From: Prevotella sp.
GTDB taxonomy: Bacteria > Bacteroidota > Bacteroidia > Bacteroidales > Bacteroidaceae
Direction: 5' to 3'
Length of the DNA stretch: 64,000 bases
NCBI GenBank assembly: GCA_016286995.1
Contig: JAEEVA010000014.1
Coordinates: forward strand, 1 to 64,000
This document shows, piece by piece, positions 1-64,000 of the stretch. The translations under genes were made by a program, and so were the position numbers. The notes beneath the pieces were generated by a model. It was not told where the DNA came from. It did not search any database and saw only the letters and a list, made by a program, of their open reading frames with translations. How positions within the stretch are numbered: position 1 is the stretch's first letter; every line of letters starts with the position of its first letter.

Positions 1-611
<611 letters not shown>

Positions 612-816
612 TTAAATGGTTATTATTTGTGTTAAAAATACTCTCTTCTTTCTTTTTGCTTGCAAAATTAAAGCAAAAACTACAAAAAGCCAAACATTTT
701 GTTAGAAAAATTGCGTAAACGCTTACGTTTTGCTAATTAATTGATATAAATCAAGTCTTCTTGGCATGCTTAAAGAAGTAAATGGGTGTAAAACGTTCAA
801 TAAAGAGCATAAAAAG

Positions 817-846
817 ACGTGCGCGAGAAAAACTTCTCGCGCACGT
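817..846 (-). terminator. Intrinsic terminator downstream of rpsA
   Basis: Perfect 13-bp inverted repeat ACGTGCGCGAGAA/TTCTCGCGCACGT with an adjacent T-tract on the minus strand. Confidence 0.8.
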
Positions 847-879
847 ACATTAATTATTATTAGGAGGAAGGGTGGGTGA

Positions 880-2658
880 TTACTCGCCCTTCTCCATCTT
901 AGCCTTCAGCTCAGCCAGTACGTCGATATCGCCCAGCGTGGTGCTTGCAGCTACGTTCTCAATCTTCGGAGCGTCGTCCTTCTTAGGAGCACGGGTCTTC
1001 TTGGCAGCAGCCTTCTCTTCACGCTTCGGATCCTCGAAGGTGCGGCTGTGGCTGAGGATGATGCGCTTAGAGTCCTTGTTGAACTCAATCACCTTGAAGG
1101 GCAGCGTCTCGCCCTGAGCAGCCTGTGAACCATCTTCCTTGACAAGGTGCTTCGGAGTAGCGAAGCCCTCAACGTTCTCGTCGAGCTGTACAACAGCACC
1201 CTTCTCCATCAGGTCGATAATCTTACCCTCGTGGATAGAGCCTACGGTGTACTTAGCCTCGAATACATCCCAAGGATTGTCCTCGAGCTGCTTGTGGCCA
1301 AGGCTCAGACGGCGGTTCTCCTTGTCGATGTCGAGTACGATGACGTCGATTTGTGCGCCAACCTGAGTGAACTCAGAGGGATGCTTCACCTTCTTGGTCC
1401 AGCTGAGGTCGCTGATGTGAATCAGACCGTCAACACCCTCCTCAAGCTCAACAAATACACCGAAGTTGGTGAAGTTGCGAACCTTGGCGGTGTGCTTGCT
1501 GCCAACAGGATACTTAACCTCGATAGCCTCCCAAGGATCTTCCTTCAGCTGCTTGATGCCGAGTGACATCTTGCGCTCGTCGCGGTCAAGCGTGATGATG
1601 ACTGCCTCTACCTCGTCGCCAACCTTCAGGAACTCCTGAGCGCTGCGCAGGTGCTGGCTCCAAGACATCTCGCTGACGTGGATCAGACCCTCAACACCAG
1701 GCTGGATCTCAACGAATGCACCGTAGTCGGCAATGACAACAACCTTACCCTTCACGTGGTCACCAACCTTGAGGTTAGCATCCAGAGCATCCCAAGGATG
1801 CGGGGTCAGCTGCTTCAGACCGAGAGCAATACGCTTCTTGTCCTCATCGAAGTCAAGGATAACGACATTAATCTTCTGGTCGAGCTCAACCACCTTGTGG
1901 GGATCGTCTACGCGGCCCCAGCTGAGGTCTGTGATGTGGATCAGTCCGTCAACACCACCCAGGTCTACGAATACGCCGTAGCTGGTAATGTTTTTAACGG
2001 TACCTTCCAGAATCTGACCCTTCTCGAGCTTCGACATGATCTCCTGCTTCTGAGCCTCAAGTTCGGCCTCGATAAGAGCCTTGTGTGATACGACTACGTT
2101 ACGGATCTCCTGGTTGATCTTCACAATCTTGAACTCCATCGTCTTGTCTACGAACTGGTCGTAGTCGCGTATGGGGTGAACGTCAATCTGTGAGCCGGGC
2201 AGGAAGGCCTCGATGCCGAATACGTCAACGATCATACCACCCTTCGTGCGGCACTTGATGTAACCATTGATAACCTCCTGGCTCTCCAGGGCGGCGTTGA
2301 CACGCTCCCAAGACTTCGACATGCGAGCCTTCTTGTGCGACAGGATCAGCTGACCCTTCTTGTCCTCAGCGTTCTCAACGTAGACCTCTACAATGTCGCC
2401 GGCCTTCAGGTCGGGGTTGTAGCGGAATTCCGAGGCGGGGATGATACCATCGCTCTTGTAGCCGATGTTGACGACTACTTCCTTCTTGTCGACGCTGATG
2501 ACCTTACCGTCAACGACCTGGTGCTCGCTAACCTTGTTAAGGGTTTCGTCGTACGCCTTGTCAAGCTCTTCCTTGCTGACGTTAGCGGTCGTGCCATTCT
2601 CAAACTGTTCCCAGTCGAAGTCCTGTAATGGCTGGACGTTCTTTGTTAATTCTGACAT
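880..2658 (-). CDS. rpsA: 30S ribosomal protein S1 (multiple S1 domains)
   Basis: Repeated S1 motifs (GVFVDLGGVDGLIHITDLSW, GAFVEIQPGVEGLIHVSEMSW, GVFVELEEGVDGLIHISDLSW). Confidence 0.96.
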   Translation of the reverse strand: MSELTKNVQPLQDFDWEQFENGTTANVSKEELDKAYDETLNKVSEHQVVDGKVISVDKKEVVVNIGYKSDGIIPASEFRYNPDLKAGDIVEVYVENAEDKKGQLILSHKKARMSKSWERVNAALESQEVINGYIKCRTKGGMIVDVFGIEAFLPGSQIDVHPIRDYDQFVDKTMEFKIVKINQEIRNVVVSHKALIEAELEAQKQEIMSKLEKGQILEGTVKNITSYGVFVDLGGVDGLIHITDLSWGRVDDPHKVVELDQKINVVILDFDEDKKRIALGLKQLTPHPWDALDANLKVGDHVKGKVVVIADYGAFVEIQPGVEGLIHVSEMSWSQHLRSAQEFLKVGDEVEAVIITLDRDERKMSLGIKQLKEDPWEAIEVKYPVGSKHTAKVRNFTNFGVFVELEEGVDGLIHISDLSWTKKVKHPSEFTQVGAQIDVIVLDIDKENRRLSLGHKQLEDNPWDVFEAKYTVGSIHEGKIIDLMEKGAVVQLDENVEGFATPKHLVKEDGSQAAQGETLPFKVIEFNKDSKRIILSHSRTFEDPKREEKAAAKKTRAPKKDDAPKIENVAASTTLGDIDVLAELKAKMEKGE

Positions 2659-3025
2659 AAAAAATAAATATGTTGCCCAATCTCTCGACAGGGCGAGGCC
2701 TGAACAGACGTTTATCAGACCGTCTTTTAATGGGTTAATAATCAGTAGGAGTCAGCGCCTGTTCCGGCTCCTATTTCCCCCTTCGGGGAAAATATTTTTG
2801 CAAAAAGCGGGTGCAAAGGTAATAAAAATAGTTCAGAGTACATTGCTCATACTTCATAAAGGTGACAAAATTAAGCTCTTTTAACTATAAAAAATAAAAT
2901 CTATGCACCCTGAACGATGAATTCTGAACGAAACTTAGTAATTTTGCAAAGTTTTTCGTGATAGCAAACACATGCGACGAAGTAATAAAAATAGTAAAAA
3001 CTGACTCATTGTCGATTTTTTTTTC

Positions 3026-3033
3026 TATTTTTG
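3026..3033 (+). promoter_or_regulatory. Bacteroidetes-type -7 box (TATTTTTG)
   Basis: TAnnTTTG located about 40 bp before the hydrolase ATG. Confidence 0.5.
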
Positions 3034-3069
3034 CAGGTGCAATCTGTATGTATACCTAAAATTAAAGAT

Positions 3070-4620
3070 ATGAAGAAGAATTTATGGATGCTCGCCGCCA
3101 TCCTCACACTCTGCGGCGTTATGAAGGCACAGACCGCCGAGGTATCTGATAGTCTGAAACAGGACAAAAGGTCAACCGATGCCGTTTTCTATAAATACAA
3201 CTACCCGTCGGTCGATGCTGAGGGCAAGGATGTGGTGCTCTCATCATTACTCGTCGCATGGAATCCTGAGGAACCGAATGAGGACGATGGCATAGAGTCG
3301 GTGCATATCTACAGCCACTTTACTATCACGTCAGACGATGAGTGTCCCACGTCGGAAATGAATTTGAAGGAGAGTGTGCTGTTCTCCTTTCTTGCCAATG
3401 GTATTTACGGATTGGGTTCTGACGAAGACCAGAACTTCATTTCCCGTTGCATCATCATCGCCCCCGATTATGAGGGTTACGGTGTCACAAAGGACTTGGC
3501 ACACCCCTATCTGGCACAAGAACTGACAGCCCGTCAGATGACGGATGCCGTGGACTATGGATTGAGACTTTATAATAAGCATGTTAACGACAAGCGTGCG
3601 CTACAGTTCAAGAGCGACTGGAGGTCGTTCGGATTCGGATTCTCACAGGGCGGTGCCGTGGCTTTGGCCGTGCAGCGCCGCTTGGAGCAGCTGGGAATGG
3701 ACCGAGAACTGCGCTACCGTGGCAGCATTGTTGGCGACGGCCCCTACGACCTCATCGCCACCATGCGCTACTACATGGACGACGACGGTAACAGCTACGA
3801 CACGGAGACAGACCACCACAAGGGAATAACCACCATGCCGATGGTCATACCAATGATTATACAAGGTATGTTGGACACGCATCCCGACTTGAAGAGCCAT
3901 AAGCTGGAGGACTACCTCTCGCAGCAGTTCCTCGACACGGGCATCATGGAGTGGATAAAAAGCAAGGAATTGACAATCAACAACATCCACGAGAGGTGGT
4001 ACGAACAGCTGCAGGAGGGTTTTGAGGCTGACGGCCGCACTTACACCAAAGAGCAGATGGAAGAACTGTTCCAGTCGCCCAAGGAGGACAAAGTATGGGC
4101 TCACCTCGACAAACTTTTTACCACACAATTTTACGACTATCTGGCCGATGCCTCGAATTTCAACGATGTTCCCACCGAGAAGGGTGATGCCTGCAAGGAC
4201 CTGCACCGTGCGCTGGCCGACAATGGCGTCGCCTCCGGATGGCAGCCGAAGCACCGCATCCAGTTCGTCCATTCAAAAGGCGACATGGTGGTGCCTTACG
4301 GTAACTACCTCTCCTTCCGTGATGCACACCCCGACGGTGAGGGCGACTGGTACAAGATTGACGATAGCGTCACCCCTTCTGACCACATTGCCGTAGGCAC
4401 CGAATTTTTCCTCTACCTCTGCACCACCGGCACTTACGGCGAGGTATTCCAGTGGCTCGATGAGGATCCGGCGTCAACAGGTATTAATGATTCTCAGCTG
4501 TCAATTGTCAATTATCAATTCTCCAACGCCTGGTATACCCTCGACGGCCGTCGCCTCAATGGCAAGCCTACGGTTAAGGGCCTGTATATCTACAACGGAA
4601 AAAAGGTCGTGATTAAGTGA
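3070..4620 (+). CDS. Secreted alpha/beta hydrolase (lipase-like) with a C-terminal WYTLDGRRLNGKPTVKGLYIYNGKKVVIK tail
   Basis: Signal peptide MKKNLWMLAAILTLCGVMKAQT; GFSQGGAVAL nucleophile elbow; C-terminal tail like those on Bacteroidetes secreted proteins. Confidence 0.75.
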   Translation: MKKNLWMLAAILTLCGVMKAQTAEVSDSLKQDKRSTDAVFYKYNYPSVDAEGKDVVLSSLLVAWNPEEPNEDDGIESVHIYSHFTITSDDECPTSEMNLKESVLFSFLANGIYGLGSDEDQNFISRCIIIAPDYEGYGVTKDLAHPYLAQELTARQMTDAVDYGLRLYNKHVNDKRALQFKSDWRSFGFGFSQGGAVALAVQRRLEQLGMDRELRYRGSIVGDGPYDLIATMRYYMDDDGNSYDTETDHHKGITTMPMVIPMIIQGMLDTHPDLKSHKLEDYLSQQFLDTGIMEWIKSKELTINNIHERWYEQLQEGFEADGRTYTKEQMEELFQSPKEDKVWAHLDKLFTTQFYDYLADASNFNDVPTEKGDACKDLHRALADNGVASGWQPKHRIQFVHSKGDMVVPYGNYLSFRDAHPDGEGDWYKIDDSVTPSDHIAVGTEFFLYLCTTGTYGEVFQWLDEDPASTGINDSQLSIVNYQFSNAWYTLDGRRLNGKPTVKGLYIYNGKKVVIK

Positions 4621-4744
4621 GAGGCTTAACTTCTTTAACTACTGACTACTTAACTACTTCAGAAAGTTGAATCACGGTATGAGGGGAAGGTTCATGCCCT
4701 TAGTAATAAAAGTGTACAATCGTGATGGAATGTTGGCAAATGTT

Positions 4745-4817
4745 AAAAGTGTTTATAGGCAATAAACACAATATTCATAAGCAGTAAACACAGTGTTTAT
4801 TGCCTATAAACACTTTT
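4745..4817. repeat. Three-unit 22-bp-period array forming a perfect 25-bp inverted repeat
   Basis: Units at 4749, 4771, 4793; arms AAAAGTGTTTATAGGCAATAAACAC and GTGTTTATTGCCTATAAACACTTTT. Confidence 0.85.
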
Positions 4818-5055
4818 AGAAACGGCAGCTATAATTTTGCTGTCTGGTAAAAAGTTCGTATCATGACATCATCTGAGCATGCTGTTTTAGATGCTGTTAT
4901 TGCATATTTTGCACCTTCAGCGAAACTTAGGCCAAATAATTAGTATCATCATCAAGACTGGTGAAATCGCCATCTGAATTCGGAGGCACGGGAGCAATCC
5001 TGTGCCTTTTTAATAGAAAAATACGAAATCGTTTTGTCGTTAAAGAAATAATTAT

Positions 5056-5063
5056 TATCTTTG
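5056..5063 (+). promoter_or_regulatory. Bacteroidetes-type promoter TATCTTTG
   Basis: TAnnTTTG about 350 bp upstream of the helicase ATG; surrounding about 72 bp resembles 26162-26233. Confidence 0.6.
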
Positions 5064-5082
5064 CAATCAAGTATCGGCAAAT

Positions 5083-5404
5083 CGTCGTAAACGACGCATG
5101 CTGCAAAGCATCAATCTCTGAGTGCAGAGTGCTGGTATGATTTTCGTTGGTAAACAATAGCATCAGCTATTTGTTCAGAGACTCGTGGAACCTCGGAAAT
5201 TTCATGAAGTAGTGCTCGAACAAGTCAGCCGATGCCCGTGCGATAGCGCGGGCATGACTTGTATCTTAGCACTACAGGTACATCCGAGGACCTCACGAGA
5301 CAAGAGAAAAGTTATGAACGCGCTTCTTTTGTGTCCTGAGGTCTCATTCGAATTACCTGTAAGCAAGCCTGAAGATATAGTTTTGGTGCTTGACTAAAAC
5401 TATA
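5083..5404 (+). ncRNA. Candidate structured leader / ncRNA upstream of the defense locus
   Basis: Successive inverted repeats: CGTCG/CGACG (5083-5096), ATGCT-GCAA-AGCAT (5098-5111), CTCTG/CAGAG (5116-5129), AACAATAG/CTATTTGTT (5153-5175), nested stems 5182-5299, TATAGTTTT/AAAACTATA (5376-5404). Confidence 0.55.
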
Positions 5405-5411
5405 GTAGTGC

Positions 5412-8400
5412 ATGGAACTACCTAAACAATTCGATAACATCACCTCTCATGTCATCGACGATTTGAAGGTGACGCTGTGCCAAGGCTCCAAAGTGGCAAT
5501 GGCTGCAGCGAGTTTCTCCATCTATGCCTTTGAGGCCCTGCAAAAAGAGTTGGAGAAGGTGGACGAACTTCGCTTTATCTTTACCTCGCCAACGTTCAAC
5601 AAGGATCAAACAAAGAAACAGAAGCGGGAGTTCTATATCCCCAAACTGAATCGCGAGCGTACGCTGTATGGTTCTGACTTTGAGATCAAACTTCGTAATA
5701 ACCTTACTCAGCGGGCCATCGCTAAGGAATGTGCCGACTGGATTCGCCAAAAAGTACGTTTCAAGACCAACGTGTCACAGCAGAATATGGCTGGTTTCTT
5801 GAATGTAAAGCAGGATGAGGAGCAATACACCTACATTCCCTTTAATGAGTTTACCACTACGGAATTAGGTTGTGAGCGAGGCAATAATATCTTCCAACTT
5901 GTTCAGAGGCTGCCTTCGCCAATGTCTGACTCCTACCTTAAGTACTTCAATGACTTTTGGGAGGATAGCGAGAACTTCACGGATGTCACCAATGCCATCA
6001 TCGAGAATATCGAAAATGTCTATCGCGAGAATTCGCCAGACTTCATCTACTTCGTCACGCTCTACAATATCTTCAACGAATTCTTGGAAGATATCAGCGA
6101 GGATGTGCTGCCCAATGAGGCCACAGGTTTTAAGAGTTCTCAGATATGGAATAAGCTCTATAACTTCCAAAAGGATGCGGCTCTGGCCATTATCAATAAG
6201 TTGGAGACCTATAATGGCTGTATCTTGGCTGATTCAGTAGGTTTGGGTAAGACCTTTACGGCTATTTCTGTTATCAAGTATTACGAGAATCGCAATAAGA
6301 GTGTGCTGGTGCTTTGTCCCAAGAAACTCTATGAGAACTGGAATACCTATAAGGGCAACTACAAGAACAATCCATTAGAAAAAGACCGTCTGCGCTACGA
6401 TGTGCTGTTCCATACAGACCTTAGTCGTGAGCGTGGCTTGTCGAATGGCATAGATCTCTCGCGCCTGAATTGGGGCAACTACGACCTCATCGTGATTGAC
6501 GAGAGCCATAATTTCCGCAATGGTGGCAAGGTAACGACTGATGAGGACGATGAGAATCCACGTGAAAACCGCTATCTGCGCCTGATGAATCAGGTGATTC
6601 GTACTGGTGTGCGAACGAAGGTGCTGATGCTTTCTGCCACACCTGTCAACAACCGTTTCAACGACCTGAAAAACCAGTTGCAGTTGGCCTACGAGGGCAA
6701 TCAGAATCTGATTAACGACAAGCTGAATACTGATCGTCCTATCGAAGATATCTTCCGTTCTGCACAAGCACAATACAATGCATGGTCACGCATCGAAGAC
6801 CCCAAGGAGCGTACCACGGAGAAACTACTCGATATGCTCTCGTTCGACTTCTTCCAAGTGTTGGATGCTGTGACTATTGCTCGCAGTCGTAAACATATTG
6901 AGAAGTATTACGATACCACGGAGATTGGTAAATTCCCAACGCGTCTACGCCCTATCTCGAAGCGCCCCAAACTGACAGACCTCAATGATGCAATCACTTA
7001 CAAGGAAATAGCCAACCAGTTGGACGACCTGAACCTTGGTATCTATGCACCCTCTGACTATATCCTACCTTCTAAACGAGCCAAATATGAAATCGACACA
7101 GACGACAGAGGTGGACACCTTGGTATGTCTGGACGTGAGAAGGGACTGAAGAAACTGATGGCTATTAATTTGCTGAAGCGCCTAGAATCTTCAGTAAACA
7201 GTTTCCGTCTGACGCTGAGCCGTATGAAGGAAATGATTGACGAGACAATAGAGGCCATTGATACCTTTGTCAAAACCCGTCAGGATGTGCGCCTGGAGGT
7301 GCAACAGTTGGAAAACATGCTCGATGAAGATAGCGAGGATGATGTACTGATTGGTGGCAAGAAGTCTAAAGTATCATTGGCTGATATGGATTGTCGTTCG
7401 TGGAAGCGCGACCTGTTGAAAGATCAGGAGATATTGGGCTTGCTGCTGACTATGATTGAAGATATCAATCCAGAGCACGATAGCAAACTACAGATGCTTA
7501 TCGAGAACCTGCGCGAGAAATTTGCTCATCCAATTAATGGAAACAACAAAAAGGTGATAGTCTTTACAGCCTTCTCTGATACCGCAGAATATCTGTACGA
7601 CAACCTAGCTGCAATGATACTGGCGAAGACGGGGCTCCATGTAGGTTTAGTGACAGGTAATGGCATCCGTTCTACCGTTAAAGGATTGCCTGCTGACTTC
7701 AATAGCGTGCTGACACTCTTTTCGCCAATATCGAAAGAAAAAGACAAACTCTTTCCAAAACAATCAGAAGTCATCGATGTGCTAATAGCCACAGACTGTA
7801 TTTCTGAGGGTCAGAACCTACAGGATTGCGACTACCTGATAAATTACGATATCCATTGGAACCCTGTACGTATCATCCAGCGCTTTGGACGTGTGGATCG
7901 TATCGGTTCGAAGAATGATGTTATCCAATTGGTGAATTACTGGCCAGATATCGAGCTCGACGATTATCTCTATCTGAAAGGTCGTGTAGAGGCGCGTATG
8001 GCTGGTATGGATATAACTGCAGGTGGTGGAGGTAATGTGCTGCTCTCGAATGAAGAACAGACTGATCTTGAATATCGCAAGAGTCAGTTGATGCGTTTGC
8101 AGGAAGAAGTGGTTGACCTCGAAGATATGGACACGGGCATCAACATCATGGACTTGGGACTAAATGAGTTCCGCCTCGACCTGTTGGCCTATCTGCCAGA
8201 GCATCCTGACATCGAGCATACACCCTTTGGCATGAGTGCTGTCGTGCCTGCATCAGCCACAGCAAAGCCTGGTGTCATCTTCATTCTGAAGAACAGAAAC
8301 AATGCAGTCAATATCGGTCATCAGAATCTGCTGCATCCTTTCTATATGGTGTATCTCTCTGACGAGGGCGAAACCATCATCAACCACTTGGCTCCCAAGC

Positions 8401-8669
8401 GACTGCTGGACATCATGCGCTTAGCCTGCAAGGGAAAGCATGAGCCGATGATGGAACTCTGCCATCAGTTTAATCAGGAAACGGACAATGGCAGACGAAT
8501 GACACACTATAGCGACCTGCTGCAAAAGGCTGTCGCAACGATTGTAGCGCAGAAGGAAGAGAGCGACCTTGAAAGCCTCTTCTCCTTTGGCGAGACCACA
8601 GCCCTGCACGGTGATATCAAGGGCCTCGATGATTTTGAACTGATTTGTTTCTTAGTAATCAAGAATTAG
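5412..8669 (+). CDS. SNF2/superfamily 2 helicase, defense-associated type
   Basis: GCILADSVGLGKTFTA (Walker A), DLIVIDESHNFRN (DExH), MLSATPVNN, C-terminal helicase IIQRFGRVDRIGS. Confidence 0.85.
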   Translation: MELPKQFDNITSHVIDDLKVTLCQGSKVAMAAASFSIYAFEALQKELEKVDELRFIFTSPTFNKDQTKKQKREFYIPKLNRERTLYGSDFEIKLRNNLTQRAIAKECADWIRQKVRFKTNVSQQNMAGFLNVKQDEEQYTYIPFNEFTTTELGCERGNNIFQLVQRLPSPMSDSYLKYFNDFWEDSENFTDVTNAIIENIENVYRENSPDFIYFVTLYNIFNEFLEDISEDVLPNEATGFKSSQIWNKLYNFQKDAALAIINKLETYNGCILADSVGLGKTFTAISVIKYYENRNKSVLVLCPKKLYENWNTYKGNYKNNPLEKDRLRYDVLFHTDLSRERGLSNGIDLSRLNWGNYDLIVIDESHNFRNGGKVTTDEDDENPRENRYLRLMNQVIRTGVRTKVLMLSATPVNNRFNDLKNQLQLAYEGNQNLINDKLNTDRPIEDIFRSAQAQYNAWSRIEDPKERTTEKLLDMLSFDFFQVLDAVTIARSRKHIEKYYDTTEIGKFPTRLRPISKRPKLTDLNDAITYKEIANQLDDLNLGIYAPSDYILPSKRAKYEIDTDDRGGHLGMSGREKGLKKLMAINLLKRLESSVNSFRLTLSRMKEMIDETIEAIDTFVKTRQDVRLEVQQLENMLDEDSEDDVLIGGKKSKVSLADMDCRSWKRDLLKDQEILGLLLTMIEDINPEHDSKLQMLIENLREKFAHPINGNNKKVIVFTAFSDTAEYLYDNLAAMILAKTGLHVGLVTGNGIRSTVKGLPADFNSVLTLFSPISKEKDKLFPKQSEVIDVLIATDCISEGQNLQDCDYLINYDIHWNPVRIIQRFGRVDRIGSKNDVIQLVNYWPDIELDDYLYLKGRVEARMAGMDITAGGGGNVLLSNEEQTDLEYRKSQLMRLQEEVVDLEDMDTGINIMDLGLNEFRLDLLAYLPEHPDIEHTPFGMSAVVPASATAKPGVIFILKNRNNAVNIGHQNLLHPFYMVYLSDEGETIINHLAPKRLLDIMRLACKGKHEPMMELCHQFNQETDNGRRMTHYSDLLQKAVATIVAQKEESDLESLFSFGETTALHGDIKGLDDFELICFLVIKN

Positions 8670-8681
8670 AGAATTGGAGAA

Positions 8682-9371
8682 TTGAAAGAGTCAGACAACA
8701 TATTAGGCTATCCGCAAGGTACCATTGTCGATAAGGTGGTACCTAAGACGATGTTCTACAAGTTCATGGAAGTGAACCAACGGATGAAGGTGCGTTTTGT
8801 GAATGACGTGGCGCAGATCTGCTGGCTTTATAAACTCTCTGCCAATACCATCAACGTAACAGCGAGTGAAGAGCTGATAGAAATCGATGTGTTTGTGGTG
8901 ACGCTGAAAGAGCAGGATTGTCCTACGGATGTCTTTACGTTTATCGACATCAACATGCCGCATCATATTGTCTTCATCCTAAAATACGAAGAGCAGTATA
9001 TGCTGCTGATCAACTATAAAGAATGGAAGGACAATACCCACACGCAATTCAAGATAACCAAGTCATTTGCGACTACATGGATGCCCCAAGCGCAATTGTC
9101 ATTGGCTATTCAGGGCCAGTCGCTCCCACGTATCTACGACAACTTTGTGGCGCAGGTCTCAGGCATTGGTGAGCATAAGGCTGGAGCACTCGCAGAGATT
9201 GTTGGATTGAAAAAACGGATTGCCACGATGGAGGTAGAACTGCAATCCTTAGAAAAGCGTATGCGCAAGGAACCGCAATACGATGTGCAGGTCAGGATGA
9301 ATAAACAGGTAAAGGCCAAACGACAGGAGTTGGCTGGGCTAAAACAAAAAATGGAGGAACTGAGCGTATGA
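8682..9371 (+). CDS. DUF4391-like protein
   Basis: 229 aa directly downstream of the helicase; GTIVDKVVPKTMFYKF...WLYKLSANTINV...YKEWKD resembles DUF4391 as recalled. First codon unclear: the ORF start shown may be non-ATG. Confidence 0.55.
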   Translation: MKESDNILGYPQGTIVDKVVPKTMFYKFMEVNQRMKVRFVNDVAQICWLYKLSANTINVTASEELIEIDVFVVTLKEQDCPTDVFTFIDINMPHHIVFILKYEEQYMLLINYKEWKDNTHTQFKITKSFATTWMPQAQLSLAIQGQSLPRIYDNFVAQVSGIGEHKAGALAEIVGLKKRIATMEVELQSLEKRMRKEPQYDVQVRMNKQVKAKRQELAGLKQKMEELSV

Positions 9372-9388
9372 AATACTTGCAATTCTCA

Positions 9389-9721
9389 TTATTTAAGACT
9401 ACGAATAATTTGGTCTATATATTTCTCAGAAACATTCTTTATTTCCTTTTTGTCGTAAATGGTAAGCAGGTTAATACACGTATCTGTCGTCTCTACGACC
9501 ACATTGAGAGTGATGATTCTCAATCCGCCACGTTTACCCCCACCTTTGCTTTTTACTCCAAGACGGATTTTGCGTTTGCCGCCTCCCAAAGAAACTCCTG
9601 CCTCTGGGTTCTCCATCAATTCATATTGCAAATCATTAATATCATCGGCAAGAGAACGGTAACGCTTGGCCAAACGCTTTGCTTGGCGCAGAAATTCTTC
9701 AGTATAGTTGAAGGTTACCAT
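9389..9721 (-). CDS. RelE/ParE-superfamily toxin
   Basis: 110 aa: FNYTEEFLRQAKRLAKRYRSLADDINDLQYELMENP...GGKRKIRLGVKSKGGGKRGGLRIITLNVV...LLTIYDKKE. Confidence 0.75.
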   Translation of the reverse strand: MVTFNYTEEFLRQAKRLAKRYRSLADDINDLQYELMENPEAGVSLGGGKRKIRLGVKSKGGGKRGGLRIITLNVVVETTDTCINLLTIYDKKEIKNVSEKYIDQIIRSLK

Positions 9722-9727
9722 AGACTG

Positions 9728-9973
9728 CTATGCTTCGGCTCTAAGTTCCTCAACCAATGCGTCGAGAGATTTCAGATTCTTACCTGCAAATCGTCCTTCT
9801 TGGGCTTCATTGAAGCCTTTTGTAATAGTTTCCGTTATAAAGGCTTTCTCTGCTTCAGCATCAGTAGAGGATGTAACCATTCTGTCAATAGTTACACCTT
9901 TTATTGCCTCAAGAATTTTTTTCAAACTTGGGAGAAGACTTACGTCCTCAATATTCAATACAATCTGCGTCAT
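9728..9973 (-). CDS. Cognate antitoxin (hypothetical)
   Basis: Internal ATG MTQIVLNIEDVSLLPSLKKILEAIKGV...; directly precedes the toxin; promoter CAAAGATA (TATCTTTG on minus) at 9999-10006. Confidence 0.65.
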   Translation of the reverse strand: MTQIVLNIEDVSLLPSLKKILEAIKGVTIDRMVTSSTDAEAEKAFITETITKGFNEAQEGRFAGKNLKSLDALVEELRAEA

Positions 9974-10119
9974 ATTACTTCTGCTTATAATTCCGCTGCA
10001 AAGATACGAATAAGCGAGCAAAATTCCAAATTTATTTGAGTATTTTCGAGCGAGAGTATCTTCAATGTAGTCAAATATACGATAAATAAACGAAACAAAC
10101 AAATAAAAATAATAAAATC

Positions 10120-12090
10120 ATGCAAATAGAACATTTAAACAAAGAAACCACAGACGGAACAATGCGCAATCTCGATGCACTCTACCAGTTGTTCCCATCG
10201 TGCTTTACGGAGACGCAGGATGTCATAACTGGCAAGATGCATCGTGCAGTAGATTGGGGCAAGTTGCGTTCACTCCTTGGGGAGTATGTGGAAAGCGACG
10301 AGCCTGAGAAGTACGACTTTACGTGGGTTGGCAAACGGGCTGCTCAGCGTGAGGCTGCAGCACCCTGTCGTAAGACGTTGCGGCCTTGCCCGGAAGAGAG
10401 TGTGGATTGGGACACCACCCAGAACCTCTATATCGAAGGCGACAACCTCGAAGTGCTGAAACTGCTCCAAAACTCATATATGGGCAAGGTCAAGATGATC
10501 TATATCGACCCACCATATAATACAGGTAGCGATTTGATTTATAACGATACCCGTATACTATCAGAAGAAAAATATAATGCATCTATATCTGATGAAGAAG
10601 GTAATAGATTATTTAAGAATACTTATTCAAATGGAAGTTTCCATTCTGATTGGTGTTCTATGATATATGAGAGACTGGTTGTTTCACGCACACTTCTTTC
10701 TGATGATGGTGTTATTTTTATTTCAATAGACGATAATGAACTGAAGAATTTAAGAAATATTTGTGATGAAGTTCTTGGTGAGCAAAACTTTATTTCTGTG
10801 ATTCCGAGAATTGCCAAAAAGGGGTCTGACCAAGGAACACATTTCAGACCAACCAAAGATTATATATTGTGTTATGCTAGAAATTTTGGTAGTTTAAATG
10901 GTTTTGTTGATAAGAATGTTGGAGTAGAGAAGAAGAACTATCCTCTATCTGAAAATGGGAGAAAGTACAGAAAGGCTCATTCTTTATTTCAAGCATCATT
11001 AGATCCCTTACGAGGTTGTGTTAATCAGAGATATTACATAGAGGCACCTGATGGCACATTAATAATCCCTCCTGGGGATAATTTCCCTTCAGAGTCTGTT
11101 GATGGAGGTCAAATTGCGCCACAAACTAAAAATGATAAAGTCTGGAGATGGAGTAAAGACTCTTATATGGCAAAAAAATCAATATTAATGTTTGATAAAT
11201 CTCAACGATCTCCACTTGTTGATTCATATGGTAATCATACTGATTGGAATGTTTATGAAAAGAAATATGAAGATGAAGAAACAAAAGATGAAAAATATCC
11301 TCTTCCTAATGATGTGATTTATGATTATATCAATACGCTTGGTACAACTACATTACATGAATTAGGACTAGAGTTCTCGTTCAGTAAACCATACCAGCTT
11401 ATTAAGTATCTAATCGAGATAATAAACAAGGAAGACGATATAATTGTGTTGGATTTCTTCTCTGGTTCTGCGACTACAGCTCAAGCTGTTATGGATATGA
11501 ACGCAGAAGATAATGGAAAACGAAAATTTATAATGGTTCAAGTTAAAGAGAACTTGCCAGAAGGAACTCCAGATTTTACAACGATACCAGAAATTGCCAA
11601 AGAACGTATTCGTCGTGCTGGAAAGAAGATTAAGGCAGACAGTCCGCTGACGACACAAGACCTTGATATTGGTTTCCGTGTACTGAAGTGCGATGAGTCA
11701 AACTATAAGCCTGTAGCTTTTGCTCCCAAGGACTATACGCAGGAGTCACTCGATATGTTCTTGGATAATATCAAGGAAGAGCGCACAGGTCTCGACCTGC
11801 TCTTCGACTGCATGATGCGTTGGGGTTTGGAACTCTCATTGCCATACGACACACAAAAGGTGGACGGTTGTACCATCTATGATGTGGATGAAGGTAGCCT
11901 TGTGGCCTGTTTCGATGGTGTGGTGACTGGCGCTGTGATTGATGCCATTGCAGAGACTCATCCCCTCCGCGTGGTATTCCGCGATAGTTCGTTCACAGAA
12001 GCCGCCCAGAAGATGAACCTCTTCGAACTGTTCAAACAGAAGTGCGGCTGGACTGACCAGGAAGTGCAGAATAACGTCAGAGTGATTTAG
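10120..12090 (+). CDS. mod: Type III-like site-specific DNA (adenine) methyltransferase, Mod
   Basis: MIYIDPPYNTGSDLIYND (DPPY motif), DFFSGSATTAQAVM; upstream of Res. Confidence 0.9.
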   Translation: MQIEHLNKETTDGTMRNLDALYQLFPSCFTETQDVITGKMHRAVDWGKLRSLLGEYVESDEPEKYDFTWVGKRAAQREAAAPCRKTLRPCPEESVDWDTTQNLYIEGDNLEVLKLLQNSYMGKVKMIYIDPPYNTGSDLIYNDTRILSEEKYNASISDEEGNRLFKNTYSNGSFHSDWCSMIYERLVVSRTLLSDDGVIFISIDDNELKNLRNICDEVLGEQNFISVIPRIAKKGSDQGTHFRPTKDYILCYARNFGSLNGFVDKNVGVEKKNYPLSENGRKYRKAHSLFQASLDPLRGCVNQRYYIEAPDGTLIIPPGDNFPSESVDGGQIAPQTKNDKVWRWSKDSYMAKKSILMFDKSQRSPLVDSYGNHTDWNVYEKKYEDEETKDEKYPLPNDVIYDYINTLGTTTLHELGLEFSFSKPYQLIKYLIEIINKEDDIIVLDFFSGSATTAQAVMDMNAEDNGKRKFIMVQVKENLPEGTPDFTTIPEIAKERIRRAGKKIKADSPLTTQDLDIGFRVLKCDESNYKPVAFAPKDYTQESLDMFLDNIKEERTGLDLLFDCMMRWGLELSLPYDTQKVDGCTIYDVDEGSLVACFDGVVTGAVIDAIAETHPLRVVFRDSSFTEAAQKMNLFELFKQKCGWTDQEVQNNVRVI

Positions 12091-12093
12091 CCT

Positions 12094-15000
12094 ATGAAAC
12101 TGAAATTTAAAAACCAACAATTCCAGACGGATGCAGCGAAGGCTGTGACGGATGTGTTCCAGGGACAAAGGAATGGCTCCTTGCTGGAGTTTACCCACGA
12201 CTTGGGAACAGATAACGGTGGTTTCTTCGATGCCGTGGGCTATAAGAACCAGCCTATCGAGGTGCCGTATAGCCAGGTTCTGGATAATATTCGCAACCTG
12301 CAGATGGCGGCTCAATTGAAACCCACGGAGAGTTTCGACAGGGCAGACCTGCGGCTGACCATCGAGATGGAAACGGGTACAGGAAAGACCTACACCTATA
12401 TCAAGACGATGTTCGAACTGAACAAGCTCTATGGCTGGAGCAAGTTCATCATCGTGGTGCCCAGCATCGCCATCCGCGAGGGCGTGTGCAAATCATTCGA
12501 GGTGATGAGCGAGCACTTTGCCGCAGAATACGGCAAGAGGATTCAGAGTTTCGTATATGATAGTGGCCAGCTGACGAAGATTGACCAGTTTGCCAGCGAT
12601 AGCAACATGCACGTGATGATTATCAACACACAGGCTTTTGCTGCACGAGGTGAGGATGCACGACGTATCTATATGAAGCTGGACGCCTTCCGTTCACGCA
12701 GACCTATCGACGTGATTGCTGCCACGAACCCGATCCTGATTATCGACGAGCCGCAGAGCGTGTTGGGTGCTGATAAGAAGAATGCCACCAGAAATCGATT
12801 GAAGGAGTTTAATCCGCTCTTTACCTTATTATATAGTGCCACCCATAGGGCTGATGACATCGTGAACATGATCTATAGACTAGACGCGATGGATGCCTAT
12901 AACAAGAAACTGGTGAAAAAGATCTCTGTGGTGGGCATTGAGCAAAAAGGCTCTACTGCTACAAATGGCTATCTCTATTTGGAGAGCATCGAACTCTCAG
13001 AGGGTAATCCTCGTGCAAGAATTGGCTTTGACAAACGGGTCGGGAATGGTGTGAAGCAGGTGACGCAACTGGTGAGTGACCGCTTTGATATCTACCAGAA
13101 CTCAGGCGAGTTGCAGGAGTATGCTGATAACTATCGCGTGACAGAGATTGACGGCTATAACCGCTGCATCCATCTGCAAAACGGCCTCACCCTCTATGAA
13201 GGTGAGGTGATTGGCGCTGTGAACGAACAGGTAATCCGTAAGGCACAAATACGTGCCACCATCTTGGCACATATCGAGAAAGAACGTAAGTTGTTCCGTC
13301 AGGGTATTAAGTGCCTGTCGCTGTTCTTTATCGACCATGTGGATAATTATCGTGAAAGCCTCACCCCCGCCCCCTTTCCAAAGGGCGAGGGGAGTAGTCA
13401 GAAAGGCATCTATGCACAGATATTCGAAGAGGAATATGAACGGATTGTGGGAGAGCTGCAACTGAGGTTTAGCGATGACCCTGAATATGTGAAGTATCTG
13501 AAGAGCTTTTCGCCAGATCAGGTTCATGATGGTTACTTCTCGCGCGACAAGAAGAATAATGTGGTGGAGTCGAAGGCGAAAGAGTCGGAAAACGAACTGC
13601 GAGGCTATCAGTTGATTATGAAGGCCAAGGAGGCACTGTTGTCGTTTAAGACGCCCGTACGTTTCATCTTCTCCCACTCAGCCCTGAAAGAAGGTTGGGA
13701 CAATCCGAATGTGTTCCAGATCTGTACGCTGAAGGATTCGGATAACCAGACGAAGAAGCGTCAGGAGGTGGGTCGTGGTATGCGCCTGTGCGTGAACCAA
13801 CAGGGCGAGCGACAGGACGAGAGCGTGCTGCATGGTGGCGTGTTCGAAGTGAATGAACTGACTGTTATTGCCAGCGAGTCGTACAACTCGTTTGCATCGA
13901 AACTACAGACGGAGATTGCAGAGGCTGTGGGCGACCGTCCACAGAAGGTGAACATGCAACTGTTCCTCGACTTTGTGGTCACCAATGCCCATGGCGAACA
14001 AAAGAAACTATCAGAGGACGATGCGCAGGAACTGACCTTCACTCTTCGCATGAAGGGCTATATCACCAAAGACGGGCAACTGACACCCAAGTATCATCAA
14101 GACAAGCAAGAGGGGACACTCGACTTTGGAGAATATGATGAGTATAAGAAAGATGTGGAAAGGAAGCTCGAAACTGTCTTCAATCCTGATGCTGTCAAGC
14201 CAGAGAATGGCAGGAAGGTGCGCGAGGCGAAGTTTGACTCGCAGAAGTTTGAGCGCAAGGAATTCCAGGAACTATGGCGCAGGATAAACCATCAGACATA
14301 TTATACTGTTGATTTCAAGACTGACGAACTAATCAACAAAGCAGTCATTCAGTTGGATAACCACCTGAAGGTATCAGATATCCAACTCCGTATGGTGACT
14401 GGTACGCTGGACCGCATTGGCAGCAAACAGCAACTGGAGCAAGGCACGGCCATGAGTATTACTGACTCTCAGACGCTTTCTGTGCATGAAGATATCGGAG
14501 AGGAGGTTCGCTACGACCTAATCGGTAAACTGGTAGAGAATACAGGGCTAACGCGAAAGGCTGTTGTGACTATCTTGAAGAAGATAAAGCCATCGACTTT
14601 CAATCAGTTTAAGACGAACCCAGAAGAGTTTATCATCAAGGCCTCGAATATTATCAATGAGTGTAAGGCCATTGCTGTGATTGAGCATGTGAAGTATCAC
14701 AAACTGGATAAGCAGTTTGAGAGCGACATCTTCAGCAATACAACGCTGAAGGGCAAGTTGGGCGTGAACGCGTTAGAGTCGCAGAAGTCACTATACGATT
14801 TGGTGGTGGTAGATTCCGCTGGTATCGAGATGAACTTTGCGAAGGACCTGGAAGAGCGCAACGAGGTGGCTGTCTATACAAAGTTGCCTGGCGGCTTCTA
14901 TATCAATACGCCTGTAGGCCATTATAATCCAGACTGGGCGATAGTGTTTAAGGAGGGGCCAGACATCAAGCATGTCTATTTCGTAGCAGAAACTAAGGGT

Positions 15001-15144
15001 TCTTTGGAAGAATCGCAACTGCGTGAATCAGAACGTTCAAAGATAGAATGTGCCCGTCGCCATTTCGCTACCATAGGCGATTCTGCAGTAACCTACGATG
15101 TAGTTCGTAATTACAACGATCTGCGAGATATCATTACGAAGTAG
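12094..15144 (+). CDS. res: Type III restriction enzyme Res subunit (helicase + nuclease)
   Basis: METGTGKTYTYIKTMFEL (Walker A), ILIIDEPQSV (DEPQ), QEVGRGMRL; C-terminal NPDWAIVF...YFVAETKG, PD-ExK-like. Confidence 0.9.
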   Translation: MKLKFKNQQFQTDAAKAVTDVFQGQRNGSLLEFTHDLGTDNGGFFDAVGYKNQPIEVPYSQVLDNIRNLQMAAQLKPTESFDRADLRLTIEMETGTGKTYTYIKTMFELNKLYGWSKFIIVVPSIAIREGVCKSFEVMSEHFAAEYGKRIQSFVYDSGQLTKIDQFASDSNMHVMIINTQAFAARGEDARRIYMKLDAFRSRRPIDVIAATNPILIIDEPQSVLGADKKNATRNRLKEFNPLFTLLYSATHRADDIVNMIYRLDAMDAYNKKLVKKISVVGIEQKGSTATNGYLYLESIELSEGNPRARIGFDKRVGNGVKQVTQLVSDRFDIYQNSGELQEYADNYRVTEIDGYNRCIHLQNGLTLYEGEVIGAVNEQVIRKAQIRATILAHIEKERKLFRQGIKCLSLFFIDHVDNYRESLTPAPFPKGEGSSQKGIYAQIFEEEYERIVGELQLRFSDDPEYVKYLKSFSPDQVHDGYFSRDKKNNVVESKAKESENELRGYQLIMKAKEALLSFKTPVRFIFSHSALKEGWDNPNVFQICTLKDSDNQTKKRQEVGRGMRLCVNQQGERQDESVLHGGVFEVNELTVIASESYNSFASKLQTEIAEAVGDRPQKVNMQLFLDFVVTNAHGEQKKLSEDDAQELTFTLRMKGYITKDGQLTPKYHQDKQEGTLDFGEYDEYKKDVERKLETVFNPDAVKPENGRKVREAKFDSQKFERKEFQELWRRINHQTYYTVDFKTDELINKAVIQLDNHLKVSDIQLRMVTGTLDRIGSKQQLEQGTAMSITDSQTLSVHEDIGEEVRYDLIGKLVENTGLTRKAVVTILKKIKPSTFNQFKTNPEEFIIKASNIINECKAIAVIEHVKYHKLDKQFESDIFSNTTLKGKLGVNALESQKSLYDLVVVDSAGIEMNFAKDLEERNEVAVYTKLPGGFYINTPVGHYNPDWAIVFKEGPDIKHVYFVAETKGSLEESQLRESERSKIECARRHFATIGDSAVTYDVVRNYNDLRDIITK
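13358..13396. repeat. Palindromic GC-rich insertion inside res, translated SLTPAPFPKGEGSS
   Basis: GCCTCACCCCCGCCCCCTTTCCAAAGGGCGAGGGGAGTA; in frame; CCCTTT-CC-AAAGGG core. Confidence 0.6.
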
Positions 15145-15211
15145 ACATAAAAGAAGAGGTGTGTCAATTCCTTCAAAGGTTGTGGGGCGGGAAAGTCTTG
15201 GGGTAAAGTAT

Positions 15212-15250
15212 AAATAATCCGCATAGCCGCATGGATTATGCGGATTATTT
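15212..15250. promoter_or_regulatory. 13-bp perfect inverted repeat abutting the NUDIX promoter
   Basis: AAATAATCCGCAT / ATGCGGATTATTT, 3 bp before TATCTTTG (15253-15260). Confidence 0.6.
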
Positions 15251-15299
15251 CGTATCTTTGCAAGCGAAATATGGCTGAAAGATGTCGGATATATAAAAA

Positions 15300-15827
15300 A
15301 TGGACAACCAGCAAGAGATTTTTCCGATAGTGGACGAAGCAGGGAATGTGATAGGCTCTGCCACACGGGGCGAGTGTCATAGCGGCTCTAAGTTGCTACA
15401 CCCCGTGGTGCATCTGCATGTGTTTAACTCCAAAGGTGAGGTGTACCTTCAACGACGGCCAGAATGGAAGGATATTCAGCCTGGGAAATGGGATACAGCC
15501 GTTGGCGGTCATATAGACTATGGTGAGACGCCAGAAAAGGCTCTTTGTCGTGAAGTGCGCGAGGAACTGGGCATCTCAGACTTCAAGCCCGAGTTTGTTG
15601 ACAAGTATGTGTTTGAAAGCAAGCGTGAGCGTGAACTGGTCTATGTGCATCGTACCATTTACGATGGGAAGATCAGTCCCTCGGCAGAGGAATTGGACGG
15701 TGGTCGTTTCTGGACGATGCAGGAGATTCGTGAGGCAATGGGGAAGGACATACTGACACCCAACTTCGAGAGTGAGTTCAAAAGGTGCTTTGGTACGATG
15801 ATGCTTGTATTTTTCACATCTTTTTGA
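15300..15827 (+). CDS. NUDIX hydrolase
   Basis: NUDIX box GGHIDYGETPEKALCREVREELGI. Confidence 0.9.
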   Translation: MDNQQEIFPIVDEAGNVIGSATRGECHSGSKLLHPVVHLHVFNSKGEVYLQRRPEWKDIQPGKWDTAVGGHIDYGETPEKALCREVREELGISDFKPEFVDKYVFESKRERELVYVHRTIYDGKISPSAEELDGGRFWTMQEIREAMGKDILTPNFESEFKRCFGTMMLVFFTSF

Positions 15828-15869
15828 AAAAAAAAGGTGAAATACTTCTTTGTTTCAAAAAAAAATGTT

Positions 15870-15877
15870 TATCTTTG
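15870..15877 (+). promoter_or_regulatory. Promoter TATCTTTG of the atp operon
   Basis: TAnnTTTG about 50 bp upstream of atpD. Confidence 0.55.
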
Positions 15878-15916
15878 CGGTCATTATAACCAAAACAACA
15901 ATATCTTAAAAAATAA

Positions 15917-17453
<1,537 letters not shown>

Positions 17454-17455
<2 letters not shown>

Positions 17456-17484
17456 TGTTCAATGGTCAATGTTCAATGGTCAAT
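17454..17484. repeat. Solo 31-bp heptamer array (AATGKTC x4 + AAT)
   Basis: AATGTTC AATGGTC AATGTTC AATGGTC AAT, overlapping the atpD stop. Confidence 0.9.
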
Positions 17485-17493
17485 AATTGAAAT

Positions 17494-17739
17494 ATGCTAA
17501 AGCTGAAGATAGTTTCTCCCGAGCGGATTGAGTTTGACGGTGAGGTGGTCAGTGTGCTCGTACCAGGTACGATGGGCCAGTTTGAAATACTGGTCAACCA
17601 CGCTCCCATCATCTCTTCGCTTGACAAAGGCAGGGTAGTCTATGAACTCCCTGACGGCGAGAAGAAGAACATCGACATCATCGGCGGCTTTGTGGAAGTG
17701 CAGAAGAATGTCGTGAGTGTCTGTGTGGAGCTGAACTAA
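17494..17739 (+). CDS. atpC: F0F1 ATP synthase subunit epsilon
   Basis: MLKLKIVSPERIEFDGEVVSVLVPGTMGQFEILVNHAPIIS. Confidence 0.92.
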   Translation: MLKLKIVSPERIEFDGEVVSVLVPGTMGQFEILVNHAPIISSLDKGRVVYELPDGEKKNIDIIGGFVEVQKNVVSVCVELN

Positions 17740-17761
17740 TATATAAATAAGGTTCGCGAGG

Positions 17762-18151
17762 ATGGATATCACAAAACAGTGCAAGAACTACATCGTCCAG
17801 AGCATCTGCCTGGTCGTGCTCCTTAACGTCTGTTGCAGTCTCGCAGCAAAGTTCTGGGGTTACGGCCTGCTGGCAGCTCAGATAGTCGGTACTGTCTTCG
17901 TGCTGGTATTGGAGATAACGGCAGCATTGGTGTGGCGGTGGGTAGCCCTGAAGCACAGGGATATGCTGCCATCGTTCTTTACTGCTGTCTCCGGCTTCCG
18001 CTTTTTGGGAGCATTGCTGGTCATGGCTGTGTGGTATCTGGTGGTAGGCAGCGAGAACATCATGACGTTCCTTGTGGTGTTTCTCGTGTTCTACATGGTA
18101 ACGCTGCTCCATCATAGCATCATCTTTTCGAGAGTGTCTAATGGATTATAA
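17762..18151 (+). CDS. Small polytopic membrane protein in the atp operon
   Basis: About four hydrophobic segments; between atpC and atpB. Confidence 0.6.
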   Translation: MDITKQCKNYIVQSICLVVLLNVCCSLAAKFWGYGLLAAQIVGTVFVLVLEITAALVWRWVALKHRDMLPSFFTAVSGFRFLGALLVMAVWYLVVGSENIMTFLVVFLVFYMVTLLHHSIIFSRVSNGL

Positions 18152-18175
18152 CGGTTTAAAAACCAATTATTTAGA

Positions 18176-19204
18176 ATGAAACAATTAAAGTCAACATGTC
18201 TTTTGCTGATGATGGCGCTGATGCCGCTGTCAGTCTTGGCCAACGAGCACGAGGAAGGGGGAGCTATCAACATTCCTGAGATTGTGCTGCATCATCTGGC
18301 TGACACGTACGAGTGGCATATTGTGAGTGATATCAGTATACCGCTGCCCATCATCATCAGGAGTTCGCAGACCGGTGAGTGGCATTTCTGCACGGAACAT
18401 TCTCTGCCCGACGGTTTCTTCTTCAACGAGGAAGCTCACGGCAAGATTTACGAGCGGATGGCTGACGGCACCGTTGAGCGTCCCATAGACCTCAGCATCA
18501 CGCGCAACGTTCTGCAGATATGGATTGTGGTGGCTGTGCTGCTGGTGATATTCCTGAGTTGTGCACGCTGGTACAAAAAGCATGACAAGACGGACAATGC
18601 CCCTGGCGGATTCATTGGTGCCGTGGAGTTGTTGGTGATGATGATTAACGATGACGTCATTAAGTCGTCAATCGGTGAGAAGCACTACAAACCCTACGCC
18701 CCTTATCTGCTCACGGTGTTCTTCTTCATTCTTGTCACCAATCTGTTGGGCTTGCTGCCCATCTTCCCTGGTGGTTCCAACGTGACGGGCAACATCAACA
18801 TCACGTTCTTCCTGGCGCTGTGTACGTTTCTGGCTGTCAACCTGTTTGGCAACCGCGAGTACTGGAAGGAAATCTTCTGGCCCGATGTGCCCCTGTTCCT
18901 GAAGGCGATCCCCATCATGCCGGCAATCGAGCTGTTCGGTGTGTTTACCAAGCCCTTCGCGCTGATGATCCGTCTCTTTGCCAATATGATGGCTGGACAT
19001 GCTATGATATTGGCCTTCACGTGCGTCATCTTCCTGGGTTGGACCATGGGAGCGGCAATGGGTGCGGGACTGAACATCTTCAGTGCCATCATGCTACTCT
19101 TTATGAATGCCCTGGAACTGCTGGTAGCCTTTGTGCAGGCCTATGTCTTCACCATGCTGTCGGCTGTGTTCATCGGACTGGCACATCCTGAGCACCATGA
19201 GTGA
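18176..19204 (+). CDS. atpB: F0F1 ATP synthase subunit a
   Basis: FTKPFALMIRLFANMMAGHAMI, LELLVAFVQAYVFTML. Confidence 0.96.
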   Translation: MKQLKSTCLLLMMALMPLSVLANEHEEGGAINIPEIVLHHLADTYEWHIVSDISIPLPIIIRSSQTGEWHFCTEHSLPDGFFFNEEAHGKIYERMADGTVERPIDLSITRNVLQIWIVVAVLLVIFLSCARWYKKHDKTDNAPGGFIGAVELLVMMINDDVIKSSIGEKHYKPYAPYLLTVFFFILVTNLLGLLPIFPGGSNVTGNINITFFLALCTFLAVNLFGNREYWKEIFWPDVPLFLKAIPIMPAIELFGVFTKPFALMIRLFANMMAGHAMILAFTCVIFLGWTMGAAMGAGLNIFSAIMLLFMNALELLVAFVQAYVFTMLSAVFIGLAHPEHHE

Positions 19205-19239
19205 GTGAAGAGTGAAAAGTGAAGAGTGAAAAGTGAAAA
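19205..19239. repeat. Heptamer array (GTGAARA x5) between atpB and atpE
   Basis: GTGAAGA GTGAAAA GTGAAGA GTGAAAA GTGAAAA. Confidence 0.85.
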
Positions 19240-19284
19240 ATAAAAGATTAAACAATTCAAATATTAACAATTTAAAAACATTAA

Positions 19285-19533
<249 letters not shown>

Positions 19534-19545
19534 ACTTAGTAGCAA

Positions 19546-20058
19546 ATGGATTTCACTCAATTACCAGCAATCCTTACGCCCGATTTGGGACTTCTGTTCT
19601 GGATGTTGTTGGCGTTCTTGGTGGTCTTTGCTGTCCTTGCCAAGTACGGTTTCCCTGCCATAACCAATATGGTGGACGAGCGCAACCGCTACATTGACGA
19701 GAGTCTGCGCAAGGCACATGAGGCTCAGGAGCGACTGGCAAATATTGAGAAGGAAGGTGAATCCATCTTGCAGGAGGCTCGCGAAAAGCAGACTCAAATT
19801 CTGAAGGAGGCTGCTGCAACGCGCGACGCTATTGTGGAGCAGGCCCAGGCAAAAGCCCGTAGTGAGGGTGCCCGATTGCTTGACGAGGCTAAGGTTGCCA
19901 TCGAACAAGAGAAGAAGGCCGCCATTGCCGACATCCGCCAGCAAGTAGCCACGCTCAGCGTTGAAATCGCCGAGAAGGTACTTCGCCAGAACCTGAAAGA
20001 CGATAAGTCGCAGATGGATTTGATAGACCGTATGCTGGATGAAGTTGCTGCTAATTAA
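19546..20058 (+). CDS. atpF: F0F1 ATP synthase subunit b
   Basis: DLGLLFWMLLAFLVVFAVLAKYGFPAI followed by a coiled coil. Confidence 0.95.
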   Translation: MDFTQLPAILTPDLGLLFWMLLAFLVVFAVLAKYGFPAITNMVDERNRYIDESLRKAHEAQERLANIEKEGESILQEAREKQTQILKEAAATRDAIVEQAQAKARSEGARLLDEAKVAIEQEKKAAIADIRQQVATLSVEIAEKVLRQNLKDDKSQMDLIDRMLDEVAAN

Positions 20059-20076
20059 TAAATAAGGTACACGCGT

Positions 20077-20610
20077 ATGGATATAGGAGTCATATCGGTG
20101 AGATATGCGAGGGCGCTGCTGAAGAGTGCCACCGACCAGAAGCTCGACGAGCAAGTTTATCAGGACATGATAACCTTGGCCAAGAGCTACATTGAGGTGC
20201 CTCAGTTGCGTCAGACCATAGACAATCCTATGCTCGCCAAGGATCAGAAGCAGGTATTGCTGGAAACTGCCTCGGGCAGTCAGGCATGTCAGCTGACGAA
20301 GGCCTTCATCGCTCTGGTGTTGAAGGAAGACCGCGGGAATATGATGCAGTTTATGGCCAACTCGTACGTGACGCTTTACCGCAAGCAGAAGAACATCATC
20401 CGAGGTAAGCTGACCACCGCTGCCCGTGTTTCTGCCGCTACTGAGCAGAAGATGCGGCAGATGGTGGAAAGCCAGGCTAATGGTACTGTTGAGTTTGAAA
20501 CGGAGGTGAATCCCGATATCATCGGTGGTTTCATCCTCGAATACGACACGTTCCGCATGGACGCCAGTGTCAAGTCGAAGCTCAACAATATTCTACAAAC
20601 ACTAAAGTAA
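20077..20610 (+). CDS. atpH: F0F1 ATP synthase subunit delta
   Basis: VSVRYARALLKSA-type N-terminus; VNPDIIGGFILEYDTFRMDASVKSKL. Confidence 0.93.
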   Translation: MDIGVISVRYARALLKSATDQKLDEQVYQDMITLAKSYIEVPQLRQTIDNPMLAKDQKQVLLETASGSQACQLTKAFIALVLKEDRGNMMQFMANSYVTLYRKQKNIIRGKLTTAARVSAATEQKMRQMVESQANGTVEFETEVNPDIIGGFILEYDTFRMDASVKSKLNNILQTLK

Positions 20611-20612
20611 TT

Positions 20613-20854
20613 ATTGAACATTGAACATTGAAGATTGAACATTATATGCGAGCAGACAATCAAATATTGATCATCTCGAAATCTTTCGCTCTTCGGATAA
20701 TTAGGCTTTATACCTATTTGAAAGAAGAGAAAAGGGAGCATGTGATGTCAACTCAATTGTTGAGATGTGGAACAAGTATTGGTGCTAATGTTCGCGAGAG
20801 TAAAATCTTCAAAGTCTAAGACTAATGTTCAATGTTCAATCATCAATGTTCAAT
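20613..20854. mobile_element. TIR31 element E1: 31-bp heptamer inverted repeats flanking a truncated S23/IVP ORF
   Basis: Left 20613-20643 ATTGAACATTGAACATTGAAGATTGAACATT; right 20824-20854 AATGTTCAATGTTCAATCATCAATGTTCAAT; 28/31 complementary by eye. Confidence 0.6.
20628..20819 (+). pseudogene. Truncated four-helix-bundle (S23/IVP) protein
   Basis: DNQILIISKSFALRIIRLYTYLKEEKREHVMSTQLLRCGTSIGANVRES aligns with the N-terminus of the 34534-34905 protein, then ends. Confidence 0.7.
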
Positions 20855-20870
20855 AAAATTTTAAAAGCAA

Positions 20871-22457
20871 ATGTCAGATAAGATTAAACCAAGCGAAGTA
20901 TCCCAGGTGCTGCTCGAACAGCTGAAAGGTATTCAGAATGCCGAACAGTTTGACGAGGTAGGTACCGTACTCACCGTCAGCGATGGTGCTGCCCGTATCT
21001 ACGGTCTGCGCAATGCCGAGTCTAAGGAACTGCTGGAGTTCGAGAACGGCACGATGGCTATTGTGGAGAACCTCGAGGAGGACAACGTCGGTTGTGTGCT
21101 GCTGGGTACCACGTCAGGCATTAAGGAAGGTATGGTTGTAAAGCGCACCAAGCGCATCGCTTCTATCCGTGTCAACGACAATATGCTCGGTCGTATTGTC
21201 AATCCGCTGGGACAGGCTGTCGATGGCAAGGGCGATATCGACCTCACTGACTCTTTCGAGATGCCGCTGGACCGCAAGGCTCCTGGCGTTATCTATCGTC
21301 AACCGGTGAAAGAGCCGCTGCAGACGGGTCTGAAGTCCATCGACTCGATGATTCCCATTGGCCGTGGACAGCGTGAGCTCATCATTGGTGACCGCCAGAC
21401 GGGTAAGACGGCCATTGCTGTGGATACCATCATCAATCAGAAGAGTTTCTATGAGGCAGGTAAGCCTGTCTATTGTATTTATGTGGCCATCGGTCAGAAG
21501 GCCAGTACCGTTGCTAACCTGGTGCAGACACTGAAGGAGCATGGCGCTATGCCATACACCATCGTAGTGGCTGCTACCGCTGCTGATCCTGCTGCCCTGC
21601 AGTATTACGCACCATTTGCTGGAGCTGCCATCGGTGAGTATTTCCGCGACCGTGGCTTCCCTGCTCTCGTGGTTTACGACGACTTGTCGAAGCAGGCCGT
21701 GGCCTATCGTGAGGTGTCGCTGATTCTGCGCCGTCCCTCTGGACGTGAGGCATATCCAGGCGACGTCTTCTACCTGCACAGCCGTTTGTTGGAGCGTGCT
21801 GCCAAGATGAACGAACAGCAGGAGGTGGCTGAGCAGATGAACGACCTGCCAGAATGCATGAAGGGTCATGTCAAGGGTGGTGGTTCTCTTACCGCTCTGC
21901 CTATCATCGAGACTCAGGCCGGCGACGTATCGGCATACATCCCGACTAACGTGATTTCGATTACCGACGGTCAGATATTCTTGGAGAGCGACCTCTTCAA
22001 CCAGGGCTTCCGTCCTGCCATCAACGTTGGTATCTCCGTTTCCCGTGTGGGTGGTTCGGCACAGATCAAGTCCATGAAGAAGGTAGCTGGTACGCTGAAG
22101 ATTGACCAGGCACAGTATCGTGAGCTCGAGGCCTTCTCGAAGTTCTCCAGCGACATGGATGCTGTGACAGCCATGACGCTCGACCGTGGTCGTAAGAACC
22201 AGCAGCTGCTCATCCAGCCGCAGTACAGCCCCATGCCCGTCGGCGAACAGGTGGCTATCCTCTACTGTGGTGTGCATGGACTGATGCGTGATGTACCCAT
22301 CGACAAGGTGCGTGAGTGTCAGAACCAGTTCCTCGACAAGCTGCGTTCGTCGGCTCCCGAAGTCATCGAGACACTGGCTGCCGGTAAGATTGACGACGAG
22401 ATGACTGCCAAGATTGAGGCTGTCATGGCTGATATTGCAGGAACCTATAAAGCATGA
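20871..22457 (+). CDS. atpA: F0F1 ATP synthase subunit alpha
   Basis: [31 protein letters not shown]. Confidence 0.98.
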
Positions 22458-22463
22458 TAGCCT

Positions 22464-23432
22464 ATGCCCAGCCTGAAAGAAATTAAAGGCCGCATAGCCT
22501 CGGTCAACAGCACGCGCAAGATTACCTCTGCCATGAAGATGGTGGCTTCGTCGAAGCTACACCATGCGCAGGTGGCCATCCAGAACATGCTGCCCTACGA
22601 GACCATGCTGGAGCATATCCTCAAGTCGTTCCTGGCTGCCGAGGCTGAACCTCAAACCATCTTCGACCAGGAGCGCCCTGTCAAGCGAGTGGCACTTGTG
22701 GTGTTCTCCTCGAACTCGTCGCTCTGCGGCGGTTTCAATGCCAATGTCATCAAGCTCATGCAGCGTACGGTGAATGCCTATACCGATGAGTTGGGAGAGG
22801 GTAGTGTGGAGGTCTATCCCATTGGCCGCAAGGTCTATGAGAAAGCTCGTAAGTTGGGTTATGATGTCCATGGTGAGCGTAACGCCCTGATTGACCATCC
22901 GCATGTACAGGAGTGCATCGATTTGGCTATGGAGCTGGGCACGAAGTTTGCCGAGGGTCAGATTGATCGCGTGGAAATTCTCTATCACCACTTCAAGTCG
23001 GCTGGTTCGCAGGTGCTGACCAACAAGCAATTCCTGCCAGTCGACCTCGAGGCTGAGCTGGGACGTGACCATGAGCGCGACCTGACGACAAACGTTGTCA
23101 CAAAGAAAGCCCAGGACTATCTGAAGAAGAACCGTCGCAAGAAGGTTGTCAAGGAGGGTGAGACGGCTCCGCTGAACGATAACTTCATCGTGGAACCCGA
23201 CATGAATACCGTGCTCTCCCTGCTGTTGCCCAAGATGGCGCACCTGATGCTCTATACGGCATTGCTTGATAGTGTGGCTTCTGAGCATGCCGCCCGCATG
23301 GTGGCCATGCAGACAGCTACCGACAATGCCGACGAGCTGTTGCGCGAACTGAACCTGCAGTACAACAAGGGTCGCCAGGCGGCCATCACCAACGAGCTGC
23401 TTGACATTGTGGGAGGTTCTACCAATGCCTAA
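22464..23432 (+). CDS. atpG: F0F1 ATP synthase subunit gamma
   Basis: MPSLKEIKGRIASVNSTRKITSAMKMVASSKL; SSNSSLCGGFN. Confidence 0.96.
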   Translation: MPSLKEIKGRIASVNSTRKITSAMKMVASSKLHHAQVAIQNMLPYETMLEHILKSFLAAEAEPQTIFDQERPVKRVALVVFSSNSSLCGGFNANVIKLMQRTVNAYTDELGEGSVEVYPIGRKVYEKARKLGYDVHGERNALIDHPHVQECIDLAMELGTKFAEGQIDRVEILYHHFKSAGSQVLTNKQFLPVDLEAELGRDHERDLTTNVVTKKAQDYLKKNRRKKVVKEGETAPLNDNFIVEPDMNTVLSLLLPKMAHLMLYTALLDSVASEHAARMVAMQTATDNADELLRELNLQYNKGRQAAITNELLDIVGGSTNA

Positions 23433-23433
23433 C

Positions 23434-23470
23434 GTTTTCAGGGGTCAGCATTTGTCTGACCCCTGAAAAC
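23434..23470 (+). terminator. atp operon terminator
   Basis: Perfect 15-bp stem GTTTTCAGGGGTCAG/CTGACCCCTGAAAAC, 7-nt loop. Confidence 0.85.
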
Positions 23471-23525
23471 ATCATTATTATTAGGTATTTATTTTGAATC
23501 GTTCGTTTAAGTGGAATTTATTTGC

Positions 23526-23533
23526 TACCTTTG
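23526..23533 (+). promoter_or_regulatory. Promoter TACCTTTG of feoAB
   Basis: TAnnTTTG 25 bp before the ATG. Confidence 0.5.
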
Positions 23534-23557
23534 CAGGCAAATAGATTCATTAGATTT

Positions 23558-25855
23558 ATGAGACTCTCGGAATTAAAGACGGGCGACGAGGCCTATATTA
23601 TCAAAGTACAGGGACACGGTGGCTTCCGTAAACGCATCGTGGAAATGGGCTTCATAAAGGGTCAGCGCGTAGAGGTGCTGCAGAGTGCACCACTACAGGA
23701 TCCTGTGAAGTATAAGGTGATGGGATATGAGGTCAGCCTTCGTCGGCAGGAGGCTGAGAAGATAGAAGTGAGTCAGGACGCACAGGAGGCTGCTGATGTC
23801 AGCGAGCCTCAGAACGTGTCGATGACTGCACACTACGCCACGCACTCCGCCCGTCATTCCATCAATGTCGCCCTTATCGGTAATCCGAACTGCGGTAAGA
23901 CCTCGTTGTTCAACTTTGCTAGCGGGGCGCACGAACGTGTGGGCAACTACAGCGGTGTGACGGTCGACGCCAAGGAGGGTTACGCTGACTTCGAGGGCTA
24001 CCGGCTGAAGTTGGTCGACCTGCCAGGCACGTATTCGCTGACAGCCTATTCCCCTGAGGAGCTTTACGTTCGCAAGCAGTTGGTGGAGGATACGCCGGAC
24101 GTCATCATCAATGTCATCGACGCCTCAAATCTGGAGCGCAACCTGTATCTGACGACGCAGTTGATGGACATGCACCTGCGCGTAGTGGTGGCACTGAACA
24201 TGTTCGACGAGATAGAGCGCCGTGGCGACCAGTTCGATATTGAGAGTCTCTCTGGACTGATGGGTATGCCCATGGTGCCGACATCGTTCAAGACGGGTAG
24301 GGGACTCGACGAGCTGATGCACGAGGTGATACACATTTTCGAGAGCCAGGAGGGACACGATAACTTCTACCGACACATACATATTAATCACGGACATGAG
24401 ATAGAAAACGGCATAGCCAATATTCAGAAATTCCTGAAAGGCAACGATTTGCTACGTCTTAGGTATTCGACACGATGGCTGGCGCTAAAGCTGCTTGAGA
24501 AGGATCGGAAAGCCGAAGAAGTTATTGCCGCCCTGCCCGAGTGCGAAGATATTCTGGCAGCTCGCGACCAAGCCGTGCGCCGCGTCAAGGAGGAGACTGG
24601 TACCGACTCGGAAACCGCCATCATGGATGCCAAGTATGGCTTCATTCGTGGTGCGCTGCATGAGGCTGGCTACCGTGTAGGACAGAAGGAGAACACGTAT
24701 CACGTGACCCATCGGCTCGATGCACTCATCACCAACCGCTGGCTTGGCTTCCCCATCTTCTTTGCCCTGCTGTTCCTCATGTTCGAAGTCACGTTCACGT
24801 TGGGCCAATACCCCATGGACTGGATTGATGACGGCGTAGGATGGCTGGGTGATTTAGTTGCCCAGACCCTGCCAGACGGACCGCTGAAGGCCATGCTGGT
24901 CGACGGCATCATCGCCGGCGTTGGTTCCGTCATTGTCTTCCTGCCGCAGATACTCATACTCTACACCTTTATATCGTTCATGGAAGACTGCGGCTACATG
25001 GCTCGCGCAGCATTCATCATGGATAAATTAATGCACGGTATGGGCCTTCATGGCAAGTCGTTCATACCGCTCATTATGGGCTTTGGCTGCAACGTACCTG
25101 CCGTCATGGCCACGCGAACCATCGAGAGCCTGCGTTCACGGCTTATCACCATGCTTGTGTTGCCCATGATGTCGTGTTCGGCGAGACTGCCGGTGTACAT
25201 CATGATTACCGGAGCTTTCTTCGCTGTGCGCTACCAGAGCCTCGTCATGATATCGCTCTATCTCATCGGCATCGTACTGTCCGTCATCGTGGCACGTGTG
25301 CTGAGCGCATGGGTCGTCAAGGGTGAGGACACACCGTTCGTCATGGAACTGCCGCCCTATCGCTTCCCCACCGCCAAGGCCATCTTCCGCCATACGTGGG
25401 AGAAAGGCAAACAGTACCTGAAGAAGATGGGTGGCGTCATCCTCGTGGCAAGCATCATTGTCTGGGCATTAGGTTATTTCGGCACCATGGGAGTGGCACC
25501 GTCGCTTGAGGAAAGCTTCATCGGCTTGCTCGGCAAGGCCGTCGAACCGGTGTTCCTGGTACAGGGCTTCGACTGGCGCTTAGACGTCAGTCTGATTGCC
25601 GGTGTTGGTGCCAAGGAAATCGTTGCTTCGACTATTGGTGTGCTGTATGGCGACATGGGCTTTAATTTCTCGTCCCTGACAGCCTACTGCTTCCTACTCT
25701 TCGTACTTATCTACTTCCCCTGTATCGCCACAGTCGTTGCCATCAAGAACGAGAGTGGCTCATGGAAGTGGGCGTTCTTCGCTGCCATCTATACTACCGT
25801 ACTGGCGTGGATAGTTTCTGCCGTTGTCTATCAAGTCGGCAGGCTTATCCTTTAA
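23558..25855 (+). CDS. feoB: Ferrous iron transporter FeoB with fused N-terminal FeoA domain
   Basis: FeoA-like MRLSELKTGDEAYIIKVQGHGGFRKRIVEMGFIKGQ; FeoB GNPNCGKTSLFN, VDLPGTYSL, FGCNVPAVMATRTIE. Confidence 0.95.
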   Translation: MRLSELKTGDEAYIIKVQGHGGFRKRIVEMGFIKGQRVEVLQSAPLQDPVKYKVMGYEVSLRRQEAEKIEVSQDAQEAADVSEPQNVSMTAHYATHSARHSINVALIGNPNCGKTSLFNFASGAHERVGNYSGVTVDAKEGYADFEGYRLKLVDLPGTYSLTAYSPEELYVRKQLVEDTPDVIINVIDASNLERNLYLTTQLMDMHLRVVVALNMFDEIERRGDQFDIESLSGLMGMPMVPTSFKTGRGLDELMHEVIHIFESQEGHDNFYRHIHINHGHEIENGIANIQKFLKGNDLLRLRYSTRWLALKLLEKDRKAEEVIAALPECEDILAARDQAVRRVKEETGTDSETAIMDAKYGFIRGALHEAGYRVGQKENTYHVTHRLDALITNRWLGFPIFFALLFLMFEVTFTLGQYPMDWIDDGVGWLGDLVAQTLPDGPLKAMLVDGIIAGVGSVIVFLPQILILYTFISFMEDCGYMARAAFIMDKLMHGMGLHGKSFIPLIMGFGCNVPAVMATRTIESLRSRLITMLVLPMMSCSARLPVYIMITGAFFAVRYQSLVMISLYLIGIVLSVIVARVLSAWVVKGEDTPFVMELPPYRFPTAKAIFRHTWEKGKQYLKKMGGVILVASIIVWALGYFGTMGVAPSLEESFIGLLGKAVEPVFLVQGFDWRLDVSLIAGVGAKEIVASTIGVLYGDMGFNFSSLTAYCFLLFVLIYFPCIATVVAIKNESGSWKWAFFAAIYTTVLAWIVSAVVYQVGRLIL

Positions 25856-25877
25856 AGAAGAATGATGCTATAGAATA

Positions 25878-25904
25878 AAATCCGTTTAATCCGTGCAATC
25901 CGTT
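25878..25904. repeat. Nonamer repeat AATCCGTTT/AATCCGTGC/AATCCGTTG
   Basis: Three 9-bp units downstream of feoB. Confidence 0.8.
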
Positions 25905-25915
25905 GTTTAAAAGAA

Positions 25916-26022
25916 AAGGCACATCCTTCGTCGTGATGTGCCTTCGGACGCGTCAGGATATGCCTTCTCTCGGTTCATGATGTGCCTTCGGAGCATTCAG
26001 GAAGTGTCTTCGGACCGTTCAA
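25916..26022. repeat. 22-bp-period degenerate array
   Basis: Units at 25935 GATGTGCCTTCGGACGCGTCAG, 25957 GATATGCCTTCTCTCGGTTCAT, 25979 GATGTGCCTTCGGAGCATTCAG, 26001 GAAGTGTCTTCGGACCGTTCAA; inverted copy AAGGCACATC at 25916. Confidence 0.85.
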
Positions 26023-26137
26023 GACAGTAACGCGTAACGCTTCGAGCCCGCCCTTCCCCATGGTGGGATTTCTGTCGGATTTCCATTCACGACCACTTGA
26101 CGAAACGGGAAAACGGGAAAACGGCAGACGATTTGTT

Positions 26138-26159
26138 ACCTCACAGTGGGACAGTCCCC
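26138..26159. repeat. Palindromic repeat ACCTCACAGTGGGACAGTCCCC (left flank of TA module)
   Basis: Near-identical copy at 26921-26943. Confidence 0.8.
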
Positions 26160-26223
26160 GTGCAACCCTGTGCCTTTTTGAGAGAAAAGCACGAAATCGT
26201 TTTGTTGTTCCGGAAATAATTAC

Positions 26224-26231
26224 TACCTTTG
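26224..26231 (+). promoter_or_regulatory. Promoter TACCTTTG of the TA module
   Basis: TAnnTTTG 30 bp before the antitoxin ATG. Confidence 0.55.
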
Positions 26232-26259
26232 CCTGCGAGAATCTTTTGCTTATATAAAA

Positions 26260-26529
26260 ATGAAGGAAATAGACGAGAACAAAGAGGAACAGGGCATGAT
26301 GGCTGCTGAACCTGTTGGGGCTGTGATGCCAGCTGATGTGTCTGCCTTAGGATATGACATCGACAATTGGCCTGGGATGCCGCTTGTCGGCCCCAGCAAT
26401 CTGGAGGAGATGAATGCCCGTATTGACCAGGCGGAACGGGAAATCAACGAGGGCATAGGTTTCTCGTGGGAGCAAGTGATGTTGGACGCTCAGTCTATCC
26501 TGAATCGCTATGAAACTGCAGTTTACTAA
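26260..26529 (+). CDS. Putative antitoxin
   Basis: 89-aa acidic protein overlapping the start of a RelE-like toxin; ...NARIDQAEREINEGIGFSWEQVMLDAQSILNRYE. Confidence 0.65.
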   Translation: MKEIDENKEEQGMMAAEPVGAVMPADVSALGYDIDNWPGMPLVGPSNLEEMNARIDQAEREINEGIGFSWEQVMLDAQSILNRYETAVY

Positions 26530-26821
26530 GCAGGCTCGCGAAGAATTCCTAAGGATTGTGTCCGTCTTTGCAGAATATGCCGGACCACGATCAGCCGACA
26601 AATTCATTAAGCGTGTTAACGACCGTGGCGAATCATTGCTTAAGCATCCTGAGATAGGACACCCGGAAATGCTTTTGGCTGACCGTCAGCATAAATATCG
26701 CTCTATTTCATTAAATTCGAACTACTATCTTGTCTATTACGTGACCAAGACGACGATATGGATAGTGGATATATGGGACCGCCGTAATGATCCAGCAAAA
26801 TTGGTCAGACGCATTAGATAA
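26510..26821 (+). CDS. RelE/ParE-family toxin
   Basis: MKLQFTKQAREEFLRIVSVFAEYAGPRSADKFIKRVNDRGESLLKHPEIGHPE...YRSISLNSNYYLVYYVTKTTIWIVDIWDRRNDP. Confidence 0.85.
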   Translation: MKLQFTKQAREEFLRIVSVFAEYAGPRSADKFIKRVNDRGESLLKHPEIGHPEMLLADRQHKYRSISLNSNYYLVYYVTKTTIWIVDIWDRRNDPAKLVRRIR

Positions 26822-26873
26822 TCTTAAACAGATGATGCCTTTGGGCTAACAAATTAAGAGCGCAATACTTTTT

Positions 26874-26906
26874 TCCGCAATTCCTTTGGAAGTTGCGGAT
26901 TTTTTT
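26874..26906 (+). terminator. TA module terminator
   Basis: TCCGCAATTCC-TTT-GGAAGTTGCGGA followed by TTTTTTT. Confidence 0.8.
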
Positions 26907-26908
26907 GC

Positions 26909-26953
26909 GTCACAGTGGGGACCTCACAGTGGGGACAGTCCCCCTGTGATTTA
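26909..26953. repeat. Palindromic repeat TCACAGTGGGGAC(AG)TCCCCCTGTGA, one and a half copies (right flank of TA module)
   Basis: GTCACAGTGGGGACCTCACAGTGGGGACAGTCCCCCTGTGA. Confidence 0.8.
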
Positions 26954-27106
26954 GACGACAGCAGGCAGCTCTTCAAACGAGGGATGCCTGCTGTCGATGT
27001 GATACCCATTAGTTACTCCGGCGCCTGTTCGGCTCGCAGAGTGCTTTGGGCAAATTGCTCCTACTTTATCACGACCTTGAACTTCGTTCGAGCTCGTTAA
27101 CGTTCG

Positions 27107-27133
27107 ATAAAGCATGAGCAAGCTCTGCTTTAT
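27107..27133 (-). terminator. Hairpin directly downstream of the BspA-like gene
   Basis: ATAAAGCA-T-GAGC-AA-GCTC-TGCTTTAT. Confidence 0.65.
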
Positions 27134-27135
27134 TC

Positions 27136-30100
27136 TCACTTAATCACGACCTTACGGCCATTGACGATGTACACACCCTTCTTCGTGGGAGTGCCATCCA
27201 GCTGACGACCGTTCAAGTTGTAGATGGTGGAAGGCTTCTGATGTAATGTTGAGACGGGAGTGACACTTGTCGTTGCATCTTCATTGATAAAGAAGAACTC
27301 CTTCCACTGTGGTGCCTGCTGATAGGCTGACAAACAACTGGGAGGTACACTCAATGTGCAGTTCCACTTGTTGATGTCGTCCAATGCCTGGTTGCCACAT
27401 GTGGGTGGTACTGCTGCATGGCTAATCAGCTTGGTCATTGCCGTACAGTCGGAGAATGCCTCTTGGCCAATTTCCTGTACACAGGAGCCAAATGAGAAGA
27501 AATCGAGGCTGCTGCACCCGGAGAAAGCCCAATTGCCAATCTTCGTCACACCATTTCCAATCTTCACTTCCTTCAGATTTGTACAGCCATAGAATTCATT
27601 CTCCGAAATTTCTGTCTCTTTATTCGTTATCTCTACTGAACGTAACGTAGTATTCCGATAGAATGGAGAGTAACCATAGTAGCTCGAAGTTGAGTAGGTG
27701 ATGTTCCTGCCAATATAAACATAGTCAAGTGGACAGCTCGAGAATATCGGTCTACTATTACTGCCATAACCAAGTGCCAGTTCCGACTCATGCTCATCCA
27801 TGATAACAGTTTTTAAACTGGTACATCCACCAAAAACGTAGTTTCCGATAGATGTTACATTTTGAGGAATACGAATCGTTGGCAAAGCGCTGCAACCCCC
27901 AAAAGCACCCTCATTGATTGTCTTGACACTGCTGCCAATTTGCAGATCAATCAAAGAAGAACAGCCACTGAATGTATATTCATCAATGATATTAACACCA
28001 CTTCCTATTTTAGCAGATGTCATTAAAGAGCATCCGGAAAAAGCAGATTTCCCGATGGAAGTTACGGCATCAGGGATTACAATGCTTTCCAATTTAGAAC
28101 ATCCGTAGAAACTATTCTCGCCAATTGAAGTAACACCCTGACCTAAACCTGCAGTTTGCAAGGCTGTACATTTGTAGAATGCATTCTTTCCAAGATTGCC
28201 CTGATTGCTAATTGATACCGTATTTATGCTTTTACATGTATAAAACGCTTTTTCCCCTATATCTCCTTTAAAACTCAATGAAACATCTTGAATAAACTGA
28301 TTGTTATAGAATGCATAAGGATGAACTTGTTTTACCGTCAATGCTATTCCCTTATTCGTTACGGTTTCTCCGATATTCACATGTTCGTTAGTTTCATTAT
28401 ACAAACAATCAATAGCATCGCAAGTGCGGTCAGAAGGGCTTACAGGCACATATTTTACTCCGTCAACCTCAAAAAGTGAGCTTAAGAACGGATATTCTGT
28501 TTTGTTATACAGTGAAGTATATAGGTTATTTGGCACATAGTTCACTGATCCTGCGGCATTGTTATATCCACTTGGTGGTGTATTCGTTAACCAAATTACC
28601 TTTGTCGGTTTATGATTCTCAAAAATACCTGAACCGAAAGTCAATATTCCAGAGCCAATAGTTACACTCTCTAATTTGGAACAAGATGCGAATGCATTTT
28701 TATCGATGCTTGTCACTGAGTTGGGAATGGTCACGTTTATCAGGCCAGTGCAGTTACTGAACGCTTTGTCGCCGATGCTCGTCACTTCATCGCCGATTAT
28801 TACCTCTTTAATATTTTTGAGACCAGAAAACCAATTACCAATTGTACTACAATGGAATGTTACGCTCGTAAGGCCAGTGCAGTTATAGAACGCACTGGAA
28901 CCGATACTTGTCACTGAGTTCGGTAAGGTTATGCTTGTCAGACCAGTACAGTTATAGAACGCACTGGAACCGATTCTTATCACTGAGTTCGGTAAGGTTA
29001 TGCTTGTCAGACCAGTGCAGTTACTGAACGCTTTGTCGCCGATGCTCGTCACTTCATCACCGATTATTACCTCTTTAATATTTTTGAGATCAGAAAACCA
29101 ATTACCAATTGTACTACAATGGAATGTTACGCTCGTAAGGCCAATGCAGTTGTAGAACGCACTGGAACCGATACTTGTCACTGAGTTCGGTATGGTTATA
29201 CTTGTCAGGCCAGTGCAGCCTTCGAACGCCCCATAACCGATACTCGTCACTGAGTTGGGGATTGTTATACTCGTCAGGCCAGTGCAACCAGCGAACGCAC
29301 CACCGTTAAATCCTCCGATATCATTCGAACCAATGGACGTTACAGAGTTAGGTATGGTAACATTACTCAAACCTGTACAGTTATAAAATGTCCCATTCGC
29401 AATTGTTGAAATGGAATTCGGAATGGTTACGCTCGCCAGGCCTGTACAGCCTTGGAACGCATCTTTACCAATACTCGTCACTGAGTTCGGAATGGTTACG
29501 CTCGTCAGCCCTGTGCAGCCAGAGAATGCAGAGCTACCGATACTTGTCACTTCATCACCGATTGTAACTTCTTCAATATTTCCGAAGCCAGAAAACCAAC
29601 TACCAATTATATTACAGTGGAATGTCACGCTCGTCAAGCCAGTGCAGCCAGAAAACGCATAGCCACCGATGCTCGTCACTGAGTTGGGGATTGTTATGCT
29701 CGTCAGGCCAGAGCAGCCAGAAAACGCATAGCCACCGATGCTCGTCACTGAGTTGGGGATTGTTATGCTTGTCAGACCAGTGCAGCCAGAAAACGCATCG
29801 CTACCGATACTCGTCACTGAGTTGGGAATGGTTATGCTCGTCAGACCACTGCAGCCATGGAACGCATCCCAACCGATATTCGTCACTTCATCACCGATTA
29901 TTACCTCTTTAATATTTTTTAGATTAGAAAACCAACTGCCGATTGTATTACAATGGAATGTCACGCTCATCAGGCCAGTGCAGCCAGAGAATGCAGAGCT
30001 AGCGATATTTGTCACTGAATTGGGGATAGTTATACTCGTCAGACTAGTGCAGCCAAGAAATGCTTCGCTACCGATACTCGTTACTGAGTTGGGGATTGTT

Positions 30101-30834
30101 ATACTTGTCAGGCCAGTGCAGACAGAGAACGCAGAGCTACCGATACTTGTCACTTCATCACCGATTATAACTTCTTTAATGCTTTCGAAACCGGAGAACC
30201 AACTGCCAATTGTACTACAATGGAATGTCACGCTCGTCAGACTAGTGCAGCCAGAAAACGCACCATTACCGATGTTCGTCACTGAGTTCGGAATGGTTAT
30301 GCTCGTCAAACTAGTACAACCAGAAAACGCCTCATAACCGATGCTCGTCACTGAGTTTGGGATGAGTGTGTTTTGACAGCCCCATAGAAGTGTGTTAGTT
30401 TCAGTTTCAATAATAGCATTACAGTTATTTCGTGAATCAAATTTAGGATTATCTTGTGATACAACAATTGACGTCAGGCCAGTGCAACCTCTGAACGCAT
30501 AATTCTCGATGCTCGTTACTGAGTTTGGGATGGTTATGCTTGTTAGACCAGTGCAGTCACTGAACGCAGAGTTACCGATACTCGTTACAGGATAATTTTT
30601 TCCTCTATAAAAAACTGATTCAGGAATGACCACATTGCCAGAGTATTCATTGGAATAACTAAAAGAATAATCGCCACGATAGCTGACAGCAAACTCTGTA
30701 TAGTTGTTTGTATATCTATAATAGATGGTGACACCATCAGAATTGACCACTGCGATGTCGTAGGAAAAGGCTTTTGTTCCAACCATGCTCATGAGCACGG
30801 TGAGGAGTAATGTAAGTTTAAACTTTTTCATCAT
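27136..30834 (-). CDS. BspA-like leucine-rich repeat (LRR_5) surface protein, 1232 aa
   Basis: Signal peptide; many 23-aa repeats ([21 protein letters not shown]); C-terminal [28 protein letters not shown]. Confidence 0.95.
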
Positions 30835-30837
30835 TTC

Positions 30838-31311
30838 TTATTTTAGATTTGCTTTAACTTCTGCTATTAATCGCTTGAAGTCGTCAAGATTTACTATTCT
30901 TGCATATAGAACTCGTTTTCGTAGAGAGCCTTTATCTTCATAATAATCTTCAAACACATACGCACCATTGTCTAAACGAATGTAGTTATGGGCGAAAGCA
31001 TTCCTCATATGCTTATACCATTTCTTGACGATTTGGGTATACTGTCTTGTTGAGGTTTGTTTGATGGCATTTGCTGAAAAATAGAACACATTGTCTTGAG
31101 GATTTTGCATCTTAACCTCATAGTTTTTATATACGAAACCAAATGGCGTGCTTGCATTTACTTTCGTCGCAGCATCAGTAAGTATCTTTTCATCTCCATA
31201 TGATGATCTACCGCTTTCGCAAACAAGCAATATGTTTTCATAAAAGAAATACACGCTCTTTTCGTCTAAGATACTTATGGCGGATCTTTTGGGTAAAATA
31301 ACTTTTGCCAT
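30838..31311 (-). CDS. HEPN-like protein (R-N-x3-H motif)
   Basis: ...IVKKWYKHMRNAFAHNYIRLDNGAYVFEDYYED...; RNAFAH fits the HEPN Rx4-6H motif. Confidence 0.5.
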   Translation of the reverse strand: MAKVILPKRSAISILDEKSVYFFYENILLVCESGRSSYGDEKILTDAATKVNASTPFGFVYKNYEVKMQNPQDNVFYFSANAIKQTSTRQYTQIVKKWYKHMRNAFAHNYIRLDNGAYVFEDYYEDKGSLRKRVLYARIVNLDDFKRLIAEVKANLK

Positions 31312-31314
31312 AGT

Positions 31315-31671
31315 CTATTTAGTTATTTGGATTACATTACAGAATGACTTTATTTCCTTTTCGTCATCCGACAGGAAATAGCCTCTAATCCCATACTGGG
31401 TATAAGATATTCCATCAGAAGCTTCATTACCTATTTCAGCATCCCCTTCAAACTCAAAATTATATTCTATATTGGGAATGTCTATAGGCTTGCACTTCAC
31501 ATTTCTTCCTAATCTAATTTCTACAACATCCAAAACTTTATTTCCCTTTTTATATATAAGTTTAGGAGTAATCATAGAACAGAGTTTTGTCTCTAATGTT
31601 TCTTCTACCTTTGGTTTCGATGAACCTTTTACAAAAGGCTTTTCATGCTCTCCAACTATTCTACCTGCCAT
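31315..31671 (-). CDS. Hypothetical protein, upstream partner of the HEPN-like gene
   Basis: Start taken at internal ATG (MAGRIVGEHEKPFV...); 3 nt before the HEPN-like ORF. Confidence 0.5.
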   Translation of the reverse strand: MAGRIVGEHEKPFVKGSSKPKVEETLETKLCSMITPKLIYKKGNKVLDVVEIRLGRNVKCKPIDIPNIEYNFEFEGDAEIGNEASDGISYTQYGIRGYFLSDDEKEIKSFCNVIQITK

Positions 31672-31734
31672 ACGCCATAAAACATTACTGCCTATAGCCA
31701 CCCGGATTCAGCGTTAAACATATTATATGGAAAG

Positions 31735-31983
31735 ACGTGGGTGCTCTACTCGCCTATCCCACGTGAGGGCTCTCGCATTGCCTTGACCAGGATAAGCAAC
31801 TCGATAGCCCACGCCGAGAAATATTGACAAAGCCCCCAGATGGGGCTGATTGCAATACACTCAAAGTGGACGTTCGGTTGCGATATCTTCTGGTCATTGA
31901 ATTTGCGAGATTCTCACGTCGAAGATAACGTTCGTAAACGTCCTTTTTACCACTAAGATATGACCCTCCAGCCCTTGCGGACT
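31735..31983 (-). ncRNA. Candidate structured leader upstream of the HEPN/BspA gene run
   Basis: Stems: 31970-31974/31979-31983 (GCAA loop on minus), 31892-31897/31960-31965, 31868-31874/31937-31943, 31831-31836/31842-31847, 31735-31741/31758-31764. Confidence 0.4.
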
Positions 31984-31997
31984 ATTCGAGTCGCTTG

Positions 31998-32005
31998 CAA
32001 AGATA
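31998..32005 (-). promoter_or_regulatory. Promoter TATCTTTG (minus strand)
   Basis: CAAAGATA on plus. Confidence 0.55.
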
Positions 32006-32182
32006 CGAATAAGTGAGGACAAAAACAAATAAAATGGCAATTATTTTTTTTGTCGAACGAAAGTATCTTTACCATGGATAAAAGATAGGGAATTAATAAT
32101 ACTTACCTTACTTAGCAGGAAAGCATCTTTTAAAGCATAAGACATCATATACTGAAGGGTAATATGTGCTTAGCTACAAAAA

Positions 32183-32242
32183 AGTTGTTACAGCTTTTAA
32201 AATAGTTGTTACAGCTTTTCAGAAAGTTGTTACAACTTTTTT
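32183..32242. repeat. 21-bp-period array (AGTTGTTACAGCTTTTnnnnn)
   Basis: Unit starts 32183, 32204, 32225; core AAAAGTTGTTACARCTTTT. Confidence 0.85.
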
Positions 32243-32303
32243 GCCATTCAGCATCTCTTACTCTGTAGTATATATGGTTTTACTCGCTAAAAGATATGTT
32301 CTT

Positions 32304-32501
32304 GTTCAGTTCGATAGGCTCACTGGTGCGTCAAAGTAAGTGCGATGGTACGTCAATATAGGCTCGCCAGTACCTTTCGCGCACTTACTTTGACGCACCG
32401 TCGCACTTGAAATGACGCACCATCGCACTTACTATGACGCATTATCCCATATAAATTGACTTGTCAATGCACTTACTTGACTCGTCAACGCGTATACGAA
32501 A
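32304..32501. repeat. 22-bp-period degenerate array, about 9 units
   Basis: Unit starts 32304, 32326, 32348, 32370, 32392, 32414, 32436, 32458, 32480. Confidence 0.85.
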
Positions 32502-32549
32502 GCTTACGCATTTTTTGAAGGTAAGTATGTTTTTCTTGGATTTTTTTTG

Positions 32550-32557
32550 TACTTTTG
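32550..32557 (+). promoter_or_regulatory. Promoter TACTTTTG
   Basis: TAnnTTTG 50 bp before the transporter ATG. Confidence 0.5.
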
Positions 32558-32605
32558 CAGCGCAGTATAATTTGTAGTAAGAAAAAGAAATCGTAGTAAG
32601 AATAA

Positions 32606-33535
32606 ATGAAGAGGATATGTGATTTCATTGCCCGATGGATGGGGGCCATGGTTTTACTGGTGGCTGTGTTGTCACTGGCGGTTCCTGCATCTTTCGTATG
32701 GATTGACACTTGGGCTATCAATCCGATGTTAGGTGTCATCATGTTTGGCATGGGACTGACACTTTCACCAAAGGACTTCAAGGTGGTGTTAAGCCGTCCC
32801 AAGGATATTCTTATAGGCTGTCTGGCACAGTTTACAGTGATGCCTTTGCTGGCCTTCGTGCTGACGTGGTTGTTCGCATTGCCTAAGGAGCTGGCGCTGG
32901 GTGTGATACTGGTGGGTTGCTGTCCAGGTGGAACAGCCTCGAATGTCATTACTTATCTGGCAAAAGGCGATTTGGCGCTTTCTGTAGGCATGACTGCAAC
33001 CTCAACGCTGTTGGCGCCCTTTCTGACGCCGCTACTGGTGTGGTTGATGGCTGGCACAATGGTTGATGTCGATACGTTGGGCATGTTGCAGAGCATCGTC
33101 TACGTGGTTATTGCACCCATTGTCTGCGGACTGCTCTGCCAGCGTTTCCTGCCACAGTTGACGAAAGGCGTTACGCCCTATCTGCCGGCGTTCTCTTCAG
33201 TGGTGATTGCCATTGTGGTGGGTATCGTCGTGTCGCACAATGCCGACCGCCTGTTGGTAGGTGGCTTGCTGGTGGTGTTGGCGGTGATGGCACATAATGT
33301 GCTGGGACTCAGCATTGGTTTCCTCGTTGGCCGTCTATTGCAGCTACCCAAACCCAAGTGTGTGGCTCTCAGCATCGAGGTGGGAATGCAGAATTCTGGC
33401 CTTGCCTCGTCGTTAGCCGTGTTGCATTTTGCGGCATATCCGCTTGCCACAATTCCTGGTGCCGTATTTAGCGTGTGGCATAATATCAGTGGTGCCTTAG
33501 TTGCCAAACTATATCAAATGTGGCAAAAAAAATAG
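32606..33535 (+). CDS. Bile acid:sodium symporter (BASS) family transporter
   Basis: GVIMFGMGLTLSPKDF, CCPGGTASNVITYLAKGDLALSV, EVGMQNSGLA. Confidence 0.9.
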   Translation: MKRICDFIARWMGAMVLLVAVLSLAVPASFVWIDTWAINPMLGVIMFGMGLTLSPKDFKVVLSRPKDILIGCLAQFTVMPLLAFVLTWLFALPKELALGVILVGCCPGGTASNVITYLAKGDLALSVGMTATSTLLAPFLTPLLVWLMAGTMVDVDTLGMLQSIVYVVIAPIVCGLLCQRFLPQLTKGVTPYLPAFSSVVIAIVVGIVVSHNADRLLVGGLLVVLAVMAHNVLGLSIGFLVGRLLQLPKPKCVALSIEVGMQNSGLASSLAVLHFAAYPLATIPGAVFSVWHNISGALVAKLYQMWQKK

Positions 33536-33558
33536 AGGGTACACCGTGATGTACCCTC
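33535..33558. terminator. Bidirectional terminator hairpin
   Basis: GAGGGTAC-ACCGTGAT-GTACCCTC with A-tract on the left. Confidence 0.65.
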
Positions 33559-33579
33559 CTATGTTTGGCTGTTTTTGTC

Positions 33580-34497
33580 TTACTTGTTCACTTGGAACTT
33601 GGTGTCGCCATCCTTGAAGAAGGCATTGATCTGCTTAGCGGCAGCGATACCAGCGTTGATATTGGCCTCGGCTGTCTGAGCACCCATCTTCTTCGGGGTA
33701 GAGAAGTAACGACCTTCGAACTTCAGGAACTCGTCGTTGGCATCCGGCATGATGTCAGTAACGAACTTCAGGTCCTCACGCTCCTGCATCAGCTTGATGA
33801 GTTCAGGCTCGTTGATGACTTCCTTACGGGCTGTGTTCACCAGTACGCCACCTTTCTTCAGCTTGCCAACCAAAGCGGCATTGATGCTCTGCTTGGTCTC
33901 AGGAGTTGCGGGGATGTGGAGTGAAACGACGTCGCAGGTCTCGAACAGGGCGTCCTGATTGGCAACGGCATGAACACCTGCAGCCTCGATAACCTCTGCA
34001 GGGCAGAAAGCATCGTAAGCATAAACGTCCATACCAAAGCCCTTGGCGATGCGGGCCACGTTGCGACCAACATTTCCGAAAGCAAGGATACCCAGTTTTT
34101 TGCCCAGCAGCTCTGAACCGCTCTTGCCATTGTAGAAACCACGAACGGCCATCACCAACAGACCGAATACCAGCTCGGCAACGGCATTGGAGTTCTGACC
34201 AGGGGTATTCTCAGCTACTACGTTGTGAGCAGTAGCAGCGGCGAGGTCGATGTTGTCGTAACCAGCACCTGCACGAACGACTATCTTCAACTGCTTGGCA
34301 GCATCCAAAACTTCTGCATCTACCTTATCCGAACGGATAATCAGCGCGTCGGCATCTTTCACAGCCTCTAAGAACTGAGCCTTTTCTGTATATTTCTCAA
34401 GCAGTACCAGCTCATTGCCGGCTGCCTCTACTTCTGCCTTGATACCATTGACAGCAGCTGCTGCGAATGGCTTCTCTGTTGCAACTAATACTTTCAT
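33580..34497 (-). CDS. serA: D-3-phosphoglycerate dehydrogenase family
   Basis: MKVLVATEKPFAAAAVNGIKAE...VRAGAGYDNIDLAAA...LGILAFGNVGRNVARIAKGFGM. Confidence 0.88.
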   Translation of the reverse strand: MKVLVATEKPFAAAAVNGIKAEVEAAGNELVLLEKYTEKAQFLEAVKDADALIIRSDKVDAEVLDAAKQLKIVVRAGAGYDNIDLAAATAHNVVAENTPGQNSNAVAELVFGLLVMAVRGFYNGKSGSELLGKKLGILAFGNVGRNVARIAKGFGMDVYAYDAFCPAEVIEAAGVHAVANQDALFETCDVVSLHIPATPETKQSINAALVGKLKKGGVLVNTARKEVINEPELIKLMQEREDLKFVTDIMPDANDEFLKFEGRYFSTPKKMGAQTAEANINAGIAAAKQINAFFKDGDTKFQVNK

Positions 34498-34504
34498 GTT
34501 ATAT

Positions 34505-34927
34505 ATTGAACATTGAACATTGACCATTGACCATTAATCTTTCGCTTCCGTTTTGGTCGTTTTGATGATTTTGGTCAGGGTAGCTGCAATTTTACCACAA
34601 TCATTATAAATAGATTCAAATTGTTTGTCGTCTATTACGTCTGACTCATGTAACAGCTCTAGCCAATATTCAGTTTCGTTTGCTTCCTTTAGAGCAATGT
34701 TTAATTTGTTAACAAAATCCATTCGACTTTGAGCATTGACACTCTCTCGAATATTTGCCCCTATACTAGTGCCACTTCGGAGAACTTGCTTAGACAATAC
34801 ATATACTTGTTTGTCTTCTTTCAAGTACTTATAAAGACGGATTATTCGTAGTGCAAAAACCTTACTATCAATTAATACTTGATTATCCGTCTTCATAATG
34901 GTCAATGTTCAATGTTCAATGGTCAAT
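34505..34927. mobile_element. TIR31 element E2: 31-bp heptamer inverted repeats flanking an intact S23/IVP ORF
   Basis: Left 34505-34535 ATTGAACATTGAACATTGACCATTGACCATT; right 34897-34927 AATGGTCAATGTTCAATGTTCAATGGTCAAT; 29/31 complementary by eye. Confidence 0.65.
34534..34905 (-). CDS. Four-helix-bundle protein, S23 / 23S rRNA intervening-sequence protein (IVP) family
   Basis: SKVFALRIIRLYKYLKEDKQVYVLSKQVLRSGTSIGANIRESVNAQSRMDFVNKLNIALKEANETEYWLELL. Confidence 0.9.
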   Translation of the reverse strand: MTIMKTDNQVLIDSKVFALRIIRLYKYLKEDKQVYVLSKQVLRSGTSIGANIRESVNAQSRMDFVNKLNIALKEANETEYWLELLHESDVIDDKQFESIYNDCGKIAATLTKIIKTTKTEAKD

Positions 34928-35990
34928 GATTATTTTCAAATTCCTTCATGCAGGCAACGAGGGCGTTGCAGCCTTCGATGGTCTGGGCGTTGTAGCAAGA
35001 GGCGCGGAAGCCACCTACCGAACGGTGACCCTTCACACCAACCATACCCTTTGAGGTTGCGAAGTCGAGGAAGTCCTTCTCTAACTCCTTGTACTCGTCG
35101 GCCATCACGAAGCAGAGGTTCATCACTGAACGGTCCTCAACATTGGCAGTACCACGGAACATCTTGTTACGGTCAATCTCACCGTAAACAATCTCAGCAC
35201 GCTGCTGAGCCAGCTTGTCCATAGCCTCAACACCACCATTGCGCTTAATCCAACGGAGGGTCTCAAGAGCACTGTAGATGGGAACCACGGGAGGTGTATT
35301 GAACATAGAACCCTTGTCCACGTGGGTGCGATAGTCGAGCATGGTAGGAATCTCACGAGGAGCCTTGCCCAGTTTCTCGTCCTTCAGGATGATGATAGTG
35401 ACACCAGCCATAGCCAGATTCTTCTGAGCACCAGCGTAGATGGCGTCGTACTTCTTAACGTCGATGGGACGGCTGAAGATATCCGACGACATATCGGCAA
35501 TCAGGGGAACGTTGACGTCGAGGTCCTTGCGAATCTCAGTACCGTAAATGGTGTTGTTCGTCGTGATGTGCAGGTAGTCGGCATCAGCGGGAACCGTCCA
35601 GTCCTTAGGAATGAATGTATAGTTGGCGTCAGCGGAAGAAGCCACTTCTACTACCTCACCAAACAACTTGGCCTCCTTCATAGCTTTCTTGGCCCAGACA
35701 CCTGTGTTCAGATAAGCAGCCTTCTTAATCAGGAAGTTGTAGGGAATCATGCAGAACTCGAGGCTTGCACCACCACCGAGGAAGATGACTGAGTAACCCT
35801 CAGGAATGTCGAGGAGCTCCTTTACAAGAGCGACAGCCTCGTCGACAACGGGCTGGAAGTCCTTTGCACGGTGGCTGATCTCCATCAGAGAGAGACCTGA
35901 GCCATTGAAATCAAGACACTGTTTTGCGGTTGCTTCGATAACCTCACGTGGGAGCATCGAGGGACCGGCGTTAAAGTTGTACTTCTTCAT
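34923..35990 (-). CDS. serC: Phosphoserine aminotransferase
   Basis: [45 protein letters not shown]. Confidence 0.96.
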
Positions 35991-36152
35991 TTTGTTAGTT
36001 TCTTGTTTTAAGAGTTTATATTTACTTTTACCTTTTTACCTTGAAATGTGGCGCGAAGTTACACTTTTTATTTCATTTGACCAAATATTTGAGCAAGAAT
36101 TAAGCAAAATACCCTATTTTACTTGCTTATTGTCAAGTCGAAGTGGCAAAAT

Positions 36153-36211
36153 GTTGACCGTTGAACATTGAACATTGAACATTGAGCATTGAACATTGAG
36201 CATTGAACATT
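36153..36211. repeat. Heptamer array, 8 units + 3 nt (59 bp)
   Basis: GTTGACC GTTGAAC ATTGAAC ATTGAAC ATTGAGC ATTGAAC ATTGAGC ATTGAAC ATT. Confidence 0.9.
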
Positions 36212-36212
36212 A

Positions 36213-37583
36213 TTAGCGAACCTTTTCGACAATGGTTTTGATTCCTTTGATTTTTTCTCCCTGAACACTGTTGAGCACTTGCTGTACTTTTTCACGACGG
36301 ATGGCTGCATAGGTGTAGCGGTCCTTTACGTCGATGCGACCAATCTCTCCAGCCTCTATACCACCCTTTTTGCACAGGAATCCCACAATATCACCTTTCG
36401 AAAGCTTATCCTTCTTGCCCTTGCCGATGTAGAGGGTAGCCATCTTGGGGGCTGGGACATTGACCATTGATGATTGACCATTGACCATTTTCTGGGTGGG
36501 CTCGTAATGTTCAATGTTCAATGGTGAATGGTCAATGACAAACTCGGGGATATGCTCTTCGCTGTTCAGGATAAAGAACGTGCGGCCTGTGGCATCCCAA
36601 CGGGCCGTACGGCCTACACGGTGGATGTAGCCTTCTTCGCTTTCTGGCAGATGGTAGTGGATAATGTTCCGGATGTTTGGAATGTCCAGTCCACGTGAAG
36701 CCAAGTCGGTAGCTACGAGCACGTTTGCCGAGCCGTTGGCAAACTTGTAGAGCATATCCTCGCGTTGGCGCTGTTCCAGTCCACCATGAAAGTGACTGGT
36801 CGTAAAGCCCTGTTTGCGTAGGAATTCGTTGACTCGCTCAACGCTGTCGCGGTAGTTCAGGAATACAATACTGCTCTCATCGCCAACACTCAGCAACAGG
36901 TTGCGCAGTGTTTCCAGCTTGTCCTTCTGTGGACTGTGCACCTCATAGAGTGTCACACGCTCCGACGTCTGCTCGTCTTCAGGTAGGAAGTCTACCAGCG
37001 TGCCTTTTTTCGACATATTGACAAACTGTGGAATCTGTTCGGCATTGGTGGCTGATAGCAGGATGCGACGCTGCAGACCTGGCAGGCTCTTCAGCAGTTT
37101 GGACATCTCAGCTTGGAATCCCATTTCCAGGCATTTGTCGAACTCATCGATGATTAGATAGCGGATGCCATAGCGTGAGATGTTGTCCTTGTCCAGATGG
37201 TCATTCAGGCGTCCGGGAGTGCCAAAAACAATATGCGGGCGTACCTCTTTTAATATGCGATGCTCGTCCATGGTCGGTCTGCCACCGTAGCACGCCATGC
37301 CACGCAATCCACAGCCCAAACTCTTCAGGACGTCGGCCGACTGTAGTGCCAGCTCCCTGCCTGGAGTGATGACGAGGGCAGATGTCTGAGAGTCTTTGTC
37401 AGAAGGCTGAGTGGTTTCTATGAGCTGTATGAGGGGTAGGAGATAAGCCAGTGTCTTTCCCGAACCGGTAGGTGACAAGATAACAACATCACCGTCGGTG
37501 CCTGTAATGGCCTCGACGGCGTGTTGCTGCATCTCGTTCAATGAAGTGATGCCAAGTTTGCTTAATATCGTCTCAACATCCAA
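36213..37583 (-). CDS. DEAD-box RNA helicase with a DbpA-like C-terminal RNA-binding domain
   Basis: SPTGSGKTLAYLLPL, LIIDEFDKCLEMGF, LLSATNAEQ, HRVGRTAR; start codon appears to be TTG inside a heptamer array. Confidence 0.9.
   Translation of the reverse strand: MDVETILSKLGITSLNEMQQHAVEAITGTDGDVVILSPTGSGKTLAYLLPLIQLIETTQPSDKDSQTSALVITPGRELALQSADVLKSLGCGLRGMACYGGRPTMDEHRILKEVRPHIVFGTPGRLNDHLDKDNISRYGIRYLIIDEFDKCLEMGFQAEMSKLLKSLPGLQRRILLSATNAEQIPQFVNMSKKGTLVDFLPEDEQTSERVTLYEVHSPQKDKLETLRNLLLSVGDESSIVFLNYRDSVERVNEFLRKQGFTTSHFHGGLEQRQREDMLYKFANGSANVLVATDLASRGLDIPNIRNIIHYHLPESEEGYIHRVGRTARWDATGRTFFILNSEEHIPEFVIDHSPLNIEHYEPTQKMVNGQSSMVNVPAPKMATLYIGKGKKDKLSKGDIVGFLCKKGGIEAGEIGRIDVKDRYTYAAIRREKVQQVLNSVQGEKIKGIKTIVEKVR
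36459..36536. mobile_element. TIR31 mini-element E3 (31 + 16 + 31 bp), in frame inside the DEAD-box helicase gene
   Basis: 36459-36489 ATTGACCATTGATGATTGACCATTGACCATT; 36506-36536 AATGTTCAATGTTCAATGGTGAATGGTCAAT; 78 bp = 26 codons. Confidence 0.6.
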
Positions 37584-37612
37584 TTGTCAATTCTCAATTG
37601 TCAATTCTCAAT
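37582..37612. repeat. Solo 31-bp heptamer array (AATTSTC x4 + AAT)
   Basis: AATTGTC AATTCTC AATTGTC AATTCTC AAT between ompH-like stop and helicase start. Confidence 0.9.
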
Positions 37613-38221
37613 TCACTTCTTCTCCTCTTCCTTCTTCGCCGGCATCTTCTTGTAGCGCTTGTTCAGACCGTTAATGACGTCCTTGGTGATGTCGAAACGT
37701 GGAGCGGCATAAAGGATGTTGTCACCCTGCTTGGTCAGAATCAGGTCGTACTTCTTGTCCTTGTTGTAGGCCTTCAGGAAGTTCATCAGCGAGTCGCGAA
37801 GGGCGTCGTTGTACTTCTGGGTCTCCTGGGCCAGCTCGTTCTCAAGACGGGCCTGCAGTTCTGCCAGACTCTGCTGCTGACGCTGAATGGCTGCTTGCTG
37901 GCTCTCAGCCTGTTCACGGCTGGTGAAACCATTGTTGTTCAGCTTCTGCTGGAAGTTGGCAGCAGCGCTCTGCAACTGCTGGCCTTTCTGGTTCAGCGTG
38001 TTGCGGGCATTGTTGCCCTTCTTCTGCAGAATGAGCGAGAACTCCTTGCAGAATTCATACTGTGTCATCAGAGAGTCAACCTCAACAAAGGCAATCTTCA
38101 GACTGCCAGTCTGGTTGCTGTCAGCAGCTGCTGCGGGTTGATCATCCATTTTTGAAGTTGCATTGTTGCAAGAGGCCAGTGCCATTACGGCAGCTGCGGC
38201 CATCATCATGTACTTTTTCAT
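37613..38221 (-). CDS. OmpH/Skp family periplasmic chaperone-like protein
   Basis: Lipoprotein-like signal MKKYMMMAAAAVMALASCNN; KIAFVEVDSLMTQYEFCKEF; coiled coil. Confidence 0.85.
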   Translation of the reverse strand: MKKYMMMAAAAVMALASCNNATSKMDDQPAAAADSNQTGSLKIAFVEVDSLMTQYEFCKEFSLILQKKGNNARNTLNQKGQQLQSAAANFQQKLNNNGFTSREQAESQQAAIQRQQQSLAELQARLENELAQETQKYNDALRDSLMNFLKAYNKDKKYDLILTKQGDNILYAAPRFDITKDVINGLNKRYKKMPAKKEEEKK

Positions 38222-38267
38222 TTCTTTTGTTTTATTGTTATTTCGTTATTACCTTATTATTATATCA

Positions 38268-38474
38268 TCATCTCTCACTAACGGAAAATCGGCTCTTACT
38301 GCGCATCTCGCGATCTTGGTCTATCACGCAATGGATACCTCTCTGCTTCATGGCTTCGCTGTCGTGTATGTGCTGCGATGAGAAGCTGCCATTCTTGCGC
38401 GACAGGACTTTGACCAACAGCAGCATCATACCTGCTGCAATAATGAGTATACTGACAAGGAGTGCCTTAACCAT
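38268..38474 (-). CDS. Small membrane protein, hypothetical
   Basis: One N-terminal transmembrane segment, 68 aa. Confidence 0.4.
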   Translation of the reverse strand: MVKALLVSILIIAAGMMLLLVKVLSRKNGSFSSQHIHDSEAMKQRGIHCVIDQDREMRSKSRFSVSER

Positions 38475-38572
38475 TCCATATTTTTATTAAACGGCTACAA
38501 AAGTACGCAAAAAAAGTGAACTGGCCAAACGTCAGCCCTCCTTTTAGCATTTATTAGTCCTCTTTATGTTTA

Positions 38573-40282
38573 CTATTCTTTTTCGAAGTTAAGATACAGG
38601 CAGTTCAAGCCGTTTTGATATTGGTAGTTGATATCCTCGCAATGGTGTTTTAATTGGGGGCTATAGGCCTTGCCAACGTCCTTGACTATGACCGTAAGGC
38701 GCTGCTTTAGGTCCAATATGCTTATGTCGAAAGCCCCAGTACGCCCTGAAGCCTTACCCATTTCCAACTCCTGACCAATCAGTTCCTCCAGACATTCCTG
38801 TACGCTGACAAGTGTCGTAGGGTTAAGGTTCAGGCTACGAATGTATTCCTGAATCATCAATAGTTTGCTTTTGGTGTCCTCTTCATCGTTGAACCAGACA
38901 GAAACGGTGAATGTCCCTTGTTGGCTGTCGTTAGGGGTCAAAAATAGCCAGTGCAGATGCTGTCCTCTGCGCGATTTCAGGTAGATGAAGCCAATGGTTA
39001 TTAGCAACAAAATCCATAGCCCCAATGGTATGGAATACCAGAAACCATCGGGCATCAAGGTTGCGATGAGCCATACGACGGGCAGCATAATAACCAGCGG
39101 GCCGAACTCGATGAACGAAGCCATTCGACTGCGGCCGGACATCATGTAGGCATTGGAAACCAACATCAGCACGGACAAGGGAATCAGACTCTGAACAAAC
39201 AGTCGGATGGGTTCTTCGGAAAGCTGGCGCAGACGTTCGTCGGCACCGTAGATATCGGCCATCACGGAGGGGTAGAGATATACGAGAACCGTCACCACCA
39301 CACAGGCTGAGATGACTATCTGCAAAGCACTCATCTGCAAACGGTTCAGTCCGTTCCAGTCACGCTCTCCATACATCACACCACCGATATACTTTACGGC
39401 ACTATCGGCAGCGTAGGCCATAATCAGTCCGAACGTCACTGTTTGCAGGCAGACACTGAGAATGTACATGCCGTCGGCTCCTTGGGTTTGCAGCACAATG
39501 TAGTTCAGCGCTATATACAGCACTGCCATGATGAGTGCATAGATAGCCGTTGGTACACCACGTTCCAGACTTTGGCTCAGCAATCCCAGATACTCTTTAC
39601 GGTTGCCGATGTTGAAAGCAAAGGGTCTTGGCGGCCTCGTCAGATAAGGTGTGAATACTACCATCGCCACAATGGGCGCTATCAGGCTGGCTATGGCAGC
39701 ACCACGCATACCCATGTTCCACATCACTACCAGCAATAGGTCGAGCAACACATTGAGTATCGTATTCAATACCACGTAGTTCGTCACCAACTTCGGGCGT
39801 CCGCTGATTTCCACATATCGCCCCACAGCATCACACATGAGCCATACCACGCAGGCTGCCAGTGAGAACGGCATATAGTCGACCACCATCGGCAGCAGTC
39901 GCTCCTCGTCAGTCAGCAATAGGGCTATCTGTTTGGAAAACAAGCAACAGACTACCGCCAACAGCCCGTTCAGCACCAACACCGCCGTCATGCTCATTGT
40001 TACCAGACGGTTCACCGTTTTATATTGCTGATTGCCGTAGGCAGACGCCACGATAAGCGCAGCACCAGAGAATAGCATTGCTCCAAAAATCTGCACAACG
40101 GTCAGCACTGGGTCCACCAGCGTCACCACCGATATGGCATCGGCACTGACAGCCTGGCTTACTATGATACCATCTATTGTCGTATTGAGGATCTCCACTA
40201 TCGATGATAACACCGCTGCCACGATGAAGTTACGCAGCGAGTGGTGAATGACAAACAAGTCTCGAGTTGTTTTCTTCAACAT
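38573..40282 (-). CDS. MATE-family transporter with a C-terminal RsbW/HATPase-like domain
   Basis: MATE-type transmembrane region; C-terminus FTVSVWFNDEEDTKSKLLMIQEYIRSLNLNPTTLVSVQECLEELIGQELEMG...LTVIVKDVGKAY. Confidence 0.75.
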   Translation of the reverse strand: MLKKTTRDLFVIHHSLRNFIVAAVLSSIVEILNTTIDGIIVSQAVSADAISVVTLVDPVLTVVQIFGAMLFSGAALIVASAYGNQQYKTVNRLVTMSMTAVLVLNGLLAVVCCLFSKQIALLLTDEERLLPMVVDYMPFSLAACVVWLMCDAVGRYVEISGRPKLVTNYVVLNTILNVLLDLLLVVMWNMGMRGAAIASLIAPIVAMVVFTPYLTRPPRPFAFNIGNRKEYLGLLSQSLERGVPTAIYALIMAVLYIALNYIVLQTQGADGMYILSVCLQTVTFGLIMAYAADSAVKYIGGVMYGERDWNGLNRLQMSALQIVISACVVVTVLVYLYPSVMADIYGADERLRQLSEEPIRLFVQSLIPLSVLMLVSNAYMMSGRSRMASFIEFGPLVIMLPVVWLIATLMPDGFWYSIPLGLWILLLITIGFIYLKSRRGQHLHWLFLTPNDSQQGTFTVSVWFNDEEDTKSKLLMIQEYIRSLNLNPTTLVSVQECLEELIGQELEMGKASGRTGAFDISILDLKQRLTVIVKDVGKAYSPQLKHHCEDINYQYQNGLNCLYLNFEKE

Positions 40283-40382
40283 ACATCTCTTATTTTGACG
40301 ACAAAGGTACCAATTTATTGTCAAACAATCAAGAGCCATTCAGAAAAAATGAATATTATTTGTTTTTTTGCTTACTTATTTG

Positions 40383-40390
40383 TACCTTTG
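40383..40390 (+). promoter_or_regulatory. Promoter TACCTTTG of pepD
   Basis: TAnnTTTG about 35 bp before the ATG. Confidence 0.5.
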
Positions 40391-40422
40391 CGCATAAAAT
40401 ACTAACAATATAACCAGAAAAA

Positions 40423-41904
40423 ATGAATATGAGTGAGTTAAAACCGGCTGTTGTCTTCGCTGAGTTTGCGAAGATTAACCAAATTCCACGCCCTTCGAAG
40501 CGTGAGGAAAAGATGATTGCATACCTGAAAGAGTGGGGTGAGAGTCACGGACTGGACACGAAAGTCGACGAGACGGGTAATGTCATCATACGCAAACCTG
40601 CTACACCAGGTATGGAGAATCGCAAGACCGTGATTCTGCAGAGTCACATGGATATGGTGTGCGACAAACTGGTGGACGTTGACTTTAACTTCGATACAGA
40701 CCCCATCCGTACAACCATTATCGACGATGAGTGGCTGACGGCAGAAGGTACCACGCTGGGTGCCGACGACGGCATCGGTTGTGCGATGGAGCTGGCCCTG
40801 CTGGCTTCTGACGATATTGAGCATGGTCCCATCGAGTGTGTCTTTACCCGTGATGAGGAAACGGGACTGTCTGGTGCCGAAGGCATGAAGGCCGGTTTTA
40901 TGACTGGTGATTACCTGATTAATCTTGACTCGGAGGACGAGGGCGAGATATTCATCAGTTGTGCCGGTGGTCGCAACACGACGGCTAAGTTTACGTTCAA
41001 GAAAGAGGACGCTCCTGCCGGTTCATTCTTCCTGCGTGCCCAGCTGAAGGGGCTTGTGGGCGGTCATTCTGGCGACGACATCAACAAGCAGCGTGCCAAC
41101 GCCATCAAGTTGCTGGGACGTTTCCTCTATCAGACGATCAACAAATATGAAGGTGTGCGCTTGGCCCAATTCAACAGTGGTAAGTTGCACAACGCCATTC
41201 CTCGTGATGGTATGTTTGTGATTGCTGTTCCCCATGATGTGAAGGAGAATATCAAGGCCGACTGGAACGTTTTCGCCTCCGACGTGGCCGAGGAATTCTG
41301 CGTTACTGACACTCAGATGGTGTGGACGATGGAGAGCACTGATGCTGAACCTGTCATCGAGATACAGGTGGCTCGTAATTTTGTCTATGCCTTACAGGCT
41401 GTCGATAACGGCATTTATGCCATCTGCCAGGATCCGGCTTTGAACGGTATGGTGGAAACCTCCAGCAACATTGCCGCTATTCATACTACCGACAGCGAGA
41501 TCAGCATCCTCTCTTCGCAGCGTTCGAATGTGATGTCCAATCTTGACAATATGTGTGCAACCATTCGTGCCACCTTCCAGCTTGCAGGTGCTGAGGCTTG
41601 GTCGAGCGACGGTTATCCTGCCTGGAAGATGCGTTCGCATAGTGAGTTGCAGCGAATCGTTAAAGAGTCGTACGTCAAGCTGTTTGGTAAGGAACCGATT
41701 ATGCGTGGCATCCATGCCGGACTGGAGTGTGGCCTGTTCTCAGAGCGCTATCCGAACCTCGATATGGTGTCGTTCGGTCCTACGTTGCGCTTTGTCCATA
41801 CACCGGACGAGCGTCTGCACATTCCTACTGTCCAGATGGTTTGGGATCACCTGCTCGATGTACTTAGGAATATTCCCACCGTTAAAGGCGTTCCACTTGC
41901 TTGA
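40423..41904 (+). CDS. pepD: Aminoacyl-histidine dipeptidase
   Basis: ILQSHMDMVCDK, GADDGIGCAMELALL, FTRDEETGLSGA, GGHSGDDINKQRANAI. Confidence 0.95.
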   Translation: MNMSELKPAVVFAEFAKINQIPRPSKREEKMIAYLKEWGESHGLDTKVDETGNVIIRKPATPGMENRKTVILQSHMDMVCDKLVDVDFNFDTDPIRTTIIDDEWLTAEGTTLGADDGIGCAMELALLASDDIEHGPIECVFTRDEETGLSGAEGMKAGFMTGDYLINLDSEDEGEIFISCAGGRNTTAKFTFKKEDAPAGSFFLRAQLKGLVGGHSGDDINKQRANAIKLLGRFLYQTINKYEGVRLAQFNSGKLHNAIPRDGMFVIAVPHDVKENIKADWNVFASDVAEEFCVTDTQMVWTMESTDAEPVIEIQVARNFVYALQAVDNGIYAICQDPALNGMVETSSNIAAIHTTDSEISILSSQRSNVMSNLDNMCATIRATFQLAGAEAWSSDGYPAWKMRSHSELQRIVKESYVKLFGKEPIMRGIHAGLECGLFSERYPNLDMVSFGPTLRFVHTPDERLHIPTVQMVWDHLLDVLRNIPTVKGVPLA

Positions 41905-41915
41905 CGCCTTTAACG
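41880..41915. terminator. Hairpin spanning both stop codons of convergent pepD and RSH genes
   Basis: Perfect 12-bp repeat CGTTAAAGGCGT/ACGCCTTTAACG, 12-nt loop. Confidence 0.6.
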
Positions 41916-44179
41916 TTGCGTAATTTTTTGACAAGGGCTTCCAGACGGGTGTTGTCGTCAATCATAATGGTGAGATTGCCGCTGAACAAACCGTCATGGG
42001 AGTCTATGTTGATGGAGCGTAGGATGAGTTTCTCGTCCTTGGAGATAATACTGGTGAGGTTGTTGACAATGCCGATGTCATCGTTGCCGACAATGCGCAG
42101 GGTGATGGCATATTGCGAGGCACCCTTGCCACTCCACTTGGCACGGACAATGCGATAGCCAAAGCGCTTGCGAAGCTCGGGGGCGTTGGGACAATCCTCA
42201 CGGTGAATCTTGATGCCTCCGTTGACAGTGACGAAGCCAAAGACCTTGTCGCCATAGATGGGCTGACAGCAGCGTGCCAGTTGGTAGTCGACACCCTTCA
42301 TGCCTTGGTCGATGACCAAGACGTCATCGGAAACCTGAGTGCTTTGCGTTGAAAGCTTGGAATTGTCGAGTACGAAGTTGGCAGCACTCTCTGCTACGTT
42401 GTTGCCAGTGACGGGCTGGTCGCCGTGCTGCAGTTCCATATAGCGGTCGATAACCACGCCGGCATCGAGCTCGCCGTTGGCTATCTGACGGTAGAAGTCG
42501 CTGACCTCCTTGAATCCGAGCTTGCGAATGAGCAGCTGCATGACGGAGTCGTCCATATCGATATGGCGGTTCTTGAACTTACGCTCAAGAGTCTCTTTGG
42601 CAAAGAGGCCTTCCTTGACCTGTGTCTCTTTCAGAGCCAGTCGGATCTTGGACTTGGCACGCGAGGTCTTGACGATGTTCAGCCAGTCCTGCTTGGGTTT
42701 CTGGTTGGCACTGGTCATAATCTCCACCTGGTCGCCACTCTGCAGCTGCTGGCGCAGACTGACGGCATGGCCGTTGATGCGTGCTCCCGTGCAGGCATTG
42801 CCTATCTTAGAGTGGATATGGTAGGCGAAGTCGAGTACAGTGGCACCTTTGGGGAACTTGTAGAGGTCGCCCTTGGGTGTGAACACAAACACTTCGTCTT
42901 CGTAGAGGTCCATCTTGAACTGATCCATGGCTTCGAGGCCGTCGGCAGTCTCAAGCATGGTACGGATATTGGTGAGCCACTCGTCCATGCCGGCATCGCC
43001 CTTGACGCCCTTGTAGCGCCAGTGGGCAGCCACACCACGCTCGGCCACCTCGTCCATCCGTTCGGTGCGTATCTGTACCTCCACCCACTTCTGGCCTGGC
43101 CCAAGCACGGTGATATGCAGACTCTCATAGCCGTTCGACTTGGGTACGCTAATCCAGTCACGCAGACGTTTGGGATTGGGCTGATACATTGAGGTGATGA
43201 TAGCAAAGACCTGCCAACAGAGGGCACGCTCACGAGTAGCGGTGCTGGCGGCAAAACCATTAGGTACGGTGTCGTCGCTGTCGATGATGATGCGGATGGC
43301 AAAGAGGTCGTAGACACCCTCGAAAGGACACTTCTGCTTCTTCATCTTCTGCCAGATGGAGTGAATTGACTTTGTACGTCCCTTGATATGGAAGTGAAGT
43401 CCGGCCTCGCTGAGTCGTTGCTCGATGGGCTGAATGAACTGGCTGATGTAGGCGTCGCGGCTTTTCTTGGTTTCGCTGAGCTTGTCCTTGATATGGTAGT
43501 AGGCGTCGTGCTCCAAGTATTTCAGCGACAGGTCTTCCAGCTCACTCTTCAGCTTATAGAGTCCCAGCTTGTGGGCAAGGGGAGCATAGAGATAGGCGGC
43601 CTCCTGGCTGACCTGGCGCTTGGCGTCAATAGCAGGATCAACACTAACCCCAGCGGGAGAACCGCTGGGTACGGTATCGGCGTTACCGATATCACGAATC
43701 TGGCGCATTAGGTTGACGCGGTCGGCAATCATAATAAGAATGACGCGCATGTCCTCGGCAAACGACAGCAGCAGGTTGCGGAAGTTCTCGCTCTCGACGA
43801 CGGGATTCTTCTTGTACAGCTGTTGAATGCGCTGCAGACCACGCAGAATACGGGCTACTGATTCCCCGTAGTCGGCCTGAACGTCATCAATGGTCAGGAA
43901 ACCTTCCTCCACACTGGGGCGCAGCAGGATGGCCAGTACAGCATCACGGCGCAGTCCGATTTCCTCGACGACGAGGTGTGCCGTCTGGAAGCTAAGCAGG
44001 ATGGGATTGAGTCCGAACACATTACGGCTGACGTGCTGCTGTTCGATGGTTTCCATCAGGTGACGGCGTATATGATCGACATCTCCCTCATGAAGGCTGT
44101 CGGCAATTTGGTCGTACACGAGCTGGTAGAGTGCCAGCGTCTCTTCCCTTTCCTGTGGTGTGAAGGCTAGTCGTTCCAT
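41882..44179 (-). CDS. RelA/SpoT homolog (HD, synthetase, TGS, ACT)
   Basis: RTKSIHSIWQKMKKQ, YDLFAIRIIID, FVFTPKGDLYKFPKGATVLDFAYHIHS, C-terminal ACT. Confidence 0.95.
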   Translation of the reverse strand: MERLAFTPQEREETLALYQLVYDQIADSLHEGDVDHIRRHLMETIEQQHVSRNVFGLNPILLSFQTAHLVVEEIGLRRDAVLAILLRPSVEEGFLTIDDVQADYGESVARILRGLQRIQQLYKKNPVVESENFRNLLLSFAEDMRVILIMIADRVNLMRQIRDIGNADTVPSGSPAGVSVDPAIDAKRQVSQEAAYLYAPLAHKLGLYKLKSELEDLSLKYLEHDAYYHIKDKLSETKKSRDAYISQFIQPIEQRLSEAGLHFHIKGRTKSIHSIWQKMKKQKCPFEGVYDLFAIRIIIDSDDTVPNGFAASTATRERALCWQVFAIITSMYQPNPKRLRDWISVPKSNGYESLHITVLGPGQKWVEVQIRTERMDEVAERGVAAHWRYKGVKGDAGMDEWLTNIRTMLETADGLEAMDQFKMDLYEDEVFVFTPKGDLYKFPKGATVLDFAYHIHSKIGNACTGARINGHAVSLRQQLQSGDQVEIMTSANQKPKQDWLNIVKTSRAKSKIRLALKETQVKEGLFAKETLERKFKNRHIDMDDSVMQLLIRKLGFKEVSDFYRQIANGELDAGVVIDRYMELQHGDQPVTGNNVAESAANFVLDNSKLSTQSTQVSDDVLVIDQGMKGVDYQLARCCQPIYGDKVFGFVTVNGGIKIHREDCPNAPELRKRFGYRIVRAKWSGKGASQYAITLRIVGNDDIGIVNNLTSIISKDEKLILRSINIDSHDGLFSGNLTIMIDDNTRLEALVKKLRNVKGVKQVERL

Positions 44180-44188
44180 GTTAGTTAA

Positions 44189-44254
44189 GTATTCTCTCTT
44201 TGAGAGTGTAGCGTTCTCTCTTTGAGATTGTGGCGTTGCAATGCAATGGGTGTT
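44189..44254. repeat. 22-bp-period array, three units
   Basis: GTATTCTCTCTTTGAGAGTGTA / GCGTTCTCTCTTTGAGATTGTG / GCGTTGCAATGCAATGGGTGTT. Confidence 0.8.
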
Positions 44255-44259
44255 GGTCG

Positions 44260-45723
44260 CTATTTTTTCCTGACGGGGTCGCAGGTCAGTCCGCAGCCTA
44301 GCTTTTTGAAGATTTTGCGGTCTACCTCGCTGAGCATGACGGTAGAGTGCACCTGACAGCCACGCAGCTTAGGCAGCTGTGCCAAGGCGTCGCGACACTG
44401 CTCGTCGTCTTTTGACAGTACGGAGAGGGCTACCAGCACCTCGTCGGTATGCAGGCGTGGATTCTTGCCACCTAAGTATTCTATCTTTGTCTTCTGTACG
44501 GGTTCTATCAGACTCTGAGGAATAAGTTTAGCCTCATGGCCGATACCTGCCAGATGTTTGGTGGCATTGAGCAACAGGGCAGCGCTGCAGCCGAGTAGGG
44601 GTGAGGACTTGGCGGTAATGATGGTGCCGTCCTCCAACTCCATAGCAGCAGCAGTATGTTCTGTCAGTTCCTGTTTGGCCTGTGCTGCCACGGTGACGCG
44701 ACGGTAGGCGGTGGTAATCTTGGCCTGATTGAACAGCATCAGGATTTTGTTCACCTCACGCTCGTTGTCGATACCGTCGGCCATCTTGTTGGTGGCGTCG
44801 TAGTAGCGACGGATAATCTCGTCGCGACTGGCATTACAGCATACCTCGTCATCGGAGATGCAGAAGCCAACCATATTAACACCCATGTCGGTGGGCGATT
44901 TATAGGGATTCTCACCGTAGATGCCTTCGAACAATGCCGTCAACACGGGGAAAATCTCGATGTCACGGTTGTAGTTGACGGCAATCTTGTCGTACGCCTC
45001 CAGATGGAACGGGTCAATCATGTTGACGTCGTTCAGGTCGGCGGTGGCGGCTTCGTAGGCAATGTTCACGGGGTGTTTCAACGGCAGGTTCCACACGGGG
45101 AACGTCTCGAACTTGGCATAGCCGGCACGGATGCCTCGCTTGTTCTCGTTGTAAAGCTGCGAGAGACATACGGCCATCTTGCCGCTACCGGGACCTGGGG
45201 CAGTGACGATAACCAGCTCGCGGGTAGTTTCGACATAGTCGTTCTTGCCAAAGCCATCGTCGGAGGCAATGAGTTCGACGTTGTGCGGATAGCCGTCAAT
45301 CAGATAATGGACGTACGAACGGATGCCCATACGTTCCAGACGGTGACGGAACTGGTCGGCAGCATGCTGGCCGTTGTAGTGGGTGATGACCACCGAGCCT
45401 ACCATGAAGTCGCGGTTCATGAACTCATCGCGCAGTCGCAGCACGTCCTCGTCGTAGGTAATGCCCAGGTCGGCACGTATCTTGTTTTTCTCAATATCCT
45501 CGGCACTGACCACGATGACAATCTCAATGCTGTCGCGCAATTGTGCCAGCATTCGGAGTTTTGAGTCGGGCTTGAAACCTGGCAGCACGCGCGATGCATG
45601 GTGGTCATCGAACAGCTTGCCTCCTAACTCCAGATACAGCTTACCGTCGAACTGGGCAATCCTTTCGCGGATGTGCTCGCTCTGTATCTTCAGATATTTC
45701 TCGTTATCGAAACCAATCTTCAT
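44260..45723 (-). CDS. DUF1846 family protein
   Basis: MKIGFDNEKYLKIQSEHIRERIAQFDGKLYLELGGKLFDDHHASRVLPGF. Confidence 0.9.
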   Translation of the reverse strand: MKIGFDNEKYLKIQSEHIRERIAQFDGKLYLELGGKLFDDHHASRVLPGFKPDSKLRMLAQLRDSIEIVIVVSAEDIEKNKIRADLGITYDEDVLRLRDEFMNRDFMVGSVVITHYNGQHAADQFRHRLERMGIRSYVHYLIDGYPHNVELIASDDGFGKNDYVETTRELVIVTAPGPGSGKMAVCLSQLYNENKRGIRAGYAKFETFPVWNLPLKHPVNIAYEAATADLNDVNMIDPFHLEAYDKIAVNYNRDIEIFPVLTALFEGIYGENPYKSPTDMGVNMVGFCISDDEVCCNASRDEIIRRYYDATNKMADGIDNEREVNKILMLFNQAKITTAYRRVTVAAQAKQELTEHTAAAMELEDGTIITAKSSPLLGCSAALLLNATKHLAGIGHEAKLIPQSLIEPVQKTKIEYLGGKNPRLHTDEVLVALSVLSKDDEQCRDALAQLPKLRGCQVHSTVMLSEVDRKIFKKLGCGLTCDPVRKK

Positions 45724-45745
45724 CTTTGAACTTTAATCTTTATGA

Positions 45746-47629
45746 TTAGCGTTTACGTTGCTGTTCGCGCATGGCGTCGGCCTGTTTCTGCATGGCCTCC
45801 AGACGAGCGGCGAGACCAGACTGCTTCTTGGGATTGTTCTTATTGGCCTGGTAATTGGCTTCCAGAATGGCCAGGAGCTTCTCATCATTCGTTGTCTTAC
45901 GCAGGGCCCACATGATGATGGCCGAGAAGAGCAGCGAGATGAAGTAGTAGAAGTTCAGACCACTGGAGTAGTCGTTGAAGATGAAGAAGAACATCAGGGG
46001 CATGATGTACATCATCCACTGCATCATCTTCATCTGCTCAGCCTGCTGACCAATCATCTGGTCCTTCTGCTGACGCATGGAGAAATAGGTGTACAGCAGC
46101 TGGGCACCACAGAACAGAATACACGTTAGCGACAGGTGGTCGCCGATGCCCCAGATGTGTTTGCCCCATTCAATGATGGGGTCGTAGGTTGACAGGTCGG
46201 CCATCCACAGGAAACTCTCACCACGCAACTGGATGGCGTTCGGCACGAAGAAGAACATGGCCAGCCAGATAGGCATCTGGATGATCATGGGCAGACAGCC
46301 TGACAGCGGACTGACGCCGTACTTCGAGTAGAGCGACATCATCTCCTGCTGCTTCTTCATCTGGTCTTCAGGCTTGTCGTACTGTTTGGTAGCCTCTTCG
46401 AACTTGGGTTTCAGTACACGCATCTTGGCACTCGACATATAACTCTTCTTGACCATCGGGAAGGTGATGGCTTTGAGTAATAATGTGATGAGAATAAGTA
46501 CGATACCCATATTTAGTCCAAAACCGGTTAGCCAGTCGAAGACATACAGCGTGAACCAGCGGTTAATCCAGCGCAACAGCCACCAGCCCAGGTCCACGAG
46601 CTGTTCCAGGTCAAGGTCCTTGCCGAACTTACTCTGCTGTTCCACGTCCTTGATGAGGCGGAAGTTGTTGGGGCCGATATACATTTCAAACTCCGTAGGA
46701 TTCTGACCAGTGGGGTCGTAGGCCGTCTTCATCTTGGCATCGAAGTGCTTCAGATAGCCCGAGCCTTTCTCGTCCATCGTACTGGTCAGCGTTGCACCCT
46801 TGGCGAAGTTGTCCTTGGCAATGAGTGCCACGCTGAAGAACTGGTTGCGGAAAGCCACCCAGTCGGTCTGCTCTTCAGTCTGCTCTTGAGCTCTGTCGCT
46901 GCTTTCCGACAGTTTGTCGGTGCCACCCGTCGCCTCCTTATAATATATAGAGGTATAGCGGTTCTCAAACGAGAAGCCTCTCTCCTGTTGACGGCAGTGA
47001 TCGGTCCACTCTATCTCCATCTCTTTGTACGACGGTGGGAACAGACCTGCCAGTCCTGTCGTCTGGAACGACATCGACAGCAGGTAGTCCTGTCCTAACT
47101 GGTAACGCATGATGACCTGTCCGCCATTGGCAGCAGTAGCCGTCATGGTGACAGCAGCATCAGTCTGCTCCGATGGTGTGAAGTACAGGTCCTGCGTGAC
47201 GATATTCTCCTGCTTGCCGGCCAGCATGATGTTCATGTTCTGGTCCTTGGCGTCGAACAATGTCACGTCGGGAGCACCGTCAATGCTCTTGAAGTCCTTG
47301 ATGACAGCCTTGCGGATGACGCCGCCTTTTGTGTCGAGCGTCAGTTCCAGCTTGTCGTTTTTCAACACAACCTGCTGAGACGTACCTTGCAGGGCGGTGT
47401 GGAACAGGGCGGTAGTGTCGACGGTAGCATTGTCGACAGCTGAACTGTCGACCACACTTTTGGCTGATTCTTTCTGTGCTTGTTTCTCTGCCTGCTCCTT
47501 CTGGACGGCAGCAATCGAGTCTTGTTGTCGTGCGGCTTCAATCTGCTCTGCCGACGGCTGGTTCCACCAGCTGAAAGCTATCAGTACGACGGCAATGAGC
47601 ACGAAACCGATAATGGTGTCTTTATTCAT
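45746..47629 (-). CDS. yidC: Membrane protein insertase YidC
   Basis: MNKDTIIGFVLIAVVLIAFSWW; FNYGLSLI-type GMNMGIVLILITLLLKAITFPM region; GCLPMIIQMPIWLAMFFFV. Confidence 0.95.
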   Translation of the reverse strand: MNKDTIIGFVLIAVVLIAFSWWNQPSAEQIEAARQQDSIAAVQKEQAEKQAQKESAKSVVDSSAVDNATVDTTALFHTALQGTSQQVVLKNDKLELTLDTKGGVIRKAVIKDFKSIDGAPDVTLFDAKDQNMNIMLAGKQENIVTQDLYFTPSEQTDAAVTMTATAANGGQVIMRYQLGQDYLLSMSFQTTGLAGLFPPSYKEMEIEWTDHCRQQERGFSFENRYTSIYYKEATGGTDKLSESSDRAQEQTEEQTDWVAFRNQFFSVALIAKDNFAKGATLTSTMDEKGSGYLKHFDAKMKTAYDPTGQNPTEFEMYIGPNNFRLIKDVEQQSKFGKDLDLEQLVDLGWWLLRWINRWFTLYVFDWLTGFGLNMGIVLILITLLLKAITFPMVKKSYMSSAKMRVLKPKFEEATKQYDKPEDQMKKQQEMMSLYSKYGVSPLSGCLPMIIQMPIWLAMFFFVPNAIQLRGESFLWMADLSTYDPIIEWGKHIWGIGDHLSLTCILFCGAQLLYTYFSMRQQKDQMIGQQAEQMKMMQWMMYIMPLMFFFIFNDYSSGLNFYYFISLLFSAIIMWALRKTTNDEKLLAILEANYQANKNNPKKQSGLAARLEAMQKQADAMREQQRKR

Positions 47630-47737
47630 TGTTAATTACGTTTTTTACATTTTAAGCTGCAAAGGTACGAAAAAGTGTGAACAATACAAAGCAAATATGC
47701 TTTTTTTTGCTTTTATTCGTAAATATCGTCCTTATTG

Positions 47738-48700
47738 TCACCGCATGTGAACGTCGCGCTGTGGGAACGGAATCTCGATATTGTTTTTGCGGAGAGTATC
47801 GTAGATGCAGTGTAGAATGTCGCTGACGACATGAGCCCGCTTGGGGGCTATAACCCATACAAAGAGTTTCATGTTGACGCCAGAATCGCCCAACTCTCCT
47901 ACGACGGATGCGATGGGACGCGACTTGTCCATCCATTTATGGTTAAGTTTGGTGACAGCGGTAGTAACCATTTTCTTGACTTCGTCCAGATCAGAACCAT
48001 AGGCGACGCTGAACGGTACGGCAGCCAGCACATAGCCACCATTGCGCGACAGGTTCTTGTAGTTGTTCTGGAAGAGTTGTGAGTTCTGGAAAGTGATGAT
48101 TTCACCATAGATGGATTCGATGACAGTGGATGTATAGCTGATGTTATTGACTTTACCCATGATGCCGTTGACTTCGATCCATTCACCGACCTTGATGCGT
48201 CCAGTCATGAGCGACAGACCGTAGAAGATGTTCTCGATGATGTTCTTCGAGGCGAAACCGACACCAGTTGACAATCCTCCCGTGATGGCCAGCAGCCATT
48301 CCAGACTGATGTGCAGGGTGGACAGGGTCATCAGCAGCCAGACACCCCAGACAATGACTTGCAGGACGTTCTTGGCCATAGCGGTACGGCTTTCCGCCGA
48401 TTCCGGGCTTTTGCGCTCGTTGTAGCGGTAGAGCAGTCGCAGTAGCGTCTGGTTCAGGTATGAGAACAGGAACCACAGGCAGAGTACCACGATAATCTTC
48501 AAGAGGTTCACCTGAAGATTCTCCTGGTCGACAATCTTATAGGTCATAACCTTGTGCCACTGGTCACCATGTCCGAACAGTATGGATAGCCACCAGCTGC
48601 CCAAGACGACACCTATGATAATGCCCTGAGGAATAATCACGCGGTGGATGAGGTCATACACCCATGTTCTTGTAATGATGCTCTTCTTATTGAATTCCAT
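47738..48700 (-). CDS. MscS-family mechanosensitive channel
   Basis: GGLSTGVGFASKNIIENIFYGLSLMTGRIKVGEWIEVNGIMGKVNNISYTSTVIESI. Confidence 0.92.
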   Translation of the reverse strand: MEFNKKSIITRTWVYDLIHRVIIPQGIIIGVVLGSWWLSILFGHGDQWHKVMTYKIVDQENLQVNLLKIIVVLCLWFLFSYLNQTLLRLLYRYNERKSPESAESRTAMAKNVLQVIVWGVWLLMTLSTLHISLEWLLAITGGLSTGVGFASKNIIENIFYGLSLMTGRIKVGEWIEVNGIMGKVNNISYTSTVIESIYGEIITFQNSQLFQNNYKNLSRNGGYVLAAVPFSVAYGSDLDEVKKMVTTAVTKLNHKWMDKSRPIASVVGELGDSGVNMKLFVWVIAPKRAHVVSDILHCIYDTLRKNNIEIPFPQRDVHMR

Positions 48701-48845
48701 TTCCCTTGTCTTCTTATTTTCTTACCTTTTTATCTTTTTACCTTCTTTTTATTCCTATAACGCCCAGTTTGTCCGTTTTATTGTGTTTTTTGCTGCTGTA
48801 AGCAAAATAAATCTTAATAAATTTTGAAGTGTGACCATTATTTTG

Positions 48846-48853
48846 TACCTTTG
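48846..48853 (+). promoter_or_regulatory. Promoter TACCTTTG of gyrA
   Basis: TAnnTTTG about 75 bp before the ATG. Confidence 0.5.
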
Positions 48854-48926
48854 TGCGCTCAATGAAAATAGTGAAAAATGCGTCAGCGGGCCTAAAAAGT
48901 GCCTTAAACGCCAAATTGTGAAAATA

Positions 48927-51464
48927 ATGGATCAGACATTTGACAACGACAGAATTGTAAAAATCAACATCGAGGAGGAGATGAAATCCTCCTACATCGA
49001 CTATTCGATGTCCGTCATCGTAGCCCGTGCATTGCCCGACGTACGTGACGGTTTCAAACCTGTACATCGCCGTATCCTCTACGGTATGATGGGTATCAAC
49101 AACGTTTCCACACAGCCCTACAAGAAGTGTGCCCGCGTCGTCGGTGAGGTGCTCGGTAAGTATCACCCCCACGGCGACGGTTCAGTCTATGGTGCTCTCG
49201 TTCGTATGGCCCAGGACTGGAACATGCGCTACACGCTCGTGGACGGACAGGGTAACTTCGGTTCGGTCGACGGTGACTCGCCTGCCGCCATGCGTTACAC
49301 GGAGTGCCGCCTCTCGAAGATGGGTGAGCACATCATGGACGACCTGGACAAGGAGACCGTCGATATGGTCAACAACTTCGACGACTCGCTGGTAGAGCCC
49401 AGCGTGATGCCGACGAAGATTCCCAATCTGCTGGTGAACGGTGGTAACGGTATTGCCGTAGGTATGGCTACCAACATGCCCACGCACAATCTGGGTGAGG
49501 TCATTGACGGCTGCTGCGCCTACATCGACAACCCCGATATCGATACCGACGGACTGATGCAGTACATTCCCGGTCCCGACTTCCCCACAGGAGCTTATAT
49601 CTATGGCCTGCAGGGCGTGCGCGACGCCTACGAGACGGGTCGCGGCCGCATCGTGATGCGTGCCAAGGCTGAGATTGAGAGTACCGAGACCCACGACAAG
49701 ATTGTGGTCACCGAGATTCCCTACGGCGTCAACAAGGCCGACCTCGTGGCCTATATCGCCGACCTCGCCAACCAGCACAAGATTGAGGGCGTTGCCAATG
49801 TCAACGACGAGTCGGGCCGTCAGGGCATGCGTATCGTCGTCGACTGCAAGCGTGACTGCAACGCTAATGTGCTACTGAATAAACTGTTTAAGATGACGGC
49901 GCTACAGAGCTCATTCTCAGTAAATAACATTGCTCTGGTAAAAGGCCGTCCCCGTCTGCTCTCGCTGAAGGAGTGCGTCAAGTATTTCGTCGAGCACCGT
50001 CACGACGTCACCATCCGTCGCACGAAGTACGACCTGCGCAAAGCTCAGGAGCGTGCCCACATTCTGGAGGGTTTGATCATCGCCGTCAACAACATCGACG
50101 AGGTGGTACATATTATAAGGAATAGTAAGACCCCGAGCGATGCCCAGCGCAACTTGGAGGCCCGCTTCGAACTGGACGAGTTGCAGTCGAAGGCCATCGT
50201 CGATATGCGTTTGTCGCAGCTTACCGGTCTGCGTGTCGACCAGCTCCATCAGGAGTACGACGACCTCATGAAGCTCATCGCTGACCTGCAGGAGATTCTC
50301 GACAATCCCGAGCGTTGTAAGGAGGTTATGAAGCAGGAACTGCAGGAGGTGAAGGAGAAGTATGGCGACGCCCGTCGTACGGAGATTATCCCCTTCGACC
50401 ACGAGTTCAATGCTGAGGACTTCTATCCCGATGATCCTGTCGTTATCACCATCAGCCACATGGGTTACATCAAGCGTACCCATCTTGACGAGTTCCACGA
50501 GCAGGGACGTGGCGGTATGGGTTCGAAGGCTGCCCGCCACCGTGACAACGACTTCACCGAGTATATCTATCCGGCTACGATGCACAATACGCTGCTCTTC
50601 TTCACCCAGAAGGGTCGCTGCTACTGGCAGAAGTGCTACGAGATTCCAGAGGGCGACAAGAACTCGAAGGGTCGTGCTATCCAGAATATGCTGAACATCG
50701 AACCCGACGATGCCATCAATGCCGTGCTGCGCATCAAGAACTTCAACGACGAGGAGTTCCTGCAGTCGCATTACGTCATGTTTGCCACCAAGCAGGGTAT
50801 CATCAAGAAGACCCGTCTCGATGCCTACAAGAACGTACGTGCTGCCGGTGTGCGCGCCATCAATATCAATGAGGGCGACGAGGTAGTAGGTGTTCGTCTG
50901 ACCAATGGCCACAACGAGATTCTGCTGGCCAACCGTAACGGTCGTGCCGTGCGCTTCGACGAGAACGATGTCCGTACCATGGGCCGTGTGTCTACCGGTG
51001 TCATCGGTATGCGTCTGGACGGTGGCGACGACGAGGTGGTCGGTATGGTATGCGTCAACGACCCGTCTGTCGAGACCATCATGGTGGTCAGCGAGAACGG
51101 CTACGGCAAGCGCTCCGAAGTTGAGGACTACCGCAAGACTCTGCGTGGTGCCAAGGGTGTCAAGACCCTCGCCATCACTGAGAAGACCGGTCGTCTGGTA
51201 GCCATCAAGGTGGTGACTGACGAGAACGACCTCATGATTATCAATAAGTCGGGAGTCCTCATCCGCCTGAAGGTCGCCGACGTACGTGTTATGGGCCGTG
51301 CCACTCAGGGTGTCCGTCTCATCAACCTCGCCAAGAAGAACGACAGCATTGCCAGCGTCTGCAAGGTGATGTCCAGTCAGGAAGAGGACGTCGAGGAGGC
51401 CGAGGTACTCAACGAGGAACAGCCTGCTGAGGAAAACGACGCTCCAGTCATCGACGTGGAATAA
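48927..51464 (+). CDS. gyrA: DNA gyrase subunit A
   Basis: [56 protein letters not shown]. Confidence 0.95.
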
Positions 51465-51517
51465 ACAATAATAATAGTAAATCGTAAATTGTCAAATAGT
51501 AAATTAACTAAAGGCTT

Positions 51518-52732
51518 ATGAAAAAATTAATGATGATGGCAATGATGCTCGTAGCAAGTGCTACGGCTTTTGCCGGTGACAGTGACGCTCTGAAGAGCGT
51601 CCTGAAGTCTAAGAACTATGCTGAGGCTGCCCAGATGGTAAAGCAGAGTCTCGGCCAGTTGGCTGACAATGCCGAGAAGGCTAAGGCTTACAACCACTTG
51701 GTAGACCTGGCTATGGCCAAGGTACAGAACGAGACAGGCATTATTGCCGAGAACCAGCTCGCCGCCATGGGGCAGGGTAAGGTGAAGGAGTATGATGCCC
51801 TCGGTCTGGCCGATGGTATCTGCGACGCTATTGACGCAGCAGTAGAGTGTGACAAATTCGACCAGCAGCCCGATGCTAAGGGCAAGGTGAAGCCTAAGTT
51901 CGCTGAGAAGAACGCCCAGCGCGTATGGGCTGTTCGCCAGCATCTGGTGAACATCGGTCAAGAGCAGGCCGCTCAGAACAATGACGCTGGTGTGCTGAAG
52001 TATTGGGGTGCTTTCATCGATTCTGCCGAGAATCCCTTCTTCGCCGCATGTGACCACAATCCCGAGAAGGAGTACGTTGGTCAGGTGGCTTTCTTTGCCG
52101 GACGCTATGCTTATCAGGCTGGCGAGATGGACCGTGCCAACCGCTACTTCGAGGTTGCCAAGCGTGACCCGCAGCAGAAGGCCGACGCTGTCAACTTCCA
52201 ACTCTATGCCATGCGCCAGCAGCTGAAGACCCATGCCGACTCTGTGGCGTATGTCAACCAGCTGAAGCAGATGTACGAGCAGGAGCCTGAGAACGATGTT
52301 GTCATCGATGGCATCAACTCTATGTATGAAGGCATGAAGGACAAGGAAGCACAGGCTGCATTCCTCGATGCTCACCTCGCCAAGTATCCCAACTCGTTCA
52401 CCGCTCTGGCCAACAAGGGTCTGATGGCTGTCAATGCCAACAACGCCGAGGAAGGTGCCAAGTGGCTTCGCAAGGCCAGTGAGGCCAAGCCCGACAATGC
52501 CGTTGTATGGACCTATCTGGGTGCTTGTCTGAGCGTTTTGGCTGCCAATGCCACCGACAACGCTACCGGCACGAAGTATTACGACGAAGCCATTGCCGCT
52601 TTCGACAAGGCCAAGGAACTCGATCCTGAGCGTCAGCTGGCTAACTGGGGCTACAACCGCTATCAGGCCTACTATGGCCGCTACGGTGCTGACGACCCCA
52701 AGACGAAGGCTGCTGAGGCTGACATGAAGTAA
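51518..52732 (+). CDS. Secreted TPR-repeat protein, hypothetical
   Basis: Signal peptide; helical repeats, e.g. YYDEAIAAFDKAKELDPERQLANWGYN. Confidence 0.7.
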   Translation: MKKLMMMAMMLVASATAFAGDSDALKSVLKSKNYAEAAQMVKQSLGQLADNAEKAKAYNHLVDLAMAKVQNETGIIAENQLAAMGQGKVKEYDALGLADGICDAIDAAVECDKFDQQPDAKGKVKPKFAEKNAQRVWAVRQHLVNIGQEQAAQNNDAGVLKYWGAFIDSAENPFFAACDHNPEKEYVGQVAFFAGRYAYQAGEMDRANRYFEVAKRDPQQKADAVNFQLYAMRQQLKTHADSVAYVNQLKQMYEQEPENDVVIDGINSMYEGMKDKEAQAAFLDAHLAKYPNSFTALANKGLMAVNANNAEEGAKWLRKASEAKPDNAVVWTYLGACLSVLAANATDNATGTKYYDEAIAAFDKAKELDPERQLANWGYNRYQAYYGRYGADDPKTKAAEADMK

Positions 52733-52760
52733 TGAGGCTTACGTGAAGTCATTACATAGT

Positions 52761-52798
52761 AAAAATCGGGTTGACGTTTGGTCAGCCCGATTTTTTTA
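52761..52798. terminator. Intrinsic terminator
   Basis: AAAATCGGGTTGAC-GTTTG-GTCAGCCCGATTTTTTTA. Confidence 0.85.
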
Positions 52799-52874
52799 TT
52801 AGTCATTGTCATTACGGATATAATTACGATCATTACGGCAATTAGTTTCTAAAGACCCGGGAAAGCCCGCACTT

Positions 52875-55772
52875 TTATCGTTTGAGTTCCTCCTTCAGGT
52901 ATTTGGGGGTGTAGCCTTTGCGGCTCTTGGCCACTTCGGCAGGTGTGCCGGTGGTGAGGATGGTGCCGCCGCGGCGTCCGCCCTCCGGTCCCATGTCGAT
53001 GATGTGGTCGGCCTGACGGATGACGTCGAGGTTGTGTTCGATGACGATGACCGTATTACCACGGTCGACGAGTCGGCGCAGCACGTCCATCAGTATGCGA
53101 ATGTCCTCGAAGTGCAGGCCCGTGGTAGGCTCGTCGAGGATGAATACGGTACGCCCTGTGTCCTTCTTGGCCAGTTCGGCAGCCAGTTTCACGCGCTGGC
53201 TCTCACCGCCGCTGAGTGTCGTGGAGGGCTGTCCGAGTTTGATGTATCCGAGTCCGACGTCCTTCAGCGTCTTGATGCGTCGCAGGATGTCGGGCACGTT
53301 TTCGAAGAAGTCACAGGCCTGGTTGATGGTCATGTCGAGCACGTCGGCAATGGACTTGCCCTTGTAGCGCACTTCAAGTGTTTCGCGGTTGTAGCGCTTG
53401 CCGTGACATTCCTCGCAGGGCACCTGGATGTCGGGCAAAAAGTTCATCTCAATGGTTTTATAGCCATTGCCGCCGCACGTCTCGCAGCGGCCACCCTTGA
53501 CGTTAAATGAAAAGCGGCCTGGCTTGTAGCCGCGAATCTGGGCTTCGGGCAGGTTGACAAATAGGCTGCGAATATCGGAGAAGACGCCGGTATAGGTAGC
53601 CGGATTCGAGCGTGGCGTCCGTCCGATGGGCGTCTGGTCGACGTTGACTACCTTGTCGACATGCTCCAGACCCTCGATGCTGTCGTAGGGCATGGGAGCC
53701 TGCAGGGAACGGTAGAAATGGCGTGAGAGGATGGGGTAGAGCGTGTCGTTGATGAGCGTCGACTTGCCGGAACCCGAAACGCCAGTGACGACGATGAGCT
53801 TGCCTAAAGGAAACGCGACGTCGATGTTCTTGAGGTTGTTGCCGCGGCAGCCATGCAGTGTAAGTGTAGAGTGGAGAGTGGAGAGTGTAGAATTATCGGG
53901 GCAGCGAGAGCCATCAGGTCCTTTGGAAAACGAGGAAGGACGGTTTGATGCGACACTGTCGCAGCGTACAGAACCGTTGAGGTATTGGGCGGTCAGCGTG
54001 TTGCTTTTGAGCATGTCGGCCACGGTGCCCTGGAAGACCACTTCGCCGCCCTTGCGTCCGGCTCGGGGACCAATGTCAATAATGTAGTCGGCATGGAGCA
54101 TCATGTCGCGGTCGTGTTCAACGACGATGACGGTGTTGCCCAGGTCGCGCAGTTCCTTGAGCGAATGGATGAGGCGTTCGTTGTCGCGCTGGTGCAGACC
54201 GATGCTGGGCTCGTCGAGGATGTAGAGCACGTTGACCAGCTGCGAGCCGATTTGTGTGGCCAGTCGGATGCGCTGGCTCTCGCCGCCCGACAGGGAAGAC
54301 GTGCGACGGTTCAGGGCCAGATAGTCGAGACCCACGCCAAGCAGGAAGTCCAGTCGGGTGCGTATCTCCTTCAGGATTTCGCTGGCAATCTGAAGCTGCT
54401 GGTGGTCTAAGTGCTTTTCGCACTCGTCCAGCCATGAGCGCAACTCATTCAAATCCATGCTGGCCAGCTCGCTGATGTTCTTGTCCCAAATCTTATACGA
54501 CAGGGCTTCACGGTTCAGTCGCTGTCCGTGACACTCGGGACACTCGCACTCTGCCAGGAACTGGTCGGCCCACTTTTGTCCACCCGTGGAGTCGTCGCTC
54601 TCCATGACCGAGCGCAGGTACTTCACCACGCCGTCGAAGTCTACGAAGTAGTCGCTGCTGGTATGCACCAGTTCCTTGTCGATGCGCACGCTCTCCAATG
54701 AACCATAGAGAATCTCGTTGAGTGCTTCGTCAGGAATGTCGGCAATGGGTGTCTTCAGCTGGCAGTCGTGTTTGTGTAGGATGGCGTCTATCTGCCAGAA
54801 TATCATCTGGTTCTTGTATTTCCCTAAAGGAACGATGCCGCCCTCATGGATGCTCTGCTTGCGGTTGGGGATGACCTTCGTGAGGTCTATTTCGTTGATA
54901 TAGCCCAGACCCTTGCACCGCGGACAAGCCCCCTGTGGGGAGTTGAACGAGAAGGTGTTCGGTGCGGGGTCGCTGTAGGAGATGCCGGATGTCGGACACA
55001 TCAGTCGCCTGGAGAAGTGCTTGGCAGTTCCCGTCTCGTAGTCGATGATCATGATGAGGCCTTCGCCTTGCTTCATGGCTATCTGTACGCTTTTCCTCAG
55101 ACGCTCGTCCTGAACTTTTTCCCCATCGCTATGAACCATCAACCGGTCAATGACCACCTCGATGTCGTGCATCTTGTAGCGGTCGACCTTCATGCCCTGC
55201 GTCAGTTCCTGCAGTTCGCCGTCGACGCGGATGTGTACATAGCCCTTGCGGCGCATGCTCTCGAAGAGTTCGCGGTAGTGACCCTTGCGGCCTTGCACTA
55301 ATGGTGCCAGAATCAGGATTTTGCGACCGGCATAGTCGTGCTGTATCATGTCGATGACCTTCTCCTCGGTGTACTTCATCATCGGTTCGCCGGTCATGTA
55401 GCTGTAGGCCTTGCCGGCGCGGGCATAGAGCAGACGCAGGTAGTCGTAGATTTCCGTCGTGGTGCCTACGGTGGAGCGGGGGTTCTTGTTGGTGGTTTTC
55501 TGTTCGATGCTGATGACGGGCGACAGTCCCGTAATCTTGTCAACATCAGGACGTTCCATGCCTCCGAGGAAATTTCTTGCGTAGGCCGAGAAGGTCTCGA
55601 TGTAGCGGCGCTGTCCCTCGGCAAAGATGGTGTCGAAGGCCAGCGACGACTTGCCCGAGCCTGATAGTCCGGTAATGACCGTCAGGGAGTTGCGGGGAAT
55701 CTCGACGTCGATGTTTTTCAGGTTATGGACGCGGGCACCCCAGACGTTAATAGTCTCCTTGCTATTACTCAT
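52875..55772 (-). CDS. uvrA: Excinuclease ABC subunit A
   Basis: [55 protein letters not shown]. Confidence 0.97.
53864..53891. repeat. Heptamer array (GTGKAGA x4) inside uvrA
   Basis: GTGTAGA GTGGAGA GTGGAGA GTGTAGA; translated [12 protein letters not shown]. Confidence 0.85.
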
Positions 55773-56499
55773 CGCCGCCTCCGCTGGTACTTACCTCGTT
55801 GAAGCTGCGAATCAGGTTGATGTCGCGGCGGATGTTGTATTCGATGCCGTCGGCACCACGGGCCTTGACCAGCACGAAGTAGACGCCGTCCTTGACGGGG
55901 TGGCCGTTGTATTTGCCGTCCCATCCCTTCGAGATGTCTGTCCATTCAAAGAGCTTCTGTCCCCAGCGGTTGAAGATGTAGCCGTGGAACTCGACGATGC
56001 TCTTGTAGTGGCCCGTGCTGTTGGGGTCATCACTGTTGACGCCCTTGGCACCATAGATATCGTTGATGTGGTCGTCGTTGGGCGAGAAGGCGTTGGGCAT
56101 CTCCAGATGACTCTCGCTGATGGTGACGCGGAACTCAGCCGACGACACGAGTTCGCCTTCCTGCATGACCTTCAGCGTCACGGTGGTCAGGCCGGACTCT
56201 GTGAAGTTGTACTCCGTATCCTCCTCGTAGCGCGTCACCTCGCTGCTGCTGTCGTTGGCGCCCTTATGACTGAAGTGCCATTCCAGCGTGGCACCCTCGT
56301 CCAGCGACGAGGCATTGGCCTTGAACGAGACACGCAGGGGAGCTTCCTCTGTGAATTCCGCAGCCTGCTCGTCGGGAATTGCCGTGACGGTAACTTCCTC
56401 GCCGTTCTTCAGGTACGTTGCGGTGGGTGCAATGTCTGCAAAGACGTGCAAAGAGGTCATGAAAACCACCAAAGTGGCTATTATTCTGCTTGTTTTCAT
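55765..56499 (-). CDS. Secreted protein with CHU_C / gliding-motility (T9SS type B) C-terminal domain
   Basis: [21 protein letters not shown]...[48 protein letters not shown]. Confidence 0.88.
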
Positions 56500-56562
56500 C
56501 TTGAAAAAGAAATAATTTGTGCAAAATTAGCGAAAAAAGTCGGACTTCCGCATCTTTTTTTG

Positions 56563-56570
56563 TAATTTTG
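56563..56570 (+). promoter_or_regulatory. Promoter TAATTTTG
   Basis: TAnnTTTG about 30 bp before the ATG. Confidence 0.5.
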
Positions 56571-56598
56571 TAGCGCAAAACTGAAAAATAGTTGAATT

Positions 56599-57747
56599 AT
56601 GAGACGTTTTTTACTATATTTCCTCGTGTTGGCAGCCTTTTCCATGACTGCTGCAACATCTTTGGCGCAGACCGACAAGGACATGCGCCAGCGTGAAATC
56701 CGAGTGGGTGTTATGTTGCCCTTGCACGACATCAATGGTGACGGCAAACGCATGGTGGAATACTATCGCGGTGTGCTGATGGCCTGCGACAGTCTGAAAC
56801 TGAATGGTGTGTCGACCAACATCTGTGCCTGGAACCTGGCCGAGGACGGTGACATTAGCGAGGTGCTCAGCGACCCGCGTGCTGCCGACCGTGACCTGAT
56901 CATCGGTCCGTTGTACACGAAGCAGGTGAAGACTCTGGGTGATTTTGCCAAGGCCCACGACATCCGTCTTCTCATTCCGTTCTCCGTCAGTTCCACGGAA
57001 GTGTACGACAACGGCAACATCTTCCAGGTGTACCAGAACGGCAACACGCTGAACGAGTCGTATGTGTACCATTTCTACCAGCGTTTCAAGGACTACCACA
57101 CCATCGTCGTCGACTGTAACGACTCGACCAGTACGAAGGGTGGCTTTACCAGTGCGCTGCGCCGTAAGCTGGAACAGGAAAGTAACGTCTATTCCATTAC
57201 CAACCTGAAGTCGAGCGAGAGCATGTTCCGCAAGTGCTTCTCCACCTCCCAGCCCAATGTCGTCGTGCTGAATACGAGCCGCTCTGCTGAGTTGAGCGTC
57301 GCCTTTGCCAAGCTGAACGGTCTGGTGACGAGCTATCCGCAGATACAGGTGGCAATGTTCGGCTATCCTGAATGGCTGCAGTACACACGTTCGCACCTTG
57401 ACAATTTCTATAAGTTCGACGTTTACGTGCCTTCGACCTACTATATGGACCCGCTGTCGGCTCGTACAGCCCGTCTGAAGCAGAAGTACCGCTGGAATTT
57501 CCATCAGGACATGCAGAACTATCCTCAGCGCTTTGCCGCCGCCGGTTTCGACCATGCCTACTTCTTCATCCGCGGACTCCATCTGTATGGCAAGAAGTTC
57601 TCCGGAGCTGCCGGTGTGGTGGGCTATACCCCCGTACAGTCGCCCTTGCATTTCGAGCGTATCGGCAATGGCGGCATGCAGAACCGTGCCACGATGCTGG
57701 TACACTACATGAAGGAGGGGCGTATTGAAACGATAAACTACTTCTAA
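56599..57747 (+). CDS. Periplasmic-binding-protein-fold (amino-acid receptor-like) protein
   Basis: Signal peptide; VGVMLPLHDINGDGKRMVEYYRGVLMACDSLKLNG...LIIGPLYTKQVKTLGDFAKAHDIRLLIPFS. Confidence 0.75.
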   Translation: MRRFLLYFLVLAAFSMTAATSLAQTDKDMRQREIRVGVMLPLHDINGDGKRMVEYYRGVLMACDSLKLNGVSTNICAWNLAEDGDISEVLSDPRAADRDLIIGPLYTKQVKTLGDFAKAHDIRLLIPFSVSSTEVYDNGNIFQVYQNGNTLNESYVYHFYQRFKDYHTIVVDCNDSTSTKGGFTSALRRKLEQESNVYSITNLKSSESMFRKCFSTSQPNVVVLNTSRSAELSVAFAKLNGLVTSYPQIQVAMFGYPEWLQYTRSHLDNFYKFDVYVPSTYYMDPLSARTARLKQKYRWNFHQDMQNYPQRFAAAGFDHAYFFIRGLHLYGKKFSGAAGVVGYTPVQSPLHFERIGNGGMQNRATMLVHYMKEGRIETINYF

Positions 57748-57750
57748 GCG

Positions 57751-58548
57751 ATGATGGGCTATATATATAATAAGGTGTATGGTGTGGTGAGAAGGACTTT
57801 TCTTTTTTGCCTTTTCACCTTTTTACCATCGACCATGATGGCCCAGGTCGGCGAATACCGTACCGATTTTGCCGTAGGTGTGAACGGTGGATACCTGATG
57901 AACAAGATTGCCTTTGTCCCTGAAGTGCCGCAGAAGTATTATGGCGGATTGACGGGCGGTCTGACGCTACGCTACACCTGTGAGAAGTATTTTAAAAGCA
58001 TCTGTGCCATTGTGGCCGAAGTGAACTATGCACAGATGGGATGGGAAGAAGACATCCTCGACATGGACGACCAGCCCGTCTACTACTATGGCGACGACGA
58101 CAAGACCAATCCCCTGTATTACAAGCGCAGAATCAACTACTTTCAGATTCCCCTCATGGCCCGACTGGGTTGGGGTAGGGAGCGCAAGGGTTTCCAGGCT
58201 TTCTTTCAGATTGGTCCGCAGATAGGCTTCTACAGCAGCGAAAGCACCGACACGAATGTTGAGCAAGGAAAGAATACGCAGAACCAGCGTGCCTCCTATA
58301 TCGTTGCCCAGGAGACGATGCCCGTCGAGAAAAAGATGGATTACGGCATTACGGGTGGTGTCGGTCTGGAGTTCTCTCATCCCAAGGTAGGCCATTTCCT
58401 GCTGGAAGGCCGCTACTACTTCGGACTGGGTAACATCTACGGCAACACCAAGCAGGACTATTTTGCCAGGTCCAATCATGGTGCCATCATCATCAAGATG
58501 TCGTACCTCTTCGATATCATCCGTACCAAGAACGACAAGATCAAGTAA
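57751..58548 (+). CDS. Outer-membrane beta-barrel (PorT-like) protein
   Basis: Signal peptide; GVNGGYLMNKIAF...YFQIPLMARLGWG...FFQIGPQIGFY. Confidence 0.7.
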   Translation: MMGYIYNKVYGVVRRTFLFCLFTFLPSTMMAQVGEYRTDFAVGVNGGYLMNKIAFVPEVPQKYYGGLTGGLTLRYTCEKYFKSICAIVAEVNYAQMGWEEDILDMDDQPVYYYGDDDKTNPLYYKRRINYFQIPLMARLGWGRERKGFQAFFQIGPQIGFYSSESTDTNVEQGKNTQNQRASYIVAQETMPVEKKMDYGITGGVGLEFSHPKVGHFLLEGRYYFGLGNIYGNTKQDYFARSNHGAIIIKMSYLFDIIRTKNDKIK

Positions 58549-58574
58549 ACATTAAATATTAAAGATTAAACGTT

Positions 58575-60101
58575 ATGTTTGAAAACCAACCTAAAGGACT
58601 TTTTGCGTTGGCACTGGCCAACACAGGTGAGCGATTCGGCTACTATACCATGCTGGCCGTCTTCGCATTGTTTCTGAGAGCCAACTACGGCTTGGACGCA
58701 GGATGGGCAGGTGAAATCTACAGCGATTTCCTCATGCTCGTCTATTTCTTCCCCTTGGTGGGTGGCTGGATGGCCGACAAGTTCGGCTTTGGTAAGATGG
58801 TGACATGGGGTATCATGATTATGTTTGCCGGTTACGTGCTGCTTTCCGTACCTCTTGGTGGCGACACTTTCGCCCTGATTGTCATGCTGGCAGCCCTGCT
58901 GTTCATCGGCTTCGGCACAGGTATGTTCAAAGGCAACCTGCAGGTGATGGTCGGCGACCTGTACAACGACCCGAAGTATGCTGACAAGCGCGATGCGGGC
59001 TTCTCCATCTTCTACATGGCCATCAACATTGGTGCCCTGTTTGCACCGACGGCAGCCGTGAAAATCATGGAGTGGGCACAGCAGAACCTGGGCGTTAGCG
59101 TCAACGACAGCTACCATTTCGCCTTTGCCGTGGCCTGCGCTTCGCTCATTCTGTCTATCGCTATCTACTACATGTTCCGCAGCACCTTCCGCCATGTCGA
59201 AGGTGGAAAGAAAAAGGCTGGTGAGGCTGCCGTCGTCGACGACCTCACACCCGAGCAGACCAAGGAGCGTCTCATTGCACTGGGTCTGGTCTTTGCCGTG
59301 GTCATCTTCTTCTGGATGGCATTCCACCAGAATGGTCTCTCGCTGACTTACTTTGCCGACGAGTTCACGGCACAGAGTGCTACCGGCGTACAGGGTATGG
59401 CCTTCAACGTCTGGAACCTTGTGGCTGTCATCTTCATTATCTATGCCGGCTTCTCTCTGTATCAGGGCAAGACAGCCAAGACCAAGGGCATCTCGGCACT
59501 GGTCATCGTACTGGCCGTGGCCTTCCTCATCTTCAGCTATTCTGTTCAGGAAGGTGTCGTGAAGGTCAGTGCTCCTATCTTCCAGCAATTCAATCCCTTC
59601 TATGTCGTAGCCCTTACACCGGTATCACTGGCCTTGTTCGGCTGGTTGGCATCGAAGGGCAAGGAGCCCTCTGCTCCTCGTAAGATAGCCTATGGTATGC
59701 TGGTGGCTGGTGTAGCCTTCTGCCTCATGGCCTTCTTTTCCTTCGGACTGCCGTTGCCGCAGACCGTACCGGGTGCCGACGGTAATCCCGTTGCAGTGCA
59801 TGTGGCCGACGTATCGCCCAATCTGCTCATTGGCACCTACCTCATCCTGACCTTTGCCGAGCTGCTGCTCTCACCGATGGGCATCTCGTTCGTTTCGAAG
59901 GTAGCACCTCCCAAGTACAAGGGTGCCTGCATGGGTGGCTGGTTTGTGTCTACTGCGCTTGGCAATAAGCTCGTCAGCGTCAGTGCCTATCTTTGGGGCG
60001 GTCTGCCTCTCTGGCTGGTATGGAGCGTGTTCATCGTGCTCTGCCTGCTGTCTGCTGCCTTCATGTTCTCCGTCATGAAACGTCTGGAGAAAGTTTGTTA
60101 A
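58575..60101 (+). CDS. POT-family peptide MFS transporter
   Basis: NTGERFGYYTMLAVFALFLRANYGL; GMFKGNLQVMVGDLYND. Confidence 0.93.
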   Translation: MFENQPKGLFALALANTGERFGYYTMLAVFALFLRANYGLDAGWAGEIYSDFLMLVYFFPLVGGWMADKFGFGKMVTWGIMIMFAGYVLLSVPLGGDTFALIVMLAALLFIGFGTGMFKGNLQVMVGDLYNDPKYADKRDAGFSIFYMAINIGALFAPTAAVKIMEWAQQNLGVSVNDSYHFAFAVACASLILSIAIYYMFRSTFRHVEGGKKKAGEAAVVDDLTPEQTKERLIALGLVFAVVIFFWMAFHQNGLSLTYFADEFTAQSATGVQGMAFNVWNLVAVIFIIYAGFSLYQGKTAKTKGISALVIVLAVAFLIFSYSVQEGVVKVSAPIFQQFNPFYVVALTPVSLALFGWLASKGKEPSAPRKIAYGMLVAGVAFCLMAFFSFGLPLPQTVPGADGNPVAVHVADVSPNLLIGTYLILTFAELLLSPMGISFVSKVAPPKYKGACMGGWFVSTALGNKLVSVSAYLWGGLPLWLVWSVFIVLCLLSAAFMFSVMKRLEKVC

Positions 60102-60214
60102 GGTAAAAGTGAAGAGTGAAAAATTTGCTACCGCCATGATGATGCGACGTGCAGGAGCTTTATGCTTGATGCTATATTGTGCGGTAGCAAATTTTTCACT
60201 TTTCACTTTTACCT
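60101..60214. repeat. 34-bp near-perfect inverted repeat with 46-bp core encoding most of a signal peptide
   Basis: AGGTAAAAGTGAAGAGTGAAAAATTTGCTACCGC / GCGGTAGCAAATTTTTCACTTTTCACTTTTACCT, 33/34. Confidence 0.85.
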
Positions 60215-61128
60215 TTTCACTTTGCCCCGTAGGGGCTCAGACGCTCGTCGAGCTGAACTGTGAGAACCTGTTTGACTGCCGTCACGACTCACTGAAGCAA
60301 GATACTGAGTGGTTGCCCGAAGGCCAGCGCCACTGGACTCCTGCCCGATACTGGCGAAAAGTGAACAGTATCGGGCAGGAGATTCTTTCATGTCAGGAGA
60401 ATGGCATCCCTGACCTCGTAGCACTGGTAGAAGTGGAAAACGATTCAGTCGTTTTCGATATGACACGGCGTTCACTGTTGCGTAATGCCGGCTACGAATA
60501 CCTCATGACCGAGTCGCCCGATGTCCGTGGCATCGACGTGGCCTTGCTCTATCAGCCTGCGACGTTCCGCCCCATCTGCTACGACTATCTCACCATTACG
60601 CCGTTAGAAGACATGCGTCCCACACGTGACATCCTGTATGTTCAAGGGGAAACCTTGAACAGCGATACCCTGCATGTCTTTGTGGTCCATGCCCCCAGCC
60701 GCTTTGGCGGTGAACGGTCCACGCGTCCCAACCGCCGTCTGATTGCCGACAAGCTGTTGGAGACCATCCACCGTTTGCCGTCCGATGCCAAGGTCGTAGT
60801 GGCCGGTGACTTCAACGACTATGCCGACAGTCCTGCCCTGACATATCTGGAGCAGCATGCCCTGCATATCATTAGCCGCGATGCCCATGGTCGGTATGGC
60901 GCTGAGGGTACCTACCGCTATCAGGGACGTTGGCAGAGCATCGACCACGTGCTGGTGAGCAACGCCCTATTGCCTTCCGTCGAGCAAGTCTATGTCAACG
61001 ATGCCCCCTTTCTGATGGAGGAAGACAAAAAGTACGGAGGAGTCAAACCCCTCCGTACCTTCAATGGTTATCGCTACCAGAAAGGCTTCAGCGACCATTT
61101 GCCGCTGGTGGTCCGTTTCCGGTTCTAA
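60136..61128 (+). CDS. Secreted endonuclease/exonuclease/phosphatase-family protein
   Basis: ELNCENLFDCRHD, VEVENDSVV, VVAGDFNDYADSPAL, FSDHLPLVVRFRF; start taken at first ATG. Confidence 0.85.
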   Translation: MMMRRAGALCLMLYCAVANFSLFTFTFSLCPVGAQTLVELNCENLFDCRHDSLKQDTEWLPEGQRHWTPARYWRKVNSIGQEILSCQENGIPDLVALVEVENDSVVFDMTRRSLLRNAGYEYLMTESPDVRGIDVALLYQPATFRPICYDYLTITPLEDMRPTRDILYVQGETLNSDTLHVFVVHAPSRFGGERSTRPNRRLIADKLLETIHRLPSDAKVVVAGDFNDYADSPALTYLEQHALHIISRDAHGRYGAEGTYRYQGRWQSIDHVLVSNALLPSVEQVYVNDAPFLMEEDKKYGGVKPLRTFNGYRYQKGFSDHLPLVVRFRF

Positions 61129-61142
61129 GCCTTTCCGTCTGC

Positions 61143-62609
61143 TTACTCGTTCTGCAGGTACACCACGAATCCGCCACGCTTGCCGGTCGGATAGATACCC
61201 TTAATCACAAGCATCTGGTCCTTGGCGTCCTTGACAGCCTGCTGCAGGTCGTCGAACGAGCGCATCGGCGTGTCGTTAACCTGCTGGATGATGAAGCCCT
61301 TAGGTACGCCGGCATCCTTCATCTTACCTCCGTTGACCTTCAGCACTTCCAGACCGTACGAGATTTCCAGCTGCTTCTTCTGAGAGTCGGTCACAGGACG
61401 GACGTCGATGCCTAAGACGTCGATGTCGGCATTCTTTACCACCTTCGTATTGCCCTGCTCGTTCTTCAGCGTCAGTGTGGCACTCTTCTCCTTCTTGTTG
61501 CGCAGATACTTCACTACCACCTTGTCGCCGGGACGCTTCTGGGCAATGATGCCCTGTAGCTCACCGAACTGCTTCACCTTCTGACCGTCCACATGGGTGA
61601 TGACGTCGCCCTTCTGGATGCCGGCATCGGCAGCAGCACCGTCGTCAATGACCTTGGCCACATAGACGCCTTCCATCGTACCGAAGTCCTCAACCTCCTT
61701 GTCCTGATCTTTCTGGGAGTCTACATAGTCCTTGAGCGACGAACCCTGAATACCAATCATGGCGCGCTGGTAGGTGCCGTACTTCTTGAAGTCCTCGATG
61801 GCCTTGCTCACGATGGTGGTGGGGATGGCAAAGCCGTAGCCGATGTTCGAACCCGTGGGTGAGGCCAGCATGGCGTTGATGCCGATGAGCTCACCACGTG
61901 TGTTGACCAGTGCACCACCCGAGTTACCCTGGTTGATGGCGGCATCGGTCTGAATCATCGAGCTGACACCCTGACCCATCGAACGGGCCTTGGCGCTGAC
62001 GATACCTGCTGTCACGGTGTTATTCAGGCCTAACGGGTTACCAACGGCCAGCACCCATTCGCCAACCTTCACGTCGTCGCTGTTGGCAATGACGATAGCG
62101 GGCAGGTCCTTGGCGTCAATCTTGATGAGGGCGAGGTCGGTGGTGGCATCGGCGCCGATGATGCGGGCAGAGTATTCCTTCGAATTCTCGTTCAGCGTGA
62201 CGGTCAGCTCGTCGGCACCGTCTACCACGTGGTTGTTGGTGACGATGTATCCGTCAGCCGAAATGATGACACCTGAACCTGCAGCAGCACGCTTCGGAGT
62301 CTGTACCTGGCGCTTGCGGGGACTGCCCTGCTGACCCTGACCACGTCCGAAGAAACCGCCAAACGGGTCGCTGAAGAAGTCCTCGAAGGGATCGCTGTAT
62401 TCCACGGTCTGCACCTTGGAATTAATGACCGACTTGATGTAGACCACCGACGGCAGCGACTTTTCGGCAGCGTAAGTCAGATCTACGGGTTGTCCTGGTG
62501 TTGCTGCAGCGGCAGCTGGTGCGGCCTGTGTCTGATTGCACGAGGCTGCTGAGAATGCTACAACCAGCATATACAGTGCTGGCATCATGCTCTTTACAAT
62601 CTTTTTCAT
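61143..62609 (-). CDS. degP: Do-family (DegP/HtrA) serine protease
   Basis: TNNHVVDGADELTVTL, TTDLALIKID, QTDAAINQGNSGGALVNTRGELIGINAML; PDZ domains. Confidence 0.95.
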   Translation of the reverse strand: MKKIVKSMMPALYMLVVAFSAASCNQTQAAPAAAAATPGQPVDLTYAAEKSLPSVVYIKSVINSKVQTVEYSDPFEDFFSDPFGGFFGRGQGQQGSPRKRQVQTPKRAAAGSGVIISADGYIVTNNHVVDGADELTVTLNENSKEYSARIIGADATTDLALIKIDAKDLPAIVIANSDDVKVGEWVLAVGNPLGLNNTVTAGIVSAKARSMGQGVSSMIQTDAAINQGNSGGALVNTRGELIGINAMLASPTGSNIGYGFAIPTTIVSKAIEDFKKYGTYQRAMIGIQGSSLKDYVDSQKDQDKEVEDFGTMEGVYVAKVIDDGAAADAGIQKGDVITHVDGQKVKQFGELQGIIAQKRPGDKVVVKYLRNKKEKSATLTLKNEQGNTKVVKNADIDVLGIDVRPVTDSQKKQLEISYGLEVLKVNGGKMKDAGVPKGFIIQQVNDTPMRSFDDLQQAVKDAKDQMLVIKGIYPTGKRGGFVVYLQNE

Positions 62610-62814
62610 GTTTCTCAATTTACAATTAAACTATTTACTATTTACATTTATTTCTCGTTTCGGGAACTTTGCTATTCGCCCCCAGTCATCGTTTGACAGT
62701 GCAAATATAGGGTCAAAAATCGGAATACTGACAAAATGTCATGTATTTTTGTCTTGATTTAACACTTCTGCCCCAATGCTTAACGGGCGTTAGAAATTAA
62801 CGCTCAAAATGTGA

Positions 62815-62848
62815 AAAGACTGACAAAATTAACTATTTTGCCAGTCTT
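62815..62848. terminator. Hairpin/terminator between degP and the dehydrogenase gene
   Basis: AAAGACTGACAAAAT-TAACT-ATTTTGCCAGTCTTT. Confidence 0.6.
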
Positions 62849-62916
62849 TACTTCAATATTTGTAATTAATAAGAATTCCTTCTTAATTCTTAATTGATAA
62901 TCGCGAAGCGACAACT

Positions 62917-62947
62917 CTTAATTCTTAATTCTTAATTCATAATTCAT
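62917..62947. repeat. 31-bp heptamer array (CTTAATT x3, CATAATT, CAT)
   Basis: Preceded by CTTAATTCTTAATTGATAATCGCGAAGCGACAACT. Confidence 0.85.
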
Positions 62948-62951
62948 AAAA

Positions 62952-64000
62952 TCATCTTGCAACGACGTATTTATGTAAAGTAGCACGTACAGCGCCCTTG
63001 CCGGCATATAGTTCTTTCACCATGCCCTCAATCTGTTCACCGAGACCAGCCTCATAGAGGTCCAGTCCGAAGACGTCCTTGCGGCTGTAAAGTTGTTTCA
63101 GCGGACTCCAGTCCTGGTCGGGCTTGCCGATTTCCAGCGGAGCCACGATGGCCTGCAATTCGGCCAGCATGGGGTCGGGCGAGGGTTCGAAGGCTGTCAG
63201 GTCATCTCTGAGGCCTTTCAGATAGCGGGCATAGCCGGCCAGCGTCAGCGGAATCAGCACGAGGTTCGACTTGTCAAGACCGCGTGCCACATATTTCTTC
63301 AGGGTCTCACCGAAGCGGATGGGCAGCTTCTGGCTGGTATCCATAGCGATGCGCTGCGGAGCGTCAGGCATGAACGGGTTGGGCAGACGCTTGTTGAGCA
63401 CGGCACCGATGAACTCGTAGGGGTTCAGCACGCCTGGGTCGACCACCACGGGCATAGCTTCCATGTAGCCAATCTTCTGGATGAAGGCACGCAGGTCCTC
63501 ATCCTTCATCTCGGCCGAAATCAGCGTGTAGCCCAGCATGCAGCCGTAGATGCTCATGGCTGTGTGCAGCGGGTTCAGGCAGGTGGTCACCTTCATGGTC
63601 TCTACCTTGTCGACAGTTTCACGGGTGGTATACAGGGCACCGCCAAGGTCGAGTGGGGGACGGCCGTTGGTGTAGTTGTCCTCGATGACCAGATACTGCA
63701 CTTCCTCGGCATTCACGAACGGAGCGGTGAAGGTGTGCTTCTCGGTCTCGATGTAGTCGTTGTCCTCAAAGCCGTCCTTGGCCAGCAGTTCCTTGACTTT
63801 CTCGTGAGGACGCGGCGTAATCTTGTCAATCATCGACCAGGGGAAGGTCACTTTCTTCTCGTCCTTCAGGTAGTCGAGGAAAGTTTCAGGCACCAGTCCG
63901 TCCTTCACCCAGCGCTCAGCGTAGGCAAAGACGCCGGCCTTCACCTTGTCGCCGTTGTGCGAGCAGTTGTCCATCGACTGCACAGTGAGCGGCAGCTGTC
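62952..64000 (-). CDS. Mannitol dehydrogenase / hexuronate reductase family, runs off right edge
   Basis: ...QLPLTVQSMDNCSHNGDKVKAGVFAYAERWV; frame stays open to position 64000. Confidence 0.85.
   Translation of the reverse strand, partial: QLPLTVQSMDNCSHNGDKVKAGVFAYAERWVKDGLVPETFLDYLKDEKKVTFPWSMIDKITPRPHEKVKELLAKDGFEDNDYIETEKHTFTAPFVNAEEVQYLVIEDNYTNGRPPLDLGGALYTTRETVDKVETMKVTTCLNPLHTAMSIYGCMLGYTLISAEMKDEDLRAFIQKIGYMEAMPVVVDPGVLNPYEFIGAVLNKRLPNPFMPDAPQRIAMDTSQKLPIRFGETLKKYVARGLDKSNLVLIPLTLAGYARYLKGLRDDLTAFEPSPDPMLAELQAIVAPLEIGKPDQDWSPLKQLYSRKDVFGLDLYEAGLGEQIEGMVKELYAGKGAVRATLHKYVVAR

Follow-up and report, generated by a model that had tools for sequence, protein, structure and literature searches.

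In the window (the whole 64,000-nucleotide stretch of Prevotella DNA analysed here), an untranslated interval of 348 nt (5064–5411) separates a promoter box from the first gene of a restriction–modification (R-M) operon. The promoter box TATCTTTG and the helicase start codon, both named by a first-pass annotation, were confirmed at their positions in the sequence. The operon is ordered SNF2 helicase, DUF4391, type III Mod, and Res (Table 1). Between the DUF4391 and Mod genes, at 9389–10102 on the minus strand, lie genes for a small RelE-like protein of 110 aa and for a partner of 124 aa, for which no Pfam or PADLOC match was found at E 0.001. A strong inverted repeat, GTTTATAGGCAATAAACAC ... 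GTGTTTATTGCCTATAAACAC, occupies 4740–4820, 5′ of the promoter and 3′ of the preceding gene. A second TAnnTTTG is present inside the window leader at 5378; internal copies were found in only 10 of 99 leaders, and TAnnTTTG begins 4–14 nt 5′ of the RNA in 73 of 99 family members.

Table 1. Positions of the leader features and operon genes in the window. Percentages are cells paired; covariation values are means.
Feature	Position	Strand	Remarks
Promoter −7 box TATCTTTG	5056–5063	+	Bacteroidetes TAnnTTTG type, read in sequence; predicted start
P1 5′ strand GUAUCGGC	5071–5078	+	pairs with 5131–5138; 96.1% (62 leaders)
P2 hairpin CGUCG-UAAA-CGACG	5083–5096	+	two-sided changes in 5/5 pairs; 95.1%
P3 hairpin	5098–5111	+	predicted fold; sequence and length differ among members
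P4 hairpin CUCUG-AGUG-CAGAG	5116–5129	+	94.8%
P1 3′ strand	5131–5138	+	same support as P1 5′ strand
P5 hairpin	5156–5171	+	74.9% (62-leader alignment); in R2 matches across the order
State I long hairpin	5182–5299	+	covariation in 62-leader alignment
State I helix A:B	5182–5186/5295–5299	+	covariation 52.7; null maximum over all runs 22.1
State I helix i5:i3	5191–5197/5283–5289	+	covariation 54.0; null maximum over all runs 17.8
State I inner stem	5209–5216/5268–5275	+	
State I apical hairpin K5:K3	5233–5241/5246–5254	+	covariation 13.8; null maximum 5.7
Strand E	5273–5278	+	competes between upstream inner stem and F
Strand B	5290–5298	+	competing partners: A in state I, C in state II
Strand X (CGCGCU) and U-tract (UUCUUUU)	5319–5330	+	candidate terminator-type partner of K3
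Strand C	5334–5342	+	state II pairing with B; B:C 85.3%
Strand F	5356–5361	+	state II pairing with E; E:F 85.8%
SNF2-type helicase, first operon gene	5412–8669	+	Pfam SNF2-rel_dom, ResIII, Helicase_C; PADLOC C3a139 HKD+Snf2
DUF4391 gene	8682–9371	+	PF14335, E=1.3e-43
Type III Mod methyltransferase	10120–12090	+	PADLOC MTase_III, 617 bits
Type III Res endonuclease	12094–15144	+	PADLOC REase_III, 916 bits

The minimum free energy predicted for the 348-nt leader was −130 kcal/mol, compared with −91.3 kcal/mol (SD 5.4) for dinucleotide shuffles (z = −7.2). All stems that the first-pass annotation had listed were recovered, among them P2, P3, P4, i5:i3, the inner stem, and the apical hairpin, together with the stems 5182–5187/5294–5299 and 5220–5227/5255–5262. 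The hairpin placed at 5153–5175 exists, but its true extent is that of P5. The stem 5376–5384/5396–5404 before the ATG also exists in the window but is not conserved across the family, and a conserved final hairpin at 5376–5404 was rejected as a family feature. Two elements had been overlooked: P1, a covarying stem that surrounds the first three hairpins, and the competing downstream pairings described below. The ORF at 5185–5397 had been dismissed as a by-product, and rightly so, as an ORF of at least 60 aa occurs there in only one of 62 leaders, that of the window. A leader-encoded peptide was rejected, the ORF not being conserved, as was a short upstream ORF from an AUG near 5137–5139, which several members lack; an H-type pseudoknot near the start codon was inconsistent among members.

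Conservation of the fold was scored in an alignment (A2) of 62 non-redundant full leaders aligned by sequence, with P3 left out of the covariation scoring. In P1–P5 together with the long 3′ hairpin (state I), 88.9% of the cells were paired, compared with at most 47.2% in slid controls, and 40 of 53 pairs showed two-sided changes, the helices scored having been chosen with knowledge of the same alignment. Under a tree-aware null, in which the observed substitutions were re-dealt over the columns branch by branch (by our own script, which is R-scape-like but is not R-scape), 12 column pairs had E values up to 0.2, eight of them ≤0.05. All 12 lay in P1, A:B, i5:i3, the apical hairpin, and the pairing of strand E with the ACC after i3, and the P1 pair 5077–5132 was significant. 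The leader has a conserved secondary structure with compensatory changes; P1, P2, and the long 3′ hairpin covary strongly. Three leaders that are normal elsewhere (L028, L054, and L203) carry insertions of ∼40–60 nt, rich in GCTCGA-type repeats, in their P2 regions.

In a blastn search against 100 related genomes, the leader, in part or whole, was found ahead of differing genes and in several copies per genome. R1, a covariance model built for the 5′ domain (114 positions, from 18 sequences that showed covariation), matched 126 of 399 genomes of the genus with up to six copies each, whereas among 394 genomes drawn from the order it found the P1–P4 domain outside the genus in one genome only, ahead of an MmeI-like R-M gene. 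The family hosts are rumen and gut Prevotella-like bacteria, and the genomes analysed are mostly metagenome assemblies. In the window's genome, a second copy (L160) lies on C43 ahead of a two-gene R-M system. The next gene opened an R-M operon in 104 of the 110 loci with a first downstream gene, a count based on cluster membership in which one or two loci (such as the damaged L229) might be reclassified. Eight protein clusters accommodated 102 of the 110 first genes; by their representatives, these are SNF2/PLD helicases, a PADLOC mad2 match followed by a ResIII/Eco57I protein, MmeI/Eco57I type IIG, HsdM (type I), EcoRI-like methylase, type III Mod-like N6_N4 methylase, BPTD_3080 endonuclease, and D12 methylase. 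Two further R-M loci, L189 and L164, fell outside the clusters; in L164, the next long gene is Dcm. In the non-R-M exceptions (L155, L173, L198, L212, L219, and L220), the 3′ domains were mostly truncated or degenerate, and the R1 matches L220, L228, L230, and L240, in which a 3′ domain could not be recognised, were classed as degenerate or false.

The leader lies 5′ of genes of related function, on the same strand and at a fixed spacing: the start codon follows the 5′ domain at a median distance of 224 nt (interquartile range 216–231). Covariation and recurrence before unrelated R-M operons support the first-pass proposal of a structured regulatory RNA linked to defence genes. That proposal is too narrow, as the leader is not specific to SNF2–DUF4391 loci, being found also on type I, II, IIG, and III R-M operons of the genus. 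Conversely, only 8 of 30 HsdM loci tested in leader-bearing genomes carried the leader, indicating that R-M operons do not need it, and beyond the Prevotella lineage, homologues of the window's helicase lacked it. A dispersed, multi-copy, and patchy distribution with different genes behind similar leaders could also be produced by a DNA-level element, such as a recombination site, a mobile cassette, or a dispersed repeat. However, the helices are kept by compensatory changes as the sequence drifts, orientation and gene spacing are fixed, and G-U pairs are common, as for RNA, so that we consider such an element very improbable.

Several strands of the 3′ domain were found to have two partners. 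In state II (B:C and E:F), 85.5% of the cells were paired, compared with at most 51.4% in slid controls. The mean covariation of B:C (15.6) exceeded the maximum of all same-length runs in 40 null alignments (14.6), whereas that of E:F (16.7) was above the maximum of its same-column null (6.6) and below that of the search-wide null (19.8). For K3:X, the mean covariation was 13.5 (null maximum 5.1), on par with K5:K3. The covariation of state II is clearly weaker than that of state I; helix G:H is too conserved for covariation, and the C/F region is poorly aligned in some clusters (EcoRI-like and Mod). The number of central bases that could pair both ways averaged 26.7, compared with 9.3 in shuffles, and was above all eight shuffles in 74 of 99 leaders. 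In constrained folding, the predicted energies of states I and II were within 10 kcal/mol of each other in 48 of 62 leaders. Covariation and base sharing thus define mutually exclusive pairings, as in riboswitches and attenuators: A:B and B:C, K5:K3 and K3:X, and the upstream stem and E:F cannot coexist in one molecule because they share bases. From this arrangement we infer that molecules may switch between the folds. One natural leader (L065, 1868–2077) lacks the entire A-to-B hairpin and keeps P1, P5, and the post-B region, ahead of a helicase gene that looks intact.

Taken together, the promoter, the conserved 5′ domain, the strands with two partners, the U-tract by one alternative, and the constant spacing make an attenuator or orphan-riboswitch-like leader for R-M operons the best reading of the sequence. 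A leader of ∼340 nt would be transcribed from the promoter into the R-M operon. Its 5′ domain, with P1 closing three hairpins and followed by P5, would be the likely sensor, and its 3′ domain would be the switch, in which a central strand could pair upstream or downstream. The long hairpin of state I would form first during transcription and would compete with downstream partners, K3:X right before the U-tract and B:C and E:F beyond it. Premature termination would be favoured by K3:X and the U-tract, whereas state I, by holding K3, would favour read-through and would be the putative ON state; state II would form on the transcripts that read through. We consider it probable, with modest confidence, that the leader acts in cis and governs read-through into R-M operons in this manner. 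Against termination, K3:X would close a loop of ∼65–70 nt and must displace a stable hairpin, and a terminator scan of the window was negative. In the window, K3:X comprises only ∼6 bp.

The same two-state cis leader could instead exert control at translation initiation or through mRNA stability, the U-tract then being just part of the structure. The ATG is no more than ∼50 nt from strand F and the end of the switch, the energies of states I and II are similar, and a terminator scan of the window leader on the plus strand found none, all of which would suit such control. However, the 30 nt before the ATG have no conserved structure, a U-tract after X is near universal (five or more T at X or beyond it in 60 of 62 leaders of the genus and 32 of 36 loci from the order), and K3:X covaries, so that termination fits better, and we regard control at translation or stability as rather unlikely. 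A U-tract that served as a 3′ end, the leader's own promoter, and its compact, pseudoknot-prone fold would suit a stand-alone or dual-use ncRNA of ∼260 nt, acting in trans or as an RNA part of the R-M system. Yet, with few exceptions, the element shares the strand of the gene and precedes it at a constant distance, and the strands past the U-tract (C and F) covary too. A common protein partner is also unlikely, because the leader is shared among unrelated enzymes, and we doubt that the ncRNA explanation is correct.

The leader is an RNA family absent from Rfam 15. At gathering score, no family matched in the window or in 20 family loci, and permissive searches returned only chance-level matches at E up to 10 (window) or up to 1 (eight other loci). 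The Bacteroidetes motifs of Rfam (e.g., Bacteroidales-1 and Bacteroides-1) are likewise structured RNAs of these bacteria, but the leader matches none of them at gathering score. A divergent self-splicing or self-cleaving ribozyme might be suspected from pseudoknot-like pairings and from GAAGAUAUAGU near the 3′ end of the leader, which we take to resemble locally the S element of group I introns. However, neither the Intron_gpI nor the ribozyme models matched in the permissive searches (E up to 10 for the window and up to 1 for eight other loci), and the central bases have two partners, unlike those of a single catalytic fold, which leaves a ribozyme scarcely credible.

P5 and the 3′ domain form a widely conserved core. 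A second covariance model (R2; P5 and state I, 150 positions) matched 149 of 200 genomes of the genus, 136 of 394 genomes across the order (84 of 206 genera), and 22 of 299 genomes in the phylum. Outside the genus, the core lies in some families ahead of N6_N4 and N6 methylases, HsdM, Dcm, and EcoRI-like genes and in others ahead of secreted or surface-protein genes. Because it also precedes surface-protein genes, the core is not an R-M-only device but a leader of Bacteroidia in general; the association with R-M genes is strongest in the full-length form found in the window's genus. The window's genome itself has weaker R2 matches (L323, L324, and L325, on C59, C9, and C44) ahead of surface- or secreted-protein genes. 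In L323 and L325, a GGGACUG strand past the U-tract region could pair with X. In six loci of other Bacteroidia (L334, L346, L350, L366, L367, and L371), the core precedes secreted-protein genes, and X and the downstream strand (CAGUUCC/GGGACUG) seem to change together (AGUUCC/GGAACU and AGACCC/GGGUUU). In genus g29 (L311, L312, and L316), core copies, several per genome, were observed near a 70-aa HTH-like ORF.

No leader match was found in the plasmid and phage nucleotide collections, nor was the 5′-domain pattern found in viral contigs. The core motif pattern occurred in 14 viral contigs, and the RNA was confirmed by the model in two. In one of these two, an IMG/VR contig classed as viral (L381), the core RNA lies ahead of an EcoRI-like methylase gene, which suggests transport of the leader and R-M system by a mobile element.

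One type of regulator fronting many defence systems has a precedent in the WYL-type BrxR and CapW, which are DNA-binding proteins, whereas the leader is an RNA. With SAM- and T-box-type riboswitches and attenuators, it shares the position as a 5′ leader, a conserved 5′ domain, exclusive pairings, and a U-tract beside a competing stem. It differs from them in that the alternative strands are themselves conserved over ∼230 nt, the targets are R-M operons of unrelated types, and the leader is an orphan with no assigned ligand. Control of R-M expression by C controller proteins and by the antisense RNAs of EcoRI and Eco29kI has been described (PMC3874152); there too, R-M genes are controlled partly by RNA, but each protein or antisense transcript is particular to one system. 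No riboswitch is mentioned in the text of that review, and no riboswitch, leader, or small RNA in a 2025 R-M review (PMC12707154). Such a leader was undescribed in the open-access literature searched, most subscription journals lying outside the scope of the search.

As to the signal that the putative sensor domain may respond to, the leaders could tentatively be viewed as a riboswitch-like class that responds to a shared intracellular signal of infection or methylation capacity (S-adenosylmethionine, nucleotides, and a stress signal being examples) and thereby coordinates the expression of a cell's R-M operons regardless of their type. Most of what is known about the regulation of R-M operons comes from controller proteins of individual systems. 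A shared leader with conserved competing folds before unrelated R-M operons would be an RNA-level control point of the immune repertoire in bacteria that abound in the gut and rumen, and the covariance models and defined strands provide a handle for finding its signal. The wider-spread core that lies ahead of surface-protein genes would represent a sizeable unannotated class of regulatory RNA in Bacteroidia.

Follow-up and report, generated by a model that had tools for sequence, protein, structure and literature searches.

A decayed arm-IVP-arm element at the atpH–atpA junction of Prevotella and its probable origin in a site-faithful mobile cassette

The spacer between the ATP-synthase genes atpH and atpA of a Prevotella-type genome (a 2.96 Mb metagenome bin, 84% complete) carries a decayed element, here called E1, in which two matched inverted heptamer arrays enclose the remnant of an IVP (four-helix-bundle) gene. 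We analyzed E1 in a 64,000-nt stretch of DNA, referred to below as the window, and compared it with IVP loci in related genomes. The E1 lineage occupies the same junction in scattered Prevotella and has been exchanged between species into that junction; in three of its four carrier species the protein gene has been lost through independent frameshifting deletions, with the arms unchanged. Based on these observations, we propose that E1 is probably a degenerate local allele of a mobile, intercistronic IVS-like cassette, whose arms would be its DNA ends and whose spread between alleles would proceed by recombination.

Anatomy and alleles of the atpH–atpA element

The inverted 31-bp arrays of the original prediction are real, with 28 of 31 positions complementary at the coordinates in Table 1, and a repeat finder extends them to 20611–20644 and 20823–20856 (91% complementarity over 34 nt). 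The predicted fold of the 266-nt junction has an energy of -77.6 kcal/mol (z = -6.1), equalled by 0 of 200 shuffles, and the stem scores 53 compared with a maximum of 26 among 30 shuffles; because both values exceed all shuffles, the arms are not a product of chance. The ORF between them had been given as 63 residues long. It exists, but 63 residues require an in-frame TTG at 20628, and from the ATG it encodes the shorter product listed in Table 1. As had also been anticipated, it resembles the N-terminus of the IVP encoded by E2, an intact element between serC and serA in the same window (71% identity over 52 residues), and it ends 4 nt before the right array. Homology is restricted to the first ~52 residues; nucleotides 20803–20815 align to the full-length L107 element as a frame-shifted leftover of the C-terminal IVP codons, and are followed by an addition of ~6 nt. 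The remnant scores 32.2 bits against PF05635 (E = 1.3e-7), just below the cut-off of 33.8, and 35.1 bits against TIGR02436, above the cut-off of 24. E1 would presumably yield no working protein. An intron is ruled out as its identity, with no Rfam match, introns included, in the window.

Table 1. Coordinates of E1, E2 and neighboring genes in the window
Feature	Position	Strand	Details
atpH (delta subunit), upstream neighbor of E1	20077..20610	+	ORF, 177 aa
E1 left arm, (ATTGAAC)-type heptamer array	20613..20643	+	2 nt past atpH stop; 31/31 identical in four species
E1 truncated IVP (four-helix-bundle) ORF remnant	20646..20819	+	57 aa from ATG
E1 internal deletion junction	20802..20803	+	176 nt absent relative to full-length L107 element (alignment)
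E1 right arm, inverted heptamer array	20824..20854	-	16 nt 5' of atpA start; 31/31 identical in four species
atpA (alpha subunit), downstream neighbor of E1	20871..22457	+	ORF, 528 aa
E2 arm adjoining serA start, 3' of IVP stop on minus strand	34505..34536	+	repeat search
E2 intact IVP ORF between serC and serA	34534..34905	-	123 aa; PF05635 E = 4e-29
E2 arm 5' of IVP start, past serC stop	34896..34927	-	repeat search

The original prediction proposed a comparison of the junction among relatives. With atpH as the anchor gene in about 100 same-genus genomes, we read the atpH–atpA junction in about 70 of them, leaving out the genome with the closest AtpH, in whose assembly the 5' end of atpA is absent. 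Empty, full and deleted alleles are all present. About half of the junctions are at most 30 nt long and lack a stem, and the E1 arms recur in three further species, represented by HUN156, P. ruminicola KHT3 and RGIG9705 (HUN156 and KHT3 are named strains; the window and RGIG9705 are metagenome bins). The RGIG9705 allele, L107, retains a full-length IVP ORF in a spacer of 429 nt. The KHT3 allele lacks 70 nt near the IVP C-terminus, E1 has lost its 176 nt from mid-element together with the reading frame, and the HUN156 allele lacks ~311 nt, nearly the entire ORF; the spacers thus measure 429, 368, 260 and 127 nt across the four alleles, and the deletion breakpoints in the three decayed ones are, in the same order, 293/363, 192/368 and 34/345. 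The two 31-nt arms have the same sequence in every carrier, mismatches included, whereas four-fold sites in atpA differ by 39–54%.

Independent deletions between shared arms identify E1 as an allele, now decayed, of the element resident at this junction and not as a shortened E2. The full-length L107 element at the same junction bears out the prediction that E1 derives, by internal deletion and loss of the protein, from an arm-IVP-arm element in the atp operon. Its description as a second copy of E2 has to be abandoned, since E1 belongs to a separate lineage, which has a full-length member at the atpH–atpA site, and E2 represents the serC–serA lineage. Descent of E1 from E2 by deletion is ruled out on the same ground, and a unique, recent, strain-specific insertion is ruled out by the occupation of the site in three other species. 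Distant genera sharing this truncated ORF and these arrays, named beforehand as evidence against the prediction, were not found: the three other Prevotella species share the arms but all interiors differ, and an exact search with 23 nt of the right arm over GTDB species placed it at atpA in Prevotella/Prevotellaceae only.

Two further relatives carry unrelated structures at this junction, namely an IVP-less hairpin with GGAGTTAAGACAA-type arms resembling those of other IVP sites (L078) and a CCCCCTAA-type inverted repeat (L062). The junction seems to accept such hairpin elements repeatedly.

Matching of the arms and its upkeep

Matched inverted short-tandem arms (score ≥36) flank 79 of 98 full-length Prevotella IVP loci, compared with 2.3% of cross-site pairs, and 37 of 49 when one locus is taken per site. 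Detectable periods are 7 or 8. The arm units differ greatly between lineages, yet both arms of one element agree, and this holds even among same-site elements whose units have drifted. When different sites are compared, arm type tracks the phylogeny of the IVPs (rho 0.30, 0 of 2000 permutations), and therefore the arms belong to the unit and travel with the gene. In other Bacteroidia families, sampled once per genome, 14 of 29 IVP loci have arms at a score of ≥30 (null 0.25%); similar arms surround four Nostoc plasmid IVP genes (one 39/39) and one in Bernardetia, and those of a Treponema plasmid IVP gene match more weakly. The Nostoc loci (L252–L255) lie between matched inverted arrays of the heptamers AATTCGT, GGAAGTC and GTCGCAA, and two of them adjoin XisH/XisI genes.

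Such arms could serve at the RNA level. By analogy with the 23S rRNA IVSs, they would then form a stem in the atp mRNA that sets off the loop within the operon transcript, and RNase III would cut this stem. Selection would maintain the stem for its part in processing the atpH–atpA mRNA, whether or not a protein is made, a reading that we regard as possible but doubtful. It draws on the anatomical likeness to the IVS of Coxiella, itself excised by RNase III (PMC4990558), and on the great stability of the predicted stem in E1 and in the shortest allele (z = -8.7). The arms of the E1 lineage are constrained: between L104 and L107, 0 of 62 arm positions have changed, against 13 of 27 four-fold sites of the same IVP ORF (p = 1e-8), a constraint that may come from mobility or from a role in the host operon. 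The arm on the 5' side is rich in G and poor in C (34 of 40 sites), and IVP is co-directional with both neighbors at 39 of 46 sites; the latter also makes plausible the predicted tolerance of E1 within a polycistronic mRNA. However, selection on a stem should prefer G·U to A·C mismatches, and the arms contain 60 of the former and 85 of the latter on the transcribed strand (35 and 44 with one locus per site). By this test, covariation lends no support to a functional RNA stem, and the missing G·U excess favors upkeep of the arms at the DNA level and leaves selection on an RNA stem unproven. The atp operon itself does not need the stem, because short, stemless junctions make up about half of those in the relatives.

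Arms that match as DNA with no G·U bias might also arise neutrally, slippage making the arrays and hairpin-templated (quasi-palindrome) correction matching them, with no role for the arms in mobility or in RNA. This would account for the higher scores of own over swapped arms within sites where the units have drifted (for example, 38 versus 20 at site 1 and 74 versus 29 at site 7). We nevertheless consider it unlikely: (i) the same three mismatches persist in the E1 arms of four species, so that hairpin-templated correction is inactive there, (ii) arm type accompanies the IVP lineage to new sites and (iii) arm polarity is constant.

Lateral movement into fixed sites

The four E1 carriers are scattered on the AtpF-H-A tree, and the closest relatives of each are empty or differently filled. 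L107 is nested among empty species; it is full and its sister species L056 is empty, with ~97% identity in both flanking genes. The window element (L033) is 94–96% identical to L107 although the flanks are only ~80% identical, which argues for lateral movement of the element into one fixed site; synonymously changed codons amount to 7 of 48 in the element and 57 of 137 in the flanks (p = 0.0007). Among 299 genomes, the lineage (≥82% DNA identity) is confined to atpH–atpA. The filled/empty pair L107/L056 has no target-site duplication, and the stop codon and a few adjoining nucleotides are altered along with the insertion, as expected of recombination through conserved gene ends. Phage and plasmid records hold no close relative of the E1 IVP (best identity 45% and 55%, respectively), and such a vehicle is ruled out for E1.

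E2, 423 bp in total, provides a second case. Its IVP, like the full-length family, clearly exceeds the PF05635/TIGR02436 profile cut-offs, and its nearest solved chain is 2rld_A (E = 8e-38). The serC-IVP-serA site is common to 14 loci (E2 and 13 others), where IVP and flank divergence are discordant in both directions. At four-fold sites, the window and HUN156 differ in 2 of 40 IVP positions but 77 of 183 flanking ones (p = 2e-6); the corresponding values are 3 of 34 and 81 of 187 for L196–L201 (p = 8e-5) and, in the opposite direction, 21 of 30 and 71 of 187 for L198–L216 (p = 0.001), the weaker p-values being indicative only because several such comparisons were examined. By these comparisons, the E2 lineage behaves like that of E1, moving laterally and keeping to its site. 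Clustering of 102 IVP loci by both neighbors, drawn from best-scoring matches and hence not independent of one another, yields 50 sites that mostly match IVP clades, one other site holding 11 loci. The host genome of E1 contains two more IVP loci, one with an in-frame TAA at a site common to five loci (C42:8899-9207) and an open gene between inverted AATTTTT arrays (C69:21195-21506).

Vertical inheritance would place the element at atpH–atpA ancestrally, with deletion in most species and arms kept by chance or constraint. The shared junction and shared arms of all four carriers agree with this, as does the equal divergence of element and flanks between L104 and L107, and the distribution may therefore be partly vertical descent plus loss. 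As the explanation of E1 it is nonetheless improbable in view of the closeness of the L033 and L107 IVP genes relative to their flanks, the nested position of L107 and the incongruence in both directions at serC–serA. For each transfer, direction and date are read from few sites, 17–40 four-fold sites per IVP.

Derivatives, proposed mechanism and relation to known elements

The genome holds 44 exact copies of ATTGAACATTGAACATT, many remote from any IVP gene, as might be expected of ordinary intergenic microsatellites that flank a relic ORF by accident; this explanation has next to no chance of being correct, being refuted by the matched-arm test and by the same anatomy in three phyla.

Arrays and hairpins lacking an IVP gene occur elsewhere in the window. 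At 60100–60215, AAAAGTG-type repeats that end in TTTGCTACCGC form two near-perfect inverted arms of 35 bp (97%), 46 nt apart and with no ORF; the inner TTTGCTACCGC box is also found within the arms of some IVP genes (L162, L175, L183 and L187), and the structure seems to derive from another lineage by loss of the IVP gene. ATTGAAC-type units form a direct array at 36146–36213 and a tight inverted pair with no IVP gene around 36458–36489/36503–36540, and a solo heptamer array (17451–17488) overlaps the 3' end of ORF 15929–17455, upstream in the same atp cluster. Long in-frame repeats (69/198-nt periods) occupy 28669–30588 in a 1232-aa minus-strand ORF (27136–30834). In a Bacteroidaceae bin (L121, ~1650–1770), an IVP-less hairpin combines heptamer arms with an inner GCTACCGGTA box and has the same outside-to-inside polarity as E1.

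Returning to the mobile cassette, we suggest that the complete unit, of ~430 bp, consists of an inverted heptamer array, a four-helix-bundle IVP gene and a second inverted heptamer array. The arms would be the DNA ends of this unit, probably bound by its own IVP, and the unit would be copied into an allelic empty junction via recombination through the conserved gene ends and not by cut-and-paste. Transcribed with its neighbors, it would be tolerated because of its location between co-directional genes and its folding out of the mRNA as a hairpin. Movement of E1 would require host recombination or a helper acting in trans, such as an E2-type IVP. IVP is not known to have a catalytic function, and no enzyme capable of inserting the unit was identified.

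The closest known counterparts are the IVSs in the 23S rRNA genes of Coxiella, Leptospira and Salmonella, which encode an S23p/IVP ORF. The Coxiella IVS has 428 nt, a 28-bp stem, an S23p ORF in reductive evolution and heptamer repeats before the ATG (PMC4990558). It is matched by the 429-nt spacer of the full E1-lineage allele and by E2 in length, and the two kinds have in common terminal inverted repeats with a stem of ~28–31 bp, which in E1 is that of the predicted fold, around a single ORF belonging to a common protein family, tandem heptamers 5' of the start codon and persistence of the element as the protein gene decays. They differ in location, a 23S rRNA helix as opposed to a protein-operon spacer, and in that both arms of IVP cassettes are tandem heptamer arrays, with lineage-specific units and many operon sites per genus. 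The PF05635/TIGR02436 four-helix-bundle proteins (PDB 2RLD, 2GSC) belong to the same sequence family as the intact ORF; these models cover the protein alone and not arms, sites or mobility. Like MITEs and REP/RAYT elements, the decayed forms derive from a coding element but are short, palindromic and without coding capacity, and they are numerous within a genome; unlike them, IVP cassettes have no visible target-site duplication or transposase, and every lineage stays at a single site. The E1 lineage shows neither a duplication at the L107/L056 pair nor scattered insertions. E1 also lacks a homing endonuclease gene and any Rfam intron, IVP being its sole ORF, and its allelic, site-faithful lateral spread is homing-like as behavior, not as membership of that class.

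Short tandemly repeated sequences of cyanobacteria are direct arrays of 7-bp units and, to our knowledge, have been linked in previous reports neither to an IVP gene nor to inverted pairs. These and the intergenic TAACTGA repeats of Beggiatoaceae, direct arrays with no link to an IVP gene or inverted pairs (PMC4679880), resemble the arms as 7-bp tandem units in spacers beside start or stop codons. The matched inverted heptamer arms of the Nostoc plasmid IVP genes, a sample of four loci, suggest that the cyanobacterial repeats are linked to IVP cassettes.

In the open-access literature we found no earlier description of IVP cassettes between the genes of protein operons, a provisional result; automatic annotation gives just 'four helix bundle protein' and overlooks the arms. 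Tentatively, IVP cassettes may be a class of mobile elements that spans phyla, resides in operon spacers and is homing-like in its faithfulness to sites. Their sole protein would be a four-helix bundle, and their ends would be inverted microsatellites that change fast but always match each other and have constant polarity. In Bacteroidota and heterocystous cyanobacteria, many intergenic hairpins and heptamer arrays would be products of their decay. The cassettes also offer an origin for heptamer arrays in the spacers of unrelated bacteria.

Finally, a kind of cassette known mainly from split ribosomal RNA genes is found here between essential ATP-synthase genes of rumen-type Prevotella. The origin and spread of rRNA IVSs and the job of IVP/S23p have been open questions since 1990 (PMC4990558), and the occurrence of the cassette at many operon junctions of culturable rumen bacteria, where filled alleles coexist with decayed and empty ones, makes both IVS spread and the job of IVP testable outside the ribosome.

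Follow-up and report, generated by a model that had tools for sequence, protein, structure and literature searches.

The array and its surroundings

The window is the whole stretch of 64,000 nucleotides that was analysed, positions 1 to 64,000 of a contig from Prevotella sp. The organism is a rumen Prevotella. Its intergenic array at 32304–32501 has as neighbours an SBF-family transporter gene, a BspA-type leucine-rich repeat protein, and two ORFs for which Pfam gave no hit. The transporter gene (bile acid:sodium symporter-like; 32606–33535, forward strand) lies downstream of the array, and its best relatives are from uncultured Prevotellaceae and from named Prevotella and Xylanibacter. On the same strand as the transporter gene, TACTTTTG at 32550–32557 fits the Bacteroidota -7 promoter consensus TAnnTTTG; it follows the array downstream at a distance of about 85 bp. 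The BspA-type protein is large (27136–30834), and its coding region includes internal DNA repeats of 69 and 267 bp. Two intergenic segments, 31731–31824 and 31996–32067, show 77–79% matches in other Prevotella (L082, L101), unlike the array.

The lag-22 identity at 32304–32501 is 0.466, versus 0.251 ± 0.033 in dinucleotide shuffles (z = 6.4), a value attained by none of 2000 shuffles across lags 8 to 66. The original prediction described nine units, all on a strict period of 22 bp, over this interval. The register holds for 32304–32458; beyond about 32455 the period is 21, as indicated by the identities at lag 21 (0.44) and lag 22 (0.27) in 32436–32501. Instead of nine units, five clear copies of a conserved word are recognized on the 22-bp register, two of them in one orientation and the other three as reverse complements.

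These copies are arranged as facing arms in the interval 32300–32465, which is matched at four other long sites of the genome. The left arm (32325–32355, forward strand) carries GGTGCGTCA at 32325 and, 22 bp further on, GGTACGTCA at 32347. The right arm (32391–32441, reverse strand) carries the reverse-complement word TGACGCA at 32391, 32413, and 32435, in the same 22-bp register as the left arm. Between these opposed copies lies a GC-rich hairpin (GCGCGAAAGGTATTCGCGAG-like; 32359–32383), which is conserved in the copies L002, L003, L005, and L012. An inverted pair, first reported as 18 bp, is present and is really 20 nt long with 100% identity (32325–32344 and 32380–32399). The small palindromes were rightly noticed: ATTGACTTGTCAAT is found in the array. 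The array's own units are only weakly palindromic. At 32455–32490, two palindromes, TTGACTTGTCAA and TTGACTCGTCAA, are 21 bp apart, as seen from their sequence and from the lag of 21.

Arrays with a period of 21 or 22 bp also exist elsewhere in the window, near 4749, 25935, 32178, and 44189, as had been proposed. A 22-bp array at 4746–4801 (GTGTTTAT..ATAAACAC) gives a 27-bp perfect stem when folded, and shares its word with contig C26 (L155). The 22-bp array at 25931–26021 (GATGTGCCTTCGGACG) shares its word with contig C16 (L146). A weak 22-bp array of two units at 44182–44238 (TTCTCTCTTTGAGAG) is the sole array in the window for which no convincing second locus was found.

Apart from these arrays, the window includes many 7-bp tandem repeats (AATGTTC, ATTGAAC, CAATTCT, and others) of around 31 bp or 4.4 units, mostly between genes or at gene edges. 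They are located at 17454–17484, 20613–20643, 20824–20854, 34505–34535, 34897–34928, 36458–36537, 37581–37614, 51473–51504, and 60193–60223. Their word varies while the length is kept, and they are reminiscent of the STRRs of cyanobacteria.

A dispersed composite repeat with genome-specific words

The array was found at four other long sites of its own genome, with identities of 90, 85, 80, and 75% over 150–165 bp, and in additional fragments. The copies are dispersed and their flanks are unrelated. The homology extends past the array: other copies have a second array ahead of it, followed by a conserved spacer. Thus, the array at 32178–32240, three palindromic units AAAGTTGTTACAACTTT with a 21-bp period, is the first array of a composite repeat, which continues through the spacer at 32241–32303 into the 22-bp array. 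The alignment with contig C29 (L052) shows 94% identity over 471 columns and corresponds to 31996–32464 of the window. In most copies the spacer follows an array built from the palindrome AAATTCAnTGAATTT, where the window has AAAGTTGTnACAACTTT; the word of this array is exchanged while its size and symmetry are kept.

The window array is absent from all 199 other genomes of the genus that were searched. A pattern that repeats AAATTCAnTGAATTT at intervals of exactly 22 bp matched 48 times in the window's genome; of 60 further genomes searched in the family, none had a match, and a control with the backwards pattern gave none. The genome has several array words rather than one. The word of the array at 32300 is common to contigs C29, C44, C21, and C43, and that of the array at 32178 to C29, C26, and C50. 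The sequence was originally described as differing per locus, but of the window's five arrays, four have word partners at other loci of the same genome. Across the arrays analysed, words are closer within than between genomes (p ~ 1 × 10−19). Since a genome reuses its words at many loci, and different species have different words, comparison of the array sequences indicates that the words are genome-specific, and the proposal of locus-specific words does not hold.

Neither terminal inverted repeats nor target duplications were recognized, and the copies examined yielded no transposase. The window segment had no match in the plasmid search, and the composite copy L020 had none in the plasmid or phage searches. 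In the relatives examined for an empty site, the neighbourhood of the window locus is not syntenic. Some composite copies come with a further dispersed repeat about 320 bp long (L020:929–1247, L021:1832–2148, and L026:1856–2124), and the two ORFs read from it have no protein family hit.

The 22-bp pitch and the degenerate motif of a relative

In non-simple intergenic repeats of rumen Prevotella, 71 segments were counted at lag 22, 44 at lag 44, and 16 at lag 66, against a mean of 2.6 segments at the other lags from 12 to 32. This pool includes samples of the present genome, G016, G024, G010, and other relatives, as well as 80 homologous loci from named genomes. The lag scan of intergenic regions, proposed with the original prediction, thus reveals 22 as the sole strong non-simple period in the genus, accompanied by its multiples. 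The peak is weaker in 20 other genera of the family (five segments in 353 kb), and in other families of the order one segment was found at lag 22 and three at lag 23 in 362 kb. Escherichia coli showed no lag-22 segments in 200 kb. Arrays with a 23-bp pitch, the brick length of BrickBuilt in Porphyromonas gingivalis, are represented in the other families by L205:153–240 and L213:8223–9756; in L213 one word occurs at two sites, one of which adjoins a promoter-like TAnnTTTG.

Unrelated words from different species and genera share the same 22-bp pitch. The idea under examination would have failed either with no genome-wide excess at 21–22 bp or with identical arrays in distant species, and neither was found. 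In the intergenic regions sampled, palindrome centres are 11, 22, 33, and 44 bp apart, and units score 5.70 of 9 for palindromy versus 4.56 of 9 in column-permuted arrays. The lattice extends into dissimilar flanking units with a weak excess. A division of the bricks into conserved and variable halves is not a general rule (significant in 3 of 80 arrays), and enrichment of arrays near promoters, between convergent genes, or by gene orientation is weak or absent. The window array is a locally ordinary-looking dispersed repeat and a member of a genus-wide class in which the pitch is fixed at 22 bp and the word changes. No report of such arrays in Prevotella was found in the literature searched, which mostly excludes subscription journals.

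The best-sampled member of this class is the relative G016, which has about 31 clusters of degenerate arrays per 400 kb, all with one 22-bp word (consensus ACGCAGATTACACGGTAATTTG) and dyad axes every 11 bp; extrapolation from 400 kb to the 3.17-Mb genome gives about 250 arrays. All of the clusters are outside ORFs. Of the 73 unit pairs in held-out clusters, 62 conform to the lattice, even though adjacent units are only 60% identical. Symmetric columns prefer complementary letters (n = 167 units), a preference that is partly ascertained because the arrays used to train the position weight matrix were chosen by their 22-bp lag, and neighbouring units share ancestry. Alternative letters are position-specific, with some positions admitting just A or G and others just A or T. 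Dyad partners do not covary among the 167 units (z = −0.26 and 0.89). The combination of a symmetric motif at the helical pitch with independent half-sites is a result for the relative G016 rather than for the word of the window. G016 also has arrays with a 44-bp period, exactly twice the 22-bp pitch, consisting of a GC-rich hairpin CTCCCC..AAGG..GGGGAG (L178:14743–15132, L180:6145–6262, and L182:11625–11944).

That symmetric positions in G016 vary independently speaks more for sites of a dimeric DNA-binding protein than for hairpins. Selection for hairpins of RNA or single-stranded DNA, acting as terminators, small RNAs, or transcript stabilisers, could explain why the folds of many arrays surpass those of shuffles by a wide margin (z = −4 to −11), as is the case for the window arrays at 32300, 32160, and 4740. 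The arrays at 25925, L127, L150, and L160 fold no better than shuffles. Neither compensatory change within units nor an excess of mirror-pair covariation along the arrays was seen, in agreement with the dyad partners of G016, and because these three tests of compensatory change were negative, hairpin selection was set aside despite the good folding. There is no strong preference for convergent genes, and all Rfam hits were miRNA-like chance matches below gathering scores. Hairpins as the selected product are thus improbable. Slightly less probable still is the neutral decay of minisatellites combined with palindrome-directed mutation. Length changes by slippage and the lack of a clear gene-context bias would be expected from such decay, whereas a single exact pitch throughout the genus, and the position-specific alternative letters and retained register of G016, would not.

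Judged from its aligned units, the pattern of G016 has the look of an additive motif bound by a dimeric protein and departs from what hairpin selection or simple decay would give. Recognition of geometry alone, one of the possibilities first proposed, is not supported, given the definite degenerate motif that the arrays of this relative have in common and the independence of its symmetric positions; it appears that a word is read at a fixed pitch.

Brick number, mobile elements, and the proposed explanation

The number of bricks changes between close species in whole units. Four close species carry 3, 3, 2, and 1 bricks at one locus, and two species differ by exactly one 22-bp brick at another; these comparisons concern same-pitch arrays in other, closely related species and not the window locus. 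One species has array-bearing stretches of about 112 and about 247 bp that its close relatives lack, through either gain or loss.

These stretches, seen as inserts relative to close species, the shifts in whole 22-bp units, and the dispersal of copies among unrelated flanks would also be expected of a non-autonomous, MITE-like element carrying a minisatellite, whose pitch would have arisen by slippage in a common ancestor without any role in binding. The copies in G026 have leader- and tail-like flanks in common, and there is a precedent: BrickBuilt of Porphyromonas gingivalis (PMC4596501), a MITE/minisatellite whose 23-nt bricks vary in number with the strain, lie between a leader and a tail, and are predicted to form long stem-loops. 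Such an origin is a possible but rather doubtful explanation, since it does not readily account for a pitch common to unrelated words of different species and genera, nor for its survival in G016 through a divergence of about 40% between units; in addition, no such termini were recognized, and no transposase turned up among the copies examined.

BrickBuilt is nevertheless the closest known thing. Both are intergenic, dispersed, and restricted to a species, with several copies in the case of the window array, and both consist of tandem bricks without spacers that are predicted to form long stem-loops. Brick number varies among strains in BrickBuilt, and here between close species at other same-pitch arrays. 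BrickBuilt differs in having 23-nt bricks of one word family, whereas the present arrays have 22-bp (and 21-bp) bricks of many unrelated words and dyad axes every 11 bp. A leader and tail with IS5-type terminal inverted repeats were reported for BrickBuilt (PMC4596501); here, copies have flanking segments in common, and neither a terminal inverted repeat nor a target duplication was recognized. Because its bricks are not 23 nt long and no terminal repeats were recognized, the element of the window was not classified as a member of BrickBuilt.

REP and BIME sequences are likewise species-specific intergenic palindromes with many copies, sometimes in arrays, and Y1 genes are present in several relatives. 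REPs are not known to have a fixed 22-bp pitch. Mobilisation of REP-type palindromes by a RAYT (Y1) transposase was rejected as very improbable: no Y1 match above the cut-off was found in this genome, nor in G003, G005, G008, and G012, and in G016 the palindrome on either side of the Y1 gene is another one, rich in GC, so no cognate Y1 gene flanked by an array palindrome was seen. This RAYT-like gene (L258; G016:C1:610881) lies within the inverted palindrome CCCCATGTTGGC...GTGGGG, with a second long tandem repeat upstream and a 22-bp lattice array about 500 bp downstream.

Plasmid iterons, the arrays bound by replication initiators, are sequence-specific sites about two helical turns apart, and their word differs per system. 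The present arrays are chromosomal, number many per genome, and are dyad-symmetric, and the window array has neither an adjacent initiator gene nor, like L020, a plasmid match. CRISPR arrays share regularly spaced palindromic repeats, but the units here are contiguous and degenerate, not identical, and have no unique spacers.

The explanation we prefer, at a probability of about one half, is a species-specific dispersed composite repeat whose bricks are predicted sites of a dimeric protein and whose whole bricks are gained and lost by tandem duplication and deletion. The window array is one copy of an intergenic composite, in which phased 21-bp and 22-bp arrays are joined by the conserved spacer; the copies may have arisen by the copying of whole elements. 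In rumen Prevotella, the class has a brick length fixed at 22 bp and mostly dyad symmetry every 11 bp, with a species-dependent word. Each brick is most likely a site for a sequence-specific, dimeric DNA-binding protein, and the dimers would be aligned along a single face of the helix at intervals of two turns, provided that the window array works like those of the relative. A broader form of this explanation, a genome-wide lattice of operator arrays for a predicted chromosomal dimeric protein whose specificity is quickly replaced between species while the 22-bp spacing is kept, is held only tentatively.

The pitch stays fixed here and the words change, the reverse of what ordinary conserved regulation shows. 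Should a protein read the arrays, its specificity must turn over with them, as in an arms race or in the evolution of centromere satellites, and dozens of related genomes are available as natural replicates. If the arrays are instead mobile elements, they constitute a genus-wide brick-built family far larger than the single example of Porphyromonas.
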